Source: a virus
DNA: 64,000 nt
Direction: 5' to 3' (one strand)
IMG/VR virus record: IMGVR_UViG_3300005337_000441
Location: 151,769 to 215,768 of that record
The notes under the pieces were generated by a model. The model did not search any database. It had not been told where the DNA came from and saw only the letters and a list, made by a program, of their open reading frames with translations. Numbering within the stretch: the first letter of the stretch is position 1; every line of letters starts with the position of its first letter. Positions 1-64,000 of the stretch are shown here, in pieces. Position numbers and translations under genes: made by a program.

Positions 1-632
1 TCGTTTTCGGTGATCATGTCGAGATACGGCACGAGCTTGCCCTCGAACACCAGCGCCATGTAGTGCAGCCAGATGTAGAAGAGGTACAGGATCGGGTCCC
101 CCCGCGTGTTGCGGAAAGACGCATCAACGGAGAACGCTTCGAAGTTGCGCGCCAGACCGTCCACCATCGACTGCGTTTCGTTGAACAGACCCGGTGTCGA
201 CGTGTACACCGGCACCGTCACATCGGGCCATCCGGAGATGGAGTTGATGTTGTTGGTGAGCACCGTGATGAACGGCGACATGTCGTCCACCACCGGACAG
301 TCACGCGGTGAGACTTTCGTGTTGTTGAACTTGTAGCCCGTTTGCTGCCGCGGATCGAGCATGCAGCGCACGTAGTTTTGAATCGACAGCGGCTCGTTGT
401 TCAGGAGCGCTGCCATTTGTCGGATGTTTCGAATGTTGTCCGTCTGCATGTTGAGTTGCGGACGAACGAAAAAAGTGAACCCTGCGAGGTCCTTGTTCGA
501 AGGTACAGCCGACGGAACCTGACCATGGTTGATGCCATAGAGGTTGTCGCCTATAGCCTTATCTAATGACCCGATCGGTGTCGACTGAAAATAGTCGTCC
601 AACGAATGGGGAACAATCACATTGACCGCCAT
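1..632 (-). CDS. Partial leftward gene, putative virion protein
   Basis: Only the first 210 codons are in the window; the frame stays open to base 1. The start is ATG at 632-630 (MAVNVIVPHSLDD), with GAGGG about eight bases upstream on the minus strand. The visible part has no signal peptide or membrane segment and reads as a soluble protein rich in Asn, Pro and aromatic residues. It starts only 34 bases from the rightward gene at 667, so the two form a divergent pair at the left end of the virion module. A structural role is inferred from position; I do not recognise the family. Confidence 0.8.
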   Translation of the reverse strand, partial: MAVNVIVPHSLDDYFQSTPIGSLDKAIGDNLYGINHGQVPSAVPSNKDLAGFTFFVRPQLNMQTDNIRNIRQMAALLNNEPLSIQNYVRCMLDPRQQTGYKFNNTKVSPRDCPVVDDMSPFITVLTNNINSISGWPDVTVPVYTSTPGLFNETQSMVDGLARNFEAFSVDASFRNTRGDPILYLFYIWLHYMALVFEGKLVPYLDMITEN

Positions 633-666
633 CTAGAACCCTCATTTGAAAAGCTCGGAGCCAAAT

Positions 667-1746
667 ATGGACTTGGGATTCATCCAAACGGCACTTCAGC
701 ATGTCGCGAATGTCGTGAACCGTGTCCGCACGGTGACGAACTACTACCAGGACAAATCGCTTGTCGAAGCGACCAAATTGACCCGCGTGGAGCCTTTGAC
801 CATAGTATCGAAGGACCTCCTGAATTTCGACATCCTTCCCGATGTCAACAGCTCGCTGCTGAACATGTTCACGGCGTACTGGCTTCAGGCGGTCGCGGTG
901 CTCACCAAGGTCAAGGACGTCGAAGTCATCAAGATCCTCGACAAGCTCAACCCCGATCGTGACTCCACCGGCTGGCTGCTCTCCGAGTCGCTGAGCCAGG
1001 AATCGATCGCGACGATGGTCGCCAGCAACTACAAGCACTCGCTGCCCATCCGTGGCGTGGCGATGGAAGCCGACGACACCAAGAGCCTGCTGCAAGACGT
1101 CTCCAACCTGTCGGTGGGCAAGCTCATCAACGTGAAGATCTCCACCGACGGCGCCGACGGCAAGCCGGTGGACGTGTCCTTCCCGGTGAACATCCGTCTG
1201 ATGGCCTCTGTCGTGCCCGTGGGCACCATCCGTGGCCTGCTGGCCAAGACGACTGCGGACCTGTCCATCGTCGAGCGTTACCACGCCTGGCGCGGTGGCC
1301 GCATCGAGTTCATCCGTGACCTCATCTTCTGCCAGGATCTGATCCAGGAACAGAAGAAGAACGCCATCGAAGACGAGACCGGCACCGCTGAAGAGATCCA
1401 GCGTCGCGTGGCCAACGCCAAGAAGTTCGGCCTGCTCACCCACAACCCCTCGCTCGTCTCGGCCTCCAACCTCTTCGTGCTGAGCGAAGAAGCGGCCCGT
1501 GAAGTCGAAGGCAAGCTCGGCGGCAAGCTGTCCAACCCGCGCATCCGTGACAAGGCGTTCGAGAACACCTACGCCATGATCATCTGCGTGGTCGACCGCG
1601 AATGGGAGCGTGTCTACTTCTACGCCCGTGGCGTCTCCGCTGCCATGGACCTCTCCTTCAAGGAGATCAAGAAGGCCGCTGCCGACAAGGGCATGAACAT
1701 CGCCGACGTCCTGAAGGCTTTCCAGCTGGGCGCTCCGGCGTTCTAA
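667..1746 (+). CDS. Putative virion structural protein, 359 aa
   Basis: A soluble protein starting MDLGFIQTALQHV. An in-frame TTG lies at 646, but the ATG at 667 follows GGAG at a good distance and is preferred. No enzyme motif or membrane segment is visible. Codon use is strongly biased to C/G-ending codons, as in the capsid gene at 39276, which suggests high expression. It heads a tight run (667-4643) with 305, 204 and 439 aa proteins. A structural or assembly role is inferred from context and codon bias; the family is not recognised. Confidence 0.85.
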   Translation: MDLGFIQTALQHVANVVNRVRTVTNYYQDKSLVEATKLTRVEPLTIVSKDLLNFDILPDVNSSLLNMFTAYWLQAVAVLTKVKDVEVIKILDKLNPDRDSTGWLLSESLSQESIATMVASNYKHSLPIRGVAMEADDTKSLLQDVSNLSVGKLINVKISTDGADGKPVDVSFPVNIRLMASVVPVGTIRGLLAKTTADLSIVERYHAWRGGRIEFIRDLIFCQDLIQEQKKNAIEDETGTAEEIQRRVANAKKFGLLTHNPSLVSASNLFVLSEEAAREVEGKLGGKLSNPRIRDKAFENTYAMIICVVDREWERVYFYARGVSAAMDLSFKEIKKAAADKGMNIADVLKAFQLGAPAF

Positions 1747-1780
1747 GCCACCGACGCAACAAGTTACCCAAGGAGTTCTG

Positions 1781-2698
1781 ATGAAAATCTTTTCGTACGT
1801 GGCGTCGCTGCTTCCCCGCCTGACCAAGGATCAGGTTCTGGAAGATCTGCGCCACACCGGCGAGGAGCTGGTGTCGGTCGCCCAGCCGACCTATCGCAAC
1901 GGCGCGGATTTCTTCCGTACCAGCAAGTTCGAGTCCGACAAGGTCCGTGACCTGCAAGACTCGTTCAACGACAAGTTCGACCGCTCCGGCGGTCCGAAGC
2001 AATCCACGTTCCTCGGCGAGATCAACGCTCGTCTGCCGTTCCTGGTGGAAAACACCGAGTACGTCACCAAGCAGTGCGAACTGCTGTTCGAACGCGACAT
2101 CGTCTCCGATGGCCTCACTGCCAAGAAGGCGCTGCTGATGCGTGCCGCCGAGCACCTGTCGTTCCTGTCGCGTCTGTCGCTGGACGTGCTGAACTACGTC
2201 TACACGTTCGAGGCTCTGGCCGCCGGCGTGGAAGTCAGCGATGACTCGGGCCTGTCGCCGGCTGAAGCTGGCCACGTCGAGCGCAACATCGGCGTGTTCG
2301 CCAGCCTGCTGGGCGACTACGGCGTGCCCAACAAGGACTTCGAGAAGATCCTGCTGGCCATCCCCGAGGTGGTCGTGAGCAGCCGCTCCGAAGCCCAGCT
2401 GGCCTCGGTCTTCAAGGAACGTGATCTCGACCCCTTCAAGGGCCAGTACGTCCAAGGCTTCACGGGCAACCCGATCTACCACCTGCGCCTCCTGGTCGCA
2501 CAGTGGCAGGCGTCGCGCTACAAGGCCAACAAGGACAAGAAGAAGATGCTGGAACTGCGTCTGCTTCATCTGGAACTCCTGAAGGAGAAGAAGAACGATC
2601 CGAAGATCGAACAGGAAATCGACTACGTGCGTGGCCGTGTGGCTTCGCTGGATCGCTACCTGCGTGAAGTCGAGGAATCGGTCGAGGCGGAGGTCTGA
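1781..2698 (+). CDS. Putative virion structural protein, 305 aa
   Basis: It starts MKIFSYVASLLPRL after AAGGAG. The protein looks all-alpha and charged. The last 70 residues (about 230-305) are rich in Lys, Glu, Leu and Arg, with heptad-like spacing (KKKMLELRLLHLELLKEKK), which predicts a coiled coil. It follows the 359 aa gene by 34 bases and precedes the next by 5, so it is probably co-transcribed with both. No catalytic motif is seen. Its role is unknown, with virion assembly the most likely from position. Confidence 0.85.
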   Translation: MKIFSYVASLLPRLTKDQVLEDLRHTGEELVSVAQPTYRNGADFFRTSKFESDKVRDLQDSFNDKFDRSGGPKQSTFLGEINARLPFLVENTEYVTKQCELLFERDIVSDGLTAKKALLMRAAEHLSFLSRLSLDVLNYVYTFEALAAGVEVSDDSGLSPAEAGHVERNIGVFASLLGDYGVPNKDFEKILLAIPEVVVSSRSEAQLASVFKERDLDPFKGQYVQGFTGNPIYHLRLLVAQWQASRYKANKDKKKMLELRLLHLELLKEKKNDPKIEQEIDYVRGRVASLDRYLREVEESVEAEV

Positions 2699-2703
2699 GC
2701 ACC

Positions 2704-3318
2704 ATGTCGCAACCCTACCCCGTCATGCAGTCGGGGTTCGTTGCGGTCAGTGTGGAGGGCCTCACTCTCCCCGATCCCATCGAACCGACGATTCGCCAAT
2801 CCGTCATCTTCAAGGAGTTCAAGCCGCCGCTCTTGAACTACTACTACGCGCCGACCGTGACCGAGCTGTTCAACAGCTGGAGCGCCAACCCGAAGGTCAT
2901 GCGGGAGTTCGACTTCCGTGAACGTGTCCTCAAGGCTGCGTTCAAGTCCTTCGGCACCAAGGAGTTCCGCGCGTGGCTGAAACTTCAGCTCGACGCTGAC
3001 GCCCTGTCGGCCATGCACAAGAAGTTCCTGCTGGAAACGTGCGACTTCATCCTCAACGGGACGGAGCGTCGTGTGCAGAGCGTGCAGTGGATCAACCTGC
3101 TCGAAGCAGGTCCCGTCACGGCCTCCATCCGTCTGTCGCCTTCTGAGTTCCTTGCGAACAAGGACGGCGTGCGCGAATACGTGAACGTACCGGAGAAGAT
3201 GACCGCGCTCATCACGCAGTGGGTGACGCATCGTGAAGGCTTCGAGGACCTCCTCGTGAGTCTGTACGTCATCTTCGGTGCTCGTTCCCGTCAAAACGAC
3301 GTCGTCGACGTGGCGTAA
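2704..3318 (+). CDS. Conserved-looking hypothetical protein, 204 aa
   Basis: It starts MSQPYPVMQSGFVAVSVEG five bases after the previous stop, in the same virion operon. The middle (about residues 45-150) looks like a compact alpha/beta domain with no Cys pairs, P-loop or membrane segment. It ends only five bases before the next start. A tail or head accessory role is inferred from the neighbours; there is no recognisable family signature. Confidence 0.83.
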   Translation: MSQPYPVMQSGFVAVSVEGLTLPDPIEPTIRQSVIFKEFKPPLLNYYYAPTVTELFNSWSANPKVMREFDFRERVLKAAFKSFGTKEFRAWLKLQLDADALSAMHKKFLLETCDFILNGTERRVQSVQWINLLEAGPVTASIRLSPSEFLANKDGVREYVNVPEKMTALITQWVTHREGFEDLLVSLYVIFGARSRQNDVVDVA

Positions 3319-3323
3319 ACACC

Positions 3324-4643
3324 ATGCGCTTTCGTCGTCGTGCGATTGCCCAGGAGGAGCAGCTCGAAATCGAGAAGCTCCACGAGCAAGAGCTAGCAGC
3401 GAACAAGGACAGCGAGTTCGATGTTCTCTACGATCAAACGCAGAAGAACATCGCCGCTGACCAACAAACCAACGAGAAGAACGACTCCACGGACGAGCCA
3501 CCTGCCGGTGGTGACGATGAAGCCTTGGGTGAGGAGGAGGCCACGCCTCCTGAGGAAGCTCCCGCGCTGGAAGAGATTCGTAATCTCACCTATGCGTCGG
3601 AAGACTTCGCCACCTTCACGCACGACTTCAAAGAAACGTCCATGCTCCTGGGAACCCTGGGTATCACCTTCAGCCTCGCCGTCATCTCCAACCTCTTCAA
3701 GGGGGTGGTTTATGCGTTCTGCAAGATCGCACGACTGGTGTACGTCTCGACGTGGGCTCTGAAGAAGTACCTGGAGCGTCGAGAAGGCTCGTTCGAAGGA
3801 ATCAAGGCTTCTGTTGCAGATCTTCGCAAGACCCTGGATGTCGTGAAGGAAAGCGGCGATGCCTCGGACTTGAGTGAACAGAAGTACACACAAACGAAGA
3901 TCATCAACACGTTGAAGATCGGCAATAGTGTGGCATTCTCCGAGAACGTCGAAGTCCTTCGACGCTTCGTGGGAGATACTGTGCAACGTCTGTCCGCTCA
4001 AATTGAGCATGAGACGTCTGCCGTTCAACACATCGTGAGTGCGAGCGCGCGAGATGCAACCACGTTGCCCGCCAAGCTCATGAACATCGACGCTCATGGC
4101 GTCGGACTCACCGCGGGTGTGGTCGAGGGGTACGCGCCTGCCAGCGAGTACGTCCAGGCTTATCACAGCGCTCATGTGTTGCCTTCTGACGTTGTGCTCA
4201 TCGCCGCATTTCCGCGTGATGATCTGGAAGACTTCGATGCTGTCACGAAGGCCTATAACGATTCGTCGATGGTTCTCGGTTTCAATATGGCTTCATTCAC
4301 CGAAGTCGAAACCGTGGATTATATGACAATCGATGACCTCAGTGGTTTCCTCGATAAGCTAGATCAGCTCTGCGACGTTTGCATTGCGCACCAAGCAGTG
4401 TACACGAAGATCAAAAACAATCGACTCGTCCTGAAGAACTCCCTGAAGAACTTCTTCCACGGGCTCAGAAACAAAACTCACAAAGTCTCGTTGAAAAACA
4501 GTTTTGTGGAATACGTCTACCTCAAGACCATGTTCGTCGACAAGGTGTACTTGATGTCAATGATTGATCTGCATGACTATGCAACGAAGGTGCTCACCGC
4601 GGGCACTCGCATGGCCAAAGACACGATCAGTCGCATGACTTAA
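3324..4643 (+). CDS. Internal-head-protein-like, 439 aa, membrane-active segment
   Basis: The N-terminus MRFRRRAIAQEEQ matches the next gene (MRFRQKAIAALEE). An acidic, disordered stretch follows (about 30-85, rich in Glu, Asp and Pro), then a strongly hydrophobic stretch (about 106-128) ending in a basic amphipathic helix. The rest is helical. At 439 aa it matches the length of the three probable internal head proteins at 4770, 8366 and 13617, although it lacks a clear copy of their shared central motif. In phiKZ-like phages such proteins are packaged in the head and trimmed by a protease. The assignment here is inference; a membrane-associated virion protein is an alternative. Confidence 0.75.
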   Translation: MRFRRRAIAQEEQLEIEKLHEQELAANKDSEFDVLYDQTQKNIAADQQTNEKNDSTDEPPAGGDDEALGEEEATPPEEAPALEEIRNLTYASEDFATFTHDFKETSMLLGTLGITFSLAVISNLFKGVVYAFCKIARLVYVSTWALKKYLERREGSFEGIKASVADLRKTLDVVKESGDASDLSEQKYTQTKIINTLKIGNSVAFSENVEVLRRFVGDTVQRLSAQIEHETSAVQHIVSASARDATTLPAKLMNIDAHGVGLTAGVVEGYAPASEYVQAYHSAHVLPSDVVLIAAFPRDDLEDFDAVTKAYNDSSMVLGFNMASFTEVETVDYMTIDDLSGFLDKLDQLCDVCIAHQAVYTKIKNNRLVLKNSLKNFFHGLRNKTHKVSLKNSFVEYVYLKTMFVDKVYLMSMIDLHDYATKVLTAGTRMAKDTISRMT

Positions 4644-4729
4644 AGCTGCTGCTTGGACGACACGATTATCTTCATCGAGATTGAGTCGTCTGAGCAATAG
4701 GAGTGTTCTGGCACTCTCAAACTCAGAAT

Positions 4730-4741
4730 CCAAACGTTTGG
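4730..4741. promoter_or_regulatory. 12-bp perfect palindrome upstream of 4770 gene
   Basis: CCAAACGTTTGG reads the same on both strands. It lies 29 bases before the ATG of the 446 aa internal-head-like gene, in a 126-base gap that also holds a weak hairpin (GAGTG/CACTC, 4701-4716). It could be an operator or an RNA feature of the leader; function is not shown. Confidence 0.3.
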
Positions 4742-4769
4742 TTCAACTTTCCCCTTTTCTGGAGCACAT

Positions 4770-6110
4770 ATGCGCTTTCGTCAAAAAGCAATCGCAGCCC
4801 TCGAAGAAGCCGAAGTCGCAGCGGGTCTGACCCCCGAAGCGGTCGAGCCGGCTGAAGTGGTGCCTGCCACGGCCCCCGAAGTCGAAGCCGACGCCGGTGA
4901 GCTGGTGGAGAACGTCGCCGAGGTCGAAGAACTCGTCGCCGCCACCGAAGAAACCGAAAACGACGTGGAAACCCTGGGCGAGTACCAGGAGATCATGCAG
5001 GAGTCCGTGGACGCCGGCACCGGTCTGGAACCCGTCGCTGCCAACATCGCCGATGTCGCCATCGAGTCGATCAGCGCTCGCCTGGGCTTCACCTCGGCCC
5101 AGCGCACCATGCCCGCCATGGAATCCTTCGGCCAGACCGGCACCCGCCTGTCCAGCACCAAGGTGGCCCTGGAAGCCCTGAACGACAAGATCAAGCGCGG
5201 CCTGGACGCCGTCCTGAACTTCCTGAAGATGGTCTGGGACAAGATCAGCGGCTTCATCGCCGGCCTGCTCAAGAGTCGCGCCACGCTGCAGAAGCACATC
5301 GAGAGCCTGCTGGCTCGCGCCACCGAAGCCAAGGGCAAGGACGTCAAGCCCAAGGAAGCCAAGCTCAAGGGTGGCTACGCCGCCGCCGTGAGCGTGGACG
5401 GCAAGGCCGACAAGGGCACCGCCCTCGAAGTGCTGGCCGACTCGCGCAACCTGCTGGGCCTGATCGGCAAGATCAGCCCCGTGCTGAACGGCACGATGGG
5501 TTCGTCGAGCGACTCGCTGAACGCCTTCGTCAAGAAGGTCGCTGACGCCGCCCACAGCGGTGTCTCCAGCGCCTTCAGCGGCAGCAAGGTCGCCGTCGAG
5601 AAGGGCGCCGAAGGCGTCGACTACTACGGCCACCTGGTCAACACCAAGGCCATCGGCGTGAAGACGGGCGAGAAGGACGGCGTGACCGAACTGGTCGTCG
5701 ACGTCAACGCCACCGGCAAGACGGCTGCTGAAGCCGACGCACTCGACGCCGCCGGCGCCGAAGAAGTGCTGAAGAAGGCCCTGGACCTGGTGAAGAGCCT
5801 GGTGCAAGCCGACAAGGCCGAGAAGGACCTGAAGTCGGCCGCCAAGCACGCCATGGACAGCGTCGCTGGTCTGGCCAAGGCCATGGACAAGATGGCCACG
5901 GAAGACGGCAAGGTCGGTCCGGAAGTCTCGGCTTCCATCAAGGCCATGCGCGAAGTCAGCGGCACCATCTCCAAGCTGTCGCTGCAGCTGCCCACCCTGG
6001 TCTTCCAGGGCGCCAAGGCCGCTGCCGACTACGCCAGCGCCTCGCTGGGCAACCTGAAGGGCGAGGAAGCTGCTGCTGCCCCGGCCGAAGGTGGCGCCGC
6101 CGCTGCCTGA
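4770..6110 (+). CDS. Probable internal head protein, 446 aa
   Basis: This very Ala/Lys/Glu-rich helical protein has extreme C/G-ending codon bias, suggesting abundance in the virion. Residues 1-70 form an acidic leader behind the MRFRQKAIA tag. Residues about 98-166 carry a segment shared with the genes at 8366 and 13617: SIxxRLG, a short linker, a Glu-Ser/His-Phe motif, VALEAL, then a Trp-containing amphipathic helix. In phiKZ-like phages, internal head proteins with cleavable acidic leaders are packaged with the DNA; the match here is by architecture and context. A strong UUCG-loop terminator follows at 6137. Confidence 0.8.
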   Translation: MRFRQKAIAALEEAEVAAGLTPEAVEPAEVVPATAPEVEADAGELVENVAEVEELVAATEETENDVETLGEYQEIMQESVDAGTGLEPVAANIADVAIESISARLGFTSAQRTMPAMESFGQTGTRLSSTKVALEALNDKIKRGLDAVLNFLKMVWDKISGFIAGLLKSRATLQKHIESLLARATEAKGKDVKPKEAKLKGGYAAAVSVDGKADKGTALEVLADSRNLLGLIGKISPVLNGTMGSSSDSLNAFVKKVADAAHSGVSSAFSGSKVAVEKGAEGVDYYGHLVNTKAIGVKTGEKDGVTELVVDVNATGKTAAEADALDAAGAEEVLKKALDLVKSLVQADKAEKDLKSAAKHAMDSVAGLAKAMDKMATEDGKVGPEVSASIKAMREVSGTISKLSLQLPTLVFQGAKAAADYASASLGNLKGEEAAAAPAEGGAAAA

Positions 6111-6136
6111 TCGACTTCGGTCGTGAAGCACTGAGA

Positions 6137-6167
6137 GGGACGGGGCCTTCGGGCTCCGTCCCTTTTT
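6137..6167 (+). terminator. Rho-independent terminator, UUCG loop
   Basis: An 11-bp stem (137-147 with 152-162, one G-U pair) closes a TTCG loop, followed by TTTTT and TGTCCGTC, a variant of the recurrent post-hairpin motif. It ends the 4770 gene. Confidence 0.95.
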
Positions 6168-6181
6168 GTCCGTCTACTGAA

Positions 6182-6194
6182 GTATCCTATGATG
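6182..6194 (+). promoter_or_regulatory. Class B promoter-like element (ATCCTATGATG)
   Basis: GTATCCTATGATG lies between the terminator and the 546 aa gene. Very similar blocks sit at 8333 and 9765, each just before a virion gene. No -35 partner is visible; assignment as a promoter rests on recurrence and position. Confidence 0.5.
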
Positions 6195-6209
6195 AACTGA
6201 AGGACGGCT

Positions 6210-7850
6210 ATGCCCCACATTTCTGTAACTCTCCCTGAATCGGAGCAGGCGATTGGTCGCCCGGTGATCTTCGGGATCATTGATCAAATTCAGGACGTGT
6301 GCAAGATCGACAAGAGTGCGAAGATCTACTTTCCCGGTCCGACGGGCAAGATGCAGACGTCCGGCAGTGACATTGACGGTCAAGAACAAGACCGCTTTGC
6401 CACATTCGAAAACCAACGCATTGTCTTCATCGACGTGGATGAGGACTTCGACCGCAACACGCTGGGCTCGACGTCCGTGACCCGTGAAGAGTACGCGCCC
6501 GTCTTCGAGGATGCTGCTCTTGGCGTGCAGGTGTGTCCTGTCTACGCCACGAGTCAAGTGAGCATCCAGGTGCGCTACCGCACGCCTTCGGAGACCGAAG
6601 CCCAGCGCTGGCGTGACGACATGCGCATGCGCATCAGTCAGATGCGTGACACCAACCTGCACAAAGTCAAGTACCACTACAGTCTGCCGCAAACGGTCTG
6701 TCAGGTGATCGAGCACGTCTACGACAAGCGTGAAGCCGTGGCCGGTTACGGTGAAGACCTGGGTGTGTACTTCAAGGGACATGCCACCGAGCGGCTCACG
6801 TTGATCACGGACCAGGTTGGCAAGAACGTGCAGTTTGTGGTTGGTGAGAACCAAGGTCGCATCATCGGGCAGTTTGAGCTCGATGCGATTCCCCAGAAAC
6901 CCACGCGGGATGCCACACACGGTGTCTGGGAAGTCTCTTTCACCTACAAGTTCAACTACGAGCGCCCCGTGGGCGTGACCATGCACTACCCCGTGCAGGT
7001 CCACAACCAGCTGTTGGATCCAATGTTCGTGGCCTTCACGGACAAGCCGATCGATCCGTCGAGCTACCCCAAGAGCTTCTCCAAGTCGTTGTCTGCTCTG
7101 AATGCATTCGAGATGGACTCGATGATGAACGCAGCGGGCAATCCCGATCCGTTCATTCGGATGCCGCGCTACGATGACTTCAAGATCCCTCAGGTGCCTC
7201 AGGGCACGGGCACAGCCTGGCTGGCTCTGATCGAAGTGGGTGAGGACAAGAAGGAGCTCTTCAACCTGGCTGAGATGGGTGACATTGTCATGGACGCCGA
7301 CGTGATGAAGTTCATCCGTGAAGTCGAATGGCAGTACATCACCAAGCAGTTCAAGAGCATTCTGCACTTGACGCTGTATCGCAACGGCAACCAGCTCTCC
7401 ACTGGTCATCTGCAATGCGACGCTCAACTCAACGTCACCTCACGTGACGAGTTGGACTTGCGCAATCAGCACCGGGTGCGCATGGGTATCTACGTGGACC
7501 TGACACTTCTGCCCAAGGAAGCGATGGAGCGGCTGTGTCAATACCCCAAGGCCTTTGTGAAAATCATGCGGGCTATGAACTATCTGCTGAGGATCCATCC
7601 GGACTTCGGCAGCCTGGGCGACAAGAACCGCATCACGCCGCTGGAGTTCAGTGACGTCTACGCAGTCCTCACGGGCTACGGTTACAACAACGGTGTGCGG
7701 GGTCGCAATCCCGCCATGTTCAACGGCAGGCCTGATCAGTACCCGCTCTTCAAGAGCATCGATCCCCGGGTGCGGCAGGCTTATCAAGAGACGATGATCC
7801 GTCTGAAGACTTTGATGTCCGGCTACATCGTAGCCTATCAGGGCAATTGA
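6210..7850 (+). CDS. Putative tail/baseplate structural protein, 546 aa
   Basis: It starts MPHISVTLPESEQAIG. The protein looks beta-rich in its first two thirds, with many aromatic and Thr/Val strands, and helical near the end. It has no membrane segment or enzyme motif. It stands alone between a terminator plus promoter-like element and another promoter (7891), so it is a single-gene transcription unit among virion genes. A structural tail or baseplate role is inferred from size, composition and neighbours; I cannot name the family. Confidence 0.85.
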   Translation: MPHISVTLPESEQAIGRPVIFGIIDQIQDVCKIDKSAKIYFPGPTGKMQTSGSDIDGQEQDRFATFENQRIVFIDVDEDFDRNTLGSTSVTREEYAPVFEDAALGVQVCPVYATSQVSIQVRYRTPSETEAQRWRDDMRMRISQMRDTNLHKVKYHYSLPQTVCQVIEHVYDKREAVAGYGEDLGVYFKGHATERLTLITDQVGKNVQFVVGENQGRIIGQFELDAIPQKPTRDATHGVWEVSFTYKFNYERPVGVTMHYPVQVHNQLLDPMFVAFTDKPIDPSSYPKSFSKSLSALNAFEMDSMMNAAGNPDPFIRMPRYDDFKIPQVPQGTGTAWLALIEVGEDKKELFNLAEMGDIVMDADVMKFIREVEWQYITKQFKSILHLTLYRNGNQLSTGHLQCDAQLNVTSRDELDLRNQHRVRMGIYVDLTLLPKEAMERLCQYPKAFVKIMRAMNYLLRIHPDFGSLGDKNRITPLEFSDVYAVLTGYGYNNGVRGRNPAMFNGRPDQYPLFKSIDPRVRQAYQETMIRLKTLMSGYIVAYQGN

Positions 7851-7890
7851 AACCCGAAGTCGTGAAGAGCCTTTGTAGAAAATTTCCGCG

Positions 7891-7899
7891 ACATATACT
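7891..7899 (+). promoter_or_regulatory. Class A promoter-like element (ACATATACT)
   Basis: ACATATACT, followed by gtacTTGG, lies 58 bases before the ATG of the 100 aa gene. The same nonamer precedes genes at 28651, 41572, 45699, 48784 and 54960. TATACT resembles a -10 box, but there is no consistent -35. Confidence 0.6.
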
Positions 7900-7957
7900 G
7901 TACTTGGCAGCATTCCCAAGAATGACTGCAAGACCAATACTAGCGAGGAACAAACAC

Positions 7958-8260
7958 ATGGCAATTCACGACGACGGTCAGACTTTCGACAACGCAGCGC
8001 AGTCTCAAATGCGCATCGGTATCGAAAGCATCATGCCTCATCTCAACCAGCACCAGGAGACCCACTTGAGCGACGCCCCGATCTCGACCCCCACCACGGC
8101 CCAGTCCTCGCCTGCGCCGGCCAAGACCTACGCCGATCTCCTGGATCGTCCCGGGGTCCAAGCCAAGCTGTCCGACGACCTGATCGCCGCGCCCGGCCGC
8201 ATCGCACACTGCGCGATCGCCGGCGGCAAGGAACTCTGGAACCGCATCACCGCACGCTAA
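7958..8260 (+). CDS. Small hypothetical protein, 100 aa
   Basis: It starts MAIHDDGQTFDNAA after GAGGAA. The frame is open back to 7847, but that longer version would span the class A promoter, so the ATG at 7958 is chosen. The middle is a Ser/Thr/Pro/Ala-rich linker (about 42-60). The C-terminal 40 residues (about 60-100) form a predicted helical unit. It has its own promoter and a strong terminator behind it, so it is independently controlled within the virion region. Function is unknown. Confidence 0.8.
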   Translation: MAIHDDGQTFDNAAQSQMRIGIESIMPHLNQHQETHLSDAPISTPTTAQSSPAPAKTYADLLDRPGVQAKLSDDLIAAPGRIAHCAIAGGKELWNRITAR

Positions 8261-8273
8261 GCAGCGCACATGA

Positions 8274-8312
8274 CACATCACCTCTGCGGATCTAGACCGC
8301 AGGGGTGATGTG
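8274..8312 (+). terminator. Strong hairpin terminator
   Basis: A 16-bp stem (8274-8289 with 8297-8312, one G-T pair) with a 7-base loop, followed by a T-rich stretch to about 8327. It closes the 100 aa gene. Confidence 0.9.
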
Positions 8313-8332
8313 CTCTGTTTCTTTTTTGCTCA

Positions 8333-8344
8333 AGTATCTTATGA
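8333..8344 (+). promoter_or_regulatory. Class B promoter-like element
   Basis: AGTATCTTATGA is one base different from the element at 6182 and lies 22 bases before the internal-head-like gene at 8366. Confidence 0.45.
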
Positions 8345-8365
8345 CTACTGCAAACTGGGAAGAAT

Positions 8366-9700
8366 ATGCCTGCAAACATTGCAACAGAAGATGTGACTGC
8401 AGCACCGGCTCTCAACGAAGAACTTGAGACGGTGCGTGCAGACAGCATGACGGTGAAGAAATCGTTGCGCGACATCTCGCTGGATCTGGATTTCATGCTC
8501 GGTGCTCGCTCCCGCATGGGCGAGCTCGTGCGCGTCAACGGCATCCTCACGGACGCCGTGGGTTACGGCATGCCGCTCGATGAGACGGGTGCCCAGATCG
8601 CCCAAGTGGCGGTCGAGAACATCTGTCGACGTCTGGGGCTGAGCACTCAAAAGGCTCAGATCACTCCTGGTCTGGAACACTTCAAGGACAAGGCCACGGC
8701 CATGATGGCCACCAAGATCGCGCTGGAGAGCGTGACCGAGGTGATCAAGACGCTTGCCAAGAAGATCATCGAGTGGCTCCAGGGCATCTGGAACCGCATC
8801 AAGAAGTTCTTCAGTCGCATCGGCGTTCAGCTGCGTCTGACCAAGGAGAATCTTCAGTCCGCCATCGGCCTGGTGAACAAGCTCCCGTCTGACGCCAAGC
8901 CTGTCACCGAGTACATCGAAGACAACAAGGTGGCCAACGAGGATTCGGAATACGCTGACCACGACTACAGCTTCCTTGACAACCACATCCTCTTCGGCAT
9001 CAAGGGCAAGTGCGATTCTTCCACTGCGATGGAGATCGTGAAGAACACCTCCACGTTGATCAACATCAACCGCGAGATCATTCTGCACATCGTCACGTGT
9101 CTGCAAAACCTCATGGATCGTCCTCCGAGCGAGGACAACCTGGAGGCCTACGCCGAGAAGCTCACGGGTGAGATCAAGGAGAAGATGAGTCGCTTCACCT
9201 TGCTCAACAAAAAGAGTGAAGGCAACAAGGTGGTCTACTCGTACGGGCACTTTCACGACAGCGAAGTCTTCCGGCTGCGTGAAGCTGTGGGTATGAGCGA
9301 GGACGACCAGCGGGTGCGCCTCTTCAACATCGATCTGTCCACTGAGAAGATCAAGGACGAACCTTACCGCGTGAAGGTGCTCTCCAAGGGCGAGATGAGC
9401 CATCTGGCCGTGGAGACCATGCGCCTGGTGGATCAGACCGAAGCCTTCAACAAGGTGATCCCGATCGTGGAGAAGGTGCTGCACCACGCTTCCGACACGC
9501 TGCAAGGCTTCTACAACAAGGTCACGACCGACGAAAGCAAGACCACTATCACCCAGGCACTGAACATGATTCACGACATGTTCAACTACGTGGGGCGTCA
9601 CCTGCCAGAGCTCTCAGCTTCTGCGGTGCGGGTGGCTTCGGACTCCTCGGTCTATGTGCGGGCCTCCGTGCAACGACACAAGAAAGCGCAAGCTGCGTGA
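8366..9700 (+). CDS. Probable internal head protein, 444 aa
   Basis: A paralog of the 4770 and 13617 products. Residues about 81-150 hold the shared segment: VENICRRLGL, a linker, LEHF, KIALES, then the amphipathic helix with WLQGIWNRIKKFF. The first 50 residues are an acidic leader. The C-terminal half is helical, with a basic end (QRHKKAQAA). It is a single-gene unit with its own promoter-like element and terminator. Packaging in the capsid and proteolytic trimming are inferred from the phiKZ-like family pattern, not seen directly. Confidence 0.75.
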   Translation: MPANIATEDVTAAPALNEELETVRADSMTVKKSLRDISLDLDFMLGARSRMGELVRVNGILTDAVGYGMPLDETGAQIAQVAVENICRRLGLSTQKAQITPGLEHFKDKATAMMATKIALESVTEVIKTLAKKIIEWLQGIWNRIKKFFSRIGVQLRLTKENLQSAIGLVNKLPSDAKPVTEYIEDNKVANEDSEYADHDYSFLDNHILFGIKGKCDSSTAMEIVKNTSTLININREIILHIVTCLQNLMDRPPSEDNLEAYAEKLTGEIKEKMSRFTLLNKKSEGNKVVYSYGHFHDSEVFRLREAVGMSEDDQRVRLFNIDLSTEKIKDEPYRVKVLSKGEMSHLAVETMRLVDQTEAFNKVIPIVEKVLHHASDTLQGFYNKVTTDESKTTITQALNMIHDMFNYVGRHLPELSASAVRVASDSSVYVRASVQRHKKAQAA

Positions 9701-9705
9701 GAATG

Positions 9706-9745
9706 CCCCGGGAGAGCTTCGGCTTTCCTGGGGTCTTATGCCGTC
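9706..9745 (+). terminator. UUCG-loop terminator plus TATGCCGTC
   Basis: A 12-bp stem (9706-9717 with 9722-9733) has a TTCG loop. It is followed not by a T-run but by TCT and then TATGCCGTC (9737-9745), and only then by TTTTTT. A clear example of the recurrent post-hairpin motif. Confidence 0.85.
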
Positions 9746-9764
9746 TTTTTTCTGTTCAGTCCTC

Positions 9765-9775
9765 AGATCCTATGA
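9765..9775 (+). promoter_or_regulatory. Class B promoter-like element
   Basis: AGATCCTATGA, 22 bases before the 457 aa virion gene, matches the elements at 6182 and 8333. Confidence 0.45.
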
Positions 9776-9796
9776 TTACCATGACAGGAGGCTTGA

Positions 9797-11170
9797 ATGC
9801 CAATTGCTGGCCAAAAACCGACATCGGAACCGGAAGTCCGAGTTGAACTTCCCGCTGTCGAGCCAACAAACTACAAGTCGGTCATTTATGACGACAACAA
9901 CGTTCCTCTGCAATCGCTTCTCGCGTTCGTAGAAGGCGCTCCCTGGCCCGTAGACTACTACGCCCAGGTCAAGGCACAACACAACGATCTGCGTGACGTG
10001 GATCCCGGCCAGCAAGCCGTCTACCAACAGTACCAGAAGTTCGTGGGTCTGGAGATCCGCGTGGACCAGGCTCTGACCACGTCGTTCGATTCCAACTCCG
10101 CCAACTCCACGGTGACGGGCAGCGGCAACATGTATCCGTTCATGAAGGTGAACGTGGGGGATGTGTTCGTGACGGATGTGGCCGACAACAAGCGGGCCAT
10201 GTTCCGTTTGACGGAAGTCAGCCGCCGCACCTTCAACCGTGACAGTGCCTGGACCATCGAGTACACGATGATCGGTTACGTGGACGGCAGTGCCGACAAC
10301 CAAGCACAGTTCGCTGCGCTGGAGAACGGCACCATCCGTACGTACTACTTCAGCAAGGATCGCTTGCTGGAGGGTCTGCAGCCGTTCATCAAGAGCGAAG
10401 AGTACGCCAACGTCACCAACCTGCGTTCGGTCTACGAGGATCTGATCCAGTACTACTTCCAGAACATCTTCAACCTGAAGTACTCCACGCTCGTGGTGCC
10501 AGGTCAAGACTACGCGATCTACGACATGCATCTGGTCGAGTTCCTGATGAAAATCGTGGACACGGAAGATGCGGATCAGATCAAGCACGTCAAGCGCCTG
10601 ACTGCGGACAACGACATCTACCTGCAGCAACCCGACCTGTGGTCGATGCTGTACGAGCGTGACTACCCGCAGCGCTTGCGCTGCAACCAGGTCTTTGGCC
10701 TGGTGGGACGCAACTACTTCAACCGCAACACGTTCTTGACGGGGTTCCGTTACAGCAACGTGCAGTACCTGGTCTACCCCAACGATCCGGACACCTCGCT
10801 CAACATCGAGGGCACGTGCGGTGCCAAGCCGATCGACCTGCAAGAGATCATCAACACCACGCCGTTCAAGGGCCAGGATTACTCGGACGTGGACAACACG
10901 TACGTGGACGATCTGAAGTCCTACGACATCATCCACGAGGTGCTCTCGGACGACCGCTACGTTCTGTCTGCGGCGTTCTATGACGACACGGACGACAAGT
11001 CGCTGCTGGAGATCCTGGTGCGTGACTACATGAACAGAGCGGCGATCGATCTCCCCAAGCTCCTCGCCTGTTGCAACGTGTTCAAGAAGTGGAAACGCCT
11101 GGAGCAGTTCTACTACGGGCCGCTCCTGCTCACGCTGCTGCGTGAAGCCTACAGGGCTCAGTACACCTGA
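9797..11170 (+). CDS. Putative tail/baseplate protein, 457 aa
   Basis: It starts MPIAGQKPTSEPEVRV after GGAGG. The first half is beta-rich; the middle contains a long Tyr/Asp/Asn-rich part, and the end is helical. No membrane or catalytic motif is visible. It heads a run of genes (9797-14930) with short gaps or overlaps that ends with the third internal-head-like gene. A baseplate or tail role is inferred from the run; the family is not recognised. Confidence 0.85.
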   Translation: MPIAGQKPTSEPEVRVELPAVEPTNYKSVIYDDNNVPLQSLLAFVEGAPWPVDYYAQVKAQHNDLRDVDPGQQAVYQQYQKFVGLEIRVDQALTTSFDSNSANSTVTGSGNMYPFMKVNVGDVFVTDVADNKRAMFRLTEVSRRTFNRDSAWTIEYTMIGYVDGSADNQAQFAALENGTIRTYYFSKDRLLEGLQPFIKSEEYANVTNLRSVYEDLIQYYFQNIFNLKYSTLVVPGQDYAIYDMHLVEFLMKIVDTEDADQIKHVKRLTADNDIYLQQPDLWSMLYERDYPQRLRCNQVFGLVGRNYFNRNTFLTGFRYSNVQYLVYPNDPDTSLNIEGTCGAKPIDLQEIINTTPFKGQDYSDVDNTYVDDLKSYDIIHEVLSDDRYVLSAAFYDDTDDKSLLEILVRDYMNRAAIDLPKLLACCNVFKKWKRLEQFYYGPLLLTLLREAYRAQYT

Positions 11171-11189
11171 AGCTACAAGGAGCCTCACC

Positions 11190-11873
11190 ATGCGTCAACG
11201 ACTCATGGCAGAAAAGCGCCGGCAAGAAGAAGCGCTCAAGAACGATACCACGCACGCGATCTGGGAATTGAAGTTCCATGTGAAAGTTCCTCAGCTCGCG
11301 GTGCGCGGCATCGAGATGATCCGCTTGCGCGGCACGCTCGTCTCCGGCGTCAAGGAAATTGACGATGACATCAAGAACCGGCTGATCTCCACGTACTGTT
11401 CGATCAACGAAATGATCGAGCTCTACCGCCAAGACATCCCGGTTCGCGTGACCAACGTTGCCGACACCAAGACGATCTACGAGCACATCACCACACACCT
11501 CGTGGCCTGGCGCGACCAGTTGAAACGTGGCGTGAACCTGGGTCGTGCTCCGATCGGTGACCTGATCCTCATGGATCGGTTTGCCACCACCGTCTACGCT
11601 TACGCCAAGTACCGTTTCCTGGAACAAGGCGACGAGCTCGACAGCCTGCTGGCACGTCACATCACCGGCATCATGGGTGTGTCCATGAACAACTTCTTCG
11701 ACACGAAGGCAATCGCCCGGATGAAGATGAAGGAAGTCGGCGAGAACGCCACCATCGACGAGCATGGCAACACGGTCATCAACGGCAACGATACGGTGAT
11801 CCCGGCTCGTGAGTCCTACTCGGAGTTCTTCGAAGAACGCCTCATCAACGGTTCATGGAGAGGAAAGAGATAA
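11190..11873 (+). CDS. Virion-module hypothetical protein, 227 aa
   Basis: The start is ATG at 11190 (MRQRLMAEKRRQEEALKN), preceded by AAGGAG. A longer frame from 11142 would overlap the previous gene and lacks a good ribosome site. The N-terminal 20 residues are a basic helix, and the rest is mixed alpha/beta. It sits 19 bases after the 457 aa gene and three bases before the 475 aa gene. An assembly or tail-joining role is possible, but only by context. Confidence 0.83.
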   Translation: MRQRLMAEKRRQEEALKNDTTHAIWELKFHVKVPQLAVRGIEMIRLRGTLVSGVKEIDDDIKNRLISTYCSINEMIELYRQDIPVRVTNVADTKTIYEHITTHLVAWRDQLKRGVNLGRAPIGDLILMDRFATTVYAYAKYRFLEQGDELDSLLARHITGIMGVSMNNFFDTKAIARMKMKEVGENATIDEHGNTVINGNDTVIPARESYSEFFEERLINGSWRGKR

Positions 11874-11876
11874 GAC

Positions 11877-13304
11877 ATGGCCAACAGCTATGAACTTGAG
11901 AGTTCACCGATTTGGATGGACGTCAAGAAAATCATTGGCTCCGGTAAGAAGCCAGTGAAATTCGAGTATCGGGGTCAACTGCACACCGAGAAGCAAGACA
12001 TCACGGTTCTCAAGATCAAATCGCTGGACGTCGTTCGTGACTACTGGCGCAAGATCGGAGACCTCGTCGAGATCATGTTCCAGATGCCACTGGGCGACTA
12101 CATGAACTTGCTCTATCCTTTTCGGACCAACCTGGAGTTCTCGATCAAGCGGATCGAGCTCACGGAAGGCTCCACTGAGAAGGAGCCCAACTCCAAAGTC
12201 TACGTCGAACGCTACAAGGCGGTTTTCCTCGTGGACAAGAATCCGGTGCCCGCCACAGCCGACCTGGAACAGTACGACAACGAATCGCTGAACAACGCGG
12301 ACATCGTGGACGTGCGTTTGCAACTGGTAGATCGCTCGCTCGAACCCCTGCGCATCAAGACCGCGTTCGGTGTGTTCCGTGACGTCACACAAAAGCAAGT
12401 CATCCGCACGGTGCTCGGTGGTGAATCCGCCAAGGTTCTCGTGGACGGCAAGCCTTCGATTGACGGCATCAACATCGTTGAGCCTGACAACCTGGAAGAA
12501 AAAGATCACATCATCTTCCGCAACGGTGTCTCTGTGCTCTCGGTGCCCACCTATCTCCAAGAAGAGATGGGCGGTGTGTACAGTACGGGGATCGGTACGT
12601 ATCTGCAGCGCTACAAGGAAAAGCGCCTGTGGTTCGTCTACCCGGTCTACGACACCAAGCGCTTCGACAAGACGCCTGACGACAAACTCATCGTCTATGC
12701 CTTGCCCCAGGACAAGTACCCGGGGTTGGATCGCACCTACAACAAGGACGGAGCGGTCGTGATGGTGGTGGCTACCTCTGGCCGTCGCTATCAGGACAGT
12801 GCAGACGTGGACTTCATGAACAAGGGGGTGGGTTTCCGCATGGCGGAGGCTCGATCCTTCATGAAGAAACCCGTGGTCCTGAAGGAAGGCGAAGGTGCCA
12901 AGGGTGTGCGGGTGAAGCTCAACCATGAGTCAGGCACGGAAGACCGGGAAGACGGTCTGAATTATGCCCCGACCGTGGAGACGTCTGCCAATCCGTTCAC
13001 GGAGTACAGCCGCGTGCTCGGGATGCAAGTCGCCCAGGTGGACTTCCTGTGGGAGAACTCCAACCCTGAGCTGCTGTACCCCGGCATGCCTGTGAAGTAC
13101 GTGTTCCTGGACAACAACAAGCCCGTGGAACTCAAGGGGACGGTCGTGTTCGTTCACACCCTCACCGCTTTACAGGCTCAAGGCACCAACTCCAACGTCT
13201 ACAAGAACATCTCGACAGTGACGCTGCTCGTCGAACAAGTCTCCGTGGAGGCAAAGTTCAAGAACCGCCCACTGCCTCCGGCCAAACCCTATGCAAAGTT
13301 CTAG
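11877..13304 (+). CDS. Putative baseplate/tail structural protein, 475 aa
   Basis: It starts MANSYELESSPIWMD. The protein is beta-rich throughout, with a C-terminal portion (about 380-475) patterned like a small beta-barrel (LYPGMPVKYVFLD, then VVFVHTLTA). This general look is common in baseplate hub or wedge proteins, but I cannot assign one. Its last 14 bases overlap the next gene, indicating coupled translation. Confidence 0.85.
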   Translation: MANSYELESSPIWMDVKKIIGSGKKPVKFEYRGQLHTEKQDITVLKIKSLDVVRDYWRKIGDLVEIMFQMPLGDYMNLLYPFRTNLEFSIKRIELTEGSTEKEPNSKVYVERYKAVFLVDKNPVPATADLEQYDNESLNNADIVDVRLQLVDRSLEPLRIKTAFGVFRDVTQKQVIRTVLGGESAKVLVDGKPSIDGINIVEPDNLEEKDHIIFRNGVSVLSVPTYLQEEMGGVYSTGIGTYLQRYKEKRLWFVYPVYDTKRFDKTPDDKLIVYALPQDKYPGLDRTYNKDGAVVMVVATSGRRYQDSADVDFMNKGVGFRMAEARSFMKKPVVLKEGEGAKGVRVKLNHESGTEDREDGLNYAPTVETSANPFTEYSRVLGMQVAQVDFLWENSNPELLYPGMPVKYVFLDNNKPVELKGTVVFVHTLTALQAQGTNSNVYKNISTVTLLVEQVSVEAKFKNRPLPPAKPYAKF

Positions 13305-13620
13305 CAACCTCTACCAAGCTCTTCTGAAGTTCCTGTCACGTTTCACGGATAGGAAGATCCCCGGACCCAAGGGGGTGAGCACGGACGACAACCTCGTCCT
13401 CAGTAGCAACCCTACTGCGGAACAGATCGAAAAAGCTCAACGTCAGACCAAGGCCGTCTACCGTCTGCGAGACCCCGATGAAGTCGGGGGCTTTGAGATG
13501 GACGGCCAGGTCATCCGGGGTGACAAGTCCCTCATCAAGGTTCGCCACACACGCACGCAAGAGATCCTCCTCATGCCCAAGCGTACGTGGGAACTCCTCT
13601 TCGAAAAGGAAAAACCGTGA
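13291..13620 (+). CDS. Small virion-module protein, 109 aa
   Basis: It starts MQSSSNLYQALLKF inside the end of the 475 aa gene and ends in GTGA, where the next gene begins. The C-terminal half (about 55-105) looks like a compact beta domain (VYRLRDPDEVGG, then IKVRHTRTQEILLMP). Being locked between two overlaps suggests a fixed ratio with its neighbours. Function is unknown. Confidence 0.8.
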   Translation: MQSSSNLYQALLKFLSRFTDRKIPGPKGVSTDDNLVLSSNPTAEQIEKAQRQTKAVYRLRDPDEVGGFEMDGQVIRGDKSLIKVRHTRTQEILLMPKRTWELLFEKEKP

Positions 13621-14930
13621 TCACGATCGACATTGAAGAAGACGCGCTGAAAGTGGTCGGCTCCGACGAGCAAGGCGGCGTCTGGTCTCCGTCGGACACG
13701 TTCGACAAGGAAGACCATTCCATCGTTGGCGAGTACAAGCGCCAGCAATGGGAGATCAGCGACGGCCTCACGCAGATCGAACAGATCACCGCGCTGGAAG
13801 ACATCTTCACCGAAGCCGGTGACGACATCTCCGAGCAAGCCGAGCAGATGCTGCAGGTGACGTTGGAGTCCATCGCCACCCGTCTCGGCCTGGAGCGTCC
13901 TGCCAAGCCGGCGCTGGAGTCTTTCAAGACCAAGCACGTGGCACTGGAAGGTCTGGGTGGCTACCTCAAGCAGATCTGGGAGCGCATCGTCGAGATGTTC
14001 AAGAAGATGTGCAAGGCCGTGCACGACTGGGTCGGCAAGATGGTCGGCAAGGAAAATGCCGCTCACGTCGACAAGGTCAAGCGTGAAGGCAAGGAGATTG
14101 CCAAGAGCGCTCCGGCAGCTCCGAAGCTCACGCAAGTGGGCAATGGCGCGGTCCAACACTTCAAACACCTGGGCAACAACTTCGACATCAAGGCACTCAA
14201 CCGTGACCTCGCCGCACTGCATGCTTCCGTGAAGGCGGCTCACGGTTTTGACAAGGTGATCGGTGAAGTGCTCGGCCTTCTGAACAAGCTGGTCGAAGAA
14301 CGCATCGAAGGGGAAACGGATCTGGACCCCAGCGCCATCGACGCGGTCTTTGCGCCGCTGAACGCCTACACGTCGGCACACTTCCCCACGCTCACCGACC
14401 GTGCCCACTACAGCGTCGGCATCGAGGCAGCCATGCGCAACGCGTTCCCTCACGACTCGGTGCGGGTACAACACTGCCTGGCGCTCCGAGGTCTGGCTTC
14501 GGGCATTGCCTTCTTGGCACTGGAACACAACCATCCGACGGTGCCGGTCAAGTACGTCTACGACCTGCAACATCCCAACTACAGCGACAAGCTCTCCGAC
14601 ACCTTCACCGCCATGGTGCCGGACGTCGGTTCGCTCCAGACCTACGCGGGCATGATCGAGAAGGTCGGCAACGACTTTGACCACGCCGCAGACAACGCGC
14701 AAGACACCATCGGCCAAGACAAGTACGTCAAGAACATGGAGCGCATCCGTGATCTGGTCGGCAAGAAGAAGAGCCCCTGGCTCAGCGCGGCGCCGGCCAT
14801 GTACCGTCAGGTGCATGAACTGCAAAGCGCTGCACTGCGACTCCTTCAAGGACTGAGTTCCTCGATTCACTCCCACTGGGGCATGTACGAGATCTTCATC
14901 AAGCAGTACAGGGTCGAAAAGACCAGCTAA
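13617..14930 (+). CDS. Probable internal head protein, 437 aa
   Basis: The frame is open from 13587, but GTG at 13617 overlaps the previous stop (GTGA), follows AAGGA, and brings the length to 437 aa, close to its 439, 444 and 446 aa relatives. Residues 1-75 form an acidic leader. Residues about 80-140 carry the shared segment (LESIATRLGL, ALESF, VALEGL, then an amphipathic helix with WERIVEMFKK). The remainder is helical. A UUCG terminator follows. The internal head role is inferred as for the paralogs. Confidence 0.75.
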   Translation: MITIDIEEDALKVVGSDEQGGVWSPSDTFDKEDHSIVGEYKRQQWEISDGLTQIEQITALEDIFTEAGDDISEQAEQMLQVTLESIATRLGLERPAKPALESFKTKHVALEGLGGYLKQIWERIVEMFKKMCKAVHDWVGKMVGKENAAHVDKVKREGKEIAKSAPAAPKLTQVGNGAVQHFKHLGNNFDIKALNRDLAALHASVKAAHGFDKVIGEVLGLLNKLVEERIEGETDLDPSAIDAVFAPLNAYTSAHFPTLTDRAHYSVGIEAAMRNAFPHDSVRVQHCLALRGLASGIAFLALEHNHPTVPVKYVYDLQHPNYSDKLSDTFTAMVPDVGSLQTYAGMIEKVGNDFDHAADNAQDTIGQDKYVKNMERIRDLVGKKKSPWLSAAPAMYRQVHELQSAALRLLQGLSSSIHSHWGMYEIFIKQYRVEKTS

Positions 14931-14937
14931 GCGCACA

Positions 14938-14976
14938 CAGGAGGGGGCCTTCGGGCTCCCTCCTGTTTATGCCGTC
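14938..14976 (+). terminator. UUCG-loop terminator plus TATGCCGTC
   Basis: A 12-bp stem (14938-14949 with 14954-14965) with a TTCG loop, a short TTT, then TATGCCGTC at 14968-14976. The core GGGGCC-TTCG-GGCTCC is identical to those at 6142 and 41485. Confidence 0.92.
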
Positions 14977-14990
14977 TACTTTTCTTTTCC

Positions 14991-15004
14991 AAAATCCTCT
15001 GGTG
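14991..15004 (+). promoter_or_regulatory. Class B2 promoter-like element (ATCCTCTGGTG)
   Basis: AAAATCCTCTGGTG lies 24 bases before the 147 aa gene. Near-identical blocks occur at 16485 and 63431, each in the leader of a transcription unit. Confidence 0.4.
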
Positions 15005-15027
15005 AAAGCTCTTCTGGAGTGTGTCCA

Positions 15028-15471
15028 ATGCCTAAGGCAAAAATGACCGAGCGCGAGTTCCTCATCAGTCTCGCTCTCAAGAATTACAACCAGCAGTTCG
15101 GAAAAGACTTCAGAGTCGAGGACTGCGATATCAAATCTCTCGACACCCGTGTGAACTACGATCTCAGTTATGAGGTCTGGACCAACCGGGTAGATGACTT
15201 CTTGCGCATGCGCATGCACTTGCTCCTCAGTCATGGGGATGGCCTGGGCAAGTACCGACTGGAAACAGACGGCACGCAAGACGTTGGTGGTCTCACCGAC
15301 GAAGTGTTCGTGGCCTTGGGGCGGGTGGACCGCTACTACAAGGATGCGGGCATCTACAAGTTCCACCCCATCCTTCCCGACAATGCGCTCCTTCCTTACA
15401 TCCTTGGCGAGGATTATGACCCGATCCTCGACGAGGCCGGGGAACCCCTCTTTACCGAAAACGGAACCTGA
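15028..15471 (+). CDS. Hypothetical protein, 147 aa
   Basis: ATG at 15028 (MPKAKMTEREFLI) is chosen over the GTG at 15019, since GGAG sits nine bases before it. The protein has a helical start and a Tyr/Asp-rich C-terminal half ending in an acidic tail. It is first of three closely packed genes (15028-16478) behind a class B element. No family is recognised; a late virion accessory role is inferred. Confidence 0.8.
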   Translation: MPKAKMTEREFLISLALKNYNQQFGKDFRVEDCDIKSLDTRVNYDLSYEVWTNRVDDFLRMRMHLLLSHGDGLGKYRLETDGTQDVGGLTDEVFVALGRVDRYYKDAGIYKFHPILPDNALLPYILGEDYDPILDEAGEPLFTENGT

Positions 15472-15481
15472 GGCAGACGAC

Positions 15482-16006
15482 ATGCTGACGGACCAACTCA
15501 AACAGGACATCCGTCAGTTCGTCACCGAGCTGTTGGATCAACACAATCCCCCGGTCCGCAAAGAGGATCAGCAGTCCTATGTCGAATCCCTCCAGTTCTC
15601 GCTGGCCGGGAAATCTGAAAAAGGTCACCAGCATGTCCACGCGGACATCAAGGACCGCTTCCCGTCTCTGGCCTTGATCGTCAGACGAGAAGGTGAAAAC
15701 ATCGTCATGGAAGTGACGGTCTCCAAAGTGCGAGGCTACTGCATGGGCGGAGCACTCATCGGGGTCATGGCTCAGTCCTTGAATCCGGAGAATGCTTCCA
15801 AGCCAATGCACACCGACTCGCGGCAGTTCATCAACGGTGAGTTGCTCTACAAGTTCACGCTACCCGACAACGTGAGAAACGCCATGCCAATCAAAGTGTT
15901 GGCTTTCATGCGGGATCTCAATGACCCCGAGGTGGACGTCCGTACGGACGTTCGAATTTTGAGTGTTGGGAAGTTACAGGGAAGCATCAATGAGCAAACT
16001 CTCTGA
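15482..16006 (+). CDS. Hypothetical protein, 174 aa
   Basis: It starts MLTDQLKQDIRQFV ten bases after the previous stop, with GAGG overlapping that stop. The N-terminal 45 residues are helical; the rest looks like a beta-sandwich (alternating hydrophobic strands around residues 75-170). It overlaps the hydrolase gene by 17 bases, so the two are probably translated together. Function is unknown. Confidence 0.8.
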   Translation: MLTDQLKQDIRQFVTELLDQHNPPVRKEDQQSYVESLQFSLAGKSEKGHQHVHADIKDRFPSLALIVRREGENIVMEVTVSKVRGYCMGGALIGVMAQSLNPENASKPMHTDSRQFINGELLYKFTLPDNVRNAMPIKVLAFMRDLNDPEVDVRTDVRILSVGKLQGSINEQTL

Positions 16007-16478
16007 TTTGCGTACGGGTGACGTCTTGGCTTGGAAGCGCGACAAGCGCAGCAAGATGAGCAATCTGTTCATCCGAGTCATCCGTTACTTCACGGGCGGA
16101 GAATATGGCCATGTGGGCATCGTCATTCGACTGGCCGGTTGGGCTTTTGTACTGGAGGCATCGTTGCCTCTGGTGCGTCTGTCGCTGGTGCGCCCGATGG
16201 AAGAGATCTGGCACATCCCTCTGCCCCGACGTCCCGACGAGTCCGTGATCGCACAGTACATCAACCTGGTCGGACTGAACTATTCGATCATCGACGCCTT
16301 GCGAGCGGTGTTCGGTAAGGTCAGCAAGAAGGATGACAAGTGGCAGTGTGCTGAGGTCATCATCGAGTACTGCAAGAGCATGGACTACCATCTGCCGGAG
16401 TGTGACTACACCCCCGATGCGGTGGTCAAGGCTCTTTGCAACCACTTCGTGGTGATTCCGGAACTGGTCGAGGAATAA
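15990..16478 (+). CDS. Permuted NlpC/P60-like cysteine hydrolase, 162 aa
   Basis: The start is ATG at 15990 (MSKLSDLRTGDVLAW) inside the previous gene. The pattern fits the circularly permuted NlpC/P60 (YiiX/YaeF-like papain-fold) group: the histidine comes first (EYGHVGIV, H41), an acidic residue follows (FVLEA, E56), and the cysteine is late (WQCAEV, C120). Members are thiol hydrolases acting on peptide or amide bonds, some on cell-wall peptides. There is no signal peptide, so if it acts on peptidoglycan it probably does so from the virion. Its position between virion and fibre genes supports a tail-associated role. The catalytic assignment is by motif only. Confidence 0.75.
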   Translation: MSKLSDLRTGDVLAWKRDKRSKMSNLFIRVIRYFTGGEYGHVGIVIRLAGWAFVLEASLPLVRLSLVRPMEEIWHIPLPRRPDESVIAQYINLVGLNYSIIDALRAVFGKVSKKDDKWQCAEVIIEYCKSMDYHLPECDYTPDAVVKALCNHFVVIPELVEE

Positions 16479-16484
16479 AACACC

Positions 16485-16497
16485 GAATCCTTTGGTG
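16485..16497 (+). promoter_or_regulatory. Class B2 promoter-like element
   Basis: GAATCCTTTGGTG lies 51 bases before the first fibre gene. It sits inside a small inverted repeat (ACACC/GGTGT), so an RNA hairpin is an alternative reading. Confidence 0.35.
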
Positions 16498-16547
16498 TAA
16501 CCCATCCTCTTGTTTTCGGGTGCACATTCATCACAACGAGGTAATTC

Positions 16548-17114
16548 ATGGCTCAGTTGCGCATCGAACGCGTAAATTCGTTGCCGGCGACCTTGGAACC
16601 GTCAACCCTGTACTACGTGAAGTCCTCAGACGCTGGTCTGGTGGATCTGTACGTGACAGGCAACGATGCCTCCGAAGTCCGACACCTCATCACGAAGGCT
16701 GAAATCCAGTCCTTGATCGCTTCGGCGGTCTCGGGTATGGCTGGTGCCATCGTGGTGGTGCAGGACATCGAGGAGCGCGACGCTCTGACCTTGACGGCCT
16801 CGACTATGGTCTTGGTCCTCGATGCCACGAGCGACGAGACGGTCCAAACAGGTTCGGCACTCTACGTCTGGGACGACTCCACGGGAACGTGGTACAAGGT
16901 CGCCGAGTACGAGTCTCTCGATCTCAGCCTCGACTGGGGCTCCATCCAGGGTGGACCTGCGTCCAGCCCGTCTGCAATTGACGACGCCGTGGCGAAGTCG
17001 CATACACACAGCAACAAACCCATCCTCGACGGCCTCGGTGTCGACGAAGAAGGGTCCCTGACTTACAACAGCGCAGTGATCGCCAACGTGAAGGCAGCCC
17101 CTTCGGACTGGTGA
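16548..17114 (+). CDS. Tail fibre-like protein, 188 aa
   Basis: The N-terminal 50 residues (RIERVNSLPATLEPSTLYYVK and on) are clearly homologous to those of the next two genes, suggesting a common attachment or folding domain. A middle segment (about 65-125) resembles the short beta domains common in fibres. The protein ends in SDW, echoing SEW and LDW at the ends of the products of 17241 and 20684. It is short compared with its 351 and 641 aa paralogs, so it may be an adaptor or reduced fibre. Confidence 0.8.
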   Translation: MAQLRIERVNSLPATLEPSTLYYVKSSDAGLVDLYVTGNDASEVRHLITKAEIQSLIASAVSGMAGAIVVVQDIEERDALTLTASTMVLVLDATSDETVQTGSALYVWDDSTGTWYKVAEYESLDLSLDWGSIQGGPASSPSAIDDAVAKSHTHSNKPILDGLGVDEEGSLTYNSAVIANVKAAPSDW

Positions 17115-17240
17115 CCTCTGCTTCCGAATGAAGAATTTGGTGCGTTTCAACGTTGACGCATCTGTCTTCAGCCCTTCTACGGTGCACGCCGTGGAAGATC
17201 TCCCCTCGTGCCTCCTCTTCTCTTCACTGGAGCCTTTCTC

Positions 17241-18296
17241 ATGGCAACTTTGCTGATCAAACGCGTCCTGGCGCTGCCCTCGACCCTGGACGCTTCCACG
17301 ATGTACATCGTGAAGTCCTCGGACGCGAACTTCGCCGAGCTGTACTTCACGAACGAAGACGGCTCCGCCGTCCGTCGCATCCCCACCACCGACGACACGA
17401 CCGCGCTCATCAACTCGATGCTGCCGGAAACGATCGACCGCCTGACCAGCGCCCGCCACATCACCATCGAAGGCGATGCGAGCTGGGACGTCATCTTCGA
17501 CGGCTCTTCCGACGTCACCGCCAACCTCGTGCTGGCCGACACGGGCATCGTCGCCGGCGAATACGTCGTCACGACCGTCGACTCCAAGGGTCGCACCACC
17601 GGTGGCCGCAACCTGAATGCCTCCGACGTCCCGAACCTGCCCGGTTCGAAGATCGTCAGCGACATCACCGTCAACACCTCCGGCAATGCCGCCACGGCCG
17701 ATGAAGCCGACAAGCTGTCCACCGCCCGCCTGATCAACGGCGTCGCCTTCGACGGCACGTCCGACATCACCATCGACGCCGTCGACTCGACCCCCCGCAT
17801 CGCGGTGAGCGAGAAGGGTGCTCCGCTGGGTGTCGCCACGCTGGACGCCGATGGCCTGGTTCCCGCCAGCCAACTGCCTTCCTACGTCGATGACGTCATC
17901 GAAGTCGCCAACTTCGCTGCCCTGCCGGCGACCGGCGAAGCCAGCAAGATCTACATCACGCTGGACAACAACAAGACCTACCGCTGGGGTGGCTCGGTCT
18001 ACGTCGAGATCCCGTCGGGCGTCGGCACCGCTGACAGCGCCCTGAAGCTGACGACCGCTCGCTCCATCACCGTCACCGGTGACGCCAGCTGGACGGTCTC
18101 CTTCGACGGCTCCGCCAACGTCTCGGCCGCTCTGACGCTGGCCAACAGCGGCGTGACCGCCGGCGAATACCCGGTCGTGACCGTGGACGCCAAGGGCCGC
18201 GTGACCGATGGCCGCGCTCTGGCTCTGGGTGACCTGCCTTCCGGCATCCACGCTGCGACGGCCGACTCGCTGACGCTCGGCGCTTCCGAGTGGTAA
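17241..18296 (+). CDS. Tail fibre protein, 351 aa
   Basis: ATG at 17241 (MATLLIKRVLALPSTL) follows GGAG; the frame upstream to 17208 lacks a better start. The N-terminal domain is shared with the genes at 16548 and 18395. Ala/Thr/Asp/Val-rich blocks follow (TARxINGVAFDGTSDIT and similar), the low-complexity beta text typical of fibre shafts. Residues about 205-260 are nearly identical to part of the 641 aa fibre, including a 29-base identical DNA run. It ends in SEW and is followed by a hairpin terminator. Confidence 0.88.
   Translation: MATLLIKRVLALPSTLDASTMYIVKSSDANFAELYFTNEDGSAVRRIPTTDDTTALINSMLPETIDRLTSARHITIEGDASWDVIFDGSSDVTANLVLADTGIVAGEYVVTTVDSKGRTTGGRNLNASDVPNLPGSKIVSDITVNTSGNAATADEADKLSTARLINGVAFDGTSDITIDAVDSTPRIAVSEKGAPLGVATLDADGLVPASQLPSYVDDVIEVANFAALPATGEASKIYITLDNNKTYRWGGSVYVEIPSGVGTADSALKLTTARSITVTGDASWTVSFDGSANVSAALTLANSGVTAGEYPVVTVDAKGRVTDGRALALGDLPSGIHAATADSLTLGASEW
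17868..17896 (+). repeat. 29-bp direct repeat, copy 1, fibre genes
   Basis: An exact 29-base match to 19247-19275, coding for SQLPSYVDD in both fibres. The surrounding sequence is also similar but not identical, consistent with duplication and possible gene conversion between the two fibre genes. Confidence 0.9.
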
Positions 18297-18324
18297 TCCG
18301 TTCAGTCCCTGGACGGTGAGATGA

Positions 18325-18352
18325 AAGGGCCCCGTGAAAGCGGGGTCCTTTT
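18325..18352 (+). terminator. Hairpin terminator after the 351 aa fibre
   Basis: A 10-bp stem (18325-18334 with 18341-18350, one G-T pair) with a 6-base loop, ending in TTTT. It is followed by ATTACCGC, a weak version of the post-hairpin motif. Confidence 0.8.
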
Positions 18353-18394
18353 CTCCATTACCGCTTCTCGTGTACTGAATCAAGGATTCTCCAG

Positions 18395-20320
18395 ATGACC
18401 ACGCTTCAAGTCAAAAGGGTCAACGCCGTACCCAACTCGCCCTACGATCCTTCGACGATCTATATCGTCAAGGCGGCGAACACACAGCTGGTGGAGTTGT
18501 ATTTCACCAACGAAGGCGGCAGCACTCTGCGCCGTGTGTTGACCGAGGGTGATGTTGCTGCGCTCCTGTCGGCCGCCAGTGTGGCGTCTGCAGCCAAGCT
18601 CACCACGGCACGAACCATCAACGGTGTCTCTTTCGACGGCACCGCCAATATCACCATCAACGCGGTGGACTCTACGGCACGCATCGCCGTGAGTGAAAAG
18701 GGAATCCCCAACGGTGTTGCCACGCTTGACGGCAACAGCCAGGTGCCCCTCGCACAGATCAATACCCGTTTCGACAACATCGTCGAGGCGGCCAACCTCG
18801 CTTCTTTCCCGGTGTCGGGTTCGACCCTGAAGGTCTACGTCGCACTCAACACCAACCTGCTGTACCGCTGGGATGCTGGCACGACTGCCTACGTCGCCAT
18901 CGGTGGCGGCACGCTGCCTGACATCATCACGGCTGGTGAATACCCGGTCGCCACGGTCAACTCCAAGGGTCTGGTGACCTCGGGTCGCAACCTGGTGGCG
19001 TCTGACATCCCGAACATCCCGGGCAGCAAGATCAACAGCGCCATCAGCGTGGACACGAGCGGCAATGCTGCAACAGCCACCAATGCGACCAAACTCGCCA
19101 CCGCACGCACCATCAACGGTGTGGCGTTCGATGGCACGGCCAACATCACGATCAACGCCGTCGACTCGACTGCCCGCATCGCTTCGAGCGAGAAGGGTGT
19201 GGCCAACGGCGTCGCGACGCTGGACGCTACCGGCAAGGTCCCTGCAAGCCAACTGCCTTCCTACGTCGATGACGTGAAGGAGTACGCCAACTTCGCTGCA
19301 CTGCCGGGCACGGGTGAGACGGACAAGATCTACGTCACCCTCGACGACAACCGCACCTATCGCTGGGGTGGTTCGGCCTACGTTCGCGTCGGCGCCGATG
19401 CAGCAACTGCTGACACGGCTCTGAAGCTGACCAATGCCCGCACCATTGGTTTGTCGGGTGACGGCACCTGGAGCGTGAGCTTTGACGGCTCCGCCAACGC
19501 GAGTGCTGCTCTGGTCCTGGCCAACGTCAACGCGTCGCCTCAAGCGGACACCTTCCGTCGCTGGACGGTGAACGCCAAGGGTCTGGTCACGGCCAGCTCC
19601 GCAGTGGGTTCGGCTGACATCACCGGCGCACTGGGCTACTCGCCTGTGGATCGCGCTGGCGACACGATGACCGGTGACCTCACGGTCAACAAGGCCAGTG
19701 CCGCTGTCAAGCTCAACACCACGGCAGGCACGTTCGGTGCTGTCTCCTACTCCACCGCAGGCAATCTGCGCTGGGTCGTGGGCAAGGACGCCACAGCCGA
19801 AGGCGGCTCCAACGCTGGTTCGGACTACCGCATCAACCGCTACAACGATGCTGGCGCGCTGCAGGACACTCCGGTGTTCATCAACCGCGCTTCGGGCTTC
19901 GTCGGCATCGGTCTGGGCTCGGCCACGGAACGTCTGACGGTGGGTGACCCCGCCAACGGTGTGGACGTGACGGTCGGCGTTCGTGCCAAGACAGCTGGCG
20001 GTGCCAGCACTCGTGCGCTCATCACGCAGGGTTCGGCCACCGGTTCGTTCAAGATCAAGGTCGACGCAGACGGCAACGGCAGCGAAGGTGCTTTCATCCT
20101 GGAAAACTCCACGGGTGAAATCCTGCGCACGCTGGCCACGCGTCAGGTCGTCATCGGCACCGCCGCTGCAACCGATGGCGCCAAGGTCACGGTCAACGGC
20201 ACGGTCTCGGTCGCTACCGCAACGGCTTCCACTCACGCGCCCAACCTGGCCCAAGTCCGGGCCATGATGGACGAAATCCTTCATCCTTTCCTGTTCATGG
20301 GGGTCACGAATGCCCAATAG
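18395..20320 (+). CDS. Large tail fibre protein, 641 aa
   Basis: It shares the N-terminal domain (TLQVKRVNAVPNSPYDPSTI) with the previous two genes. The shaft contains repeats of TARTINGVAFDGTANITINA type. About residues 425-440 hold a typical fibre motif (RAGDTMTGDLTVNK). A distal region (about 440-520) reads NLRWVVGKDATAEGG, then SDYRINRYNDAG, also typical of phage fibres. The last 50 residues, ending PNLAQVRAMMDEILHP, may be helical and trimerising. It is probably the main long fibre. It overlaps the next gene by 11 bases. Confidence 0.9.
   Translation: MTTLQVKRVNAVPNSPYDPSTIYIVKAANTQLVELYFTNEGGSTLRRVLTEGDVAALLSAASVASAAKLTTARTINGVSFDGTANITINAVDSTARIAVSEKGIPNGVATLDGNSQVPLAQINTRFDNIVEAANLASFPVSGSTLKVYVALNTNLLYRWDAGTTAYVAIGGGTLPDIITAGEYPVATVNSKGLVTSGRNLVASDIPNIPGSKINSAISVDTSGNAATATNATKLATARTINGVAFDGTANITINAVDSTARIASSEKGVANGVATLDATGKVPASQLPSYVDDVKEYANFAALPGTGETDKIYVTLDDNRTYRWGGSAYVRVGADAATADTALKLTNARTIGLSGDGTWSVSFDGSANASAALVLANVNASPQADTFRRWTVNAKGLVTASSAVGSADITGALGYSPVDRAGDTMTGDLTVNKASAAVKLNTTAGTFGAVSYSTAGNLRWVVGKDATAEGGSNAGSDYRINRYNDAGALQDTPVFINRASGFVGIGLGSATERLTVGDPANGVDVTVGVRAKTAGGASTRALITQGSATGSFKIKVDADGNGSEGAFILENSTGEILRTLATRQVVIGTAAATDGAKVTVNGTVSVATATASTHAPNLAQVRAMMDEILHPFLFMGVTNAQ
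19247..19275 (+). repeat. 29-bp direct repeat, copy 2, fibre genes
   Basis: The second copy of the 29-base identical run at 17868-17896, in the 641 aa fibre gene. Confidence 0.9.
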
Positions 20321-20660
20321 TTACGTCATTGCTGGGCAGGCGGCCCCCGCAGCGAACACCGATGCAACGTTGTACACGGTGGGTGCCGGCAAGTCCTTCG
20401 CGGCTTCCTCACTCGCCGTGGTCAACCGCGACAAGACGGTGGGTGCGGATGCCGCCGAGTTCCGCATCGCGATCGTCCCGAGTGGCGATACGCTCGCTGC
20501 GAAACACTACATCGAGTTCGACAAGTTCCTGGACTTGCGAGAAAGCATCAAGCTCATCATGGGCATGACGCTTCCTGCGGGCTGCTCGGTCATCGTTCGC
20601 AGCTCGACAGCCAACCTGTCGTTCACGCTCTTCGGCGCTGAAATCACGCCGTCGTCTTGA
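20310..20660 (+). CDS. Small virion-like protein, 116 aa
   Basis: It starts MPNSYVIAGQAAPAAN, overlapping the end of the 641 aa fibre gene. It appears all-beta, with strands separated by Gly/Ala/Ser turns and one internal cysteine. The 110 aa product at 21434 has a similar look: both read as a small jelly-roll or Ig-like unit (ATLYTVGAGKSFAAS here, TLIQTVSLACYW there). A fibre-tip, fibre-base or head-decoration role is inferred from place and fold pattern only. Confidence 0.78.
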   Translation: MPNSYVIAGQAAPAANTDATLYTVGAGKSFAASSLAVVNRDKTVGADAAEFRIAIVPSGDTLAAKHYIEFDKFLDLRESIKLIMGMTLPAGCSVIVRSSTANLSFTLFGAEITPSS

Positions 20661-20683
20661 TCCTTGTAGAAAGGAGATAGATC

Positions 20684-21304
20684 ATGGCAAAAATCAGTGC
20701 ATATCCTCTTCGCCCCAATCTGACGGGGACGGAGGAAGTAGCTGTCGCCCTCAACGGGCAGAACTTCAAGTTCCAGCTCAGCCAACTCAAGACCCTGTTC
20801 ACGAAAGCGGACGTGGGTCTGGGCAACGTCGACAACACCGCCGACGCCGACAAGCCGGTCAGTGGCCCTCAAGCCCTGGCTCTTGCGGACAAGGCGGACA
20901 AGGTCCACGGGCACAAAATCGCAGACGTCGAGTTCTTGGGCGATGCCCTGAACAGCAAGTCCGATGTCGGTCACACGCACAGCAGTGCGGAGGTCGATGG
21001 TCTGGACCTGGCGCTCGCTGGCAAGTCCAATGTGGGTCACAACCACAACAGCGCTGACATCGCGGGCTTGGATCAAGCTCTTGCTGGCAAGGCTGATTCG
21101 GTCCATACGCACTCGCAAACCCAGATCGATGGTCTCACGGACACTCTGACGGGTCTGCAAACGCAGCTCACTCAGAAAGCCGGCGTGATTCACGTGCATA
21201 GCACCGGTGACATCAACGGTCTGCAAGCTTTCGTCGAACAAGTCGTGACTGACATGGGCGGCGCAGGTGGCGGTGACGTCGCAGTGGGCGCTCTGGACTG
21301 GTGA
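20684..21304 (+). CDS. Tail fibre with His-x-His repeats, 206 aa
   Basis: It has a strong ribosome site (GAAAGGAGATAG). After a short N-terminal domain there is an ADVGLGNVDNTADADKP motif, a common phage-fibre sequence. About four repeats follow, of roughly 25-30 residues, with HGH, HTH, HNH, HTH and HVH pairs (VGHTHSSAEVDGLDLALAGKS and relatives). In known trimeric fibres, HxH motifs bind metal ions along the axis. The protein ends in LDW, like two fibre neighbours ending in SDW and SEW. A hairpin terminator follows. Confidence 0.88.
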   Translation: MAKISAYPLRPNLTGTEEVAVALNGQNFKFQLSQLKTLFTKADVGLGNVDNTADADKPVSGPQALALADKADKVHGHKIADVEFLGDALNSKSDVGHTHSSAEVDGLDLALAGKSNVGHNHNSADIAGLDQALAGKADSVHTHSQTQIDGLTDTLTGLQTQLTQKAGVIHVHSTGDINGLQAFVEQVVTDMGGAGGGDVAVGALDW

Positions 21305-21331
21305 GGTCTTCTCCTCGCGACACAGCAACAT

Positions 21332-21367
21332 GGCCAGACTGACCCCCGCAAGAGGGTCAGTCTGGCC
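21332..21367 (+). terminator. 14-bp hairpin terminator
   Basis: A perfect 14-bp stem (21332-21345 with 21354-21367) with an 8-base loop and no T-run. It is followed by TATTACCGACG, a weak variant of the post-hairpin motif. Confidence 0.75.
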
Positions 21368-21407
21368 TATTACCGACGGGTAGGCTTTCATCTAATCAAA
21401 TGATGAA

Positions 21408-21416
21408 ACATATTCT
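21408..21416 (+). promoter_or_regulatory. Class A promoter-like element, one mismatch
   Basis: ACATATTCT, 18 bases before the 110 aa gene, differs from ACATATACT by one base and lies after a terminator, as the other copies do. Confidence 0.4.
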
Positions 21417-21433
21417 TTTCCAGGAGAAGACTG

Positions 21434-21766
21434 ATGGGAATCGTTAACGGCAGCTCTACGCTTGCCTCTACCAACACGACGTTGATCCAAACGGTCTCGC
21501 TCGCCTGCTATTGGGCGGAGATCGACGTCGAAGTGCTGAACCCCAATGGCACCGATGCCACGGTGGAAATCGCACTGTCCCCGAACAGCGCCTCGTCCCC
21601 CAATCCCGATGACTACATCGAGAAAGGTGGCGTCTGTGCGGCCAACGGTGGCAAGATCGAACACACCAACAAGAAGGTCATTCCGGGCACCAAGGTGTTC
21701 GTGAAGGGTCCTGTCGGCATGGTCGTTCAGATCCGCGGCAAGACGGTCACGAAGCTGAACAGCTAA
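21434..21766 (+). CDS. Small virion-like beta protein, 110 aa
   Basis: It starts MGIVNGSSTLASTNT after GGAG. It is a compact all-beta protein with two cysteines (about residues 25 and 67), resembling the 116 aa product at 20310 in size and pattern. It starts a unit (21434-27291) of connector and adhesin genes behind its own promoter-like element. A structural accessory or fibre-base role is inferred. Confidence 0.78.
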   Translation: MGIVNGSSTLASTNTTLIQTVSLACYWAEIDVEVLNPNGTDATVEIALSPNSASSPNPDDYIEKGGVCAANGGKIEHTNKKVIPGTKVFVKGPVGMVVQIRGKTVTKLNS

Positions 21767-21778
21767 AGGATCCACACG

Positions 21779-22765
21779 ATGCCCGCGCCGCTCATCCGCT
21801 ATGCGCTGGATCCAACAGGTGTGAATCCCGACAACGCGGTCTCTGGTGAGATCAAGACGTTGTCGATGGGCAACCAGGTGCGCGCCGCTGCGCCCACCTA
21901 TGGTCCCTTCTTCGCGGAATCGATGGTGATCTATGATCACGCGGTCAACCGACTCCTGGTGAAGGACGTCGATTACGCACTGTTGGATCTGGTCGAAGAG
22001 CCTTCGCGGCTCTACGCCAAAGAAATCATGCAGACCATTCTGGTGATCAACACGAATGTGTCGAACCAGATTCGCCTGAGCTATCAGGTCCTGGGTGGTC
22101 TGTACCAGAACAATTCCGAAGGTCTCATCGAGATGTACGACACCATCATGAATGATGGTCGTCCTGTCGATTGGACCAACGTGATCAACACCCCGTCGGA
22201 GTACCCTCCGCAGCCTCACCTGCATGAAGTGCAGGACATCGCAGGCTGGGGTCCGGTCGTGGTGGCACTGGAGCGGATCCGTGCGGCAATCGTGCTGTCG
22301 AACATCCCGGCTTTCGAGTCGCTGATCGACTGGGTGAAGGCGTATGCCAGTCCTTCTGTCATCTTCGACCCCACGGTCGTGCAGATGAACGCGGGACAGT
22401 CGCAGACGTTCAACATCACGACGAGCAACCGTGACAATGGCACGGAGCTCTTCTGGACGATCCAGCATCACGGCACTTCGGACCTCAACTTCGAACAGGT
22501 GTCGGGCAGCTTCGTGCTGTTCCAAAACCGCAGCAGCTTCACGATCAACCTGTCGGATCTGCCTCCGAACACGAATCGGACGTTTGACGTCTTGATCCGT
22601 GCGGACAGCGTGACCGGTGGTGTGCTCACCAAGATCGAAGGCATCATCTACATCGGCAACACGTTCTCTCCGGCGAACATGTTCGACTTGCTGACGGCCT
22701 GCTGCCTGTACGAGGACGGCATGCCGCCCACGGTCGAGAGCATGTACGTCATTGGCAAAGGGTAA
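21779..22765 (+). CDS. Putative fibre connector/baseplate protein, 328 aa
   Basis: It starts MPAPLIRYALDPTGVNPDN. Residues about 1-120 look like a beta domain that could attach to the baseplate. A motif around 140-175 (PPQPHLHEVQDIAGWGPVV, then ALERIRAAI) leads into helices. The C-terminal 130 residues look like an Ig-like beta domain. The next gene starts three bases later, so it is probably co-translated with the adhesin and may connect that adhesin to the tail. The function is inferred. Confidence 0.8.
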   Translation: MPAPLIRYALDPTGVNPDNAVSGEIKTLSMGNQVRAAAPTYGPFFAESMVIYDHAVNRLLVKDVDYALLDLVEEPSRLYAKEIMQTILVINTNVSNQIRLSYQVLGGLYQNNSEGLIEMYDTIMNDGRPVDWTNVINTPSEYPPQPHLHEVQDIAGWGPVVVALERIRAAIVLSNIPAFESLIDWVKAYASPSVIFDPTVVQMNAGQSQTFNITTSNRDNGTELFWTIQHHGTSDLNFEQVSGSFVLFQNRSSFTINLSDLPPNTNRTFDVLIRADSVTGGVLTKIEGIIYIGNTFSPANMFDLLTACCLYEDGMPPTVESMYVIGKG

Positions 22766-22768
22766 TCC

Positions 22769-24583
22769 ATGCGCATCAATTCCTCTCCAAGCGCTGGTTC
22801 GACCATCGTGGACAAGCTCAAGATCTACGAGGGTGGCACGGGCGCGGCAGATGCTGCGGCGGCTCGAACCGCGTTTGGCCTTGTGGCTTCGGCAGACTCC
22901 AACCAGGCCAACGGTCACGCCGGCCTGGACGGTAACGGTCTGCTGAGTGCCTCGGTGATCCCCGATGACGGGGCTGCGCCGATCAGCCTGCAAGGTCCCA
23001 CGTCGGCGATCGTCAACCGGACGATCTCCTTCACGATCACCAACTACGACATCTTCACGGCTTACAGCATCAGCGCCACGCTGGGCACGGTCGTGCAAGA
23101 CAAGTCCACGCTGTACTACACCGCAGGCGCCACGCCGGGTGCAGGCACGATCGTCATCAATGGTCGCACGGTGAACGTGACGGTGCAGGGTGTTCAGCCT
23201 GTGGCGCCCACGTTGTCTGGCAACGACAATGGTGGTACGTCCACCAACGTCGTGGTCAACGGCATGACGTCGGCGTTCGCGATGAATACGACGAGTGCCA
23301 ACACGCACCTGAACAGTGACTGGCAACTCGCCTCGGACATCAACTTCACGACCATCGTTCAGCAATCGCTGGCCGATGCAACGAACAAGCTGGGCTGGAC
23401 GGCTGGCAGTCTTGCGACTTCCACGACGTACTACCTGCGTGCCCGTCACCGTGACAACACTGGCGCTGTCAGCGACTGGTCCAACACGGTGACCGTGACC
23501 ACCAAGGCAACCTTCTACATCCAGACGGAAGAAGCACGTCTGGTTCCGGCCAATCCGAGCGGCAGCGTGACCCAATACGGTTTCACGGTGGCCATCGACG
23601 GTACGGGCCAACGTGTGGCTGTCAGTCACATGAACGGCGCTCAGACGAGCTGCGTGGTCTATGTCTTCGTTCGCAGCGGTTCGACCTGGACGCTGGAGCA
23701 AACGCTCACCGACGCACAGAACAACTTCGGTCAAAAGGGCATCTCGATGACCTCGGCCGGTGACAAGCTGTTGGCTGCCGGTACGTCGCAGTGCTACCTC
23801 TATACGCGTTCGGGTTCCACCTGGACGAAACAAGGGGCAATCTCCCAGTGGACGGGTTACTACTTCGACACCTGCTGCATCTCGCCGGATGGCACGCGCG
23901 CGGCGATCACCGCACACGTGGACGTGTCGCCGTTCGACGGCTCGACACGAACCTATACGGTGGGTGCGACGTCGCTGACCTTCGAAGCGACGCTGACCAA
24001 TCCGCAAAACACGACCAACAGCTGGTACGGTATCGAGCTCTCGATGAGCACGGACGCCACGTACCTGTTGAGCAAGGTGGGTAACAGCGCTTCCGGAGGC
24101 ACGGTGGGCGCAAACGTCTTCCTGCGCACCGGCACGTCCTGGGCACATCAGCAGTACCTGGACTTCGGCCAGGCTAGTGACTCGGGTTCGGGCTCCGCAG
24201 CACTGAACGGCACGGGCGACCGTGCGGTGGTTGTGGTGAAGTCGGGTGCCAGCACTTACGCTGTCGTGGTGTGGAAACGCACCAACACCACCTGGGCGCA
24301 AGAACAAACGCTCATCAGCAACGCATCTGTCGGTACGTCGAAAGTGCGGATCAATTCCGCGGGCGATGAGATCGCACACGCCACTGCCAACGGTGCTGCC
24401 ATCTACACCCGAGCCAACACGACTTGGACACTCAGGACCACGTTGACCTACAGCGTCACTGCTGACAAGGCGATCACGGCTCTGGCACTGTCCGCTGACG
24501 GTACCCGTCTGATCAACTCGAACTACACGGCCACTGTCAACGCTGTCTCTTCGGCGGGTGTTGCCTACATCCACACTTCCTGA
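22769..24583 (+). CDS. Adhesin with seven-bladed beta-propeller, 604 aa
   Basis: The N-terminal 55 residues (SSPSAGSTIVDKLKIYEGGTG) match the 660 aa gene at 25309. A middle beta domain (about 70-145) and an FN3-like domain (about 145-248, ending DWSNTVTVTTK) follow. From about 250 to the end come seven repeats with a GD/DGxRLAVG-type turn (GTGQRVAVS, SAGDKLLAAG, PDGTRAAIT, and so on) and a VYVFxRSGSTWTLEQTL strand, the pattern of FG-GAP-like propeller blades. The last strand (AYIHTS) could close the ring. Receptor binding is inferred; no catalytic residues are seen. Confidence 0.88.
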   Translation: MRINSSPSAGSTIVDKLKIYEGGTGAADAAAARTAFGLVASADSNQANGHAGLDGNGLLSASVIPDDGAAPISLQGPTSAIVNRTISFTITNYDIFTAYSISATLGTVVQDKSTLYYTAGATPGAGTIVINGRTVNVTVQGVQPVAPTLSGNDNGGTSTNVVVNGMTSAFAMNTTSANTHLNSDWQLASDINFTTIVQQSLADATNKLGWTAGSLATSTTYYLRARHRDNTGAVSDWSNTVTVTTKATFYIQTEEARLVPANPSGSVTQYGFTVAIDGTGQRVAVSHMNGAQTSCVVYVFVRSGSTWTLEQTLTDAQNNFGQKGISMTSAGDKLLAAGTSQCYLYTRSGSTWTKQGAISQWTGYYFDTCCISPDGTRAAITAHVDVSPFDGSTRTYTVGATSLTFEATLTNPQNTTNSWYGIELSMSTDATYLLSKVGNSASGGTVGANVFLRTGTSWAHQQYLDFGQASDSGSGSAALNGTGDRAVVVVKSGASTYAVVVWKRTNTTWAQEQTLISNASVGTSKVRINSAGDEIAHATANGAAIYTRANTTWTLRTTLTYSVTADKAITALALSADGTRLINSNYTATVNAVSSAGVAYIHTS

Positions 24584-24612
24584 TCACTTTTCCCCTCACA
24601 AGGAATTTTCCC

Positions 24613-25230
24613 ATGTCCGATGCAAACGACAAGATCTACGCCCGCGTTGTCGACGACGAAGTCGCCGAGTACCCGGTGCTGCCCCTGCACATCACCAACC
24701 GCGGCCATCCCCTGGACTGGTATGTCGAGGTGACCTTCGACAAGAAGCCCGACGTGCCCGAGTTCCACTGGCTCCAGGAAACCCTGACGGTCTCTCGCAG
24801 CCTGTCCACCGGTCAACTGCGCGTGCGCGCCAGCTACACGGTCGTGCCCGAGACGCTGGCCGCTCTGCTCAACACCCTGCGCCTGCCGGGTGAGACGCCG
24901 GGCACGCTCAGCGACACGCCCATGTCCATCGCCGACGTGCCGCCGGCCAAGGTCCAGCGCATCGCGCATCTCGCCACGTACTACGCGGACGAGAAGCTCC
25001 ACGCCTGGGTGCAGACCCGCAACTACGACAGCATCACGTCGGCCGCCTCCTATCGCGGCTCGTCGGTGGGCAACTTCAACGCCGAAGGCACCCGTGCTTT
25101 CGAAGTGCGTGACCAGACCTGGCAAGCGCTGTACGACTATCTGGGCAAGGTCATGACCGCGCAGCTGCCGGTGCCGATCCGCCTGGAAGACATCGACGCG
25201 ATCCTGCCGCCGATGACCTGGGCGTCCTGA
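24613..25230 (+). CDS. Fibre-module protein between two adhesins, 205 aa
   Basis: It starts MSDANDKIYARVVDDEVAEY. The first 90 residues look beta-rich. The C-terminal half (about 110-195) is helical, with HAWVQTRNYDSITSAASY and a Pro-rich end (LPPMTWAS), which recalls small tail-fibre assembly or tip proteins; the resemblance is weak. C/G-ending codon bias suggests strong expression. It lies exactly between two paralogous propeller adhesins and is followed by a terminator. It may be a chaperone or a fibre component. Confidence 0.8.
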   Translation: MSDANDKIYARVVDDEVAEYPVLPLHITNRGHPLDWYVEVTFDKKPDVPEFHWLQETLTVSRSLSTGQLRVRASYTVVPETLAALLNTLRLPGETPGTLSDTPMSIADVPPAKVQRIAHLATYYADEKLHAWVQTRNYDSITSAASYRGSSVGNFNAEGTRAFEVRDQTWQALYDYLGKVMTAQLPVPIRLEDIDAILPPMTWAS

Positions 25231-25246
25231 CCCACACCTCAACGTG

Positions 25247-25272
25247 CCCAGGACTCTGAGAAGAGTCCTGGG
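25247..25272 (+). terminator. Hairpin terminator
   Basis: An 11-bp perfect stem (25247-25257 with 25262-25272) with a GAGA loop, followed by TGCTTTGTCTG. It ends the 205 aa gene. Confidence 0.8.
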
Positions 25273-25308
25273 TGCTTTGTCTGATACCTCGTTTTCCGGA
25301 GTTCCTAC

Positions 25309-27291
25309 ATGCCACGTACGAACAGTTCTCCGAGCGCGGGCAGCACTGTGGTCGACAAGCTCAAGTCCTACGAAGGTGGGACGGGCCAGACGACCGCGAG
25401 CGCAGCTCTTGCCGCTCTTGGAGGTGTGCCTGCCTCCAGCATCAACCAAGCCAACGGTGTGGCCGGTCTCGATGCGAACCAAAAGCTCTCGGCAGCCGTG
25501 CTGCCCGCAGACAACATCAGTGTCGTGAGCGCACAAGGCCCGACGACTCTGGTCAAGGGTTTCGTGGGTTATTACACCATCACGAACTACGACGCGTTCG
25601 CCAACTATTCGCTCACGGCCATCTCTGGCACCGTGTCGCGTGCAGGTGCGCTGATCACGTACACGGCGCCGAGCTCTCCTGGTGCGGGTGGCTTCACCCT
25701 TGCTGGTCGCGCTTTCAACGTCACGGTCACGGACTTCGCGCCTGTGACGCCGACGCTGGCCGCCACGGACACCGGCAACGGTGCAGGTACGGCGATGATC
25801 CGTGCTCAGGGTAACGCCTTCTCGATGCAAGGCAACTCGGACACGCACCTGAACACCGACTGGCAAGTGGCCAGCGACGCCAACTTCAGCAGCATCGTGC
25901 TGCAATCGCTGGCGGATGCGTCCAACAAGACGGCCTGGAACGCTACGCCGGTGAACCTGTCGACGACGTACTACGTGCGTTGCCGTTATCGTTCGAGTGG
26001 CAACTTCGTCAGCCAGTGGTCCAACACCGTCACGGTCACGACCAAGGCTGCGTACAACATCAACACCGAGATCTCGGCGTTCTCCAGCCCCAGTCCCGTG
26101 GCACAAGAGCAGTTCGGTGTCGGTTGTTCGCTGTCTGGCGACGGCAACCGTCTGGCGGTCGGTTCGATGGACGGCAACAATAACATCGGTGCGGTCTACG
26201 TCTACGTGCGCAATGGCTCGACCTGGTCACTGGAACAAAAGATCTCCAGTCCCTACAGCCCTGCAAGCAACTGGTTCGGTTTCTCCACGGCGCTGGATGA
26301 CACCGGCACCCGCATGATGGTGGGTGTGCCGTATGGCAAGGTCAATTCGGGCGGCTACAACACAGGCGGCAACGTTCTCGTGTACCTGCGTACCGGTAGC
26401 ACCTGGGCGCTGGAAGCCACGCTGCAGGTGACCAACTTTGGCGGTCTGGAGACTTTCAACCAGGCCCTGGGTTGGTGTGTGGCGTGCGATTCCGACGCCA
26501 CGCGAATCATCGCTGGCTCTCCGCTCGCCTATATCGACAGTTCGAACTCTGTCGGAGGATTCTATATCTTCAAACGCACGGGTACCAGCTGGGCCGTGGA
26601 GAAGCAAAAGTTCTCCGACACCGCCCAGGCTAATTCTCAATTCGGCAACGCAGTGACCATCAGTCCCGATGGTTCTCGGGTTGCGGTGGGATGTCCTCGC
26701 TACGGCACGGACCATGGTTCGGTGTGTATCTACGTGCGCTCCGGAACCAGCTGGGCTCAGGAAGGCAGTACCATCATCGGGAGCACTGCCAACACCGCCA
26801 TCGGTACGTCGGTGAGGATCGACTCCACGGGCACGCGCCTGATCATCGGTGGTCCGTACTACCCCACCGGAAGCGCTGGCGGTGTGGCATACATCTACCT
26901 GCGCACCGGCAGCGCCTGGGCGCTGGAAGCCACGCTGACTTACAACCCCTCTGGAACGGGTGCCCTGTTTGGCAAACGGGTGCACATCAACGCCGCTGGC
27001 AACAAAGCCTACATCGTCAGCGAGAACGTCGTGAACGCGCGAGTGAGCGGTACCATTTCGGTGTACACCCGCTCTGGCACCACGTGGAGTTTTAGCTACA
27101 AGTTCACGCCCGCCTCCCCGGCCGGCAACGACATCATCTCCAACTTTGGCGGTATTGCCAACTCCAACGGCACGGATGCTTTTTCCGTCAACAAAGATGA
27201 AAACACCCTCGCCATTGGCAGCTATGCTTCCACTGCGGGCAACAACACCATCGCCAACTGCGGCAAGGTCAACGTCTTCGTGGCGACCTGA
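25309..27291 (+). CDS. Adhesin with seven-bladed beta-propeller, 660 aa
   Basis: A full-length paralog of the 22769 product: same N-terminal attachment text (SSPSAGSTVVDKLKSYEGG), same beta and FN3-like domains (ending QWSNTVTVTTK), and a C-terminal propeller from about residue 250. The seven blade turns are clearer here: DGNRLAVGS, DTGTRMMVG, DATRIIAGS, DGSRVAVG, STGTRLIIG, AAGNKAYI, DENTLAIGS, each followed by a VYVYVRNGSTW-type strand. The ring could close with VNVFVAT at the C-terminus. Most divergence from the paralog lies in the blades, as expected for receptor-binding surfaces. Confidence 0.9.
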   Translation: MPRTNSSPSAGSTVVDKLKSYEGGTGQTTASAALAALGGVPASSINQANGVAGLDANQKLSAAVLPADNISVVSAQGPTTLVKGFVGYYTITNYDAFANYSLTAISGTVSRAGALITYTAPSSPGAGGFTLAGRAFNVTVTDFAPVTPTLAATDTGNGAGTAMIRAQGNAFSMQGNSDTHLNTDWQVASDANFSSIVLQSLADASNKTAWNATPVNLSTTYYVRCRYRSSGNFVSQWSNTVTVTTKAAYNINTEISAFSSPSPVAQEQFGVGCSLSGDGNRLAVGSMDGNNNIGAVYVYVRNGSTWSLEQKISSPYSPASNWFGFSTALDDTGTRMMVGVPYGKVNSGGYNTGGNVLVYLRTGSTWALEATLQVTNFGGLETFNQALGWCVACDSDATRIIAGSPLAYIDSSNSVGGFYIFKRTGTSWAVEKQKFSDTAQANSQFGNAVTISPDGSRVAVGCPRYGTDHGSVCIYVRSGTSWAQEGSTIIGSTANTAIGTSVRIDSTGTRLIIGGPYYPTGSAGGVAYIYLRTGSAWALEATLTYNPSGTGALFGKRVHINAAGNKAYIVSENVVNARVSGTISVYTRSGTTWSFSYKFTPASPAGNDIISNFGGIANSNGTDAFSVNKDENTLAIGSYASTAGNNTIANCGKVNVFVAT

Positions 27292-27323
27292 TCTGACACC
27301 ATCCAGACAACAAGGAACTCAAC

Positions 27324-27725
27324 ATGGATGAAACTCAAAATCAACCTTCGGGTCAACCTCCCGCCCACAAGAAGCGCCGCTGGCGTGAGAAGGGCAAGCT
27401 GAAGCCGCGCTTTCGCTTCACCTTCATCTGGATCATCGGTCTCATCGTCCTGCTGGGTTCCCTGGCCACGGACCCTGACACCGGCCTGATCCGCTCGCTG
27501 CCGTTCGGCGCTGGCACGGTCGCGACCTTCGTGATCATGACCCGTGCCATCTGGTACATCTCGCTGCTGCACTTCGCCCGCAAGGGTCTCATGGACTACT
27601 TCGATCTCGAAGAAGCCTGGGAGATCTGCAAGAACGATCCGAAGGCTGCGGGCCTGTACAGCATCGGTGCGGGCCTGTACACGATCGGCATGGCGATTGC
27701 CATCTGGGCGGCGGTGACGCACTAG
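27324..27725 (+). CDS. Three-TM membrane protein, holin candidate, 133 aa
   Basis: It has a basic N-terminal tail (KKRRWREKGKLKPRFR), then hydrophobic segments at about 32-48, 58-82 and 112-131. The positive tail predicts a cytoplasmic N-terminus. Size, three membrane passes and position directly before the lytic transglycosylase fit a class I holin, but no family signature is recognised. Alternatives are an antiholin or a superinfection-exclusion membrane protein. Confidence 0.75.
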   Translation: MDETQNQPSGQPPAHKKRRWREKGKLKPRFRFTFIWIIGLIVLLGSLATDPDTGLIRSLPFGAGTVATFVIMTRAIWYISLLHFARKGLMDYFDLEEAWEICKNDPKAAGLYSIGAGLYTIGMAIAIWAAVTH

Positions 27726-27736
27726 CGTGACGAGGA

Positions 27737-27758
27737 GGGGAGAGTGGTGGCTCTCCCC
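27737..27758 (+). terminator. Hairpin in the leader of the lytic enzyme
   Basis: An 8-bp stem (27737-27744 with 27751-27758) with a TGGTGG loop and no T-run. GAGGA lies directly before it and the ATG of the transglycosylase ten bases after it. It may therefore loop out the spacer between ribosome site and start rather than terminate transcription. Confidence 0.5.
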
Positions 27759-27768
27759 TTCATCCATC

Positions 27769-28506
27769 ATGAAGAAGTACCTCACCATCGTCTTGCTGTG
27801 CGTCCTGAGTCTCTTCGTGAGCCAGGTTCAAGCACAAAACCCCAAGACCTACATCCCGAAAAACGCTATCACCCTGTTGCCTACGCTCAAGGGTGAAGTG
27901 AACAACGCATTTCCGAATACCACCATTCCTCAATACTTCGGTGCGCTGATCGAGCACGAGAGCTGCATTTCGCTGACCCACTCCAGGTGCTGGTCTTCGA
28001 CCTCCGCTCTTGACACACCCAGAGAGTTGGGAATCGGACTCGGTCAAATCACCAAGGCTTACAACACCGACGGGAGCATACGCTTTGACTCCCTGTCAGA
28101 CTTACGACGAGCGCACATGGCGGAACTCCAGGAACTGTCCTGGGACAACGTTCGCCAGCGCCCCGATCTTCAGATGCGCGCCATCATTCTCATGACCGCT
28201 GACAACCGCAAGACCTTCTGGCAAGTCAAGCAGGAGATCGAGAATGCCAAGATGGCCGACGCTGCCTACAACGCAGGTCCTTCGCGTATCGCCAAGAAAC
28301 GACTGCAATGTTCACTCAGCAAGGGGTGTGATCCCCAGATCTGGGATGACAACGTCGAGAACATCAACGTCACCGGAACAAAGGTTCTCTACGGGAACCG
28401 CACGGCGCACGACATCATGACGCATCACGTCAGCGATGTTTGGATGCGCATGGACAAGTACAAGCCCTACCTGGGCAGTACTGTCCGACTTGGGCAAAAC
28501 CCATAA
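27769..28506 (+). CDS. Secreted lytic transglycosylase (endolysin), 245 aa
   Basis: ATG at 27769 gives a typical signal peptide (MKKYLTIVLLCVLSLFVSQV, cleavage near QA-QN at residue 22). The GTG at 27727 would add 14 residues and spoil it. The mature enzyme has an SLT-like lysozyme pattern: catalytic Glu in IEHES (E64), GIGLGQIT around 98, and AYNAG around 165. The family cleaves the MurNAc-GlcNAc bond with formation of an anhydro sugar. Secretion by the host Sec system would make lysis partly holin-independent. It follows a holin candidate and precedes a terminator. Confidence 0.87.
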   Translation: MKKYLTIVLLCVLSLFVSQVQAQNPKTYIPKNAITLLPTLKGEVNNAFPNTTIPQYFGALIEHESCISLTHSRCWSSTSALDTPRELGIGLGQITKAYNTDGSIRFDSLSDLRRAHMAELQELSWDNVRQRPDLQMRAIILMTADNRKTFWQVKQEIENAKMADAAYNAGPSRIAKKRLQCSLSKGCDPQIWDDNVENINVTGTKVLYGNRTAHDIMTHHVSDVWMRMDKYKPYLGSTVRLGQNP

Positions 28507-28512
28507 GCAACG

Positions 28513-28551
28513 GCGGGAGCAGGGGAAACCCTAGCTCCCGCTTTTGCCGTC
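28513..28551 (+). terminator. Hairpin terminator, GAAA loop, plus TTGCCGTC
   Basis: Two stacked stems (28513-28520 with 28534-28541, and 28521-28524 with 28529-28532) close a GAAA loop, followed by TTTT and TTGCCGTC (28544-28551). It ends the lysis unit. Confidence 0.88.
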
Positions 28552-28625
28552 TGATGAAAAAATTTTCACTCTGAGCCATCGTTTGAATAGGGACGAGGGG
28601 AAGACTTTCAACCCTCCTCTCGGAC

Positions 28626-28634
28626 ACATATACT
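28626..28634 (+). promoter_or_regulatory. Class A promoter-like element
   Basis: ACATATACT, 17 bases before the macrodomain-like gene, is the likely promoter of the thymidylate operon. Confidence 0.6.
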
Positions 28635-28650
28635 TCTCTCGGAGACACCC

Positions 28651-29082
28651 ATGTACAGTCACAGACTGGGTCTTCCGCATGAGTATGGAAGTTATTATAG
28701 AGATGGCATAAGGTATGGCTTAGGGCCAAGTGTCATCTTTGTTTTTGGCTCCAATCTCCTGGGAATTCATGGCAACGGTGCTGCCAAGATCGCTCTGGAC
28801 GAGTACGCTGCCATTCGGGGTCAGGGTGAAGGCCTGCAAGGCCGCTCCTACGGGATCCCAACGCGCGTGCGTCCGTATCAGAGCTTGCTGCTCGGGGAGA
28901 TCCGCAAGCACGTGGATCGCTTCGCGATGGCGGTGCAGCAAAACCCTCACTTGTACTTCTTTGTGACAGCAATAGGCACTGGCCATGCTGGTTACAAGGA
29001 CGAGGACATCGCACCGATGTTTCGCGGTATTCCCCGGTGCTGGTTCAACGAGAGATGGATTCCCTATCTCGAAGGTCGATAA
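28651..29082 (+). CDS. Macrodomain-like protein (A1S_2505-type), 143 aa
   Basis: After an N-terminal segment rich in Tyr and Gly, the protein reads IFVFGSNLLGIHGNGAAK (about 29-46), then GQGEGLQGRSYGIPT (about 57-71), and a later FFVTAIGTGHAGY (about 103-115). This pattern is that of phage proteins with a macrodomain-like fold, which bind ADP-ribose or related nucleotides. Whether it binds or hydrolyses is unknown. It leads the thymidylate operon, so it may handle nucleotides or counter ADP-ribosylation or NAD-based defence; both are inference. Confidence 0.7.
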   Translation: MYSHRLGLPHEYGSYYRDGIRYGLGPSVIFVFGSNLLGIHGNGAAKIALDEYAAIRGQGEGLQGRSYGIPTRVRPYQSLLLGEIRKHVDRFAMAVQQNPHLYFFVTAIGTGHAGYKDEDIAPMFRGIPRCWFNERWIPYLEGR

Positions 29083-29106
29083 CTACAAATCTGGAGCAGA
29101 TCAAGA

Positions 29107-29853
29107 ATGACGAGTGGTACCGAGGCCCAGCGGGGCAAATTCATTGTCCTGGAAGGTCCGGACTTCTGTGGGAAAACCACCCACACTGACCTTCTTGCCG
29201 CTGAGCTCACGCAGATGAACGTCGACTTCGTTCGTGTTCGGGAGCCGGGTGGCACCGACATGGGCGAGATCGTCCGAAACATCCTCAAGGGCGACAAGTC
29301 CTTGGTGGACAACGCTGAGCTGCTGCTCTTTGCAGCAGCTCGTGCTCAAATCGTGCAGACCGTGATCGAGCCAGCATTGGCTGCGGGCAAGTGGGTGATC
29401 GCTGATCGCTTCTTGCCCTCCACGATCGCTATGCAGTACTACGCCCGCGGTCATGCCGAGCGCCTGTCTGTGGAAGGTGTGAAGACGCTGACGGACATGA
29501 TGGTGCAACCTGCATCGTTTCGGCATCCGGTGATTCCGGATCTGACGGTCTTCCTGATGCCCGACGAAGAGATCCTGGAAGCGCGTGCTGCCAAGCGCCG
29601 TGAAGGCCTGGATCGTCTCGAAGACGACTTCGACTTCGTCACCCGTGTGCGCCAAGGCTACCGGTTGCTGACATGCAACCAGGCCCTCGTCAACGGGGAG
29701 AGCAACGGCTCGTGCCACTACTACGGCATCCACTACAGCAAGCGCAAGGAAGTCATCTTGCAAACGGTTGAACAAGACCCTCAGGAAATCTTCAAGAGGA
29801 TCTGCCTATCTGTTGCTCGCATGGTCCACGACAGTGAAAGGGTGACCCAATGA
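29107..29853 (+). CDS. tmk: Thymidylate kinase (dTMP kinase)
   Basis: It phosphorylates dTMP to dTDP with ATP. Motifs are complete: P-loop EGPDFCGKTT (about 16-25), REPGGT (about 40-45) for substrate binding, and DRFLPSTIAMQ (DRY-like motif, about 101-111). At 248 aa it is longer than the usual 205-215; the extra length is mainly C-terminal. It overlaps the next gene by ATGA and belongs to a unit with thymidylate synthase and DHFR, giving the phage its own route to dTTP. Confidence 0.95.
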   Translation: MTSGTEAQRGKFIVLEGPDFCGKTTHTDLLAAELTQMNVDFVRVREPGGTDMGEIVRNILKGDKSLVDNAELLLFAAARAQIVQTVIEPALAAGKWVIADRFLPSTIAMQYYARGHAERLSVEGVKTLTDMMVQPASFRHPVIPDLTVFLMPDEEILEARAAKRREGLDRLEDDFDFVTRVRQGYRLLTCNQALVNGESNGSCHYYGIHYSKRKEVILQTVEQDPQEIFKRICLSVARMVHDSERVTQ

Positions 29854-30314
29854 TCCGGATCCATCAGGTCTGGCCTTTCTTCCCGCTCAACGAAGAGATG
29901 GACAAAGGAGCTGGTAACGCGCTCCTGCTGCGTCGCGAAGAAGTCTACGCGATGTTCCAGAAGTTCAGTGAGACCATCGACGTCACTCGTGAAGACGGTG
30001 GTACCAAGCGTGAAGACGCGGAGAAGCTGCGCGCCTCGGCCAACTATGTCATGTACATGTTGGACCCGATGGCCATCTGCGCCAAGGCCCTGATCGACCT
30101 GACCTTGGATCTGGCCAATCGCCCCAAGCGAACCGTCATCGTGCTCTGTCGGTTCTCTCTCAATGACTTCATGAACCCCGAAGTCAGCGATGCCATTCAG
30201 CATCTGCTGCGCATCTTCGGTGAAAACGAGATCCAGTACTGCGACCGTTTCCACCAGCTTCTGGGTTTCCTGGAAGAGCGTCAACCTCAAAAAACTCAAG
30301 AAGCTCCAACATGA
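29850..30314 (+). CDS. Hypothetical protein in thymidylate operon, 154 aa
   Basis: It starts MIRIHQVWPFFPLNEEMD at an ATGA overlap with tmk and ends in an ATGA overlap with the thymidylate synthase gene, so translation of the three is coupled. It is mostly helical, with no signal or clear motif. About residues 95-110 (RTVIVLCRFSLNDFM) may form one buried strand. Being locked between two dTMP enzymes suggests a role in the same pathway or a complex with one of them. Confidence 0.83.
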   Translation: MIRIHQVWPFFPLNEEMDKGAGNALLLRREEVYAMFQKFSETIDVTREDGGTKREDAEKLRASANYVMYMLDPMAICAKALIDLTLDLANRPKRTVIVLCRFSLNDFMNPEVSDAIQHLLRIFGENEIQYCDRFHQLLGFLEERQPQKTQEAPT

Positions 30315-31450
30315 CACAAGTTGTCCACGCACAATACGAACGCATGCTCGGCCGCGTCTTCCGTGAAGGCCACGATCATGTCGACCGCACCGGCAAGGGC
30401 CGCCGCACGGTCTTCGGCTTCCAAGAACGCTTTGATGTCTCCGACGGCACCGTGCCGATCCCGACGTCGCGCCGTGCGCCCTACAAGGGTGCCATCGAAG
30501 AGATGATCTGGATCATCTCCGGCTCCACCTCCGAGAAGGACCTGCGCGAACGCGGCTGCCAGTTCTGGAGCCAGTGGGGTGTCAAGGAAGCCGACATCGA
30601 CAAGTTCATCGACAAGTACATGGCCGCCGTCATCGAGGGTCAGGGTCACCCGGACGAGTCCCGCCGGATGATCAAGGGCGCCATGATGGAGAAGTACCTC
30701 GACTCCATCGGCCCCATGTACGGCTTCAACTGGCGCGATGCACCTCGCAAGATGGAAGACGGTGAGCTCTGCCCGAATCCGTTCTGGCCCAAGGTGCCGT
30801 TGGACGAGCTGCCCTCGGACAAGGTGGCCAAGTACAAGGCTGAATACGAGGAACTGGTCGCCGCCGAAGTGAAGGTGCCCGAGTTCGCCGAGTTCGCCAG
30901 CAACCGCTACTACCGCACCTGTGACCAGTTCAACGAAGTGCTGCGCAATCTGCGGGCTCGTCCCTTCAGCGCACGCCATGTCGTGAATGCCTGGATTCCG
31001 CAATACGTGCCTTTCGAGGACCTGGACGTCGCTGAGAACGTCCTGCTGGGCCGCGGCAGCCTGTCGGTGTGCCATGCGATGTTCCAGTTCAACGTCACGC
31101 CGCCCAAGGAAGAAGGTGGCAAGAACCGCCTGTCGCTGCTGATGTACCAGCGCAGCGTCGACACGGCCATTGGTGCAGTGTCCAACATCACGCAGTACGC
31201 GGTGCTCCTGCACCTCGTGGCGCACTGTCTGGAGATGGATCCGATGGACTTCATCTACACCACCGGCGACACCCACATCTACCTCAACCATCTGGCGGGT
31301 GTGGAAGAGCAGCTGAAGCGGGAAACCCACCCCGCTCCCAAGATCTGGATCAATCCGAACAAGAAGGACATCTTCCAGATCACCAGCGCCGACATCGAGA
31401 TCCAGGGTTACCAACACTCTGGTGAACTGAAATACGAGGTGGCACGGTGA
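30311..31450 (+). CDS. thyA: Thymidylate synthase ThyA
   Basis: It methylates dUMP to dTMP using methylene-tetrahydrofolate. Recognisable elements are RRTVFGFQERFDVSDG (N-terminal Arg region), WSQWG, IGPMYGFNWR, the catalytic cysteine in SLSVCHAMFQFNV (C254), QRSVDTAIGAVSNI, and the HIYLNH motif near the end. At 379 aa it is far longer than the 264 aa E. coli enzyme. The difference is mostly an insertion of about 60 residues at roughly 145-205, rich in Lys and Glu. It overlaps both neighbours and is paired with DHFR, which recycles its folate product. Confidence 0.95.
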   Translation: MTQVVHAQYERMLGRVFREGHDHVDRTGKGRRTVFGFQERFDVSDGTVPIPTSRRAPYKGAIEEMIWIISGSTSEKDLRERGCQFWSQWGVKEADIDKFIDKYMAAVIEGQGHPDESRRMIKGAMMEKYLDSIGPMYGFNWRDAPRKMEDGELCPNPFWPKVPLDELPSDKVAKYKAEYEELVAAEVKVPEFAEFASNRYYRTCDQFNEVLRNLRARPFSARHVVNAWIPQYVPFEDLDVAENVLLGRGSLSVCHAMFQFNVTPPKEEGGKNRLSLLMYQRSVDTAIGAVSNITQYAVLLHLVAHCLEMDPMDFIYTTGDTHIYLNHLAGVEEQLKRETHPAPKIWINPNKKDIFQITSADIEIQGYQHSGELKYEVAR

Positions 31451-32196
31451 CGGTCCGCCTCATCTTTGCTCAGTCCTCCAATGGCTACATTGGCAAGGAC
31501 AACGAGCTCCTGTTCCAGTTGCCTGAAGACATGGCCACCTTCAAGCTGAAGACCCAAGGATCCACCGTGATCATGGGTCGGAAAACCTGGATGAGCATCC
31601 CGAAGAAGTTCCGTCCATTGCCGGGTCGTCGCAACGTGGTTCTCACGACGTCGACCAACCTGGACGACTTCCAAGGTGCTGTCGTTTACCAAGAACTCAA
31701 ACAGGCTATCGCTGACTTCTCTGGAAATGGTCCGATTTGGATCATTGGAGGTGAACGTCTTTACAACGAAGCTCTCGCTCTTGCAGACGAGATCCATGAA
31801 ACCCTGGTGTATCAGGCCTTTGAAGGCGATGCACGAGCACCGGTCATTGACCACAAGCTTTGGACGCGTGTTCGGTCCTCACCCGAAAAGGAACACAACG
31901 GACTGATGTACCAGTTCAACATCTATGTCAGGAAACATCATGACCAAACAACTGAGCAAAAAGCACCCCCCGGTGAAGAAGCCGGCCAAGTTCGCCAAGA
32001 AGCCCACAACGTCGGCATCCCCGTCTCCCTCCACCGCGAACCCCTCAAAGGTGGTCGTTGCGAAGGCGCCGGCAACCGCGGCGACGGCAGCTGTCAAGAA
32101 AGCGGACCCGGTGAAGACCGTCCTCGCACCTGTGGTGCAGACGACCGCGCCCGCTGCGCAAAAGCCGCAGCTGAAGCCGGCCTCGAAGCCCGCTGA
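31447..32196 (+). CDS. Dihydrofolate reductase with overlapping C-terminal extension
   Basis: It reduces dihydrofolate made by thymidylate synthase. It starts at GTG in a GTGA overlap. DHFR motifs: LIFAQSSNGYIGKDNELLFQLPEDM in outline (IG, then LPED near 26-28), VIMGRKTW (about 41-48), and WIIGGERLYNEAL (about 98-110). The normal fold ends near residue 160 (MYQFNIYVR). The frame then continues about 85 codons with Arg/Gly/Glu-rich, unfamily-like text that is out of frame with the H1-like gene from 31940. The extension may be real or may reflect loss of an ancestral stop at the ATGA there. Confidence 0.85.
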   Translation: MTVRLIFAQSSNGYIGKDNELLFQLPEDMATFKLKTQGSTVIMGRKTWMSIPKKFRPLPGRRNVVLTTSTNLDDFQGAVVYQELKQAIADFSGNGPIWIIGGERLYNEALALADEIHETLVYQAFEGDARAPVIDHKLWTRVRSSPEKEHNGLMYQFNIYVRKHHDQTTEQKAPPGEEAGQVRQEAHNVGIPVSLHREPLKGGRCEGAGNRGDGSCQESGPGEDRPRTCGADDRARCAKAAAEAGLEAR

Positions 32197-32797
32197 AAAG
32201 CACGCAACCACGACGCCGACCATCGGCAAGATCGTGGACGCCGGCGTCAAGCGGGTGGTGAAGGCGGTCAAGAAGGTCGTCGTGAAGAAGGCCGTGGCCA
32301 AAACCACCTCGCAGCTGCGCAAGGCCGCTGAAAAGGTCGAAGCCAAGGACGAGACCGCTTCTCGCACCCTGCGCCGCACGGCCGACAAGCTGGAACAGGC
32401 CGTCGGCCTGAAGCGTCACGTCACTCCCAAGAAGCCGGCCAAGGACGAAGCGTCTGCCGGTCTTGCGATCGCACACCGCATCATGGCGGTGTCCACCGAG
32501 ACCAAGACTGCCAGCACCGAGCCGCCGCCGTGGGAAGAGACCTTCAAGCCCACCGCTTCGATCGCCGCTCCCGCGGCTGCCGTCGTCGTGGCCGCGCATC
32601 CCGTTGCACCGTCTGTCCCCAAGGCAGTCAAGCAACAGCGTGCCGACAACGAGGTCTCTGTGGCTCCGGGCATCTCCTTCGCGCAAGCGATGGACATGGG
32701 TCGTCGTGGCGTGATCACGCAGATCGTCAAGCCGGCACCGGTGAAGAAGAACGCTGATGGATCGATCAACTTCGGTCAAATCCTCGGCGCGCGCTAA
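31940..32797 (+). CDS. Lys/Ala-rich histone-H1-like protein, 285 aa
   Basis: ATG at 31940 (MTKQLSKKHPPVKK) follows AGGAAA; an ATG at 31925 is an alternative. The first 180 residues are Lys/Ala/Pro/Thr-rich with KKP, VKKA and KAVKKVVVKKA blocks, like the tails of bacterial and eukaryotic H1-type proteins that bind DNA. A Pro/Ala linker follows, and a short C-terminal motif (GISFAQAMDMGRRG, then GSINFGQILGAR) that may be a docking element. DNA binding or condensation is inferred from composition. A second such gene lies at 47561. Confidence 0.8.
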   Translation: MTKQLSKKHPPVKKPAKFAKKPTTSASPSPSTANPSKVVVAKAPATAATAAVKKADPVKTVLAPVVQTTAPAAQKPQLKPASKPAEKHATTTPTIGKIVDAGVKRVVKAVKKVVVKKAVAKTTSQLRKAAEKVEAKDETASRTLRRTADKLEQAVGLKRHVTPKKPAKDEASAGLAIAHRIMAVSTETKTASTEPPPWEETFKPTASIAAPAAAVVVAAHPVAPSVPKAVKQQRADNEVSVAPGISFAQAMDMGRRGVITQIVKPAPVKKNADGSINFGQILGAR

Positions 32798-32806
32798 ACG
32801 CCAACT

Positions 32807-32847
32807 GGACCTGGAGCTGTCAAGGCTCTGGGTCCTTTTGGTCCGTC
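32807..32847 (+). terminator. Hairpin terminator plus GTCCGTC
   Basis: An 11-bp stem (32807-32817 with 32825-32835, two G-T pairs), TTTT, then GTCCGTC at 32841-32847. It ends the thymidylate operon. Confidence 0.8.
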
Positions 32848-32859
32848 AACGAGAATGTC

Positions 32860-33606
32860 ATGCCTGAAACGTCATTGGTTGATGACTATGTGTCCAACCC
32901 GATCACCGTCTTTGATCGAGCCAGCGGCAAGTACAACTCCTTGTTCTCCAGCCTGCCTGAAGAGATCACCCAGTTCAGTCTGCGAGTGCTCAGTTACCTG
33001 AACTTCTTTGTCCGCTATACCTACCGAGGTGTGAACCGCGGATTCGAAATCCAACATCGGGTGGCCTCTGGCGTGAATGTCAAGACCATTCCCGAGACCG
33101 CTGAGGTGACGCTGGTGGCGCGTCCCTTGAAAGACCGGTACTTCGAACAACCCATTGTGCACGGTCGCTGGCATCTGCTGGCGCCCCGCTTTGCCTCACA
33201 GTTGATCGAACTCACCTATGAGTACCCCGACAACTACGTGGGACAGACGATCTACTGCACCTGGAACGTCCCAGACAACAAGGACCAACGCCGAGCAAAG
33301 GCATACCTGCACGCACTGGGTGGCAACTACGTGAGCGCTGTGGTGACGGAGCTGGAAGAACAGGTCAGGATCATCTTCAGCAACCGCTCAGGCAAGCTCG
33401 ATGAACTGGTGTTCAACTGGCTCCCGGATACCAAAGAAGGCTTGGTCCTCTTGTGTACGCATCCCAACGGCCCCTATTACTTCAATCCAGGTAAGCGACA
33501 ACTCCCTCACGTCGAGTACTTGAAATACGCCAACATCGTGGTGGATTGCTACCACCAGGCGAACGAGGGAACCAACTGGGGTAACTTTCAACGCAAAAAG
33601 AAATAG
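32860..33606 (+). CDS. Hypothetical protein, 248 aa
   Basis: It starts MPETSLVDDYVSNPITVFD behind a terminator. It appears to be a mixed alpha/beta soluble protein. A beta-rich stretch of about 80 residues in the middle contains many Tyr, Arg and Thr, and the C-terminus is basic (NFQRKKK). No catalytic motif is seen. It is first of a run of small unknown genes (32860-36907). No strong ribosome site is visible (GAGA only), so expression may be modest. Confidence 0.8.
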   Translation: MPETSLVDDYVSNPITVFDRASGKYNSLFSSLPEEITQFSLRVLSYLNFFVRYTYRGVNRGFEIQHRVASGVNVKTIPETAEVTLVARPLKDRYFEQPIVHGRWHLLAPRFASQLIELTYEYPDNYVGQTIYCTWNVPDNKDQRRAKAYLHALGGNYVSAVVTELEEQVRIIFSNRSGKLDELVFNWLPDTKEGLVLLCTHPNGPYYFNPGKRQLPHVEYLKYANIVVDCYHQANEGTNWGNFQRKKK

Positions 33607-33615
33607 GTGAGACCT

Positions 33616-33909
33616 ATGTCGTTGAGCAAGTTTGATGAGTTTCGGACTTACACCGTGATCGAGAACCCCTTTCTCTTTCATGGGTTTCCGAGGAAGATCA
33701 ATCACATCACCATCGCACCGGTGAAGAACTGTGGTTGCCTGATGATTGAAATGGGCTCGCCTCAATCAGGCTTGCACCACTTTCTCGTGAAGGAGGAGTT
33801 CTTGCAAGGGAAACAAGAACCGATCCACAGTGCAATCACGCACATCCGTGACCAGATGTTCCACATCCTCTCGGCTGACCCTACAAAACACATCTATCCC
33901 GTCGAGTAA
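33616..33909 (+). CDS. Small hypothetical protein, 97 aa
   Basis: ATG at 33616 (MSLSKFDEFRTYTVI) is preferred to the GTG at 33607, which abuts the previous stop. The protein is alpha/beta, with a CGC pair near residue 40, and ends HIYPVE. It sits ten bases after the 248 aa gene and seven before the 292 aa gene. Function is not recognised. Confidence 0.78.
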   Translation: MSLSKFDEFRTYTVIENPFLFHGFPRKINHITIAPVKNCGCLMIEMGSPQSGLHHFLVKEEFLQGKQEPIHSAITHIRDQMFHILSADPTKHIYPVE

Positions 33910-33915
33910 ACAACA

Positions 33916-34794
33916 ATGGCAACTCCTGAATACTTCAACATCCAGCCCGCAGATCCGCTGATGGATCGCGAGTCCTTCAGTCAGCTCATGGGACATCTGT
34001 TGCGCTGGGCTAAGGCCGAGAACTACGATCCGAGCGTGGCTGGCTTCATCGGGGCGATCGCTCCGATCTATGGCGCCGCGCAGAACAACATGAGCGTCAT
34101 CACTCATGTGACCCGGATCCTGACGGTGGTCATGACCGATCCGCGTTTCAAGGTGAAGATGACACCGGACACGCTCAGTGATCTGTTGTGCGCGCCGTTT
34201 CGGATCAAGCACATCTCCCAGAGACTGCACACGTCCAGCAACGCCGACACCTCCAGCATCACGCTGACGGTGGAAGAGTACGTCGAAGGTCTGGTCTTTC
34301 ACCTGGGTGACATGCTGCGCAACTCTCCTACGGGGCGTCTGACGGAAGAAGACTTCCGCTACCAGTTCGATCCAACGGTGCTGGCGCTCATGCGCTACGT
34401 CAAGAAAAACGGCACCAAGGACCTCACCATGCGCACGCTGGCTACGGAACTCTTCCCGGTCTACAAGTACATGATCGAGGATCTGGCGGACCTGACGCGC
34501 GTCGTCTACGATGCCTATCTCAAGGCAGTGCAAGAACCGGCCTTCGAGTTGCCTCAGATCTCGGTCAGTGAGCACCTGCTCAATGTGCTTGTGGCGCCCG
34601 TCAGCACGGGTCCGCATGGCCTGCTCGGGTTCAGCAAGCGCTACACGGACTTGCGTCCGGTGCAGGACTTCTACCTCTCCATGATCAAGACCATGCTCGG
34701 CCAGTTCTCAGTGGCCAAGGTGGATTGGTGTATGGACAACTTCAAGGACCTTCATGGGGACACCCAATCCAAGGACAAGCGCCAAGTTCAATGA
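33916..34794 (+). CDS. Hypothetical protein, 292 aa
   Basis: It starts MATPEYFNIQPADPLMDRE. The sequence is predominantly helical with evenly spaced hydrophobics and no Cys clusters, P-loop or membrane segment. The last 41 bases overlap the Xre-type gene in another frame. Its role is unknown; coupling with a regulator suggests they are expressed together. Confidence 0.8.
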   Translation: MATPEYFNIQPADPLMDRESFSQLMGHLLRWAKAENYDPSVAGFIGAIAPIYGAAQNNMSVITHVTRILTVVMTDPRFKVKMTPDTLSDLLCAPFRIKHISQRLHTSSNADTSSITLTVEEYVEGLVFHLGDMLRNSPTGRLTEEDFRYQFDPTVLALMRYVKKNGTKDLTMRTLATELFPVYKYMIEDLADLTRVVYDAYLKAVQEPAFELPQISVSEHLLNVLVAPVSTGPHGLLGFSKRYTDLRPVQDFYLSMIKTMLGQFSVAKVDWCMDNFKDLHGDTQSKDKRQVQ

Positions 34795-35104
34795 CCGCGA
34801 TGCGATTGGAGGTCTGGTGCAGGCCATCCGAGAGCACCACGGTGAGACACAAGCGCACGTCGAAAGCGCCATCGGCGTGGAACACTCCACGCTTTCGCGT
34901 ACCGAGAATGGTCAGCGTTCACTGAAGTTCACGGAAGCCTGCTACTTCTGTGACCTCTTTGGTCTGACCATTACCGAGTACACCGATCTGTTCGAAGAAC
35001 TACGCACCACCAGGACCGAGAACGAGACCTGGCGGGACGTAGCAGGCTGTATCTACCAAGCGTTTTTGCTTCGTAAGGAGTATCCGGCCGGATGCACCGA
35101 TTGA
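34754..35104 (+). CDS. Xre/Cro-type helix-turn-helix regulator, 116 aa
   Basis: Residues about 22-75 form the HTH domain: LVQAIREHHGETQAHVESA, then GVEHSTLSRTENGQ (recognition helix) and a supporting helix through FCDLFGLT. The family binds operator DNA, usually as a dimer. The C-terminal 40 residues may dimerise. It starts inside the previous gene behind AAGGA. There is no lysogeny module here, so it more likely controls phage gene timing or a host promoter. Confidence 0.85.
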   Translation: MGTPNPRTSAKFNDRDAIGGLVQAIREHHGETQAHVESAIGVEHSTLSRTENGQRSLKFTEACYFCDLFGLTITEYTDLFEELRTTRTENETWRDVAGCIYQAFLLRKEYPAGCTD

Positions 35105-35172
35105 TTCCACGGCGGTAAAAGTAGTGGCTGATCATCTGGATCAGCCACTACTCACGCAACGTGGAGTCAGTT

Positions 35173-35580
35173 ATGGAAATGAAGTACGCAGCATTGCACC
35201 GGACGAGCGCGTCACCGGCGCAACGCATCTTCTGGAACGGTATACCGTCAGAAGTCCAAGATCTTTACATGATCTCGGTCTCAGGACAGTACGTACGGGT
35301 GGTCATCGAGTTGCCTGACAGCGACGAGATGTTCTTCTCCCTCGTGCTCACCTTGGGTCGAACGCTCATGACGTTCTTTCACAAGACGCTTCGCGAAGAG
35401 GTCGAAGTGGCCATCGATGGCCGCTCACTTGAAGACGCAGCGCTTGACGCTGTGGCTTCGAGCTTTCGAGCTCTCAACCCCCTGGACACCATTTCTCTCA
35501 GAGGAGACGGTGCGTTCCTGATGTTCATTCGTCAACAAAAGGGCGCTCCGGCAGACACATGTTTTACGGACCTGCTGTAG
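35173..35580 (+). CDS. Hypothetical protein, 135 aa
   Basis: ATG at 35173 (MEMKYAALHRTSASPAQ) is placed by GGAG seven bases upstream; the GTG at 35161 and ATG at 35179 are alternatives. The protein is a soluble alpha/beta domain, with a Leu/Phe/Thr-rich middle and a conserved-looking AIDGRSLEDAALD stretch. It overlaps the next gene by 22 bases. No family is recognised. Confidence 0.78.
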   Translation: MEMKYAALHRTSASPAQRIFWNGIPSEVQDLYMISVSGQYVRVVIELPDSDEMFFSLVLTLGRTLMTFFHKTLREEVEVAIDGRSLEDAALDAVASSFRALNPLDTISLRGDGAFLMFIRQQKGAPADTCFTDLL

Positions 35581-35876
35581 CGGTATGTATTCTGTCGTTC
35601 ATTGTCTACTGTCTACTCGCCTTCATGTTCGCACAGTACGTGAGGTGTGAGATTTACAAGTACACGAACCATTCGCACTACCGCCGCCATTTCACCCCTT
35701 GGGTGAAGCGCCGCCTTCGGCTCATCTTGGTCTTGGGATTCATCCCAGGTGTCCAGTTCCTGGTGGGCTTTGGCTTCATGCTCTACGGGATCGGGTGTTT
35801 GCTCGTCAAACTCAAAGACTTCACGATCGATGTCAGCGACATGTTGAGGACACTCAAACCAAGGAAACCACTATGA
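35559..35876 (+). CDS. Two-TM membrane protein, 105 aa
   Basis: It starts MFYGPAVAVCILSFIVYCL within the end of the previous gene. Hydrophobic segments lie at about 5-24 and 53-86, the second long enough for a hairpin, with a basic loop between (RRHFTPWVKRRLR). It overlaps the next gene by ATGA. It could alter the host inner membrane during infection (superinfection exclusion, lysis control), but nothing specific is visible. Confidence 0.8.
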   Translation: MFYGPAVAVCILSFIVYCLLAFMFAQYVRCEIYKYTNHSHYRRHFTPWVKRRLRLILVLGFIPGVQFLVGFGFMLYGIGCLLVKLKDFTIDVSDMLRTLKPRKPL

Positions 35877-36244
35877 ACGAGGAAGGCGTCCCTTTCAAGC
35901 GAGGCCTGTCCTTGCGAGACGTTGTCGCACCTGAGCGTCAACACGTCCTGGATGCTCTCGCAAAAGGAGACCAGGACAACCTGGCCACCTACAGCGACGA
36001 GAACGCCAACCTCATCCTCGGCCTGGAGTATCGCTACCAGCGCATGGTGCGTCTGTGGGGTGATACTCTGCAATACAACGGCACGCTTCATGTGGATATT
36101 CGCAGAAGCCTGAACGGAGCCACTGCACAGTACACGATCTTCCGTACCAAGGGCAAGCACGACATGCTGCGTACCTACCTCGATGAATTTGAGGAAGCCA
36201 TCCGCTGCACCTACCCTGGCATGGCCTCCAAGGAAAATCTGTAA
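35873..36244 (+). CDS. Hypothetical protein, 123 aa
   Basis: It starts MNEEGVPFKRGLSLRDV at an ATGA overlap with the membrane protein gene. The frame is open further upstream to 35699 but that part is a shadow of the previous gene. The protein is charged and helical at the start, with a beta-like middle (LHVDIRRSLNGATAQYTIF), a pattern shared loosely with the small proteins at 41-47 kb. A terminator follows. Confidence 0.78.
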   Translation: MNEEGVPFKRGLSLRDVVAPERQHVLDALAKGDQDNLATYSDENANLILGLEYRYQRMVRLWGDTLQYNGTLHVDIRRSLNGATAQYTIFRTKGKHDMLRTYLDEFEEAIRCTYPGMASKENL

Positions 36245-36248
36245 ACCA

Positions 36249-36282
36249 GGGGACGGGGGTAACCTCGTCCTCTTGTACCGTC
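36249..36282 (+). terminator. Hairpin terminator plus GTACCGTC
   Basis: An 8-bp core stem (36251-36258 with 36263-36270), extendable by two weaker pairs, then TCTT and GTACCGTC (36275-36282). Confidence 0.75.
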
Positions 36283-36301
36283 AACTATTTGGGAGATCGA
36301 A

Positions 36302-36907
36302 TTGGATACCAATACCTTGTATCAACCCCATCATGATGGGGTCATGGGCTTTGATGAAGAAACCGGCCTGCAATATCTGTGCCTTCTCAACGACTTCCGA
36401 CGCTTCAGTGAGATGGTGCTCAACCGCTATGAGCAACTCAGTCGGGGACAAGTCGCATACATCGGTGTGGTCAGCTATGCCCACGCTGAGTTCGTGAAAT
36501 CCGGCACACACGGGCCACTCAGAACTGCTCTGGACAAGTTCTTCTCCTGGATACCGCAGGGGTCACTGCGCACGCAGCTGCTGCAGCTCGACCAGTACGT
36601 CAACGTGATCACACATCCCGAGTGGCGCGAGTCGACGCAGTTCGGGAACGTCCTACCGAAGCACATCAGGAGCGTCCACTTCCACTGCCACTACAGTCGT
36701 GGTGGTCAGAACTGGGACATGGACCCCGGACTCAAGATCACGATCCATGTGCAGAAAGCTGTCGGCAGCGAAAAGCTGGAACTCTTCGTCATGGAAGAGG
36801 AACGCATGATCTACGGTCCTCAATTGACCCGCTACAAGAAGGTCGAGAAAGACTTCAACGTTCGCCAGGTTGTCTTCGACTACGTCCTGAAGATCATGGG
36901 TGACTGA
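36302..36907 (+). CDS. Hypothetical protein, 201 aa, TTG start
   Basis: The likely start is TTG at 36302 (MDTNTLYQPHHDGVM), eight bases after GGGAG; the ATG at 36344 lacks a ribosome site. The protein contains a charged helical N-terminal half and a C-terminal half with a beta strand pattern (HIRSVHFHCHYSRGG, then LKITIHVQKA). The layout resembles some of the small proteins at 41-47 kb. It ends just before the bidirectional terminator. Confidence 0.75.
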   Translation: MDTNTLYQPHHDGVMGFDEETGLQYLCLLNDFRRFSEMVLNRYEQLSRGQVAYIGVVSYAHAEFVKSGTHGPLRTALDKFFSWIPQGSLRTQLLQLDQYVNVITHPEWRESTQFGNVLPKHIRSVHFHCHYSRGGQNWDMDPGLKITIHVQKAVGSEKLELFVMEEERMIYGPQLTRYKKVEKDFNVRQVVFDYVLKIMGD

Positions 36908-36913
36908 CACCGT

Positions 36914-36964
36914 GACGGCATAGACCCCCTAGGAGCTTCGCGGCTCCTAGGGGGCATGTCGTTC
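36914..36964. terminator. Bidirectional terminator with motif on both strands
   Basis: A 12-bp stem (36925-36936 with 36943-36954) with a TTCGCG loop separates the rightward 201 aa gene from the leftward helicase gene. On the plus strand it is followed by CATGTCGTTCTTTTTT. On the minus strand it is followed by TC and a perfect TATGCCGTC (36922-36914). It is the clearest evidence that the motif belongs to transcript ends. Confidence 0.9.
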
Positions 36965-36972
36965 TTTTTTGG

Positions 36973-38508
36973 CTAAGCCACTGCGAAGAGGTCATCGCTT
37001 GCGTTGGAGGGTGCCGACTTCAGTCTCGGGAAAGAGGTCTTCTCACCGCGCACGTCCGACGCGATTGGCATCTTGTACGGGAACTTGTACAGGAAGTAGC
37101 GCTTGTCTTCGTCAACGATCGTCGGGATCCGGTGCTTTTCACGGAAGACCGACAGATACGTTTCTTTGTTGTGTTTGAAGAGATGGATCAGGATGCAGCA
37201 GTCGTAGACGCGATCCAGACCCTTCGTGCGTTCCCAGTAACCGCGCTCAGCGATTTCCTTGACGAACTGATCTTCAGGTGTGCCTGCACGGATCAGGCCT
37301 TTGGCCTCCGTGGAAAGTTGGTGCGGCGTGATGAAGGCAATGCCCTTGCCAGCGCAGAAGTTGCGCACGCGCGAAAGTTGGTCCATCACGTCCGTGCCCG
37401 AGGGACCGGTGGTGATACAGCCGGTGGTCGGGAGCTTGGAGAGGTAGTCCACCATGAGCACTTCGACCGCATAGCCTTGCGCTTCGAGCTCGATGATGTA
37501 GTTGCAAAGCGACTTGTAGGTCCACTGGCTGGGATCCACCCGGCGCATCTTGATGTGGAAGCCCGTCGCTTGGAGTTTGCTCTGAACGTACTCGGCAAGT
37601 TCGTCCACCGTGAGCTTGTTGATCTCGTCGTCGGTGATCCGCTCGTGCGTCTCGTCGTGTTTGAGGTACTGGTACAGGAACTGCAGGTTCTGGACGATGT
37701 CGTCCTCGAACGAGATCCGTAGCAGCAACGGTTTCTTGTTGGGGTCAGTGGTGTGGGGTGAGTTGTACTGCGCGATCTGCGCAAAGCACGACAGCGTGAA
37801 GCCCGTCTTGTACTTGTGCTGCAACGCCCCGATCACGGTGGTCTCGACTCGGAAGCCGCCCTGCAAGGCCTCGTTCACATCCTGCCAGCCCGTCTTGTAG
37901 ATGCGAGCACCGGTGGTGCTCTTCTGGACGGCGGTGAATGCGTCGCGCAACGATTCCTTGTTACCGATGTCGATCTCACCCATGACGGCCGGATCCTTAC
38001 CGCCGCCATTGATGTGCATGGGTTCGAGCTGGGCGATCAACTCAGCAATGAACTGGTTGACGTCCTTGATGGACTCCCGCTCGAACTTGAACTTCGTGGA
38101 TGCCACGCTGAGCAAATTGCCCACCGTCTGCTCTTTGAAGTGGTTGTTGATCGAGTTGCGGATGTTGACGATGCTGCGTTTCAGAGACGCATCCGTGATG
38201 TCAGGCTCGATCCCCTGACGGATGGCTTCGTACAGCTTGTCGTCGTTTACGCAGTTGATACGGATTCGCTGAAGGAACTCCGCCTTGTCGTAAACGTGAT
38301 CTTGTGGAACAGTGCACATCTCAAGCACTGTGGCCTTCAAGGCCAGGATGACTTCACGGTCCGTATTCAGACCGATGCCCACCTCACCAACCTTGACATT
38401 TTCCAGCACAGTGCGGACAAGTTCGGTGCTGTTGTCGGAACGGTCGGCTAGCAGACTTTCTCTGTAGAGGAGTGTGATACTCTTGCAGAGCAAAAGTTTG
38501 TTGTCCAC
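36973..38508 (-). CDS. DnaB-like replicative helicase
   Basis: A 511 aa RecA-fold helicase with an N-terminal helical domain (about 1-180). The ATPase core has a P-loop position reading GALQHKYKTGFTLS (K234, T235), a catalytic Glu in RISFEDD (E268), and Walker B VEVLMVDYLSKL (D354). The usual GKT/GKS glycine is replaced by Tyr (YKT). Later TPHQLSTEAKG and YDCCILIH fit motifs H3 and H4. It unwinds DNA at the fork. It is the only complete leftward gene; it starts at GTG after AAAGG and faces a bidirectional terminator. Confidence 0.88.
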   Translation of the reverse strand: MDNKLLLCKSITLLYRESLLADRSDNSTELVRTVLENVKVGEVGIGLNTDREVILALKATVLEMCTVPQDHVYDKAEFLQRIRINCVNDDKLYEAIRQGIEPDITDASLKRSIVNIRNSINNHFKEQTVGNLLSVASTKFKFERESIKDVNQFIAELIAQLEPMHINGGGKDPAVMGEIDIGNKESLRDAFTAVQKSTTGARIYKTGWQDVNEALQGGFRVETTVIGALQHKYKTGFTLSCFAQIAQYNSPHTTDPNKKPLLLRISFEDDIVQNLQFLYQYLKHDETHERITDDEINKLTVDELAEYVQSKLQATGFHIKMRRVDPSQWTYKSLCNYIIELEAQGYAVEVLMVDYLSKLPTTGCITTGPSGTDVMDQLSRVRNFCAGKGIAFITPHQLSTEAKGLIRAGTPEDQFVKEIAERGYWERTKGLDRVYDCCILIHLFKHNKETYLSVFREKHRIPTIVDEDKRYFLYKFPYKMPIASDVRGEKTSFPRLKSAPSNASDDLFAVA

Positions 38509-38673
38509 GGTGATACCTTTAGGCTGTTATCTTTTGAGGCAACAAGCTCAGGTGGATCTGGAGTCCATCAAGAGGGTGCCGCATGTCTTCCCGCATGGGA
38601 ACCACAACATAAGTTCGACCTTCTTTTTTCTATAGGGGTTGAGCCAGAAGTTCGATTATATGAAGGGATCACG

Positions 38674-39231
38674 ATGCACCAATCGCCCAATGTGCTGCTG
38701 AAATCCATCGCAGTGCCGGGTTGGATTTATCGCGCCGTGCTGCAAGCCAAGCGCTCGGCAGCAGATCTGTCCAACTACGGCACCCTGCGCCAGTTCCTTT
38801 CCATTGACGACTTCGCTCAATGGTGGTACGTGAACAACGGCCTGAAGATCGACAACCTCTACTTCACCGACGCTGTGGGTGGTTGGCGGTTCTTCGATGG
38901 CCTCGCTTCTGCTGAAGAGCAGGAGATCCAGAACTCTGTTGCACCCTTATCAGGTTCAGAGGAAATCGCGAGTAGCGTTAAAACCAGGCTCACGCTTGAC
39001 AAGAACAGCTGGCAGGCTGCTTCCGTGCAAGATGTTGACTACGAATTTGTCCTTTTGGACAACAAAATCTATGTGATCCTTCATGAAGGATTTTTGAAAA
39101 CCTGTGAAGACCCGCAAAAGCGTTTGGCCTTCGTCCGCGACTACCTGAAGAAATGCTATTCTATGACATCGATCGCCGATGTTTCCAAGATGGCTGTCTT
39201 CACCTCCTACGTCAACCATCTCGCAAACTGA
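38674..39231 (+). CDS. Hypothetical protein upstream of capsid gene, 185 aa
   Basis: It starts MHQSPNVLLKSIAVPGW after GAAGGGA, in a 165-base divergent gap with the helicase gene; TTATATGAA at 38656 may be part of its promoter. The protein is alpha/beta with a single Cys late in the sequence. Its position 44 bases before the major capsid gene suggests a head-related or regulatory role, but no family is recognised. Confidence 0.78.
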   Translation: MHQSPNVLLKSIAVPGWIYRAVLQAKRSAADLSNYGTLRQFLSIDDFAQWWYVNNGLKIDNLYFTDAVGGWRFFDGLASAEEQEIQNSVAPLSGSEEIASSVKTRLTLDKNSWQAASVQDVDYEFVLLDNKIYVILHEGFLKTCEDPQKRLAFVRDYLKKCYSMTSIADVSKMAVFTSYVNHLAN

Positions 39232-39275
39232 TCTACTCGTTTCCCCTTTTGCATCTCCACTGATAAGGAAGCAAC

Positions 39276-41441
39276 ATGCCTCAATTGTCTTTCATCAAGA
39301 CGGCACGCTCGGGCCAAACCGCCCAGGACATCCAGAGCAACAAGCTGATCTCGGGCCTGCGTGAGCAAGTCGAAGGCGGCAAGATCGTCACGACCGCCGT
39401 GGCGCGCTCGATGATCTCGATGGAAAGCCTGTCCGACACCGCGTTCCACGAGCTGGACAACGCCGGCGGCAAGCTGCAGACCGCGCTGGAATCGATCAGC
39501 ACGAACCTGTTCGGCCAGGACTACAAGCCCACGCACGCTCAGCGCGACGCCGCCGTGATGGCTGGCCTGATGGCCGGTGACTTCGTCGGCACCCTGAAGC
39601 GCAAGCACACGGTGGACCAGGTGTCCAACGAGTCGCTGCAAGTGATCGGTTCGGCCAACGTGTCGGGCGCCCTGTCCGAGCGCAGCTTCGGCCTGGAAGC
39701 CTACGACGAGCGCGAAAACCGCAACGCCGTGGTCTACTCGATCGCCTACAACTACCAGGCCAGCCGCCAGGACGAGTTCGGCGAGACGCTGTTCCCGACG
39801 ATCACCCTGACGAACGAAAACGTCGGCTTCGGCATCACCGTCAACCTGATGATGGTCTACGACGCGATCGAGCGCAAGATCTCCGGCGCCGTGACGGACT
39901 TCAACAAGAAGAACATCATCCGCGCCGTCGCTGACCCGACGATCCTGAAGAAGGACCAGACCAAGGTCGTGCCCGTGTGGCGCACCGAGAGCCAGGCCAA
40001 CTTCTCCACGACCATCCCGCACGGCGCCGTCGTCCTGGAAGGCGAGTCCATCGACACCGCTCCTCTGGCCTTCGGCAAGAAGATCGACCTGCTGGGCCTG
40101 AGCCAGACCGACGCTCTGCTGAGCACCGGCGTGATGAACCAGACCGACAGCCTGGACCCGGCCGTCAACCTGGCTGCCGTGTACCTGACGCTCGCCAACG
40201 ACGTCATCAAGGTCAACACGAAGGACCTGGCCTACAGCAACTTCGTGGCCTCGCCGCAGGACAACTACCGCCTGCAAGCGCTGACCTTCCGCACCACCGG
40301 CATCATCCTGAACAAGGACACCACGAACCTGGACGGCACCCCGCTGACCGACCTGGCTCTGCTGGCCTCGGCTGACCTGGTCGTGCACCTGGAAATGGTC
40401 GTCAACGGCACCGTCAACATCGAAACCGGTGAACTGCAGGTCTACGGCAACCGTGTCGCGGCCTTCAAGGTCTTCGACGCCGCCACCGGCAACGAACTCG
40501 ACACCACCGTCGCGGGCAACGCCAAGACCGTGGCCGACGCCATCGCCGCCGGCGAGCTGGACAGCTTCGACCTGCTGGCCTACCGCACCAACATGAACCG
40601 CCGTCAGCTGGGCCAGCTGATCGACGTGACGAAGTTCACCCAGCTGTACAACGTGCCGCTGCGTTCGCCGATCACCTCGATGCACCCCATCAACAACGAC
40701 GGCTCGACCGACGCTTCCGACGTGCAAGCGCTGATCGCCACGACCCGCATCCGCATGAGCAACGACGCCGTCGCCGCTCTGATCTCCACCATGGAGACGC
40801 TGAGCGCTGTCGTCGACGGTCGCGTGCCTGCCGACAACGGTGGTGCCCTCACCGCCATCGGCCGCTACTACGTGGTTCCCGCCTACATGGGCGACCACAT
40901 CGACATGAACACCGCCATCGACTCCATCAAGTCGCATGAGCGTGCTGCCGACATCCAGGCCGTGCTGGTCAACCACATCCGCGACATGGCCTACCGCCTG
41001 TACCGCGACTCCGAGTACAAGGCTGCGGCCGACGCTCTGAGCGGTGGCATCAGCAAGGTTCCGACCGTCATCGTCGCCACCGACCCGGTGATCGCCCGCT
41101 ACATCAACGTGGAAGGCGAACTGCGCACGCTGTCCGGCGGCTTCGACATCCGTCTGGTCTCCACCCTGGACCGCCGCGTCCAAGGCAAGATCTTCGTGAC
41201 CTTCGGCGTGTTCGACGAGACCCGCAACGTCGCTCCGAACCCGCTGAACTTCGGCAACATGGTCTGGGCGCCGGAACTGGTGCTGTCGGCCAACATCAGC
41301 CGCAGCGGCACGAGCAAGGAAACCGTGGTCCAGCCGCGTTACCTCTTCGTGAACCACCTGCCCATCGGCGGCGTGATCACCGTGGAGAACATCCCGGCCG
41401 TGCTGAACAGCGTCGTCATCGACGTCAAGGTCACCCCGTAA
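39276..41441 (+). CDS. Major capsid protein, 721 aa
   Basis: Size, extreme C/G-ending codon bias, a dedicated strong terminator, and sequence character fit the HK97-fold capsid protein of jumbo phages. An N-terminal helical region (about 1-135) contains SISMESL- and GLEA-like sites and could be a scaffold or propeptide. The segment from FGLEAYDERENRNAVVYSI (about 144 on) begins the core, with NENVGFGITVNLMM and a late LVLSANISRSGTSKETVVQ before the C-terminus. Cleavage near LEA (about 147) by a head protease is inferred. No direct search was possible. Confidence 0.85.
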   Translation: MPQLSFIKTARSGQTAQDIQSNKLISGLREQVEGGKIVTTAVARSMISMESLSDTAFHELDNAGGKLQTALESISTNLFGQDYKPTHAQRDAAVMAGLMAGDFVGTLKRKHTVDQVSNESLQVIGSANVSGALSERSFGLEAYDERENRNAVVYSIAYNYQASRQDEFGETLFPTITLTNENVGFGITVNLMMVYDAIERKISGAVTDFNKKNIIRAVADPTILKKDQTKVVPVWRTESQANFSTTIPHGAVVLEGESIDTAPLAFGKKIDLLGLSQTDALLSTGVMNQTDSLDPAVNLAAVYLTLANDVIKVNTKDLAYSNFVASPQDNYRLQALTFRTTGIILNKDTTNLDGTPLTDLALLASADLVVHLEMVVNGTVNIETGELQVYGNRVAAFKVFDAATGNELDTTVAGNAKTVADAIAAGELDSFDLLAYRTNMNRRQLGQLIDVTKFTQLYNVPLRSPITSMHPINNDGSTDASDVQALIATTRIRMSNDAVAALISTMETLSAVVDGRVPADNGGALTAIGRYYVVPAYMGDHIDMNTAIDSIKSHERAADIQAVLVNHIRDMAYRLYRDSEYKAAADALSGGISKVPTVIVATDPVIARYINVEGELRTLSGGFDIRLVSTLDRRVQGKIFVTFGVFDETRNVAPNPLNFGNMVWAPELVLSANISRSGTSKETVVQPRYLFVNHLPIGGVITVENIPAVLNSVVIDVKVTP

Positions 41442-41479
41442 GGACCACTAGCCCTCAGCAATGGGGGCACACCAACCAG

Positions 41480-41518
41480 GAGACGGGGCCTTCGGGCTCC
41501 GTCTCTTTTTATGCCGTC
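41480..41518 (+). terminator. UUCG-loop terminator plus TATGCCGTC
   Basis: An 11-bp stem (41480-41490 with 41495-41505) with a TTCG loop, TTTTT, then TATGCCGTC (41510-41518). It ends the capsid gene; core identical to those at 6142 and 14944. Confidence 0.95.
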
Positions 41519-41535
41519 TCGATAAAAGTTCGGGA

Positions 41536-41544
41536 ACATATACT
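41536..41544 (+). promoter_or_regulatory. Class A promoter-like element
   Basis: ACATATACT, 28 bases before the first gene of the paralog array, followed by ttatTTGA. Confidence 0.6.
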
Positions 41545-41571
41545 TTATTTGAGATACAACAAGGAACAACC

Positions 41572-42000
41572 ATGAACACTGAAAGCAACATTGGCATTAT
41601 CGCCAAAGCCATTTACGCATTGGCCTACGAGCTGACCACGTGGATGAAGTTCGAAAGCCCCAAGTCCAAGAAGTTCCGCTTCGACGTGGATATCAAGTAC
41701 GAGGGTGATACACGTGAACTGCGCATCGAGCGTGATGAACAGGACACCTTCACGTTCTCTCTCTTCAACGACTCCATTGAGGTGTCCTTACGACGAGGAC
41801 GTCACGCCAGTGATACGAACGTGGTACGACAGCCTCGCTTCACTCTGATGATGTATCGCCCGACGGACGACACCGCTGTCCCGCGCTTAGCGATTCCGAA
41901 TAAGCCTGAAGAGGTGTTCCCGGACAACGTCTTCCCGTTCTTACACGTGTATGACGTGTTGGAGACTTGTGCGAAGGAAGCTCATCGTTTCCAAGTCTGA
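41572..42000 (+). CDS. Paralog array protein 1, 142 aa
   Basis: ATG at 41572 (MNTESNIGIIAKAIYAL) follows AAGGAAC; the upstream open frame lies over the terminator and is not coding. The opening IIAKAIYALAYELTTWMKF parallels the next gene (LIAAELYAIGYEITAWIHF). A beta-rich middle and a closing stretch with FPDNVFPFLHVYDVLE follow. The two proteins are clear tandem duplicates, though divergent. Function is unknown. Confidence 0.8.
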   Translation: MNTESNIGIIAKAIYALAYELTTWMKFESPKSKKFRFDVDIKYEGDTRELRIERDEQDTFTFSLFNDSIEVSLRRGRHASDTNVVRQPRFTLMMYRPTDDTAVPRLAIPNKPEEVFPDNVFPFLHVYDVLETCAKEAHRFQV

Positions 42001-42010
42001 AAGAACAACC

Positions 42011-42421
42011 ATGCCCATCGAACCCGGCATCGAGCTGATCGCCGCTGAACTTTATGCCATCGGCTACGAGATCACGGCGTGGATCCACTTCACCGCTCCT
42101 GATGAGAGCTACAAGCGCTACCGCTTGCCGCTCGTGCACGACGGTGAGGAATGTGAGCTGCACATCACTGCGGACTACAACAGCAACATCTCCTTCGAGC
42201 TGCAACCCTTGATGCGAGTACGTGGCCTCAACCTGAGTGAACCCACGCCCAATCAAGCGGTGCCGATCAAGCGGCGCTGGATCATCTTGACCAAACCCAA
42301 GCTCAACGACAGGATGCCTGGAATCAGCGATCCTTCGTACCCGAGCGAAACATTCCCTGCCAACTACGTGCTGACGTTCTTGCAAGGATTGAAAGCCCAC
42401 GCCGTGCAGTACCACACCTGA
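42011..42421 (+). CDS. Paralog array protein 2, 136 aa
   Basis: ATG at 42011 (MPIEPGIELIAAELYAI). It pairs with the preceding product: same helical opening, same middle order (FTAPDESYKRYRLPL against FESPKSKKFRFDV), and same ending (FPANYVLTFLQGLK against FPDNVFPFLHVYDV). No catalytic motif. Such divergent tandem copies suggest selection for variety or for a hetero-oligomer; this is inference. Confidence 0.8.
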   Translation: MPIEPGIELIAAELYAIGYEITAWIHFTAPDESYKRYRLPLVHDGEECELHITADYNSNISFELQPLMRVRGLNLSEPTPNQAVPIKRRWIILTKPKLNDRMPGISDPSYPSETFPANYVLTFLQGLKAHAVQYHT

Positions 42422-42430
42422 GGGAACAAC

Positions 42431-42868
42431 ATGCATGCACCTGACACCCCGCATGCAGAGCATGACCCTGTGCTCAAGCATGAGAACTTCGAAACGCTGT
42501 ACGCTGAGGCCCGAAAGCTCCTGCAGCGTGTATTGCCATCGGACATGAGCACCAACATCGTGATACTGGAAGATTTCCAACTGGAGATCAACGGTCGCAT
42601 GGTGCCCTTCGTGCTGCGTTTGACAGATCACACGAAGTACCTGTCGAACATGATCTACGTGCAGATCAATCCCACTCGCACTCTGTACTCAACCAGGTGG
42701 CACTTTGCGCTGTATGAGCACGGACAACTCGTCAGCGGAGGTGCGGCCGTCGTTCATGCTGGCACCCAAGCGTGGCAACAGGAACACGCCCGCAGTCCCG
42801 AGATCGCCAAGATCGCCGCAGACTACCTCGCATCTCAAAACAAGGAAAGTCATGTACCGCAGATGTGA
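42431..42868 (+). CDS. Paralog array protein 3, 145 aa
   Basis: It starts MHAPDTPHAEHDPVLK. It is clearly related to the N-terminal half of the 320 aa product at 43102: DPVLKHENFETLYAEA against DPALQHENFQKLYDVA, RWHFALYEHGQLVSGG against RWHFGFHRDLPGEVVGG, and a helical end (ADYLASQNKE against TDFLAQLNQE). It overlaps the next gene by 17 bases. Function is unknown. Confidence 0.8.
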   Translation: MHAPDTPHAEHDPVLKHENFETLYAEARKLLQRVLPSDMSTNIVILEDFQLEINGRMVPFVLRLTDHTKYLSNMIYVQINPTRTLYSTRWHFALYEHGQLVSGGAAVVHAGTQAWQQEHARSPEIAKIAADYLASQNKESHVPQM

Positions 42869-43127
42869 AATCTGTGACGGACTGGAAGACCTGGACCATA
42901 AACCCCACTGCCGTTTCTTTGGCAAGCCGGTGACGGGTCACGAGCTCAAGTCCGAAGCAGAGTCGAACCCTGAACTCGAACGTCGAGCCGCCTTGAAGAT
43001 GGTTCACTTCTTGGCACGTCACAACCATCTCGAATCCCCCATGGGCCGTCAGGCTCAAGCCTGGGTGGAATCTACAACCAAGGTCATTCAAGGAGAAAAA
43101 GATGACCATCATCCTCGCAAGCAGTGA
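42852..43127 (+). CDS. Small Cys/His zinc-binding-type protein, 91 aa
   Basis: ATG at 42852 (MYRRCEICDGLEDLDHK) follows AAGGAAAG. The N-terminus has CxxC (C5, C8) and H16, H19, C20, enough ligands for one zinc site. The rest is a charged helix. It is embedded between two paralogs, overlapping both by 17 and 26 bases. Zinc binding is inferred from residues; it could be a small nucleic-acid or protein adaptor. Confidence 0.75.
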   Translation: MYRRCEICDGLEDLDHKPHCRFFGKPVTGHELKSEAESNPELERRAALKMVHFLARHNHLESPMGRQAQAWVESTTKVIQGEKDDHHPRKQ

Positions 43128-44064
43128 GCCGGATCCGGCACTGCAACATGAGAACTTCCAGAAGCTCTACGACGTGGCGCTGAGTGCAGCGCAGTCAGCT
43201 CCTTTCATCGAGAAGTCTCAAACTCGGGAGCAGACGTACAAGAGCTGCGCCTTGGTGATGAAGGGTGAGGTCGTCAAGTACAACATCCAGCTCAAGCTCT
43301 ATCCGCAGATCGGACAGCTGGAAGTCGAGGTGACTGACGACTTCATGTTCGGCGATCGGTGGCACTTTGGCTTCCATCGTGACCTGCCTGGAGAAGTGGT
43401 CGGCGGCTACTCGTCACAAGACCCATGCTCGGACACACATCGTCAAATGCATGCTCTCAGCGCCGAGCTCGCCAAGTGCGTCACAGACTTCCTCGCTCAA
43501 CTCAACCAAGAAGGACAATCTGTCGTGAGTCAAGAAAAAGAAGTATTCCATCCGGTCTGCATTCCGCCGCAGTTCAACTGGGGCGAGACCTACTTGGATC
43601 TGTTCTACGTGGTGTCGCACATGTTGCGGCCGTTCGGTGAGTACTTCGGGCCCGCCTACGGCAACGTGGTGAAGCTCAAGATGCACGCCAATGCAGTCTT
43701 GCCGCTGGACAACCACAACACCAAGACGGCCGAGACGGTCAAGTTCTCACCGGACCCCCACGCCCACGGTTCGGCCCGTGACTTCAAGGTCACGCTGGGT
43801 AGCCACTTGCGGGACTTCCCTAAGCACAGCCTGCACCATGTCTTCTCGGTCTATGAGAACGACAACGAGACCTGGAGCTACCAGTTCTCGATCGGCCTGA
43901 ACACGTACGGTCGCGTGGAGTTCACGAGCTTCTACGCGGCGCATCCGAAGTTCATGGAGGAAGTCGGCGGCGTGAATGAGGCACGCATCTGGTTTGACCG
44001 CATGGTGTTGCAGTGCCTGGGCATGTTGCGGGCTTACAAGAGCCAGCCGAGTTTGGAGGAATAA
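43102..44064 (+). CDS. Paralog array protein 4, two-unit fusion, 320 aa
   Basis: It starts MTIILASSEPDPALQHENF. Residues about 10-145 match the product of 42431. Residues about 150-310 are a second unit of similar length with a comparable layout (WGETYLDLFYVVSHML, then GSHLRDFPKHSLHHVFSVYE and a final helix). This looks like an in-frame fusion of two array members. Each half has an RWHF or WSYQF strand near its middle. Function is not recognised. Confidence 0.8.
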   Translation: MTIILASSEPDPALQHENFQKLYDVALSAAQSAPFIEKSQTREQTYKSCALVMKGEVVKYNIQLKLYPQIGQLEVEVTDDFMFGDRWHFGFHRDLPGEVVGGYSSQDPCSDTHRQMHALSAELAKCVTDFLAQLNQEGQSVVSQEKEVFHPVCIPPQFNWGETYLDLFYVVSHMLRPFGEYFGPAYGNVVKLKMHANAVLPLDNHNTKTAETVKFSPDPHAHGSARDFKVTLGSHLRDFPKHSLHHVFSVYENDNETWSYQFSIGLNTYGRVEFTSFYAAHPKFMEEVGGVNEARIWFDRMVLQCLGMLRAYKSQPSLEE

Positions 44065-44069
44065 TTGCC

Positions 44070-44546
44070 ATGAGTCACATGTCCGCAAATCCAGTTCCTT
44101 TGCAGTACCGTTCCCTGCGTAGTGTCTGGCGCGCTGTACGGCACCCAGGTCTGGCTGACGCGGGCACGCAGTACACACTCCAGCAGCTCTATGAGCAGTT
44201 CAGCGCCAAGCTGACGGAGCTGAACTGCAACGGTGTGACCTACGTGGATCAGGTCTACTTCTATGGTCAACGCATGGATCTCTTTGGACACCGTGATCTG
44301 AACGGCGAGCATGCCGATCAGCTGCTGGTGACGCTGGCGCACACTTCGTTGCGTGACGCCACACTCACGTGGATGTTGCAGTTCACTGTGAACAAAGAAA
44401 ACATCGGCACGGTACAGCAGCGCTACGTTATTTCGCCGCTGTATCTGGGCGACGGAGTGACCGAGTTGCCCTACCAGTACGCGCTCACGGTGCTGGGCTC
44501 CATCATCGACACCGTCAAGACGTGTCGTCCATCCAACCCTCGATAA
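44070..44546 (+). CDS. Array-region protein 5, 158 aa
   Basis: ATG at 44070 (MSHMSANPVPLQYRSLR) is set by GGAGG eleven bases upstream; the open frame back to 44013 overlaps the previous gene. The layout of helix, beta strands (VYFYGQRMDLFGHRD, then LTWMLQFTVNKEN) and closing helix (YQYALTVLGSIIDT) follows that of the array, although direct identity is low. It continues the same transcription unit. Confidence 0.76.
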   Translation: MSHMSANPVPLQYRSLRSVWRAVRHPGLADAGTQYTLQQLYEQFSAKLTELNCNGVTYVDQVYFYGQRMDLFGHRDLNGEHADQLLVTLAHTSLRDATLTWMLQFTVNKENIGTVQQRYVISPLYLGDGVTELPYQYALTVLGSIIDTVKTCRPSNPR

Positions 44547-44552
44547 ATCAAC

Positions 44553-45035
44553 ATGACCAACTACGAATTGATGTTAACGGTCAACTACCGGCTGGCTTAC
44601 CCCGAGGACACGGTGGCCAATCGCAAGATCTTCATCTCCCAGACGGTCTTCAAGTTCCTGGGCTTCCATCATGCGCGCACGCACTGGAAGCTTGGCACCA
44701 AGGCGCTGGAGATCTGCCACATGCTCAACATGCGCAGTCTGACCACTGCGGTCAAGACGGGCTTCTTCGGCGAGGACTTCAGCACACTGTCGCTGATGTT
44801 GCAGACACCTTTCTTCAAGGAGCGTCTGGCAGAAGTTGAGCTCGCTGACATCGAGAAGATCCAGTGGAAAGTCGACGACATCTTGCTGCCCACGGAAGGC
44901 CTGCTGTGGCAAGGTCAGGTGGTACCCGAGATGCGCGTGGATCGGGGAACCTGGATCAAGGTCATGGACTCCGTCATCAATTTTGCCAAGGTGGACACCG
45001 AGGCGGGAAAGGAAGCAAAGGTAGGATACCTATGA
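44553..45035 (+). CDS. Array-region protein 6, 160 aa
   Basis: It starts MTNYELMLTVNYRLAYPE seven bases after the previous stop and ends in an ATGA overlap. It is mostly helical, with KIQWKVDDILLP as one probable strand region. It does not clearly align with the array families, so it is kept as a separate unknown in the same operon. Confidence 0.78.
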   Translation: MTNYELMLTVNYRLAYPEDTVANRKIFISQTVFKFLGFHHARTHWKLGTKALEICHMLNMRSLTTAVKTGFFGEDFSTLSLMLQTPFFKERLAEVELADIEKIQWKVDDILLPTEGLLWQGQVVPEMRVDRGTWIKVMDSVINFAKVDTEAGKEAKVGYL

Positions 45036-45592
45036 GCAACTCACAACAATTGCTGCACTTCGATCACATGTACAACATCGGGGAGATCTTCCCCGGCAAG
45101 ACCGTGAAGGATTTCACCGGTCCGCAGTTGCGTGTGGGGGAGATTCACGTCCGTGACGGCAACGACGTCAGGGTCATCAAAAACCTGGTCACGCAGTTCA
45201 ACCCGAAAATGGTGATGACGGCTCACGGTCACATGCCGGTGGCAGGGTACGTGGATATGAAGGTGTCCAATCCCCGTCACCCTGATCTGGCCAATCTGCC
45301 GGACACGCCTGCCCTGGAAGGCGAGCTGTGCTCCAACGAAGACGGCACATTGGTGCTGTATTCGCGCAGCAACAAGAACCTCGTGGGCTTCAAGCTCGCC
45401 GCCATGTTGCCCGTGGATCCGGCTGAAGAAATCGCCGAGGCCCGTCATGAGCTGCGTCGGTACTTCACGCCCGACCAATACGACGAGGCACTTTTCCGAC
45501 AGTTCGACAACGACTACGGTCTCTTCAAGCCTGAGGCGCGTCGCCGCATCGAAGAACTCAGGAAGATCCTCAACAAAGTTCCCCGTTCGTGA
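45032..45592 (+). CDS. Hypothetical protein, end of array unit, 186 aa
   Basis: ATG at 45032 (MSNSQQLLHFDHMYNIG) overlaps the previous stop. The N-terminal two thirds are beta-rich; the C-terminal 50 residues are a charged helical part (EARHELRRYFTPDQYDEAL). No motif is recognised. A UUCG-loop terminator follows directly, so it ends the transcription unit begun at 41536. Confidence 0.78.
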   Translation: MSNSQQLLHFDHMYNIGEIFPGKTVKDFTGPQLRVGEIHVRDGNDVRVIKNLVTQFNPKMVMTAHGHMPVAGYVDMKVSNPRHPDLANLPDTPALEGELCSNEDGTLVLYSRSNKNLVGFKLAAMLPVDPAEEIAEARHELRRYFTPDQYDEALFRQFDNDYGLFKPEARRRIEELRKILNKVPRS

Positions 45593-45594
45593 AG

Positions 45595-45623
45595 AGAGGA
45601 CCTTCGGGTCCTCTTTTTTTTTT
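45595..45623 (+). terminator. UUCG-loop terminator with long T-run
   Basis: An 8-bp stem (45595-45602 with 45607-45614), TTCG loop and a run of ten T. It ends the 41572-45592 unit. Confidence 0.95.
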
Positions 45624-45647
45624 GTCTCCTTAGAAGGAATTTGGGTC

Positions 45648-45656
45648 ACATATACT
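45648..45656 (+). promoter_or_regulatory. Class A promoter-like element
   Basis: ACATATACT, followed by gttcTTGACA, 43 bases before the 194 aa gene. It follows a terminator, as most copies do. Confidence 0.6.
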
Positions 45657-45698
45657 GTTCTTGACATTGATCCCCTTTTCAATACTAGGAATACCAAC

Positions 45699-46283
45699 AT
45701 GAATCAACGAACCAACTACATGAAGATGTCTCAAGAGGAACTGTGGACTTTGCACGGCCTGTGCATGGATCACCTGGCTACCTCGACGGGACTTCCGATG
45801 CTGTATACGTTCCACATGTCGGTGGAACAGGACACCAAGATGATCCAGTGGGCTGTGGTGATCGAGCGCTCCTCGGAGAACAACGAACACACCACGTATG
45901 AGGACACTGTCATCCGCATCACACTCACCCATGAAAAGGGTGAGAACATCTGTGTCAGAGAGATGCACTTCACCAGCTTCAAGCTCCTGCGCACATCCAT
46001 GGACTGGGTCAAGAAGGGTGAAGCTCTGCACGACGAGGAGAGCAAAGGAAGAGTCTCCTCCAACCGCATGGAAGGCGTGATCCCGCACCTTCTCCAACAT
46101 GTTCTCGCCGCCCTTCGTGATCGCCGACCCGACACGAAAGACGAGCTCAAGCTCATGATGGCGCGTGTGCCCACTGCACAGACACTCATGCACCGTCTCG
46201 AACACATCCTGAACACCGACCATCCGGCACTGACCCGTGAAGTGCGTCAGTTCTTGGACCGTCACATCCTCGACCCGAAGTAA
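45699..46283 (+). CDS. Array-region protein 7, 194 aa
   Basis: ATG at 45699 (MNQRTNYMKMSQEELWT) after TAGGAAT. The layout again is an opening helix, strand pairs (MIQWAVVIERSS, then VIRITLTHEKG) and closing helices, with a longer Lys/Asp/Arg-rich tail. It is a single-gene unit with its own promoter and terminator. Relationship to the array is by pattern only. Confidence 0.78.
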   Translation: MNQRTNYMKMSQEELWTLHGLCMDHLATSTGLPMLYTFHMSVEQDTKMIQWAVVIERSSENNEHTTYEDTVIRITLTHEKGENICVREMHFTSFKLLRTSMDWVKKGEALHDEESKGRVSSNRMEGVIPHLLQHVLAALRDRRPDTKDELKLMMARVPTAQTLMHRLEHILNTDHPALTREVRQFLDRHILDPK

Positions 46284-46292
46284 ACCTCAACG

Positions 46293-46327
46293 AGCCCCCG
46301 CTATGCCAGGCGGGGGCTTATGCCGTC
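46293..46327 (+). terminator. Hairpin terminator plus TATGCCGTC
   Basis: A 9-bp stem (46293-46301 with 46310-46318), directly followed by TATGCCGTC (46319-46327) and no T-run. Confidence 0.85.
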
Positions 46328-46351
46328 AACACTACCAATAGGAGTACCACC

Positions 46352-46948
46352 ATGGCAAACGAAAAGATGCCTTTCCTTCTGAAAACGATTTCCGACCTGC
46401 TACCGGGCGGCGTGGACAATACACGCTATCCGGTCGCTGTCACCTACAACCCGGATCCCGAGAAGTGGGAGATCCGTGAAATACCTCTGCTCATTGCGCT
46501 CAGCAAGAAGCACGAGGACACCCTGCGTCTGGCTCGTCGTGCAGACCACGCCAGCTACTGCGACAAGAAGTTCACCTATAACGGCCAGGACTACTTGCTG
46601 CGCAAACAGCATCTCCCGTCCAAACACAGGGAATGGGACGACATCAGTCTGCGGGCCGAAGACGAGTACATGCGGCTGTCCTTCATGTCGCCTCATGCGC
46701 CGGATGGTCAGTATGCCTGGTGGATGCACTGCATCATCCCGGGCATGAACAACATTGGTCAGAAGAACTACAACTACGTGAACTACGTTGTCCCCAAAGA
46801 CAACTTGCCTTTCCCCATTGAAGAATGGGACCAGTTCCTCGCAGCGCTGGACGCCATGCTGCGAACGTGTTTCACCGAAGAGAAACTCAAGGAGATTTTG
46901 TCCCATGAGCGATCGAACCCATTCGGCGGTAAACCTTTCCCCAACTAA
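46352..46948 (+). CDS. Array-region protein 8, 198 aa
   Basis: It starts MANEKMPFLLKTISDLLPG after AGGAG. The middle contains YDxxDISLR-like and WWMHCIIPGMNN strands, and the end is helical (EWDQFLAALDAMLRTCF). It overlaps the next gene by 44 bases. No family is recognised; position and layout place it with the array proteins. Confidence 0.78.
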   Translation: MANEKMPFLLKTISDLLPGGVDNTRYPVAVTYNPDPEKWEIREIPLLIALSKKHEDTLRLARRADHASYCDKKFTYNGQDYLLRKQHLPSKHREWDDISLRAEDEYMRLSFMSPHAPDGQYAWWMHCIIPGMNNIGQKNYNYVNYVVPKDNLPFPIEEWDQFLAALDAMLRTCFTEEKLKEILSHERSNPFGGKPFPN

Positions 46949-47495
46949 GCTGCCGATCAGTTGCACTCTGGATCCCACTCTCGTGGCCTACCACGAAGTG
47001 GACCTGGCAGCCTACGCCGATCTCGACCCCGAACACACCTCACACCTGGCCAACCAGTTGGCTGTCGTGGCGGAGTTCAACGGAGGGCTGGATCCGAACG
47101 TGCACAAGACGTTCATCCATGTTCCTTCCGAACACCTCGTCACGTTTGAAGAAAAGGGCAAGGACCCCGCGTCTGATGCTCGCTACTTCAAGGTGACGGT
47201 GACACCCCTGAAGAACCCCGACCGCTGGGGTAAATGGTGGTTTCATCTTCGGCAGCGCGAGCATCGCCAAGGTGACATCATCAGCATGTGTCAGGCCTTC
47301 ACGAAAGACCCCATCTCAGAAGTACTGCTCACGCAGCTGCTGATTCAGATGGGTCGCATCGTGGAAGTCTGGGCATTGGCGCATCAACGCCAGTGCGAGC
47401 AGACCTACCTGAAGGATCCATTCAGTCCGGGGAAACCTGAACATGAATGGCTGCAACACAAGCATCTGGAAGACTCGCCGATTCGCCGGAAGTAA
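46905..47495 (+). CDS. Array-region protein 9, 196 aa
   Basis: ATG at 46905 (MSDRTHSAVNLSPTKLP), inside the previous gene, with AAGGAG ten bases before. A strand pair (YFKVTVTPLKNPDRWGKWW) and a closing helix (QLLIQMGRIVEVWALAH) follow the array layout. The RWGKWWFHLRQRE text recalls the RWHF strand of proteins 3 and 4. Function is unknown. Confidence 0.78.
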   Translation: MSDRTHSAVNLSPTKLPISCTLDPTLVAYHEVDLAAYADLDPEHTSHLANQLAVVAEFNGGLDPNVHKTFIHVPSEHLVTFEEKGKDPASDARYFKVTVTPLKNPDRWGKWWFHLRQREHRQGDIISMCQAFTKDPISEVLLTQLLIQMGRIVEVWALAHQRQCEQTYLKDPFSPGKPEHEWLQHKHLEDSPIRRK

Positions 47496-47560
47496 AAATA
47501 ACGGTAGGTGGGATTATCTATTGAGATCCCATCTATCCGTTCAACCCTGGAGAGTCAGAA

Positions 47561-48613
47561 ATGGCGACCGCAAAAAAGACAGCAGCCAAGAAGGTTGCTG
47601 CCAAAACAACCAAGCCGTCAGCAGCGGCCAAGACGACCGACAAAAAGAAGGTCGTGAAGGATCCTGGCGTCGAGGCTGACAAGCCTGTTGTGGCCAAGAA
47701 GGCTGCGGCGAAGAAGACACTCGACAAGGCGTCTCCTGCTGTCGCGACCGGTAAGAAGTCTGCCACGGCCAAAAAGGAACCGACCAAGAAGAAGGTCGCC
47801 GCCAAGACGCCGGCTTCCACGGGTCTGACTGGCGATGCTTCGCCGCCGGTGGCGCATGTCGTGAGCCGCAACGCCAAGGGTGAGACGGCTGTGGCTGTTT
47901 CTACTCCTATCACGACGGCACCGGTGGCTGCACCGGCTCCCACGCCTGCACCCAAGCCCGCTCGTCCGGTCGTGACGCCGCCGCGCTTTGCACCGAAGCC
48001 CCCGCCGCCGCCTCCCGCTCCTCCCGCGCCGCCCCCGAAGCCGGCGATCAGCTTCGAAGAAGCGACGACCTCGGAGATGAAGAAGGTCAACGTGAAGAAG
48101 TTCCCGCTGGTGCCGCTCTTTGGCGACAGCACGCTTTCGCAGAACAACTTCGCGCGTCCTGCTCCCATCTCGGTGAACATGCCCGACGGCACCACGCAGT
48201 CGGTCAAGAGCGGTTTCCTCGCCTTCAACAAGTCCATCGAACTGCTCGCTCTCACCAGCAGCAACGAATGGATCGAAGCCGGCCATGTCGCAGCGGATGA
48301 CCACATCGGCGACGACATGAAGCTGCTGGCCATCTGCGTGGAACTCGACGGCCAGAACGTGTTCATCCAGGTCAATCCGGACGAGCACCTCTTCAAGCCC
48401 GCCGTGGGCAACGCACGCTTCAGCGTGATCAGCACCGAGATCTCCTACTCGCCTGATCCGACGGCCAGTCCCCGCCGCGTCTTCATCATCAAGGTCGAAG
48501 GCAACGTGGATCTGGACACCGGTCGCGCTTACCTCAGCGCCACCGCCAACCGGCCTGAACTTGCCCCCATGGGCTTCTTCCTGCAAGGCTCGCGCCAAAG
48601 CTACGTGAAGTAA
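47561..48613 (+). CDS. H1-like protein with globular C-terminal domain, 350 aa
   Basis: Residues 1-95 are a histone-H1-like tail of KKTAAKK/VAAK-type repeats. A Pro/Ala/Thr linker with an eight-proline-rich stretch follows (about 120-165), then a globular domain (about 170-350) with clear beta pattern (LLAICVELDGQNVFIQV, RRVFIIKVEGNVDLD). The tail should bind DNA non-specifically; the C-terminal domain may target it to a partner. It lacks similarity to the C-terminus of the other H1-like gene (31940). Strong C/G codon bias in the globular part suggests high expression. Confidence 0.82.
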   Translation: MATAKKTAAKKVAAKTTKPSAAAKTTDKKKVVKDPGVEADKPVVAKKAAAKKTLDKASPAVATGKKSATAKKEPTKKKVAAKTPASTGLTGDASPPVAHVVSRNAKGETAVAVSTPITTAPVAAPAPTPAPKPARPVVTPPRFAPKPPPPPPAPPAPPPKPAISFEEATTSEMKKVNVKKFPLVPLFGDSTLSQNNFARPAPISVNMPDGTTQSVKSGFLAFNKSIELLALTSSNEWIEAGHVAADDHIGDDMKLLAICVELDGQNVFIQVNPDEHLFKPAVGNARFSVISTEISYSPDPTASPRRVFIIKVEGNVDLDTGRAYLSATANRPELAPMGFFLQGSRQSYVK

Positions 48614-48617
48614 ACCT

Positions 48618-48663
48618 CATAGACCTCCAGGTGCCCTTGCAGGCCCTGGAGGTCTATGCTGTC
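48618..48663 (+). terminator. Long hairpin terminator containing TATG, plus CTGTC
   Basis: A 14-bp perfect stem (48618-48631 with 48645-48658). The distal arm ends in TATG and runs into CTGTC, so the post-hairpin motif (TATGCTGTC, 48655-48663) starts inside the stem. Confidence 0.85.
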
Positions 48664-48691
48664 TGCTTTCTTTTTCTGAAAAATTACAGTC

Positions 48692-48700
48692 ACATATACT
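48692..48700 (+). promoter_or_regulatory. Class A promoter-like element
   Basis: ACATATACT, 84 bases before the 103 aa gene. The leader between them is long and holds no obvious gene. Confidence 0.6.
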
Positions 48701-48783
48701 CAACCTGAGAGATACCGCATTGATCTCTCAAGATGATAACCCGACGTCTGGTTGGAGTCATCTATTCTCGTCTGGAGAAACAA

Positions 48784-49095
48784 ATGTCTGCAAGTATTTT
48801 CCCCGTTGGCCATCAAACCACTTGCCAAATGGGCAACATCCACGACAAGCACGGCTTTGTCGCGGAAGCCAAGGTGACCATCCTCGGTCACAAAATCATC
48901 GACCACATGCCCGACCAGCCGCTGTACCTGATCAAGGTCAACGGCGAAGACCGCGTGGGTCGTGCCACCTTGAAGTTGGAAACCGACGACGACATCACGG
49001 CCGAGCTCTACTGCACGGCCAAAGCTTGGTATGGCTCGGCCGCCATCCCGGGCGCAGCTGAATCGTTCGAAGCTGCCGTCAAGCGCCTGTTCTGA
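48784..49095 (+). CDS. Small hypothetical protein, 103 aa
   Basis: ATG at 48784 (MSASIFPVGHQTTCQMG) after GGAGA; the frame is open to 48733, but the ATG has the ribosome site. It is predicted to be a small beta-rich domain (EAKVTILGHKIID, RVGRATLKLETDD) with two Cys. It is first in a unit of small genes reaching towards ribonucleotide reductase. Function unknown. Confidence 0.78.
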   Translation: MSASIFPVGHQTTCQMGNIHDKHGFVAEAKVTILGHKIIDHMPDQPLYLIKVNGEDRVGRATLKLETDDDITAELYCTAKAWYGSAAIPGAAESFEAAVKRLF

Positions 49096-49139
49096 ATTCC
49101 TTTCCCTCCTCCCCAAATACCACCACTAGGAACACCATC

Positions 49140-49616
49140 ATGAAACTCATTCTCACCGCTACCGAAATCGCCTCCAGCGCCAAGCTCGTCACCGGCGTCA
49201 TCCTGCAGATGCCCGGCGAGACCGACTGGGAGCTGATCGACAAGCTGCGCGATCCCAAGGACTTCCTGAAGAAGGTCGTCACCTCGCCCAAGCATGGCTT
49301 CACGGTTACGCTGCCTGACTGCAGCACCCCTGCCAATGAAGAGATGATCGACGCCGAGGACGTGGCCCATCTGCGTCTGGTGATCGAAGTCACCGAAGCC
49401 GAGTACCTGGCCATCAACAAGCTGCTGTCGCGCCACACCGGCACGATCATCAGCCTGGTCAAGATGTACATGTCCTTCGTCGAGCTGATCGGTAGCCTGA
49501 TGAAGACCTTCGTCGACGACATCGGCGAGCTCACCGAGACCACGCTCAAGTTCGGCCAGGACATCGAAGTCGAGAAGGCCGACAGCGGCATCGACAACGC
49601 CGACACTCCGGCCTGA
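49140..49616 (+). CDS. Hypothetical protein, 158 aa
   Basis: It starts MKLILTATEIASSAKLV after AGGAAC. The N-terminal part is alpha/beta; the C-terminal 50 residues are an amphipathic helix with an acidic end. Codons are strongly C/G-ending, hinting at high expression. A terminator follows. No family is recognised. Confidence 0.8.
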   Translation: MKLILTATEIASSAKLVTGVILQMPGETDWELIDKLRDPKDFLKKVVTSPKHGFTVTLPDCSTPANEEMIDAEDVAHLRLVIEVTEAEYLAINKLLSRHTGTIISLVKMYMSFVELIGSLMKTFVDDIGELTETTLKFGQDIEVEKADSGIDNADTPA

Positions 49617-49657
49617 TACGTTTCCTCCCTCAGCTCTACCTCCCTGGAGCTGCTTCA

Positions 49658-49696
49658 GAGCCGCCTGGACCGAGAAACCCAGGCGGCTCCTTTTTT
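49658..49696 (+). terminator. Hairpin terminator
   Basis: An 11-bp perfect stem (49658-49668 with 49679-49689), then CTTTTTT and ACCG. Confidence 0.92.
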
Positions 49697-49710
49697 ACCG
49701 AGGAAACCTC

Positions 49711-50070
49711 ATGGCCATCCATGCCGAACAAGCCAACCGCAACATGCGGTGGAAGTCTTACAAGCGCTTCACGGCTGCTGAAATTGAAGCACACATTGAC
49801 TGGTGTTTCAGTCGACCCATTCAAGGCTTCTGTCCCTATGAGAAGCCGCCGGTGGGTTACCGCGAAGAACCTCGTTCGCCGTACGAAAACCAGGTGTACT
49901 ACATCGAGCTGTCCAATCCTGGGTATGTGACCAAGCGCGTCGTGGCTCTGCTCAACGCACGCTACCGCCGCGCGGACTGGGAGAGCGTCACGCTCATGCC
50001 CATGGCCATCAACGCCCGTACCCATAACCGCGTCTTGCGTCTGTCGACCAAGTCCGGTCTCTGTCTGTAA
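49711..50070 (+). CDS. Hypothetical protein, 119 aa
   Basis: It starts MAIHAEQANRNMRWKSY after GAGGAAAC. The protein is basic (many Arg, Lys and aromatic residues), with a helical opening and a Tyr/Pro-rich middle (FCPYEKPPVGYREEP). The basic character would allow nucleic-acid contact, but no known domain is visible. The small gene at 50124 follows. Confidence 0.75.
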   Translation: MAIHAEQANRNMRWKSYKRFTAAEIEAHIDWCFSRPIQGFCPYEKPPVGYREEPRSPYENQVYYIELSNPGYVTKRVVALLNARYRRADWESVTLMPMAINARTHNRVLRLSTKSGLCL

Positions 50071-50123
50071 GTCTTCCCCAACCCCCCGTTCCCTCACCAC
50101 CGCTCTCGAAAGGAGTCTTTACC

Positions 50124-50303
50124 ATGGGCCTAGCCCAAACCCACGATCAACCCCTGGTCATCACGAGCTACCACCCCTCGCCCTTCGGTGCGCTGGGTGA
50201 TTGCAAGACCGAAGCCTGGAAACAGGCCGAACGTCAGCGTGCACAGCGGGAGATCTTGGAGCGAGCCACCCGCGAGTGGCGCAACAACCGCTTCAAGAAC
50301 TGA
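50124..50303 (+). CDS. Short basic protein, 59 aa
   Basis: A 59-codon gene missed by common length cut-offs. It has a strong ribosome site (AAAGGAG at 50109-50115) nine bases before ATG. The product starts MGLAQTHDQPLVITSYH and ends in a basic helix (RQRAQREILERATREWRNN). Codon use matches its neighbours. It sits between the 119 aa gene and a terminator. A small regulatory or adaptor peptide is possible; function unknown. Confidence 0.7.
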   Translation: MGLAQTHDQPLVITSYHPSPFGALGDCKTEAWKQAERQRAQREILERATREWRNNRFKN

Positions 50304-50344
50304 TCAGCGAGGCCAACTCGACACGCCTCGAAAACGCTACAACT

Positions 50345-50391
50345 ACACCCCTTTTATGGGGTGTGATCGTCGGCGTTTTTTTTTTGTGGTG
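50345..50391 (+). terminator. Hairpin terminator with T-run
   Basis: A 7-bp stem (50345-50351 with 50358-50364), followed after GATCGTCGGCG by a run of ten T. GATCGTCGGC may hold a variant of the post-hairpin motif. ACACATGTTATG downstream (about 50395-50406) may be a diverged promoter element. Confidence 0.75.
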
Positions 50392-50435
50392 ACCACACAT
50401 GTTATGTTCCGACACCCTTATTCGGAGTACTCTAC

Positions 50436-51038
50436 ATGTACAAGATTTATACCCAGAAGCCCAAAACCGCAGAGATCAAGGTCAAGGTTGAACTGGGGAC
50501 GTTCAAATTCGGCAAGGTTCCCCGCGCCGTGTTCCTCGGCATCGGCAACAAACCCCAGCGTTATGCCAACTACCTGGCCACGGCTTTCACGGAAGCCGGC
50601 ATCGATGTGCTGCGCCTGCTGGCGCACGTGCATCTGCAAGGCTGTGAGCATGGCGACATGCTGCTCGTGGGGGAGCGCGACAAGCCCTACCACGCCCAAG
50701 TCGTCAAGGAGTTCCTGGAGGCCAACGCCAGCTTCCTGGACACCGTCATTCCTTACCTGTTCCCGGGCAAGAAGACGGCCGCTGAGGGTGCGGAGCCGGC
50801 TGAGTTGCCCGAGGAGCTCAAGGAGAAGTTCGAGCGCGAGAAGATGACGCCGCTGTCCAGCTCCAAAATGACGCTGGCAGACCTGCCGGAAGACGATCGC
50901 AACCAGATCCAGGCGTTGATCGCTGCGGACCAGGCTCGCCAGGCGGAAGAAGCTGCCAAGCCCATCCCGATCACGCTGAGCGAACTGCCTCTGGCTGGCG
51001 AGAGCGCGCAGCCTGAGACCAACGAAGCATCTTCTTGA
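50436..51038 (+). CDS. Hypothetical protein upstream of RNR, 200 aa
   Basis: It starts MYKIYTQKPKTAEIKVK after CGGAG. The first 105 residues form an alpha/beta domain; the remainder is acidic and Ala/Glu/Pro-rich with little hydrophobic core, thus probably disordered. It precedes the ribonucleotide reductase large-subunit gene by 27 bases and is likely co-transcribed. Any link to nucleotide metabolism is by position only. Confidence 0.8.
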   Translation: MYKIYTQKPKTAEIKVKVELGTFKFGKVPRAVFLGIGNKPQRYANYLATAFTEAGIDVLRLLAHVHLQGCEHGDMLLVGERDKPYHAQVVKEFLEANASFLDTVIPYLFPGKKTAAEGAEPAELPEELKEKFEREKMTPLSSSKMTLADLPEDDRNQIQALIAADQARQAEEAAKPIPITLSELPLAGESAQPETNEASS

Positions 51039-51065
51039 ACTCAACTAGGTAGGGAACAGCACAAC

Positions 51066-53714
51066 ATGTTGCGCACCATCATCAAGCGAAGCGGGGAACG
51101 TGAGCCGTATGACCCCGTCAAGCTCCAGAAGTGGGTGATCTGGGCGGCGGACCACATCCGTGCCCGTGTGGACTGGTCCAAGATCATCACCAAAACGGTG
51201 AAAGCGGTCAAGGGCGAAGAGATCAAATCGCAAGATCTGCAAAAAGAGCTGATCAAACAACTGGTGCGGGCCAAGCGCTGGCCTGAAGCCCTGATGGCTG
51301 GCCGCCTGTACTCGGCGCTCACCCACAAAGAAATCTTCGACGACAAGCTTCCCACGGTGCGCAAGCTCCAGTCGAAGCTGGAAAAGCTCGGCCTGATGAC
51401 CAAGCTGCCGTACACCGACGAGGAGTACGCAGCCATCGAGCGCATGGTCGAGCATGACCGGGACATGCACATGTCCTATGCGCAGGTGCGTCAGGTCCGC
51501 AAGAAGTACGCCATCCAGAACATGGTCAAGGGCATCGAGTACGAGACGCCCCAGTACGTCTTCATGCGCATGGCCATGAAGCTGGCGCAGAAGATCGACG
51601 TCGACAAGCGCCTGGCGCAGGTCAAGAGCTTCTACGACGACCTGTCGTTCAGCCGCATGAACGCGCCGTCGCCCAACTACCTGAACCTGGGCACGCCCCT
51701 GAACGGCCTGGCTTCGTGCTGCCTGATCGCCTCGGGTGACGACGCCATGAGCCTCACGATCGGTGACCACATCGCCAACGTGATGACGTTCAAGTCCGCC
51801 GGCATCGGCAACACGCTCATCACCCGCTCCGTGGGTGACCCGGTGCGAGGTGGTCGCATCCGCCATCTGGGCAAGATGGGTTACTACGCTGCCAACTCCA
51901 AGGCGGTGAAGGCCAACATCCAAGCCGGTCGTGGCGGAGCGCTCACCAGTTACTTCTCGATCTTCGACCCGGAGAACGAGACCATCATCAATGCGCAGAA
52001 CCCGCGCACGGTGGAAGACAAGTCCAACCGCGACATGCATTTCGCGGCACAAGACAACCGTCTCTTTGCCCTGAAGGTGATGAACAACGAAGACATCTTC
52101 CTGTTCAACGTCTTCACGGCTCCGGATCTGTTCTGGGCCATGTTCTCGGGTGACCAGGACAAGTTCGACGAGCTGTACGCCAAGTACGAAGCCGACACGT
52201 CCTTCAAGAAGACGTACGTCAGCGCTCGTGAGCTGCTGGTGAAGTTCTACGGCCAGCGCAACGAAGTCGGTACGCTGTACCGCATGCAGGTCGACGAGGT
52301 CAATCGTCACACGGGTTACCAGGAGCGTGTCCTGAGCTCCAATCTGTGCGCGGAGATCACGCAAGTGACCTACCCGTACTACGACATGCGTCACCTGTAC
52401 TCCAAGGAAGCGCACGGGTTCGTGAAGTTCACGGACACCGAAGGCGTCGAGCACAACCTCGACTACTCGCGCAAGGTGCAGATCGCACGGGCTGACAAGG
52501 CGTTCGTCTCCTTCATGGGCAACGTCCTGGCCGGTGACATCATCAACGGCTCCACCACGGTGGCTTCCGTCGAAGAAGTGCGTCAGGAGTCGGAAATCTC
52601 GACCTGCTCGCTCGGTGGCATCGTCATCACGAACATCGAGAACGACGAGCAGTACGAGCAGGCTGCGTACAACAACCTCCTGATGATCGACGAATGTATC
52701 GATCTGACGGAATACGCGTTCCCGCATCTGGAGTTCACCGCCAAGTCACGCCGCAACGCGGGCGTCGGCATCCTGGGTCTGGCCTACCACATGGCCCGCA
52801 AGGGTCTGAAGTACGACACCCCGGAAGGTCTGAAGGAAATCCACCGTGTGGCCGAACGCCACATGTACTTCCTGATCAAGGCGGCGATTCGCATCACCGA
52901 AGAGCGTGGCGTCTGCGACTGGGCTCACAAGACCAAGTGGGCCAACGGCTGGCTGCCGATCGACACGTACAAGCGCTCGGTCGATGAACTGGTTCCTCAC
53001 GAGCTGGTCTACGACTGGGAGTGGTTGCGTGCTCGCATCATCGAGCTCGGTGGTCTGCACTTCAGTTCGCTGTGCGCACACATGCCGACCGAGTCCTCCT
53101 CCAAGGCTTCGGGTGCTCCGAACAGCGTCTACCCGGTGCGTGACCTGGATCTGAAGAAGACCGACGTCGCCAACGCCCTGGACTGGGTCGCTCCGGACAA
53201 CGACATCCTGGCCGATGCTTACCAGCTCGCCTGGGAGATCTCGCCGGTGGATCAGGCCAAGTTCTACGCCGTGATCCAGAAGTTCACCGACCAAGCCATC
53301 AGCGCTGACTTCTACCGTGACCGCACGAAGAAGATCATCGTCGAAGGCAAGGAAGTGACCGCTCCTCTGACCGACGACGAGCTGATCGAAGAGTACCGTG
53401 CTTGCGTCAAGTACGGCGTGAAGACTCAGTACTACAACAACAGCTTCACCGGCGGCAAGAAGATCGACAAGATCGTGCTGAAGGACCAGCCGCAACCGGT
53501 GGCCGTGGAAGAAACGGCAGCTCCGCAGATCATCATCACTCCGAGCAAGGACAACTCGCCTGCTCACATTGTCCTCGAAGACGGCAAGATGCCGATGATC
53601 GCTGAGCAAGTCCGTACTGAAGCTGCGCACGCGGTGAGCACTGATGCCCTGGATGACCTCCATGGCGTCGAAGATGCAACGGCCGGTTGCGCGGGTGGTT
53701 TCTGTACCCTCTAA
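51066..53714 (+). CDS. nrdA: Ribonucleoside-diphosphate reductase large subunit (class Ia)
   Basis: It reduces ribonucleotides to deoxyribonucleotides with a radical supplied by NrdB. An N-terminal ATP-cone is present (about 1-90; RTIIKRSGEREPYD), so activity may be dATP-controlled. Active-site text is intact: ASCCLIASGDD with the first redox Cys, NLCAEI with the radical Cys and Glu, STCSLGGI with the second redox Cys, and the Tyr pair in TQYYNNS. The C-terminal thiol pair is GCAGGFC. At 882 aa it is slightly over the typical length. The small subunit follows after 11 bases. Confidence 0.97.
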   Translation: MLRTIIKRSGEREPYDPVKLQKWVIWAADHIRARVDWSKIITKTVKAVKGEEIKSQDLQKELIKQLVRAKRWPEALMAGRLYSALTHKEIFDDKLPTVRKLQSKLEKLGLMTKLPYTDEEYAAIERMVEHDRDMHMSYAQVRQVRKKYAIQNMVKGIEYETPQYVFMRMAMKLAQKIDVDKRLAQVKSFYDDLSFSRMNAPSPNYLNLGTPLNGLASCCLIASGDDAMSLTIGDHIANVMTFKSAGIGNTLITRSVGDPVRGGRIRHLGKMGYYAANSKAVKANIQAGRGGALTSYFSIFDPENETIINAQNPRTVEDKSNRDMHFAAQDNRLFALKVMNNEDIFLFNVFTAPDLFWAMFSGDQDKFDELYAKYEADTSFKKTYVSARELLVKFYGQRNEVGTLYRMQVDEVNRHTGYQERVLSSNLCAEITQVTYPYYDMRHLYSKEAHGFVKFTDTEGVEHNLDYSRKVQIARADKAFVSFMGNVLAGDIINGSTTVASVEEVRQESEISTCSLGGIVITNIENDEQYEQAAYNNLLMIDECIDLTEYAFPHLEFTAKSRRNAGVGILGLAYHMARKGLKYDTPEGLKEIHRVAERHMYFLIKAAIRITEERGVCDWAHKTKWANGWLPIDTYKRSVDELVPHELVYDWEWLRARIIELGGLHFSSLCAHMPTESSSKASGAPNSVYPVRDLDLKKTDVANALDWVAPDNDILADAYQLAWEISPVDQAKFYAVIQKFTDQAISADFYRDRTKKIIVEGKEVTAPLTDDELIEEYRACVKYGVKTQYYNNSFTGGKKIDKIVLKDQPQPVAVEETAAPQIIITPSKDNSPAHIVLEDGKMPMIAEQVRTEAAHAVSTDALDDLHGVEDATAGCAGGFCTL

Positions 53715-53725
53715 CAACAAGCATC

Positions 53726-54844
53726 ATGGACAAGACCAACAACATTTTCGACTCCGACAAGGACTACAAGTCCAAGACCGGTTCGATCTTCCTGGAACGC
53801 CGCAAGGGTCTCCTGGACAGCATCAACAAGCGCCTGCCTCTGATCTGGGCGCTGTACAAACAGCTCAAGACGATGGACTGGGACGAAAACGAGTTCCCGT
53901 ACGGCGACTGCAAAGCCGAGTTCATCCTGGGCAACAAAGACGCCTCCGAGGCGATGATCGAAACGCTGGGCTGGCAGTGGGAGACGGACTCCGTCGCCGC
54001 GCACCACCTCGTGCCGTTGATGGCACCGTTTGTCTCGTCCTCGGAGTACTGGGTTGCGCTGTGTCGCATCCAGGACAACGAAAACGTCCACGCGCTGACC
54101 TACTCGGAAATTGTACGTGGCAGCTTTGACGACCCGGACGTGGTCATGAACAGCGTGCTCGAATCTCAGGAACCGCTCAAGCGGCTGGGAGGCGTCACCA
54201 AGATCATGGCCGAAGCCCTGGAAGTCGGTGCTCGCATCACCCTCGGCGAGATCGACCGTGAGTCCGATCAAGCACGCGACGTGGCCATGAAGCTGCTCGT
54301 GGCCATCTTCTGCATGGAGCGTGTGCAGTTCATGCCCAGTTTCGCTGTGACCTTCGGCGTCACCGAGACCTACGGCGCGTACATGCCCATCGCCAAAGCC
54401 GTGCAGAAAATCTGCAACGACGAGTACAACATCCACGTCGAAGTGCAACGCGAAGCGCTGCGCAACGAGCTCTCGATCGACATCGGTCGTGCGAGCTTCG
54501 AGCGCATCCGCCCTGAAATCGAAGCGATCGTCCGAGAAGTCGGCGAATGCGAACTGAACTGGACTCGGACCTACCTCTTCCGCAACGGTCGAGAGATTCC
54601 GAACTGCACGGCGGACAGCCTGTGCGACTTCGTGCGCTTTGCGCTCACGGACGTCTACAACGAACTGCCTGGCATCGAGAACCCCTTCGGTAACGTGACG
54701 GAAAATCCGCTCCCGTACATGGAAGACTGGGTCGAGATGGACAAGAACCAGGCCGCACCCCAAGAAGAGAAGACCGGCAACTACTTGCTCGGTGGTCTCG
54801 TTCGCGTGGCGGGCGAAAAGATCTACGATACCGCTGGTATCTGA
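53726..54844 (+). CDS. nrdB: Ribonucleoside-diphosphate reductase small subunit
   Basis: It houses the di-metal site and the radical Tyr. ATG at 53726 (MDKTNNIFDSDKDYK). Ligand pattern: D88 (ETDSVA), then E119 and H122 (NENVHALTY), with the radical Tyr Y126, at the same spacing as E. coli NrdB (84, 115, 118, 122). The second half has ERVQF (third Glu) and NDEYNIH, where the usual E-x2-H is E-x3-H, a small oddity. The C-terminal tail (about 340-372) is rich in Glu/Gln and should dock into NrdA. A terminator ends the pair. Confidence 0.95.
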   Translation: MDKTNNIFDSDKDYKSKTGSIFLERRKGLLDSINKRLPLIWALYKQLKTMDWDENEFPYGDCKAEFILGNKDASEAMIETLGWQWETDSVAAHHLVPLMAPFVSSSEYWVALCRIQDNENVHALTYSEIVRGSFDDPDVVMNSVLESQEPLKRLGGVTKIMAEALEVGARITLGEIDRESDQARDVAMKLLVAIFCMERVQFMPSFAVTFGVTETYGAYMPIAKAVQKICNDEYNIHVEVQREALRNELSIDIGRASFERIRPEIEAIVREVGECELNWTRTYLFRNGREIPNCTADSLCDFVRFALTDVYNELPGIENPFGNVTENPLPYMEDWVEMDKNQAAPQEEKTGNYLLGGLVRVAGEKIYDTAGI

Positions 54845-54857
54845 CACAACACCACAT

Positions 54858-54895
54858 GTACGAGGAGGGCCAAGTGCCCTCCTCGTACTGCCGTC
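54858..54895 (+). terminator. Hairpin terminator plus TACTGCCGTC
   Basis: A 13-bp perfect stem (54858-54870 with 54876-54888) with a 5-base loop, followed by TGCCGTC and no T-run. Confidence 0.85.
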
Positions 54896-54927
54896 TTGCT
54901 GATCCGTTTCCTAAACTCAAGGTAGCC

Positions 54928-54936
54928 ACATATACT
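54928..54936 (+). promoter_or_regulatory. Class A promoter-like element
   Basis: ACATATACT, followed by ttccTTGA, 24 bases before the 361 aa gene. Confidence 0.6.
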
Positions 54937-54959
54937 TTCCTTGAACTGGAGACTGGATT

Positions 54960-56045
54960 ATGAGCAGTGAACCACTGATTCGTACCTTGCATCTCGAAGG
55001 GAAAGAACTCTTCGATCATTTCGTCAGCAACGACCAGCCGATCATTCGGTACAGTCGGACGTACATCAACAACAGCAGCGAAAAGATTTTCGTACTGCAC
55101 CGCAACAACCTGAGTCTGCCTTTCAAGGCGACGCTGGACCTACGCTATCCTCAGGGTGACTTCATTGTTCGCTCGACTTGGCAGTTCAACGGCTACGAAG
55201 CTGTGGCTGATGTCAAGAAGAGCATTCAAAACACCCTCGCACATCACGGCTTGGTCGAAGGGGATCTGAAGATCCTTGACGCTCGTATCCGTGAAATGTG
55301 GAACCGCAATCACACCAATCCCCGTGTCACGGTGATCATCGACCGGCAGCTGCCAGTGCGAGTCATCAAAGAAATGGGGGCGGCGTATTTGCACGACGAA
55401 GACGTCGTTTTGTGCCTGGCCGACAAAGCGCACACGCTGGCGCACCCCTACAGCTCTGGCGGGGTGATCGATCCAGAACAACGCGACTACATCTCTCGCA
55501 ACAATGTCTCGGGTTTCTTCGTGGAGCTCATCGACAATGAGCGCAACGTGAGTTCGCGCTTCATGTACGTTGGCAAGAAAGTCGTGGAAGTGCCTTCTAG
55601 TGTGGATCACAGTCGTAAGTCTGGGATCTATTTCAACTATGCACAAAACCACCCACTGTCTGGGGCTCATCTTGAGAAACAGTTCTGCACGCTTGAAGAG
55701 GCGGAAGGAACCGTTGGTCTGTACAGGACTCGCGATGAAGCGATGTCGGGCGGTAACCCTGACATCATCTCTAAGACAGACTACGAGAACGCCAAGCGCG
55801 AAGCCGCTGAGTCGGCCTTGCAGCTCGAACGTGCCCGCAATGAAAACGCGGTGCAAAAGGAAGAGCTCGAACGCTTGCGCAATCTGCGCGCCGACTACTA
55901 CGAGGAACGCAAGTACCAACGTAGTGACAATTACGAGCAGCGCAGTGCGAGCCGTAAAGACAGCAGTGAAATCCTGAAGATCTCTGCGGCTGCCATCGGC
56001 GCCGGTTTGGCTGTGTTCGGATACATGAAGAAGAACAAAAGCTAA
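54960..56045 (+). CDS. Tail-anchored coiled-coil protein, 361 aa
   Basis: It starts MSSEPLIRTLHLEGKEL. The N-terminal 250 residues are alpha/beta with no recognised motif. Residues about 268-335 are a long charged helix, a probable coiled coil (ALQLERARNENAVQKEELE and on). The last 20 residues contain a short hydrophobic segment (ISAAAIGAGLAVFGYM, about 342-357) and end KKNKS, the layout of a C-terminal tail anchor. A role at the inner membrane or on an internal structure is inferred. Confidence 0.82.
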   Translation: MSSEPLIRTLHLEGKELFDHFVSNDQPIIRYSRTYINNSSEKIFVLHRNNLSLPFKATLDLRYPQGDFIVRSTWQFNGYEAVADVKKSIQNTLAHHGLVEGDLKILDARIREMWNRNHTNPRVTVIIDRQLPVRVIKEMGAAYLHDEDVVLCLADKAHTLAHPYSSGGVIDPEQRDYISRNNVSGFFVELIDNERNVSSRFMYVGKKVVEVPSSVDHSRKSGIYFNYAQNHPLSGAHLEKQFCTLEEAEGTVGLYRTRDEAMSGGNPDIISKTDYENAKREAAESALQLERARNENAVQKEELERLRNLRADYYEERKYQRSDNYEQRSASRKDSSEILKISAAAIGAGLAVFGYMKKNKS

Positions 56046-56090
56046 ACCCAGAGACACCTTTTCAACCCTTGCAATTAAGGACCTAGCTCG

Positions 56091-57716
56091 ATGAACGCAC
56101 TCATGAGTGAACTCATGGCTCGCCATACGCCGCAGATGAACGCCGCCGTCATGAACGGCCTGGCCTGCCTGCACATGCGCGGCGCCCAGGAGTACATCCA
56201 TCGCGTCTTTCTCGGTGTGAACAAAAGCCTGGAAAGTCATGGGCTCAAGTACATCGGCTACGAACCCTGCACGCCCGAGGAGGCGTATGGGGAAGCCACG
56301 AAGGTGCGCAACAACAAGCGCGTCTTCGACATCGCTCAGACCAGCATCTACATGGTGCGCTACAAGTTTGAGTTCAACGGGAAACCCATTCCCGACCGCT
56401 ACATCTATCTGCCCTACGTCGAGGACGGCGGCCTGATGCACATCAGCGGCTCCTTGTATCACCTCTCGCCGGTGCTCTCCGACAAGGTGATCTCGCCCGA
56501 TACGCACAGCATCTTCGTGCGACTGCTGCGTGACAAGGTGACGTTCCGTCGCTGCTACCATTCGTTGGTGATCAACGGGGTGCGTGAGACGGTGCAAGTG
56601 GTCTGGTCGCAGATCTACCGCAAGCAAACCGACAAGCGTCGCATCCAGGCCACTACCAAGGCCGAGACGACGGCAGCTCACTACCTGTTCGCGAAGCACG
56701 GCTTCAAGGACACGTTCCTGCGCTACACCGGGATGGTGCCGCAGGTGAGCGAAGGCGGCTTCAGCGCTCAGACGCATCCGCCCGAGCAGTGGATCCTCTG
56801 TGAGTCCTCGGCCACGTCCACCCACGTCAAGCCGCGCACCTACATCGGGGAGTACTACAACCCCACGCGGATCCAGCTCGCGATTCCTCGTGAATCGTGG
56901 ACTCCGATGGCGCAGTCGCTGGTCGAAGGTTTCTTCTACGTCGTGGATCACTTCCCCGACCGCTTGAAGGCCGAACACCTGGAGAGCACCGCGCTGTGGA
57001 TGATCCTGCTCGGACACATCATCTTCAGCGGCCAGTTCGGCGAGAACAAGCTGTACCAAGACATCCAAGAACACTTCAAGTCGCTGGACGAGTGCGTGGA
57101 CCAGATCATCGCTGAGAAGTTGGCGGAGATCGGGTACAACATCAACAACTTCTACGACCTGATGGCCATGGTCATGGGCACCTGGAACGATCTGGTCTCC
57201 ACAACCGAGCGTTCCAACTTGTCCATGTACGGCAAGAACCTGGAGATCTTGTACTACGCGTTGTATCCGATCACCTCGGATATCTTCCTGGTGAACTTCA
57301 AGCTCAACAAGCTGGCGAGCAAGAAGAAGTTGACGGACAACGACGTCATCGAGACGTTCAACCGCAATTTGAAGGTGCGTGCTATCTTCGAGCTCAGCTC
57401 CAACTCGCTCGTCGCCGAGCCCGTGTCGTACTCCGGGGACCACAAGTACCCGAAGATCACGTCGCGACTGGCCAGTCAGGAAAGCTGGCAGGGTCAGGGT
57501 GGACGCCGCAAGCGTCTGGTCATTGGTCCTGACCAGTACCTGGACACGAGTCAGATCGAAGTCGGCAGCGTGTTGTTCCTCTCCAAGAGCAACCCGTCGC
57601 CGGCCACCAAGATCAACCCGTACGTGCACATCGACCTTGGCACCAGCACGGTGGTTCGCAATCCCGAACTCATCGAGACGCTGGAGAAAACGCAACGACT
57701 TCTGGACAAGAGATGA
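56091..57716 (+). CDS. Large hypothetical protein, 541 aa
   Basis: It starts MNALMSELMARHTPQMN. It is soluble with an alpha/beta first half (VRYKFEFNGKPIPDRYIYLPY) and a helical middle (about 280-400). Near the end is a basic patch (GQGGRRKRLVIGPDQYL). There is no P-loop, HNH or DED-type signature that I can see. It overlaps the next gene by ATGA. Size and tight coupling suggest a core function, possibly in DNA or RNA metabolism, but that is a guess. Confidence 0.85.
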   Translation: MNALMSELMARHTPQMNAAVMNGLACLHMRGAQEYIHRVFLGVNKSLESHGLKYIGYEPCTPEEAYGEATKVRNNKRVFDIAQTSIYMVRYKFEFNGKPIPDRYIYLPYVEDGGLMHISGSLYHLSPVLSDKVISPDTHSIFVRLLRDKVTFRRCYHSLVINGVRETVQVVWSQIYRKQTDKRRIQATTKAETTAAHYLFAKHGFKDTFLRYTGMVPQVSEGGFSAQTHPPEQWILCESSATSTHVKPRTYIGEYYNPTRIQLAIPRESWTPMAQSLVEGFFYVVDHFPDRLKAEHLESTALWMILLGHIIFSGQFGENKLYQDIQEHFKSLDECVDQIIAEKLAEIGYNINNFYDLMAMVMGTWNDLVSTTERSNLSMYGKNLEILYYALYPITSDIFLVNFKLNKLASKKKLTDNDVIETFNRNLKVRAIFELSSNSLVAEPVSYSGDHKYPKITSRLASQESWQGQGGRRKRLVIGPDQYLDTSQIEVGSVLFLSKSNPSPATKINPYVHIDLGTSTVVRNPELIETLEKTQRLLDKR

Positions 57717-58048
57717 TTCGAGACCTGGTCAGCTTCATACGAGCTGTCGAGACATTCGCATCGGAGAACGTGTCGGAGCTGGCGGAACCGCTAGCAGATG
57801 GCACGTTCGTTCACTCGACAAGCCCTGAGTTCTACCACAACGCCACCCTCGACCAGATGGAGCGTTTGCAGGACATTGAAAGCAGTGCAGCAGAAGTTTT
57901 GCTGGACGGCGCAGGGCTGGTCAATGAGCAAGTGAAAAACAAGCTCAAAGCAAAAGGCATGGAGGTCGTGAGACTCCCCGTGCGACTACAACCTCTCGTC
58001 TACGGATTGAAGACCCACCAGTTCACGATTCCCTTGTGCTTTGACTGA
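57713..58048 (+). CDS. Hypothetical protein, 111 aa
   Basis: It starts MIRDLVSFIRAVETFAS at an ATGA overlap with the 541 aa gene, so the two are translated together. It is a mostly helical small protein; the C-terminal 30 residues have a beta pattern (VVRLPVRLQPLVYGLKTH). It could be a small subunit or partner of the 541 aa protein. Confidence 0.78.
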   Translation: MIRDLVSFIRAVETFASENVSELAEPLADGTFVHSTSPEFYHNATLDQMERLQDIESSAAEVLLDGAGLVNEQVKNKLKAKGMEVVRLPVRLQPLVYGLKTHQFTIPLCFD

Positions 58049-58123
58049 CAAGGGCGGAGTCTGCTTGTAAGCGTTTTCAGTCATGTAAACTTTACGAGTA
58101 AGACCACCAAAAAGGAGATTTCC

Positions 58124-60022
58124 ATGGGTCTTCCGGTCCCTGCGGAATATCCGCTGACACCGATTGTGTACTTCGACGGGTCTCAACCCCCGTTCGTGCC
58201 GATGGTTCCCGTGATGCCCTCCGTGCAGCACGTGCTTCCCTCGGTGGCTGCAGCCGTCGCTAACGAAGCGGCGAGCAAGGCTCTGGCGAATTCGGCGCGC
58301 ATGTTTGCGCACAACCTGATCTCTCAGTCCAATTACGCCAATGGCGTCTTTGGTGAAGTGGTCAAGCTGTGCTGCGACTACGTTGCGCTGAACTTGGCCA
58401 AGGGCATTGCTCGCACGCCCGAAATGGCGATCCCTGAGGCTGTTCAGACCGTGCTGTCTTTGTACACCAGCACACTGCTCTTTCAGTATCCCGACTTGAG
58501 AGCGCTTGTTGACCAACGTGTCATCAATGCCGCTTCCGAGAATGCTCCACAGCTTGAAAATCTAAAGAAGGAGATTGCAGACATGCATCACTATCCACCA
58601 GGCCACGGGATGCCTGGACCGAGTGGCCCAACCGGCCATCTAGGCGGAGGCTATCAAGGCCACGGCCACGTGGGTGCTTATGCGCATGCACCTACGCCCG
58701 GCTACGGTCCTGGCAGTCACTATCCCGCCTACCCTCAGGGTGGTCACTACCCGATGCATAATCGCCCCTACGGCGGTCCTGCTCACGGTGGCTATCCTGG
58801 CGCTCAATATCCGAATGGCGGCCATCCGAGCCAACATGTCGGACACGGCAGCGGTTTTGGCCACCATGGTGGACGCACCATGTCGGTCAGCACTGCCCTC
58901 TCCCATGCCAGCGGCATGCAGGCCTCGCAAGCAAGCAGTGATCGCTTCGCGAGTCGTCCGCAACGCGGCGTGACTCATCATCAACAACAAAACCATCAAC
59001 CGGCGCCCGCACCTGCAACCGAGAAAAATGCTGTCGCGGCCGCCTCCGAGGAATTGACCATTGCCCAGGGGAGCGAAATGGATCGCGCTGCACACCAACT
59101 GACGTACTTCGGATCAGCCTACAACCAGGACCTGCGCCCCCGAGCGCAGCGCTTCATACAGTCGGCTGCTGCGATGACGGGTGCCAACGCGGACCAACCC
59201 CAGCAACACGTCTATTCGACGTGGCTCATGTGCTCGACGCTGGATGACGCCATCACGATGGGTCGCTCCAAGCAGTACGAGACCCAACAGGTCAACAGCC
59301 GCCAAGATATCTATCGCTGTTTCGCGGTGGTCGCACGACCCATCACGAGCGTGGAAGACATCGACGCGGTCATGAAGAAGCTCCTGGAAGCCAACAGCTT
59401 CAAGGGCCTCGCGACCAAGATCCATGCAACGGCCATCGCCCTGGAGCAATCCAAGGCGGAGATGAAGACCGAGGACCCCGACGCCATCGTGTCTTTCCTG
59501 CAGACGGTGGACAACCGGATGACGGACCTCATCAACGGCTTCCTGCAGATCAACATCGGTCTGGCAGGCATGAAGATCGACAGCTTCACCGAAGACGCAC
59601 CCGGCCTGCTCGACTACCTGGTCGGCAAGGGCGGCGGTCTGGCGCAAGCCTATCAGGAATTCGAGAGAGAAGTCTTCTCGGTTCTGAGTGGCGAGGAGTT
59701 CGATCAGGACGCCCTCTCGGCGGCCTACGAAGGTCTGGAGATTCCGCCTGGTCTGAAGTACACGACCATCCCGGAGAACTACTCCATCACCTTCCTGTTC
59801 ATGAACTCCCGTGAGCTCGGCTGGACGGTGGGTGATACGCCTGTGCGCGTCAACCGCCGCACGGCTCCCACGCTGCACCGGGTCATCGAGTCGCTGGTCG
59901 AACACAAGAAGAGCATGGGCCTGCCCACGCTCAACGACGTGATCGTCACCTCCGACAACACGACCTACCGCATCTATCGGGACTACCTGCGCGCAGGCGA
60001 GTACCTGATTTCGACGAAGTAA
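58124..60022 (+). CDS. Large protein with Gly/His/Pro/Tyr-rich linker, 632 aa
   Basis: It starts MGLPVPAEYPLTPIVYF after AAGGAG. Residues 1-150 are a helical domain, 154-302 a disordered linker extremely rich in Gly, His, Pro and Tyr, and 315-632 a second, folded alpha/beta domain (TYFGSAYNQDLRPRAQRF and on, ending LISTK). The linker recalls low-complexity proteins that condense or bind metal. The C-terminal domain is not recognised. Its leader contains CATGTAAACTTTAC, perhaps a diverged class A promoter. A 13-bp terminator follows. Confidence 0.83.
   Translation: MGLPVPAEYPLTPIVYFDGSQPPFVPMVPVMPSVQHVLPSVAAAVANEAASKALANSARMFAHNLISQSNYANGVFGEVVKLCCDYVALNLAKGIARTPEMAIPEAVQTVLSLYTSTLLFQYPDLRALVDQRVINAASENAPQLENLKKEIADMHHYPPGHGMPGPSGPTGHLGGGYQGHGHVGAYAHAPTPGYGPGSHYPAYPQGGHYPMHNRPYGGPAHGGYPGAQYPNGGHPSQHVGHGSGFGHHGGRTMSVSTALSHASGMQASQASSDRFASRPQRGVTHHQQQNHQPAPAPATEKNAVAAASEELTIAQGSEMDRAAHQLTYFGSAYNQDLRPRAQRFIQSAAAMTGANADQPQQHVYSTWLMCSTLDDAITMGRSKQYETQQVNSRQDIYRCFAVVARPITSVEDIDAVMKKLLEANSFKGLATKIHATAIALEQSKAEMKTEDPDAIVSFLQTVDNRMTDLINGFLQINIGLAGMKIDSFTEDAPGLLDYLVGKGGGLAQAYQEFEREVFSVLSGEEFDQDALSAAYEGLEIPPGLKYTTIPENYSITFLFMNSRELGWTVGDTPVRVNRRTAPTLHRVIESLVEHKKSMGLPTLNDVIVTSDNTTYRIYRDYLRAGEYLISTK
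58583..59030 (+). repeat. Low-complexity Gly/His/Pro/Tyr coding region
   Basis: About 149 codons of the 632 aa gene. Text such as HYPPGHGMPGPSGPTGH and GYGPGSHYPAYPQGGHYP repeats short GxY, GGH and PxY units without a strict period. It changes to Ser/Ala/Gln-rich text at the end. Confidence 0.9.
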
Positions 60023-60040
60023 GGTCACAAGCCTCACCAG

Positions 60041-60073
60041 CACATCCGCAGGCCGGTCAAGCCTGCGGATGTG
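60041..60073 (+). terminator. 13-bp hairpin terminator
   Basis: A perfect 13-bp stem (60041-60053 with 60061-60073) and 7-base loop, then TGTCATTTTCTTTTT. It ends the 632 aa gene. Confidence 0.92.
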
Positions 60074-60100
60074 TGTCATTTTCTTTTTCAAGGATACACA

Positions 60101-60511
60101 GTGGCTACACAGGCCGAACTCTTAGAGCAGATGCGACCACTGTTGGTCGAGCTCGCTGCCATCGCTGACGGTGACTACAACGTCAATGAACGCAACCTCT
60201 GGAAACGTTGGTTCGGCAAAGAGCGCGGCGGTTGGCTGTACGTGGAGTCCAATGAAGATCGCGGCAAGATCGATATTGCGTCCGCATCCGATCGCACGAC
60301 GCACAATCCTCACGCCGGCAAGTACTACTCGGTCTCGTTCACCAAACACGGATCACTGGAGTACTTCATGGAGGCCATCCTGACCCTGCGGATCAAGTGG
60401 GATCACCACGGCAGGAGCTCCGTCGAAGATCTCCAACAGGCTTTCACGTTCGTGACTTGGTTGCACAAGAAACTCGTGATCGAGAAATACCCTCGCGCCA
60501 ACGATCAATAA
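60101..60511 (+). CDS. Hypothetical protein, 136 aa, GTG start
   Basis: The frame is open from 60071, but that start lies inside the terminator hairpin. GTG at 60101 follows AAGGA and gives MATQAELLEQMRPLLVE. The protein is alpha/beta with a basic C-terminus; WKRWFGKERGGWLYVES is a conserved-looking stretch. It is the first gene of a two-gene unit. Function unknown. Confidence 0.75.
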   Translation: MATQAELLEQMRPLLVELAAIADGDYNVNERNLWKRWFGKERGGWLYVESNEDRGKIDIASASDRTTHNPHAGKYYSVSFTKHGSLEYFMEAILTLRIKWDHHGRSSVEDLQQAFTFVTWLHKKLVIEKYPRANDQ

Positions 60512-60536
60512 ACCCACCTCTCTATTCGGAACCATC

Positions 60537-61544
60537 ATGACTCAAGAAAACAGCATCTCCGGTGAAGACCTGGAGCAAATGCGGCGTGATTCGACCGACC
60601 GGGCTGCACAAGAGATGAACTCTCTGCACGGTCGCGATCCCAACGCTCAGATGAACATCCAGATGGATGAGATCCTGGGTCACGCCAGCCAACAGGCCAA
60701 GAGCTACGACTCGTTGTTCGTCGAAGCCATCGGTCCGATGTTCTTGCTGCCTGAAGGCGAATCCTCGGTGAAGATCCGCTTCAACACCACGACGGCTGTG
60801 CGTCAGGTGCGCGAACTGCCCTGGGACAAGCTGCCACTCAAGGAAGATCGCACGGAAGAGCAGATCAAAAAGGAAGTCGCCTATCTGACCTTCAAGCGCC
60901 AGTGGACGCTTGTGGCCGAAGCGTTCCAACAGATGCTCTCGACCAAGGCATCGCTCGTGGACATCGACTGCGTGTTGCCCGAGGACATCGACTACAGGCC
61001 GTACTTCCACAGTGACGAAGTCAAGGTGGCCGACGTCAACGGCAGCAAGAACAAGGCCGAAGTCATCCGTGCTTGGCTGGAAGTGGCCATCGGCAAGATG
61101 GTGCACAAGTCCGGCTACCTTCAAGCGCACAAGAAGGCTTTCGACAAGGGTCTGACCGACGAGGACGGCAAGTCGCTGTACGTCAAACCCACCGTCTCGA
61201 TCCTCACGCCTTACAACAGCGTGATCGGTCCCTACCTCTTCGAGAGCAGCTCGATCGAGGTGGAGTACGAGTCGGCACCGACGGATAGCGACGAAAAGCT
61301 CACGGTGAACTTCATCCCTGTGCTGATGATGGGCGACCACGACTACTTCGCCATCTTCCATGCCGGCGAGCAAGAAGACGTGAACCTGCAAGCCGTGTAC
61401 TCCATGGGTGTGCTCGCACGCCGCCCCTCGCTGGCCATCGTCCACGGTCAAGGTGGTGATCGTCACGCACTGTGCGGCCTGAGCGCTGCCTTCTTCCCCA
61501 TCAACCCCGTCGTGCATCATTTCTCGATCGACGAACGTCTGTAA
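60537..61544 (+). CDS. Hypothetical protein, 335 aa
   Basis: It starts MTQENSISGEDLEQMRR. Residues 1-60 are a charged, flexible lead. The core (about 65-330) alternates helices and strands with an acidic patch (SAPTDSDEKLTV), and ends in a hydrophobic strand region (CGLSAAFFPINPVVHHF). C/G codon bias is strong, suggesting abundance. It is followed by a terminator. No family is recognised. Confidence 0.83.
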   Translation: MTQENSISGEDLEQMRRDSTDRAAQEMNSLHGRDPNAQMNIQMDEILGHASQQAKSYDSLFVEAIGPMFLLPEGESSVKIRFNTTTAVRQVRELPWDKLPLKEDRTEEQIKKEVAYLTFKRQWTLVAEAFQQMLSTKASLVDIDCVLPEDIDYRPYFHSDEVKVADVNGSKNKAEVIRAWLEVAIGKMVHKSGYLQAHKKAFDKGLTDEDGKSLYVKPTVSILTPYNSVIGPYLFESSSIEVEYESAPTDSDEKLTVNFIPVLMMGDHDYFAIFHAGEQEDVNLQAVYSMGVLARRPSLAIVHGQGGDRHALCGLSAAFFPINPVVHHFSIDERL

Positions 61545-61555
61545 ACCAGGCCAAG

Positions 61556-61588
61556 AGCAGGTGGGGAAACCCCCTGCTTTATGCCGTC
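61556..61588 (+). terminator. Hairpin terminator, GAAA loop, plus TATGCCGTC
   Basis: A 9-bp stem with one bulged T (61556-61565 with 61570-61578) and GAAA loop, then TATGCCGTC at 61580-61588. Confidence 0.88.
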
Positions 61589-61623
61589 ACCGTAATTTAA
61601 TTCGATTGATGTCCTGATGGTTT

Positions 61624-61638
61624 GGAGCAGCTAGCTCC
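61624..61638 (+). promoter_or_regulatory. Small inverted repeat in a leader
   Basis: GGAGC/GCTCC around an AGCTA loop, overlapping the palindrome AGCTAGCT, lies upstream of TACAAT at 61642-61647, which resembles a host -10 box. There is no matching class A or B element here, so this leader may use another promoter. Confidence 0.3.
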
Positions 61639-61668
61639 GACTACAATTCTTCATGCAGGTTGAGGGAT

Positions 61669-61872
61669 ATGGGACATCGTCGAAACCACCACGAGGGGGT
61701 CGATGACATGGAGCAACATGGCATCAATCCACAGTCCAGTCAAAGCCGCCATGGACCTGCCCCGTCTAAACGGGAGCTGCGGCAAATGTGCATTGCGAGA
61801 GATCGCAACAAAGCACGCACCACTTATCCCGAACGGGAACAGGAGCAAAGCGTGAGCGCGATGTTCCGGTAG
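61669..61872 (+). CDS. Small basic hypothetical protein, 67 aa
   Basis: Start uncertain: ATG at 61669 (MGHRRNHHEGVDDMEQH) or ATG at 61708 behind GAGGGGG, which would give 54 residues. The product is rich in Arg, His, Gln and Ser, ends VSAMFR, and looks disordered. It is followed after ten bases by the 211 aa gene. A DNA- or RNA-contacting peptide is possible; function unknown. Confidence 0.55.
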   Translation: MGHRRNHHEGVDDMEQHGINPQSSQSRHGPAPSKRELRQMCIARDRNKARTTYPEREQEQSVSAMFR

Positions 61873-61882
61873 AAAGGAATTG

Positions 61883-62518
61883 ATGGATTCCATTGACAAA
61901 AGCAATCAGGCTGATGTCTCATATGAGATGTTCGCGGAAACAATGATCCGCAAGGAGCCTGAATTTCCGAGCGTGCCTGACGCTGAGAAACTCACTGCAT
62001 TCAACGCACGTCAACTGGCGCTTGCGGATCCTGACTTCATGACGCAGATCGCCGCAGACCGGGAACTCGCCGCCCGTCGCTTCGACGACGCCGTACCCTT
62101 CGCAAGTGAGGTGATGGAGAAGTTGCGCAGCATCGCCAAGGAACACGATCTCATCATCGTGACGCCCAGCGCCAACAGCCGCTACAAGACCAGCTTCTTG
62201 CGCTTCGGTCAGAACGCGGGCAAGTCGGCGGCGGATGACCTGGTCTGGATCTCGTTGGAGCAAACTGGCCTGCTGGAGAAAGCAGTGATGAAGCTGGACA
62301 AGTTGAAGCCTCGCACTGAGGAAACCGACAACACCACTCGCGTCTTCGTCACTCACCGGCAGTTCGGCAAAGCCTTTGCGCAGGAGCAATATCGGCGTGG
62401 CGGCTTCGCTGACATCCCGATGGATCGCGACATGCGTTCTCGTTCTGAGCGACGCGGCCACCAACCCAAGAAGCAACTCAAGGGTCAGGACTATCTGAGC
62501 CTGCGCAAGGGGTACTGA
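61883..62518 (+). CDS. YLxLR-tailed protein 1, 211 aa
   Basis: ATG at 61883 (MDSIDKSNQADVSYEMF) after AAAGGAA. The protein is helical in its first half and has a flexible, Arg/Lys-rich C-terminal third (MRSRSERRGHQPKKQL). It ends in GQDYLSLRKGY. The next two genes end in QNYLNLRKGRWNS and QNYLTLRNKRW, so three adjacent products share a C-terminal YLxLR motif. No enzyme signature is visible. Confidence 0.82.
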   Translation: MDSIDKSNQADVSYEMFAETMIRKEPEFPSVPDAEKLTAFNARQLALADPDFMTQIAADRELAARRFDDAVPFASEVMEKLRSIAKEHDLIIVTPSANSRYKTSFLRFGQNAGKSAADDLVWISLEQTGLLEKAVMKLDKLKPRTEETDNTTRVFVTHRQFGKAFAQEQYRRGGFADIPMDRDMRSRSERRGHQPKKQLKGQDYLSLRKGY

Positions 62519-62519
62519 C

Positions 62520-62840
62520 ATGCAGCCGCATGATCCGTTCTTCGATGGTCCTCGGGGGATGTTCCTGAAAACCAAACCTCACGTGGTCGAAGTCAAACTG
62601 TTTCCCGGTCAAACGGAATACAGGGACGGTAACCTTCAGGTGAGCATCCAGCCGAGCACAGCGATGACCACCATCACGATCTGCTACAAGACCGGTTCAG
62701 TTTCCGTGGATCCTCCGACCACGGTCAACTTGGTCTTCACCAGAACCGCCGACTACACGGGAGCCAACAAGCTTGCCCTCAAGCCTCGGCCTCCCAAGCA
62801 AAACTACCTCAACCTGCGCAAAGGAAGGTGGAACTCATGA
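62520..62840 (+). CDS. YLxLR-tailed protein 2, 106 aa
   Basis: It starts MQPHDPFFDGPRGMFLK, with AAGGGG inside the end of the previous gene. The body (about 15-85) is a small beta-rich domain. A Pro/Lys linker leads to the tail KQNYLNLRKGRWNS. It overlaps the next gene by ATGA. Unrelated in the body to its neighbours, it shares only the tail. Confidence 0.8.
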   Translation: MQPHDPFFDGPRGMFLKTKPHVVEVKLFPGQTEYRDGNLQVSIQPSTAMTTITICYKTGSVSVDPPTTVNLVFTRTADYTGANKLALKPRPPKQNYLNLRKGRWNS

Positions 62841-63367
62841 ACATCAACGACATCCTCAAGGATGGCGGCATCCCCAAAGGCAAGAAGATGGTCATCGTCG
62901 GTGGTGCGGGTCCTTGGATCGGTGCTCTGGCAGCGATCGCCGGTGGCGCCAAATCCGGCGACAAGGTGATCCTGGACGTCGAGTCCGATCCCCCGACGTT
63001 GGACGGCGTGGAGATTCAGCTCAACGCCACCTTCGACCGCCAGAAGTACCGCGAGTACCAACTCGATGCTGTCAAGTTCATCAAAGACAAGGTGTTGATC
63101 GTTGATGACGGCAATCCCTTCAAGGCGCTGGAACATCACTCCAATCTGATCGAGGCTCACCTCAACGGCAAGCGCGATCCCGAAATGCAAGCCTTCTTCA
63201 AGGACTGGGACCGCGCTGCGCAAGCAGACGGGTTCAACCTCACCGAGGCAACTCCGGAAGAGCGCCCCGAAGACCTGCCCAAGCGCAACGTCAACGGCAA
63301 GCGCATGGCCAACCAACCTCTCGATCGTCGTCAGAACTACCTCACCTTGCGTAACAAACGCTGGTAA
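62837..63367 (+). CDS. YLxLR-tailed protein 3, 176 aa
   Basis: ATG at 62837 (MNINDILKDGGIPKGKK) overlaps the previous stop; GTG at 62828 is less likely. Residues 11-30 (GGIPKGKKMVIVGGAGPWIG) look like a RecA/KaiC-type P-loop lead but lack the GKT, so ATP binding is doubtful. An acidic and helical body follows. The C-terminal 40 residues are basic and end in RRQNYLTLRNKRW. A terminator follows. Confidence 0.82.
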   Translation: MNINDILKDGGIPKGKKMVIVGGAGPWIGALAAIAGGAKSGDKVILDVESDPPTLDGVEIQLNATFDRQKYREYQLDAVKFIKDKVLIVDDGNPFKALEHHSNLIEAHLNGKRDPEMQAFFKDWDRAAQADGFNLTEATPEERPEDLPKRNVNGKRMANQPLDRRQNYLTLRNKRW

Positions 63368-63381
63368 ACACCCCGTCACAG

Positions 63382-63408
63382 GAGCGCTCCCCAAAAGGGA
63401 GCGCTCTT
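63382..63408 (+). terminator. Hairpin terminator
   Basis: A perfect 10-bp stem (63382-63391 with 63397-63406), 5-base loop, short TT, then a T-rich stretch at 63416-63427. Confidence 0.9.
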
Positions 63409-63430
63409 GTTACACTTTCTTTTTTTATGC

Positions 63431-63444
63431 GGAATCCTCTGGGG
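63431..63444 (+). promoter_or_regulatory. Class B2 promoter-like element
   Basis: GGAATCCTCTGGGG, 34 bases before the 85 aa gene, closely matches 14991-15004. Confidence 0.4.
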
Positions 63445-63477
63445 TTAGACACCTTTACCCCGTGAAAGGAGGAGCCG

Positions 63478-63735
63478 ATGCTACAGGAGAAACAAGAACA
63501 TCCGCTGATTCTTGAATTGAAAAACCTGAAGTCGGCGATTGCGGCGTGTCCCGTGAGTCCTGAGCGTGAATACGCTTTGCACCGGGCCGATCTTGCAATA
63601 CGTTACGCACAGTCCGTCATTGGACTTTACGAAGGACACCGTGATCGGCTTGTCAACACAGCGCTCGATGTAGGGAAGATACCCAAGAAGTTCTCCGACA
63701 TCTTCAAACTTCCGTCATTCAACAAGAAAAAATAA
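63478..63735 (+). CDS. Small helical protein, 85 aa
   Basis: It starts MLQEKQEHPLILELKNLK after an ideal ribosome site (AAAGGAGGA). The protein is helical, with two hydrophobic faces (LIRYAQSVIGLYEGH-like run) and a basic end (FNKKK). It is the first gene of a unit behind a class B2 element. A structural or regulatory role cannot be told apart. Confidence 0.8.
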   Translation: MLQEKQEHPLILELKNLKSAIAACPVSPEREYALHRADLAIRYAQSVIGLYEGHRDRLVNTALDVGKIPKKFSDIFKLPSFNKKK

Positions 63736-63741
63736 CTAGGG

Positions 63742-63760
63742 GCTGACCAACGTAGTCAGC
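63742..63760 (+). promoter_or_regulatory. Small hairpin between two genes
   Basis: GCTGAC (63742-63747) pairs with GTCAGC (63755-63760) over a seven-base loop. There is no T-run, so attenuation or mRNA processing is as likely as termination. Confidence 0.35.
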
Positions 63761-63822
63761 GCCAAGTGTATCTCCTAGCTCACGAGGGCAGAGCGTTCAC
63801 AGTACGAAGGGAGTACTTTGAA

Positions 63823-64000
63823 GTGAAATTTAGCCATAGGGACCAGTTACTCGGGTTTGTTGCTGCTAGCGAGTACATCACCGTGAATGAAGTGCTCTGC
63901 AAGTCCTTGCAGGTCTTCAACATCTACGAACGCTCCGATGCGTTCCTGGAGAGTCGCGTTGGTGGAAGAACTGCCTATGTTGATCAGATGGACTATGTTG
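63823..64000 (+). CDS. Partial gene at right edge
   Basis: GTG at 63823 (MKFSHRDQLLGFVAASE) follows GGGAG ten bases upstream and the frame stays open to the end of the window (59 codons). GTG at 63766 in the same frame is an alternative but lacks a ribosome site. The visible part is an ordinary soluble alpha/beta sequence. Too little is present for a function. Confidence 0.5.
   Translation, partial: MKFSHRDQLLGFVAASEYITVNEVLCKSLQVFNIYERSDAFLESRVGGRTAYVDQMDYV

Follow-up and report, generated by a model that had tools for sequence, protein, structure and literature searches.

In giant phages, orphan genes number in the hundreds and offer no hint of what they do. In the genome described here, three adjacent orphan genes encode proteins of dissimilar sequence that all end with the same short motif, which raises the question of what such a common ending does, and whether it is a feature of the proteins at all. 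The stretch of DNA analysed (the window, 64,000 nucleotides) is the final 64 kb of a virus record that is 215,768 bp long. This record encodes two features expected of the Chimalliviridae: a homologue of chimallin (ChmA; detected with 201phi2-1 gp105 as query, E 1.6e-23), and a phiKZ-type multisubunit non-virion RNA polymerase (phrog_2943, E 3.8e-133; closest relative in the Burkholderia phage FLC9, 38%) together with further phiKZ-like core genes, among them those for DnaB and for a major head protein of the phiKZ type. Since a chimallin homologue in a phiKZ-like phage indicates that the phage is probably nucleus-forming, we assign it to this group, with nucleus formation itself being a prediction from the gene content.

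Three adjacent genes with a common ending

The genes p1 (61883..62518; 211 aa, ATG start), p2 (62520..62840; 106 aa) and p3 (62837..63367; 176 aa) follow each other on the + strand, and none of their products belongs to a known family. The junction of p1 and p2 is nearly abutting (TGACATG), and the stop of p2 overlaps the ATG of p3 as ATGA. An ORF of 70 aa before p1 (61660..61872, + strand), which lacks the tail, may be a further member of this operon. The three proteins terminate in QDYLSLRKGY (p1, ...RRGHQPKKQLKGQDYLSLRKGY), QNYLNLRKGRWNS (p2, ...RPPKQNYLNLRKGRWNS) and QNYLTLRNKRW (p3, ...PLDRRQNYLTLRNKRW), with the tail motifs QDYLSLR, QNYLNLR and QNYLTLR encoded at 62486..62506, 62799..62819 and 63332..63352, respectively, all on the + strand. 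In each case the tail is terminal and sits on a flexible basic stretch. The common YLxLR C-terminus that an earlier note had read from the sequence of this locus is thus confirmed, with refined coordinates.

Within the record, this ending is restricted to p1-p3: no other gene in the 215,768 bp carries it, and YLxLR was not found elsewhere, at any position, in the called proteins of the phage. At the DNA level, a degenerate pattern encoding Q[ND]YLxLR had exactly three hits across the window, and 100 shuffles gave no hit. When the last 14 residues of the 224 called genes were compared all-against-all and against 20 shuffled sets, the pairs p2-p3, p1-p2 and p1-p3 scored 47, 38 and 27, with shuffled maxima of 28-39; the p2-p3 score exceeds all 20 of the shuffled maxima and the p1-p2 score 19 of 20, and p1-p3 on its own lies within noise. 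The only pairs that outscored the tails belong to a set of long paralogues at record positions 43-6454.

Two further groups of similar endings were observed in the same genome. The proteins at record 43-6454 (L002, outside the window) are long, arranged in tandem and share the ending PGGTxxAGSAYVY; they are likely paralogous repeat proteins. In an apparent fibre region of the window, the endings APSDW (16548-17114), GASEW (17208-18296) and GALDW (20684-21304) form a trio that is possibly another common C-terminus.

Recurrence in a second chimallin-encoding phage

When 2.9 million viral contigs were scanned for exact matches to the pattern QNYLxLRKG, six were found, one of which is a true gene end; the other five were tiny chance ORFs, lay inside a frame or were broken by a stop. 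A second pattern, applied to the same contig collection, retrieved this gene again along with twelve chance ORFs, which leaves it as the sole end of a substantial gene among the 19 exact-match stretches obtained with both patterns. The gene is located on a contig of 271,654 bp (G048) and encodes 152 aa ending with QNYLNLRKGWNR (...GRKSKRKDTPAQQNYLNLRKGWNR). Its stop is overlapped by a second tagged gene, ending with QAYLQLRNRRGR (...RRLLSNQAYLQLRNRRGR). G048 is likewise phiKZ-like and chimallin-encoding; its chimallin is 31% identical to that of the p1-p3 phage (E 2e-58), and 73 of 224 genes match between the two phages, at 19-51% identity.

Searched with a tail model, about 95 phiKZ-like records, a large share of them partial, contained the tail in just two cases; of the 119 relatives that a scan of contigs had yielded, 39 were not kept. 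The search for C-terminal YLxLR across the phage and its relatives that the earlier note had proposed therefore leads to p1-p3, as the only cases in the record, plus the two genes of G048. All evidence on the tail comes from these five sequences in two metagenomic genomes, which are possibly incomplete, so that more tagged genes may be missing. A scan of bacterial genomes produced tiny ORFs only and hence no sign that the tail mimics a host protein ending. Weak tail-like matches in G052, G054 and G076 were rejected because they are not C-terminal tails. In G076, a phiKZ-like phage, RRQDYLSLR, which contains the motif of p1, occurs at L144 (G076:91340-91366) inside a conserved virion protein resembling 201phi2-1 gp162, probably by chance.

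Could the likeness of the tails as a whole be due to chance, or to convergence without function? The small number of known tails, five, and the p1-p3 pair, which does not rise above noise, would be compatible with such an explanation. However, composition predicts only 0.0003 endings of the type Q[NDA]YLxLR in the genome, and a blind scan found the tail again on adjacent genes of another chimallin-encoding phage. This recurrence already disfavours coincidence, which we regard as extremely improbable.

Common descent deserves more weight. The tagged genes could be ancient tandem duplicates, the bodies of which have diverged beyond recognition, leaving the tail as the last likeness, still under selection. 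Their adjacency in both phages agrees with this idea, and so does the gene p142 (60071..60511, + strand), a homologue of which adjoins the tail genes in G048. This homologue, which encodes 132 aa and immediately precedes the tagged genes, aligns with 21.9 bits (best of 2000 shuffles: 8.8) and is the only body-level homologue common to both clusters. The p142 family occurs in these two phages only among the 60 or so phiKZ-like records, and also in the Delftia phage PhiW-14 (gp138), where the tail is absent; its members lie at 60071-60511 of the window, at L142:3800-4309 in G048 and at L116:17840-18238 in PhiW-14. The p142 family marks a shared ancestry of the neighbourhood. The tagged proteins themselves argue against duplication: the five bodies have no sequence similarity among each other or across the phages, with body-to-body scores no better than those of shuffled sequence, and the lengths range from about 70 to 211 aa. 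We therefore consider tandem duplication rather unlikely, and the bodies of p1-p3 are indeed unrelated by this comparison, as had been stated before.

Further searches placed the tagged proteins in no family. No homologues of p1-p3 were detected in phage records; for p1 and p3, viral contigs and a set of 50 phiKZ-like relatives yielded none either, and searches with the tagged proteins and their neighbours against Pfam, PHROG and solved structures gave chance-level matches only. AlphaFold models computed without alignment in two runs (mean pLDDT 36 and 41) were unusable. By eye, p1 (AKEHDLIIVTPSANSR) and p3 (GGIPKGKKMVIVGGAGPWIG) resemble the second and the first half, respectively, of a degenerate RecA/DnaB-type ATPase; p1 has a weak PHROG match (phrog_19, E 0.046), and the assignment as ATPase halves was dropped, as this support is too weak.

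Constraint on the tail and its possible roles

The motif Q-x-Y-L-x-L-R is present in all five tails, with its Q, Y, L, L and R being invariant; the next two residues are usually [KN]-[GKR]. Across the ten tail pairs, codons for the same residue were identical in 27 of 61 cases, compared with 29.8 expected if codons were drawn independently from the codon usage of the p1-p3 phage. Synonymous codons are thus random while residues are invariant, which indicates that the constraint acts on the protein; the tail peptide must either be under purifying selection or have been reached by convergence.

The alternative is an effect at the DNA level, in which the tail codons, within a repeated gene-junction cassette, would mainly provide the following gene with its ribosome site. 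The earlier note had correctly recognized the overlap on which this idea is based: AAGGGG (62507..62512, + strand) encodes K-G of the p1 tail and is the probable Shine-Dalgarno sequence of p2, and AAAGGAAGG (62820..62828, + strand) encodes K-G-R of the p2 tail and is the probable Shine-Dalgarno sequence of p3. The K-G codons of the first tagged gene of G048 have the same double role. Yet, the codons for Q-x-Y-L-x-L-R lie upstream of the Shine-Dalgarno bases, so that the ribosome site accounts only for the K-G after the motif. Moreover, p3 retains the motif without a Shine-Dalgarno-like purine run and without a gene close downstream, also as noted before; a hairpin with a T-rich run stands there instead. 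With its synonymous sites randomised in addition, the motif is hardly a junction cassette. This explanation is already largely refuted and appears highly improbable, and ribosome-site spacing alone does not account for the conservation either. The protein-level likeness that the note had preferred holds, also in view of the tail pair in G048.

We consider it probable that the tail is a short C-terminal docking motif, which gathers the products of one operon on a common, putative partner. Unrelated small proteins of one operon carry Q-x-Y-L-x-L-R on a flexible basic linker; each tail would bind a partner common to all of them, in all likelihood encoded by the phage, and the operon products would thereby be assembled on a single scaffold or as a single complex. 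Binding by the tail, the identity of the target for all tails and its phage origin are what we infer. The occurrence of adjacent orphans with a common tag, and again in a distant chimallin-encoding phage, suggests that these proteins act jointly and offers a handle on their partner. What speaks against this reading is the restriction of the tail to two phages among the phiKZ-like records searched, which would imply that any partner interface is specific to both, or that the tail is a speciality of their lineage. Speculatively, the p142 family might supply the receptor or partner; because this family is also present in PhiW-14, which lacks the tail, it is only a lead.

Docking by short C-terminal peptides has precedents. 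In phage T4, gp43, gp55 and gp33 carry interchangeable hydrophobic C-terminal motifs for one partner, the clamp, and gp55 presents its conserved terminal motif on a flexible, divergent linker (PMC2988020). The tails of p1-p3 resemble these motifs in being short, C-terminal and attached to otherwise different proteins, for which we here propose common binding. They differ in character, being basic, whereas those of T4 are hydrophobic and acidic, and in their bearers, which are orphans, unlike the T4 core replication and transcription factors with their known partner. Clamp-binding motifs have the form QLxLF or QxxLxxFF; the tails fit neither in spacing nor in aromatic positions, and this reading was rejected. 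Encapsulin cargo proteins provide a second parallel, as unrelated proteins of one operon carry a common short tag, conserved over about 10 residues and mostly located at the C-terminus (PMC7355545). Short terminal peptides on unrelated proteins of one operon are found here as well, although with a different motif and without a recognizable encapsulin-like shell gene beside the tagged genes; in both phages, the neighbours had no family or gave chance-level matches, and no shell gene was recognized in the tagged operon. With basic tails and no shell gene recognized, membership in either the clamp-tail or the cargo-peptide class was discarded.

Both tail-bearing phages encode chimallin, and the tail is C-terminal and basic, which brings protein sorting to the phage nucleus into consideration. 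The tail could serve for import or dock its bearers to the shell, being recognized by PicA, chimallin or another shell protein. Like the phages with a PicA pathway, these two encode chimallin and would need to sort proteins, and sorting in nucleus-forming phages is selective and species-specific (PMC12908238). However, PicA-dependent import in chimalliviruses recognizes cargo by the surface of the folded protein rather than by a terminal signal, and no conserved import signal sequence has been found by bioinformatics (PMC11087766). In the p1-p3 phage, the RNA polymerase subunits and DnaB, relatives of which act inside the nucleus, lack the tail, as does chimallin, and nearly all phiKZ-like relatives searched are devoid of it. 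A general nuclear-import tag is therefore unlikely, and sorting at large, as one of the roles put forward in the earlier note, is not supported. A sorting or shell-docking function in any form seems unlikely to us, and somewhat more doubtful still is a linear targeting signal by which a dedicated receptor would bring a set of accessory proteins to the nucleus of the phage or to the nuclear shell. If the latter were true, nucleus-forming phages would have their first known short sequence signal for sorting.

The other role suggested at the outset, processing, fares worse. The prohead protease of phiKZ cuts at S/A/G-X-E, and the tails contain no Glu and hence no such site. A degradation or maturation signal for a phage or host protease would agree with the terminal position on flexible basic stretches, yet a cleaved tag would not need the strict Y-L-x-L-R register, and the tails are not similar to any C-terminal degron known to us. 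We regard a protease signal as very unlikely. Among docking, sorting and processing, docking fits best. Should the docking partner belong to the phage nucleus, it would open up the unsolved question of how nucleus-forming phages address their proteins.

Probable transcription signals around the operon

The p1-p3 operon is set apart from the preceding gene by a hairpin (core about 61554-61581) followed by TTTATGCCG (61545..61592, + strand; fold -23.9 kcal/mol), a signature that also trails other hairpins of the record. Hairpins rich in G+C with TTATGCCG immediately behind them occur repeatedly in intergenic positions (window 9735, 14966, 46317 and about 61577; record 103377); they probably represent the signature at which the phage polymerase terminates. 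At the other end, 3' of p3, a hairpin (63375-63410; fold -28.9 kcal/mol) and the subsequent T-rich run (together 63375..63430, + strand) probably constitute the operon terminator; this candidate is absent from the list of the consensus scanner.

The operon lacks the CACATATACT motif, which stands ahead of about ten other genes of the phage. The conserved motif YCACATATACT, located 8-121 bases ahead of genes and strongly enriched in intergenic DNA, has sites at 48693 and 54929 of the window and about eight more outside it (record 61007, 69829, 88588, 103410, 110517, 114991, 119959 and 139842); it is probably the early promoter of this phage.
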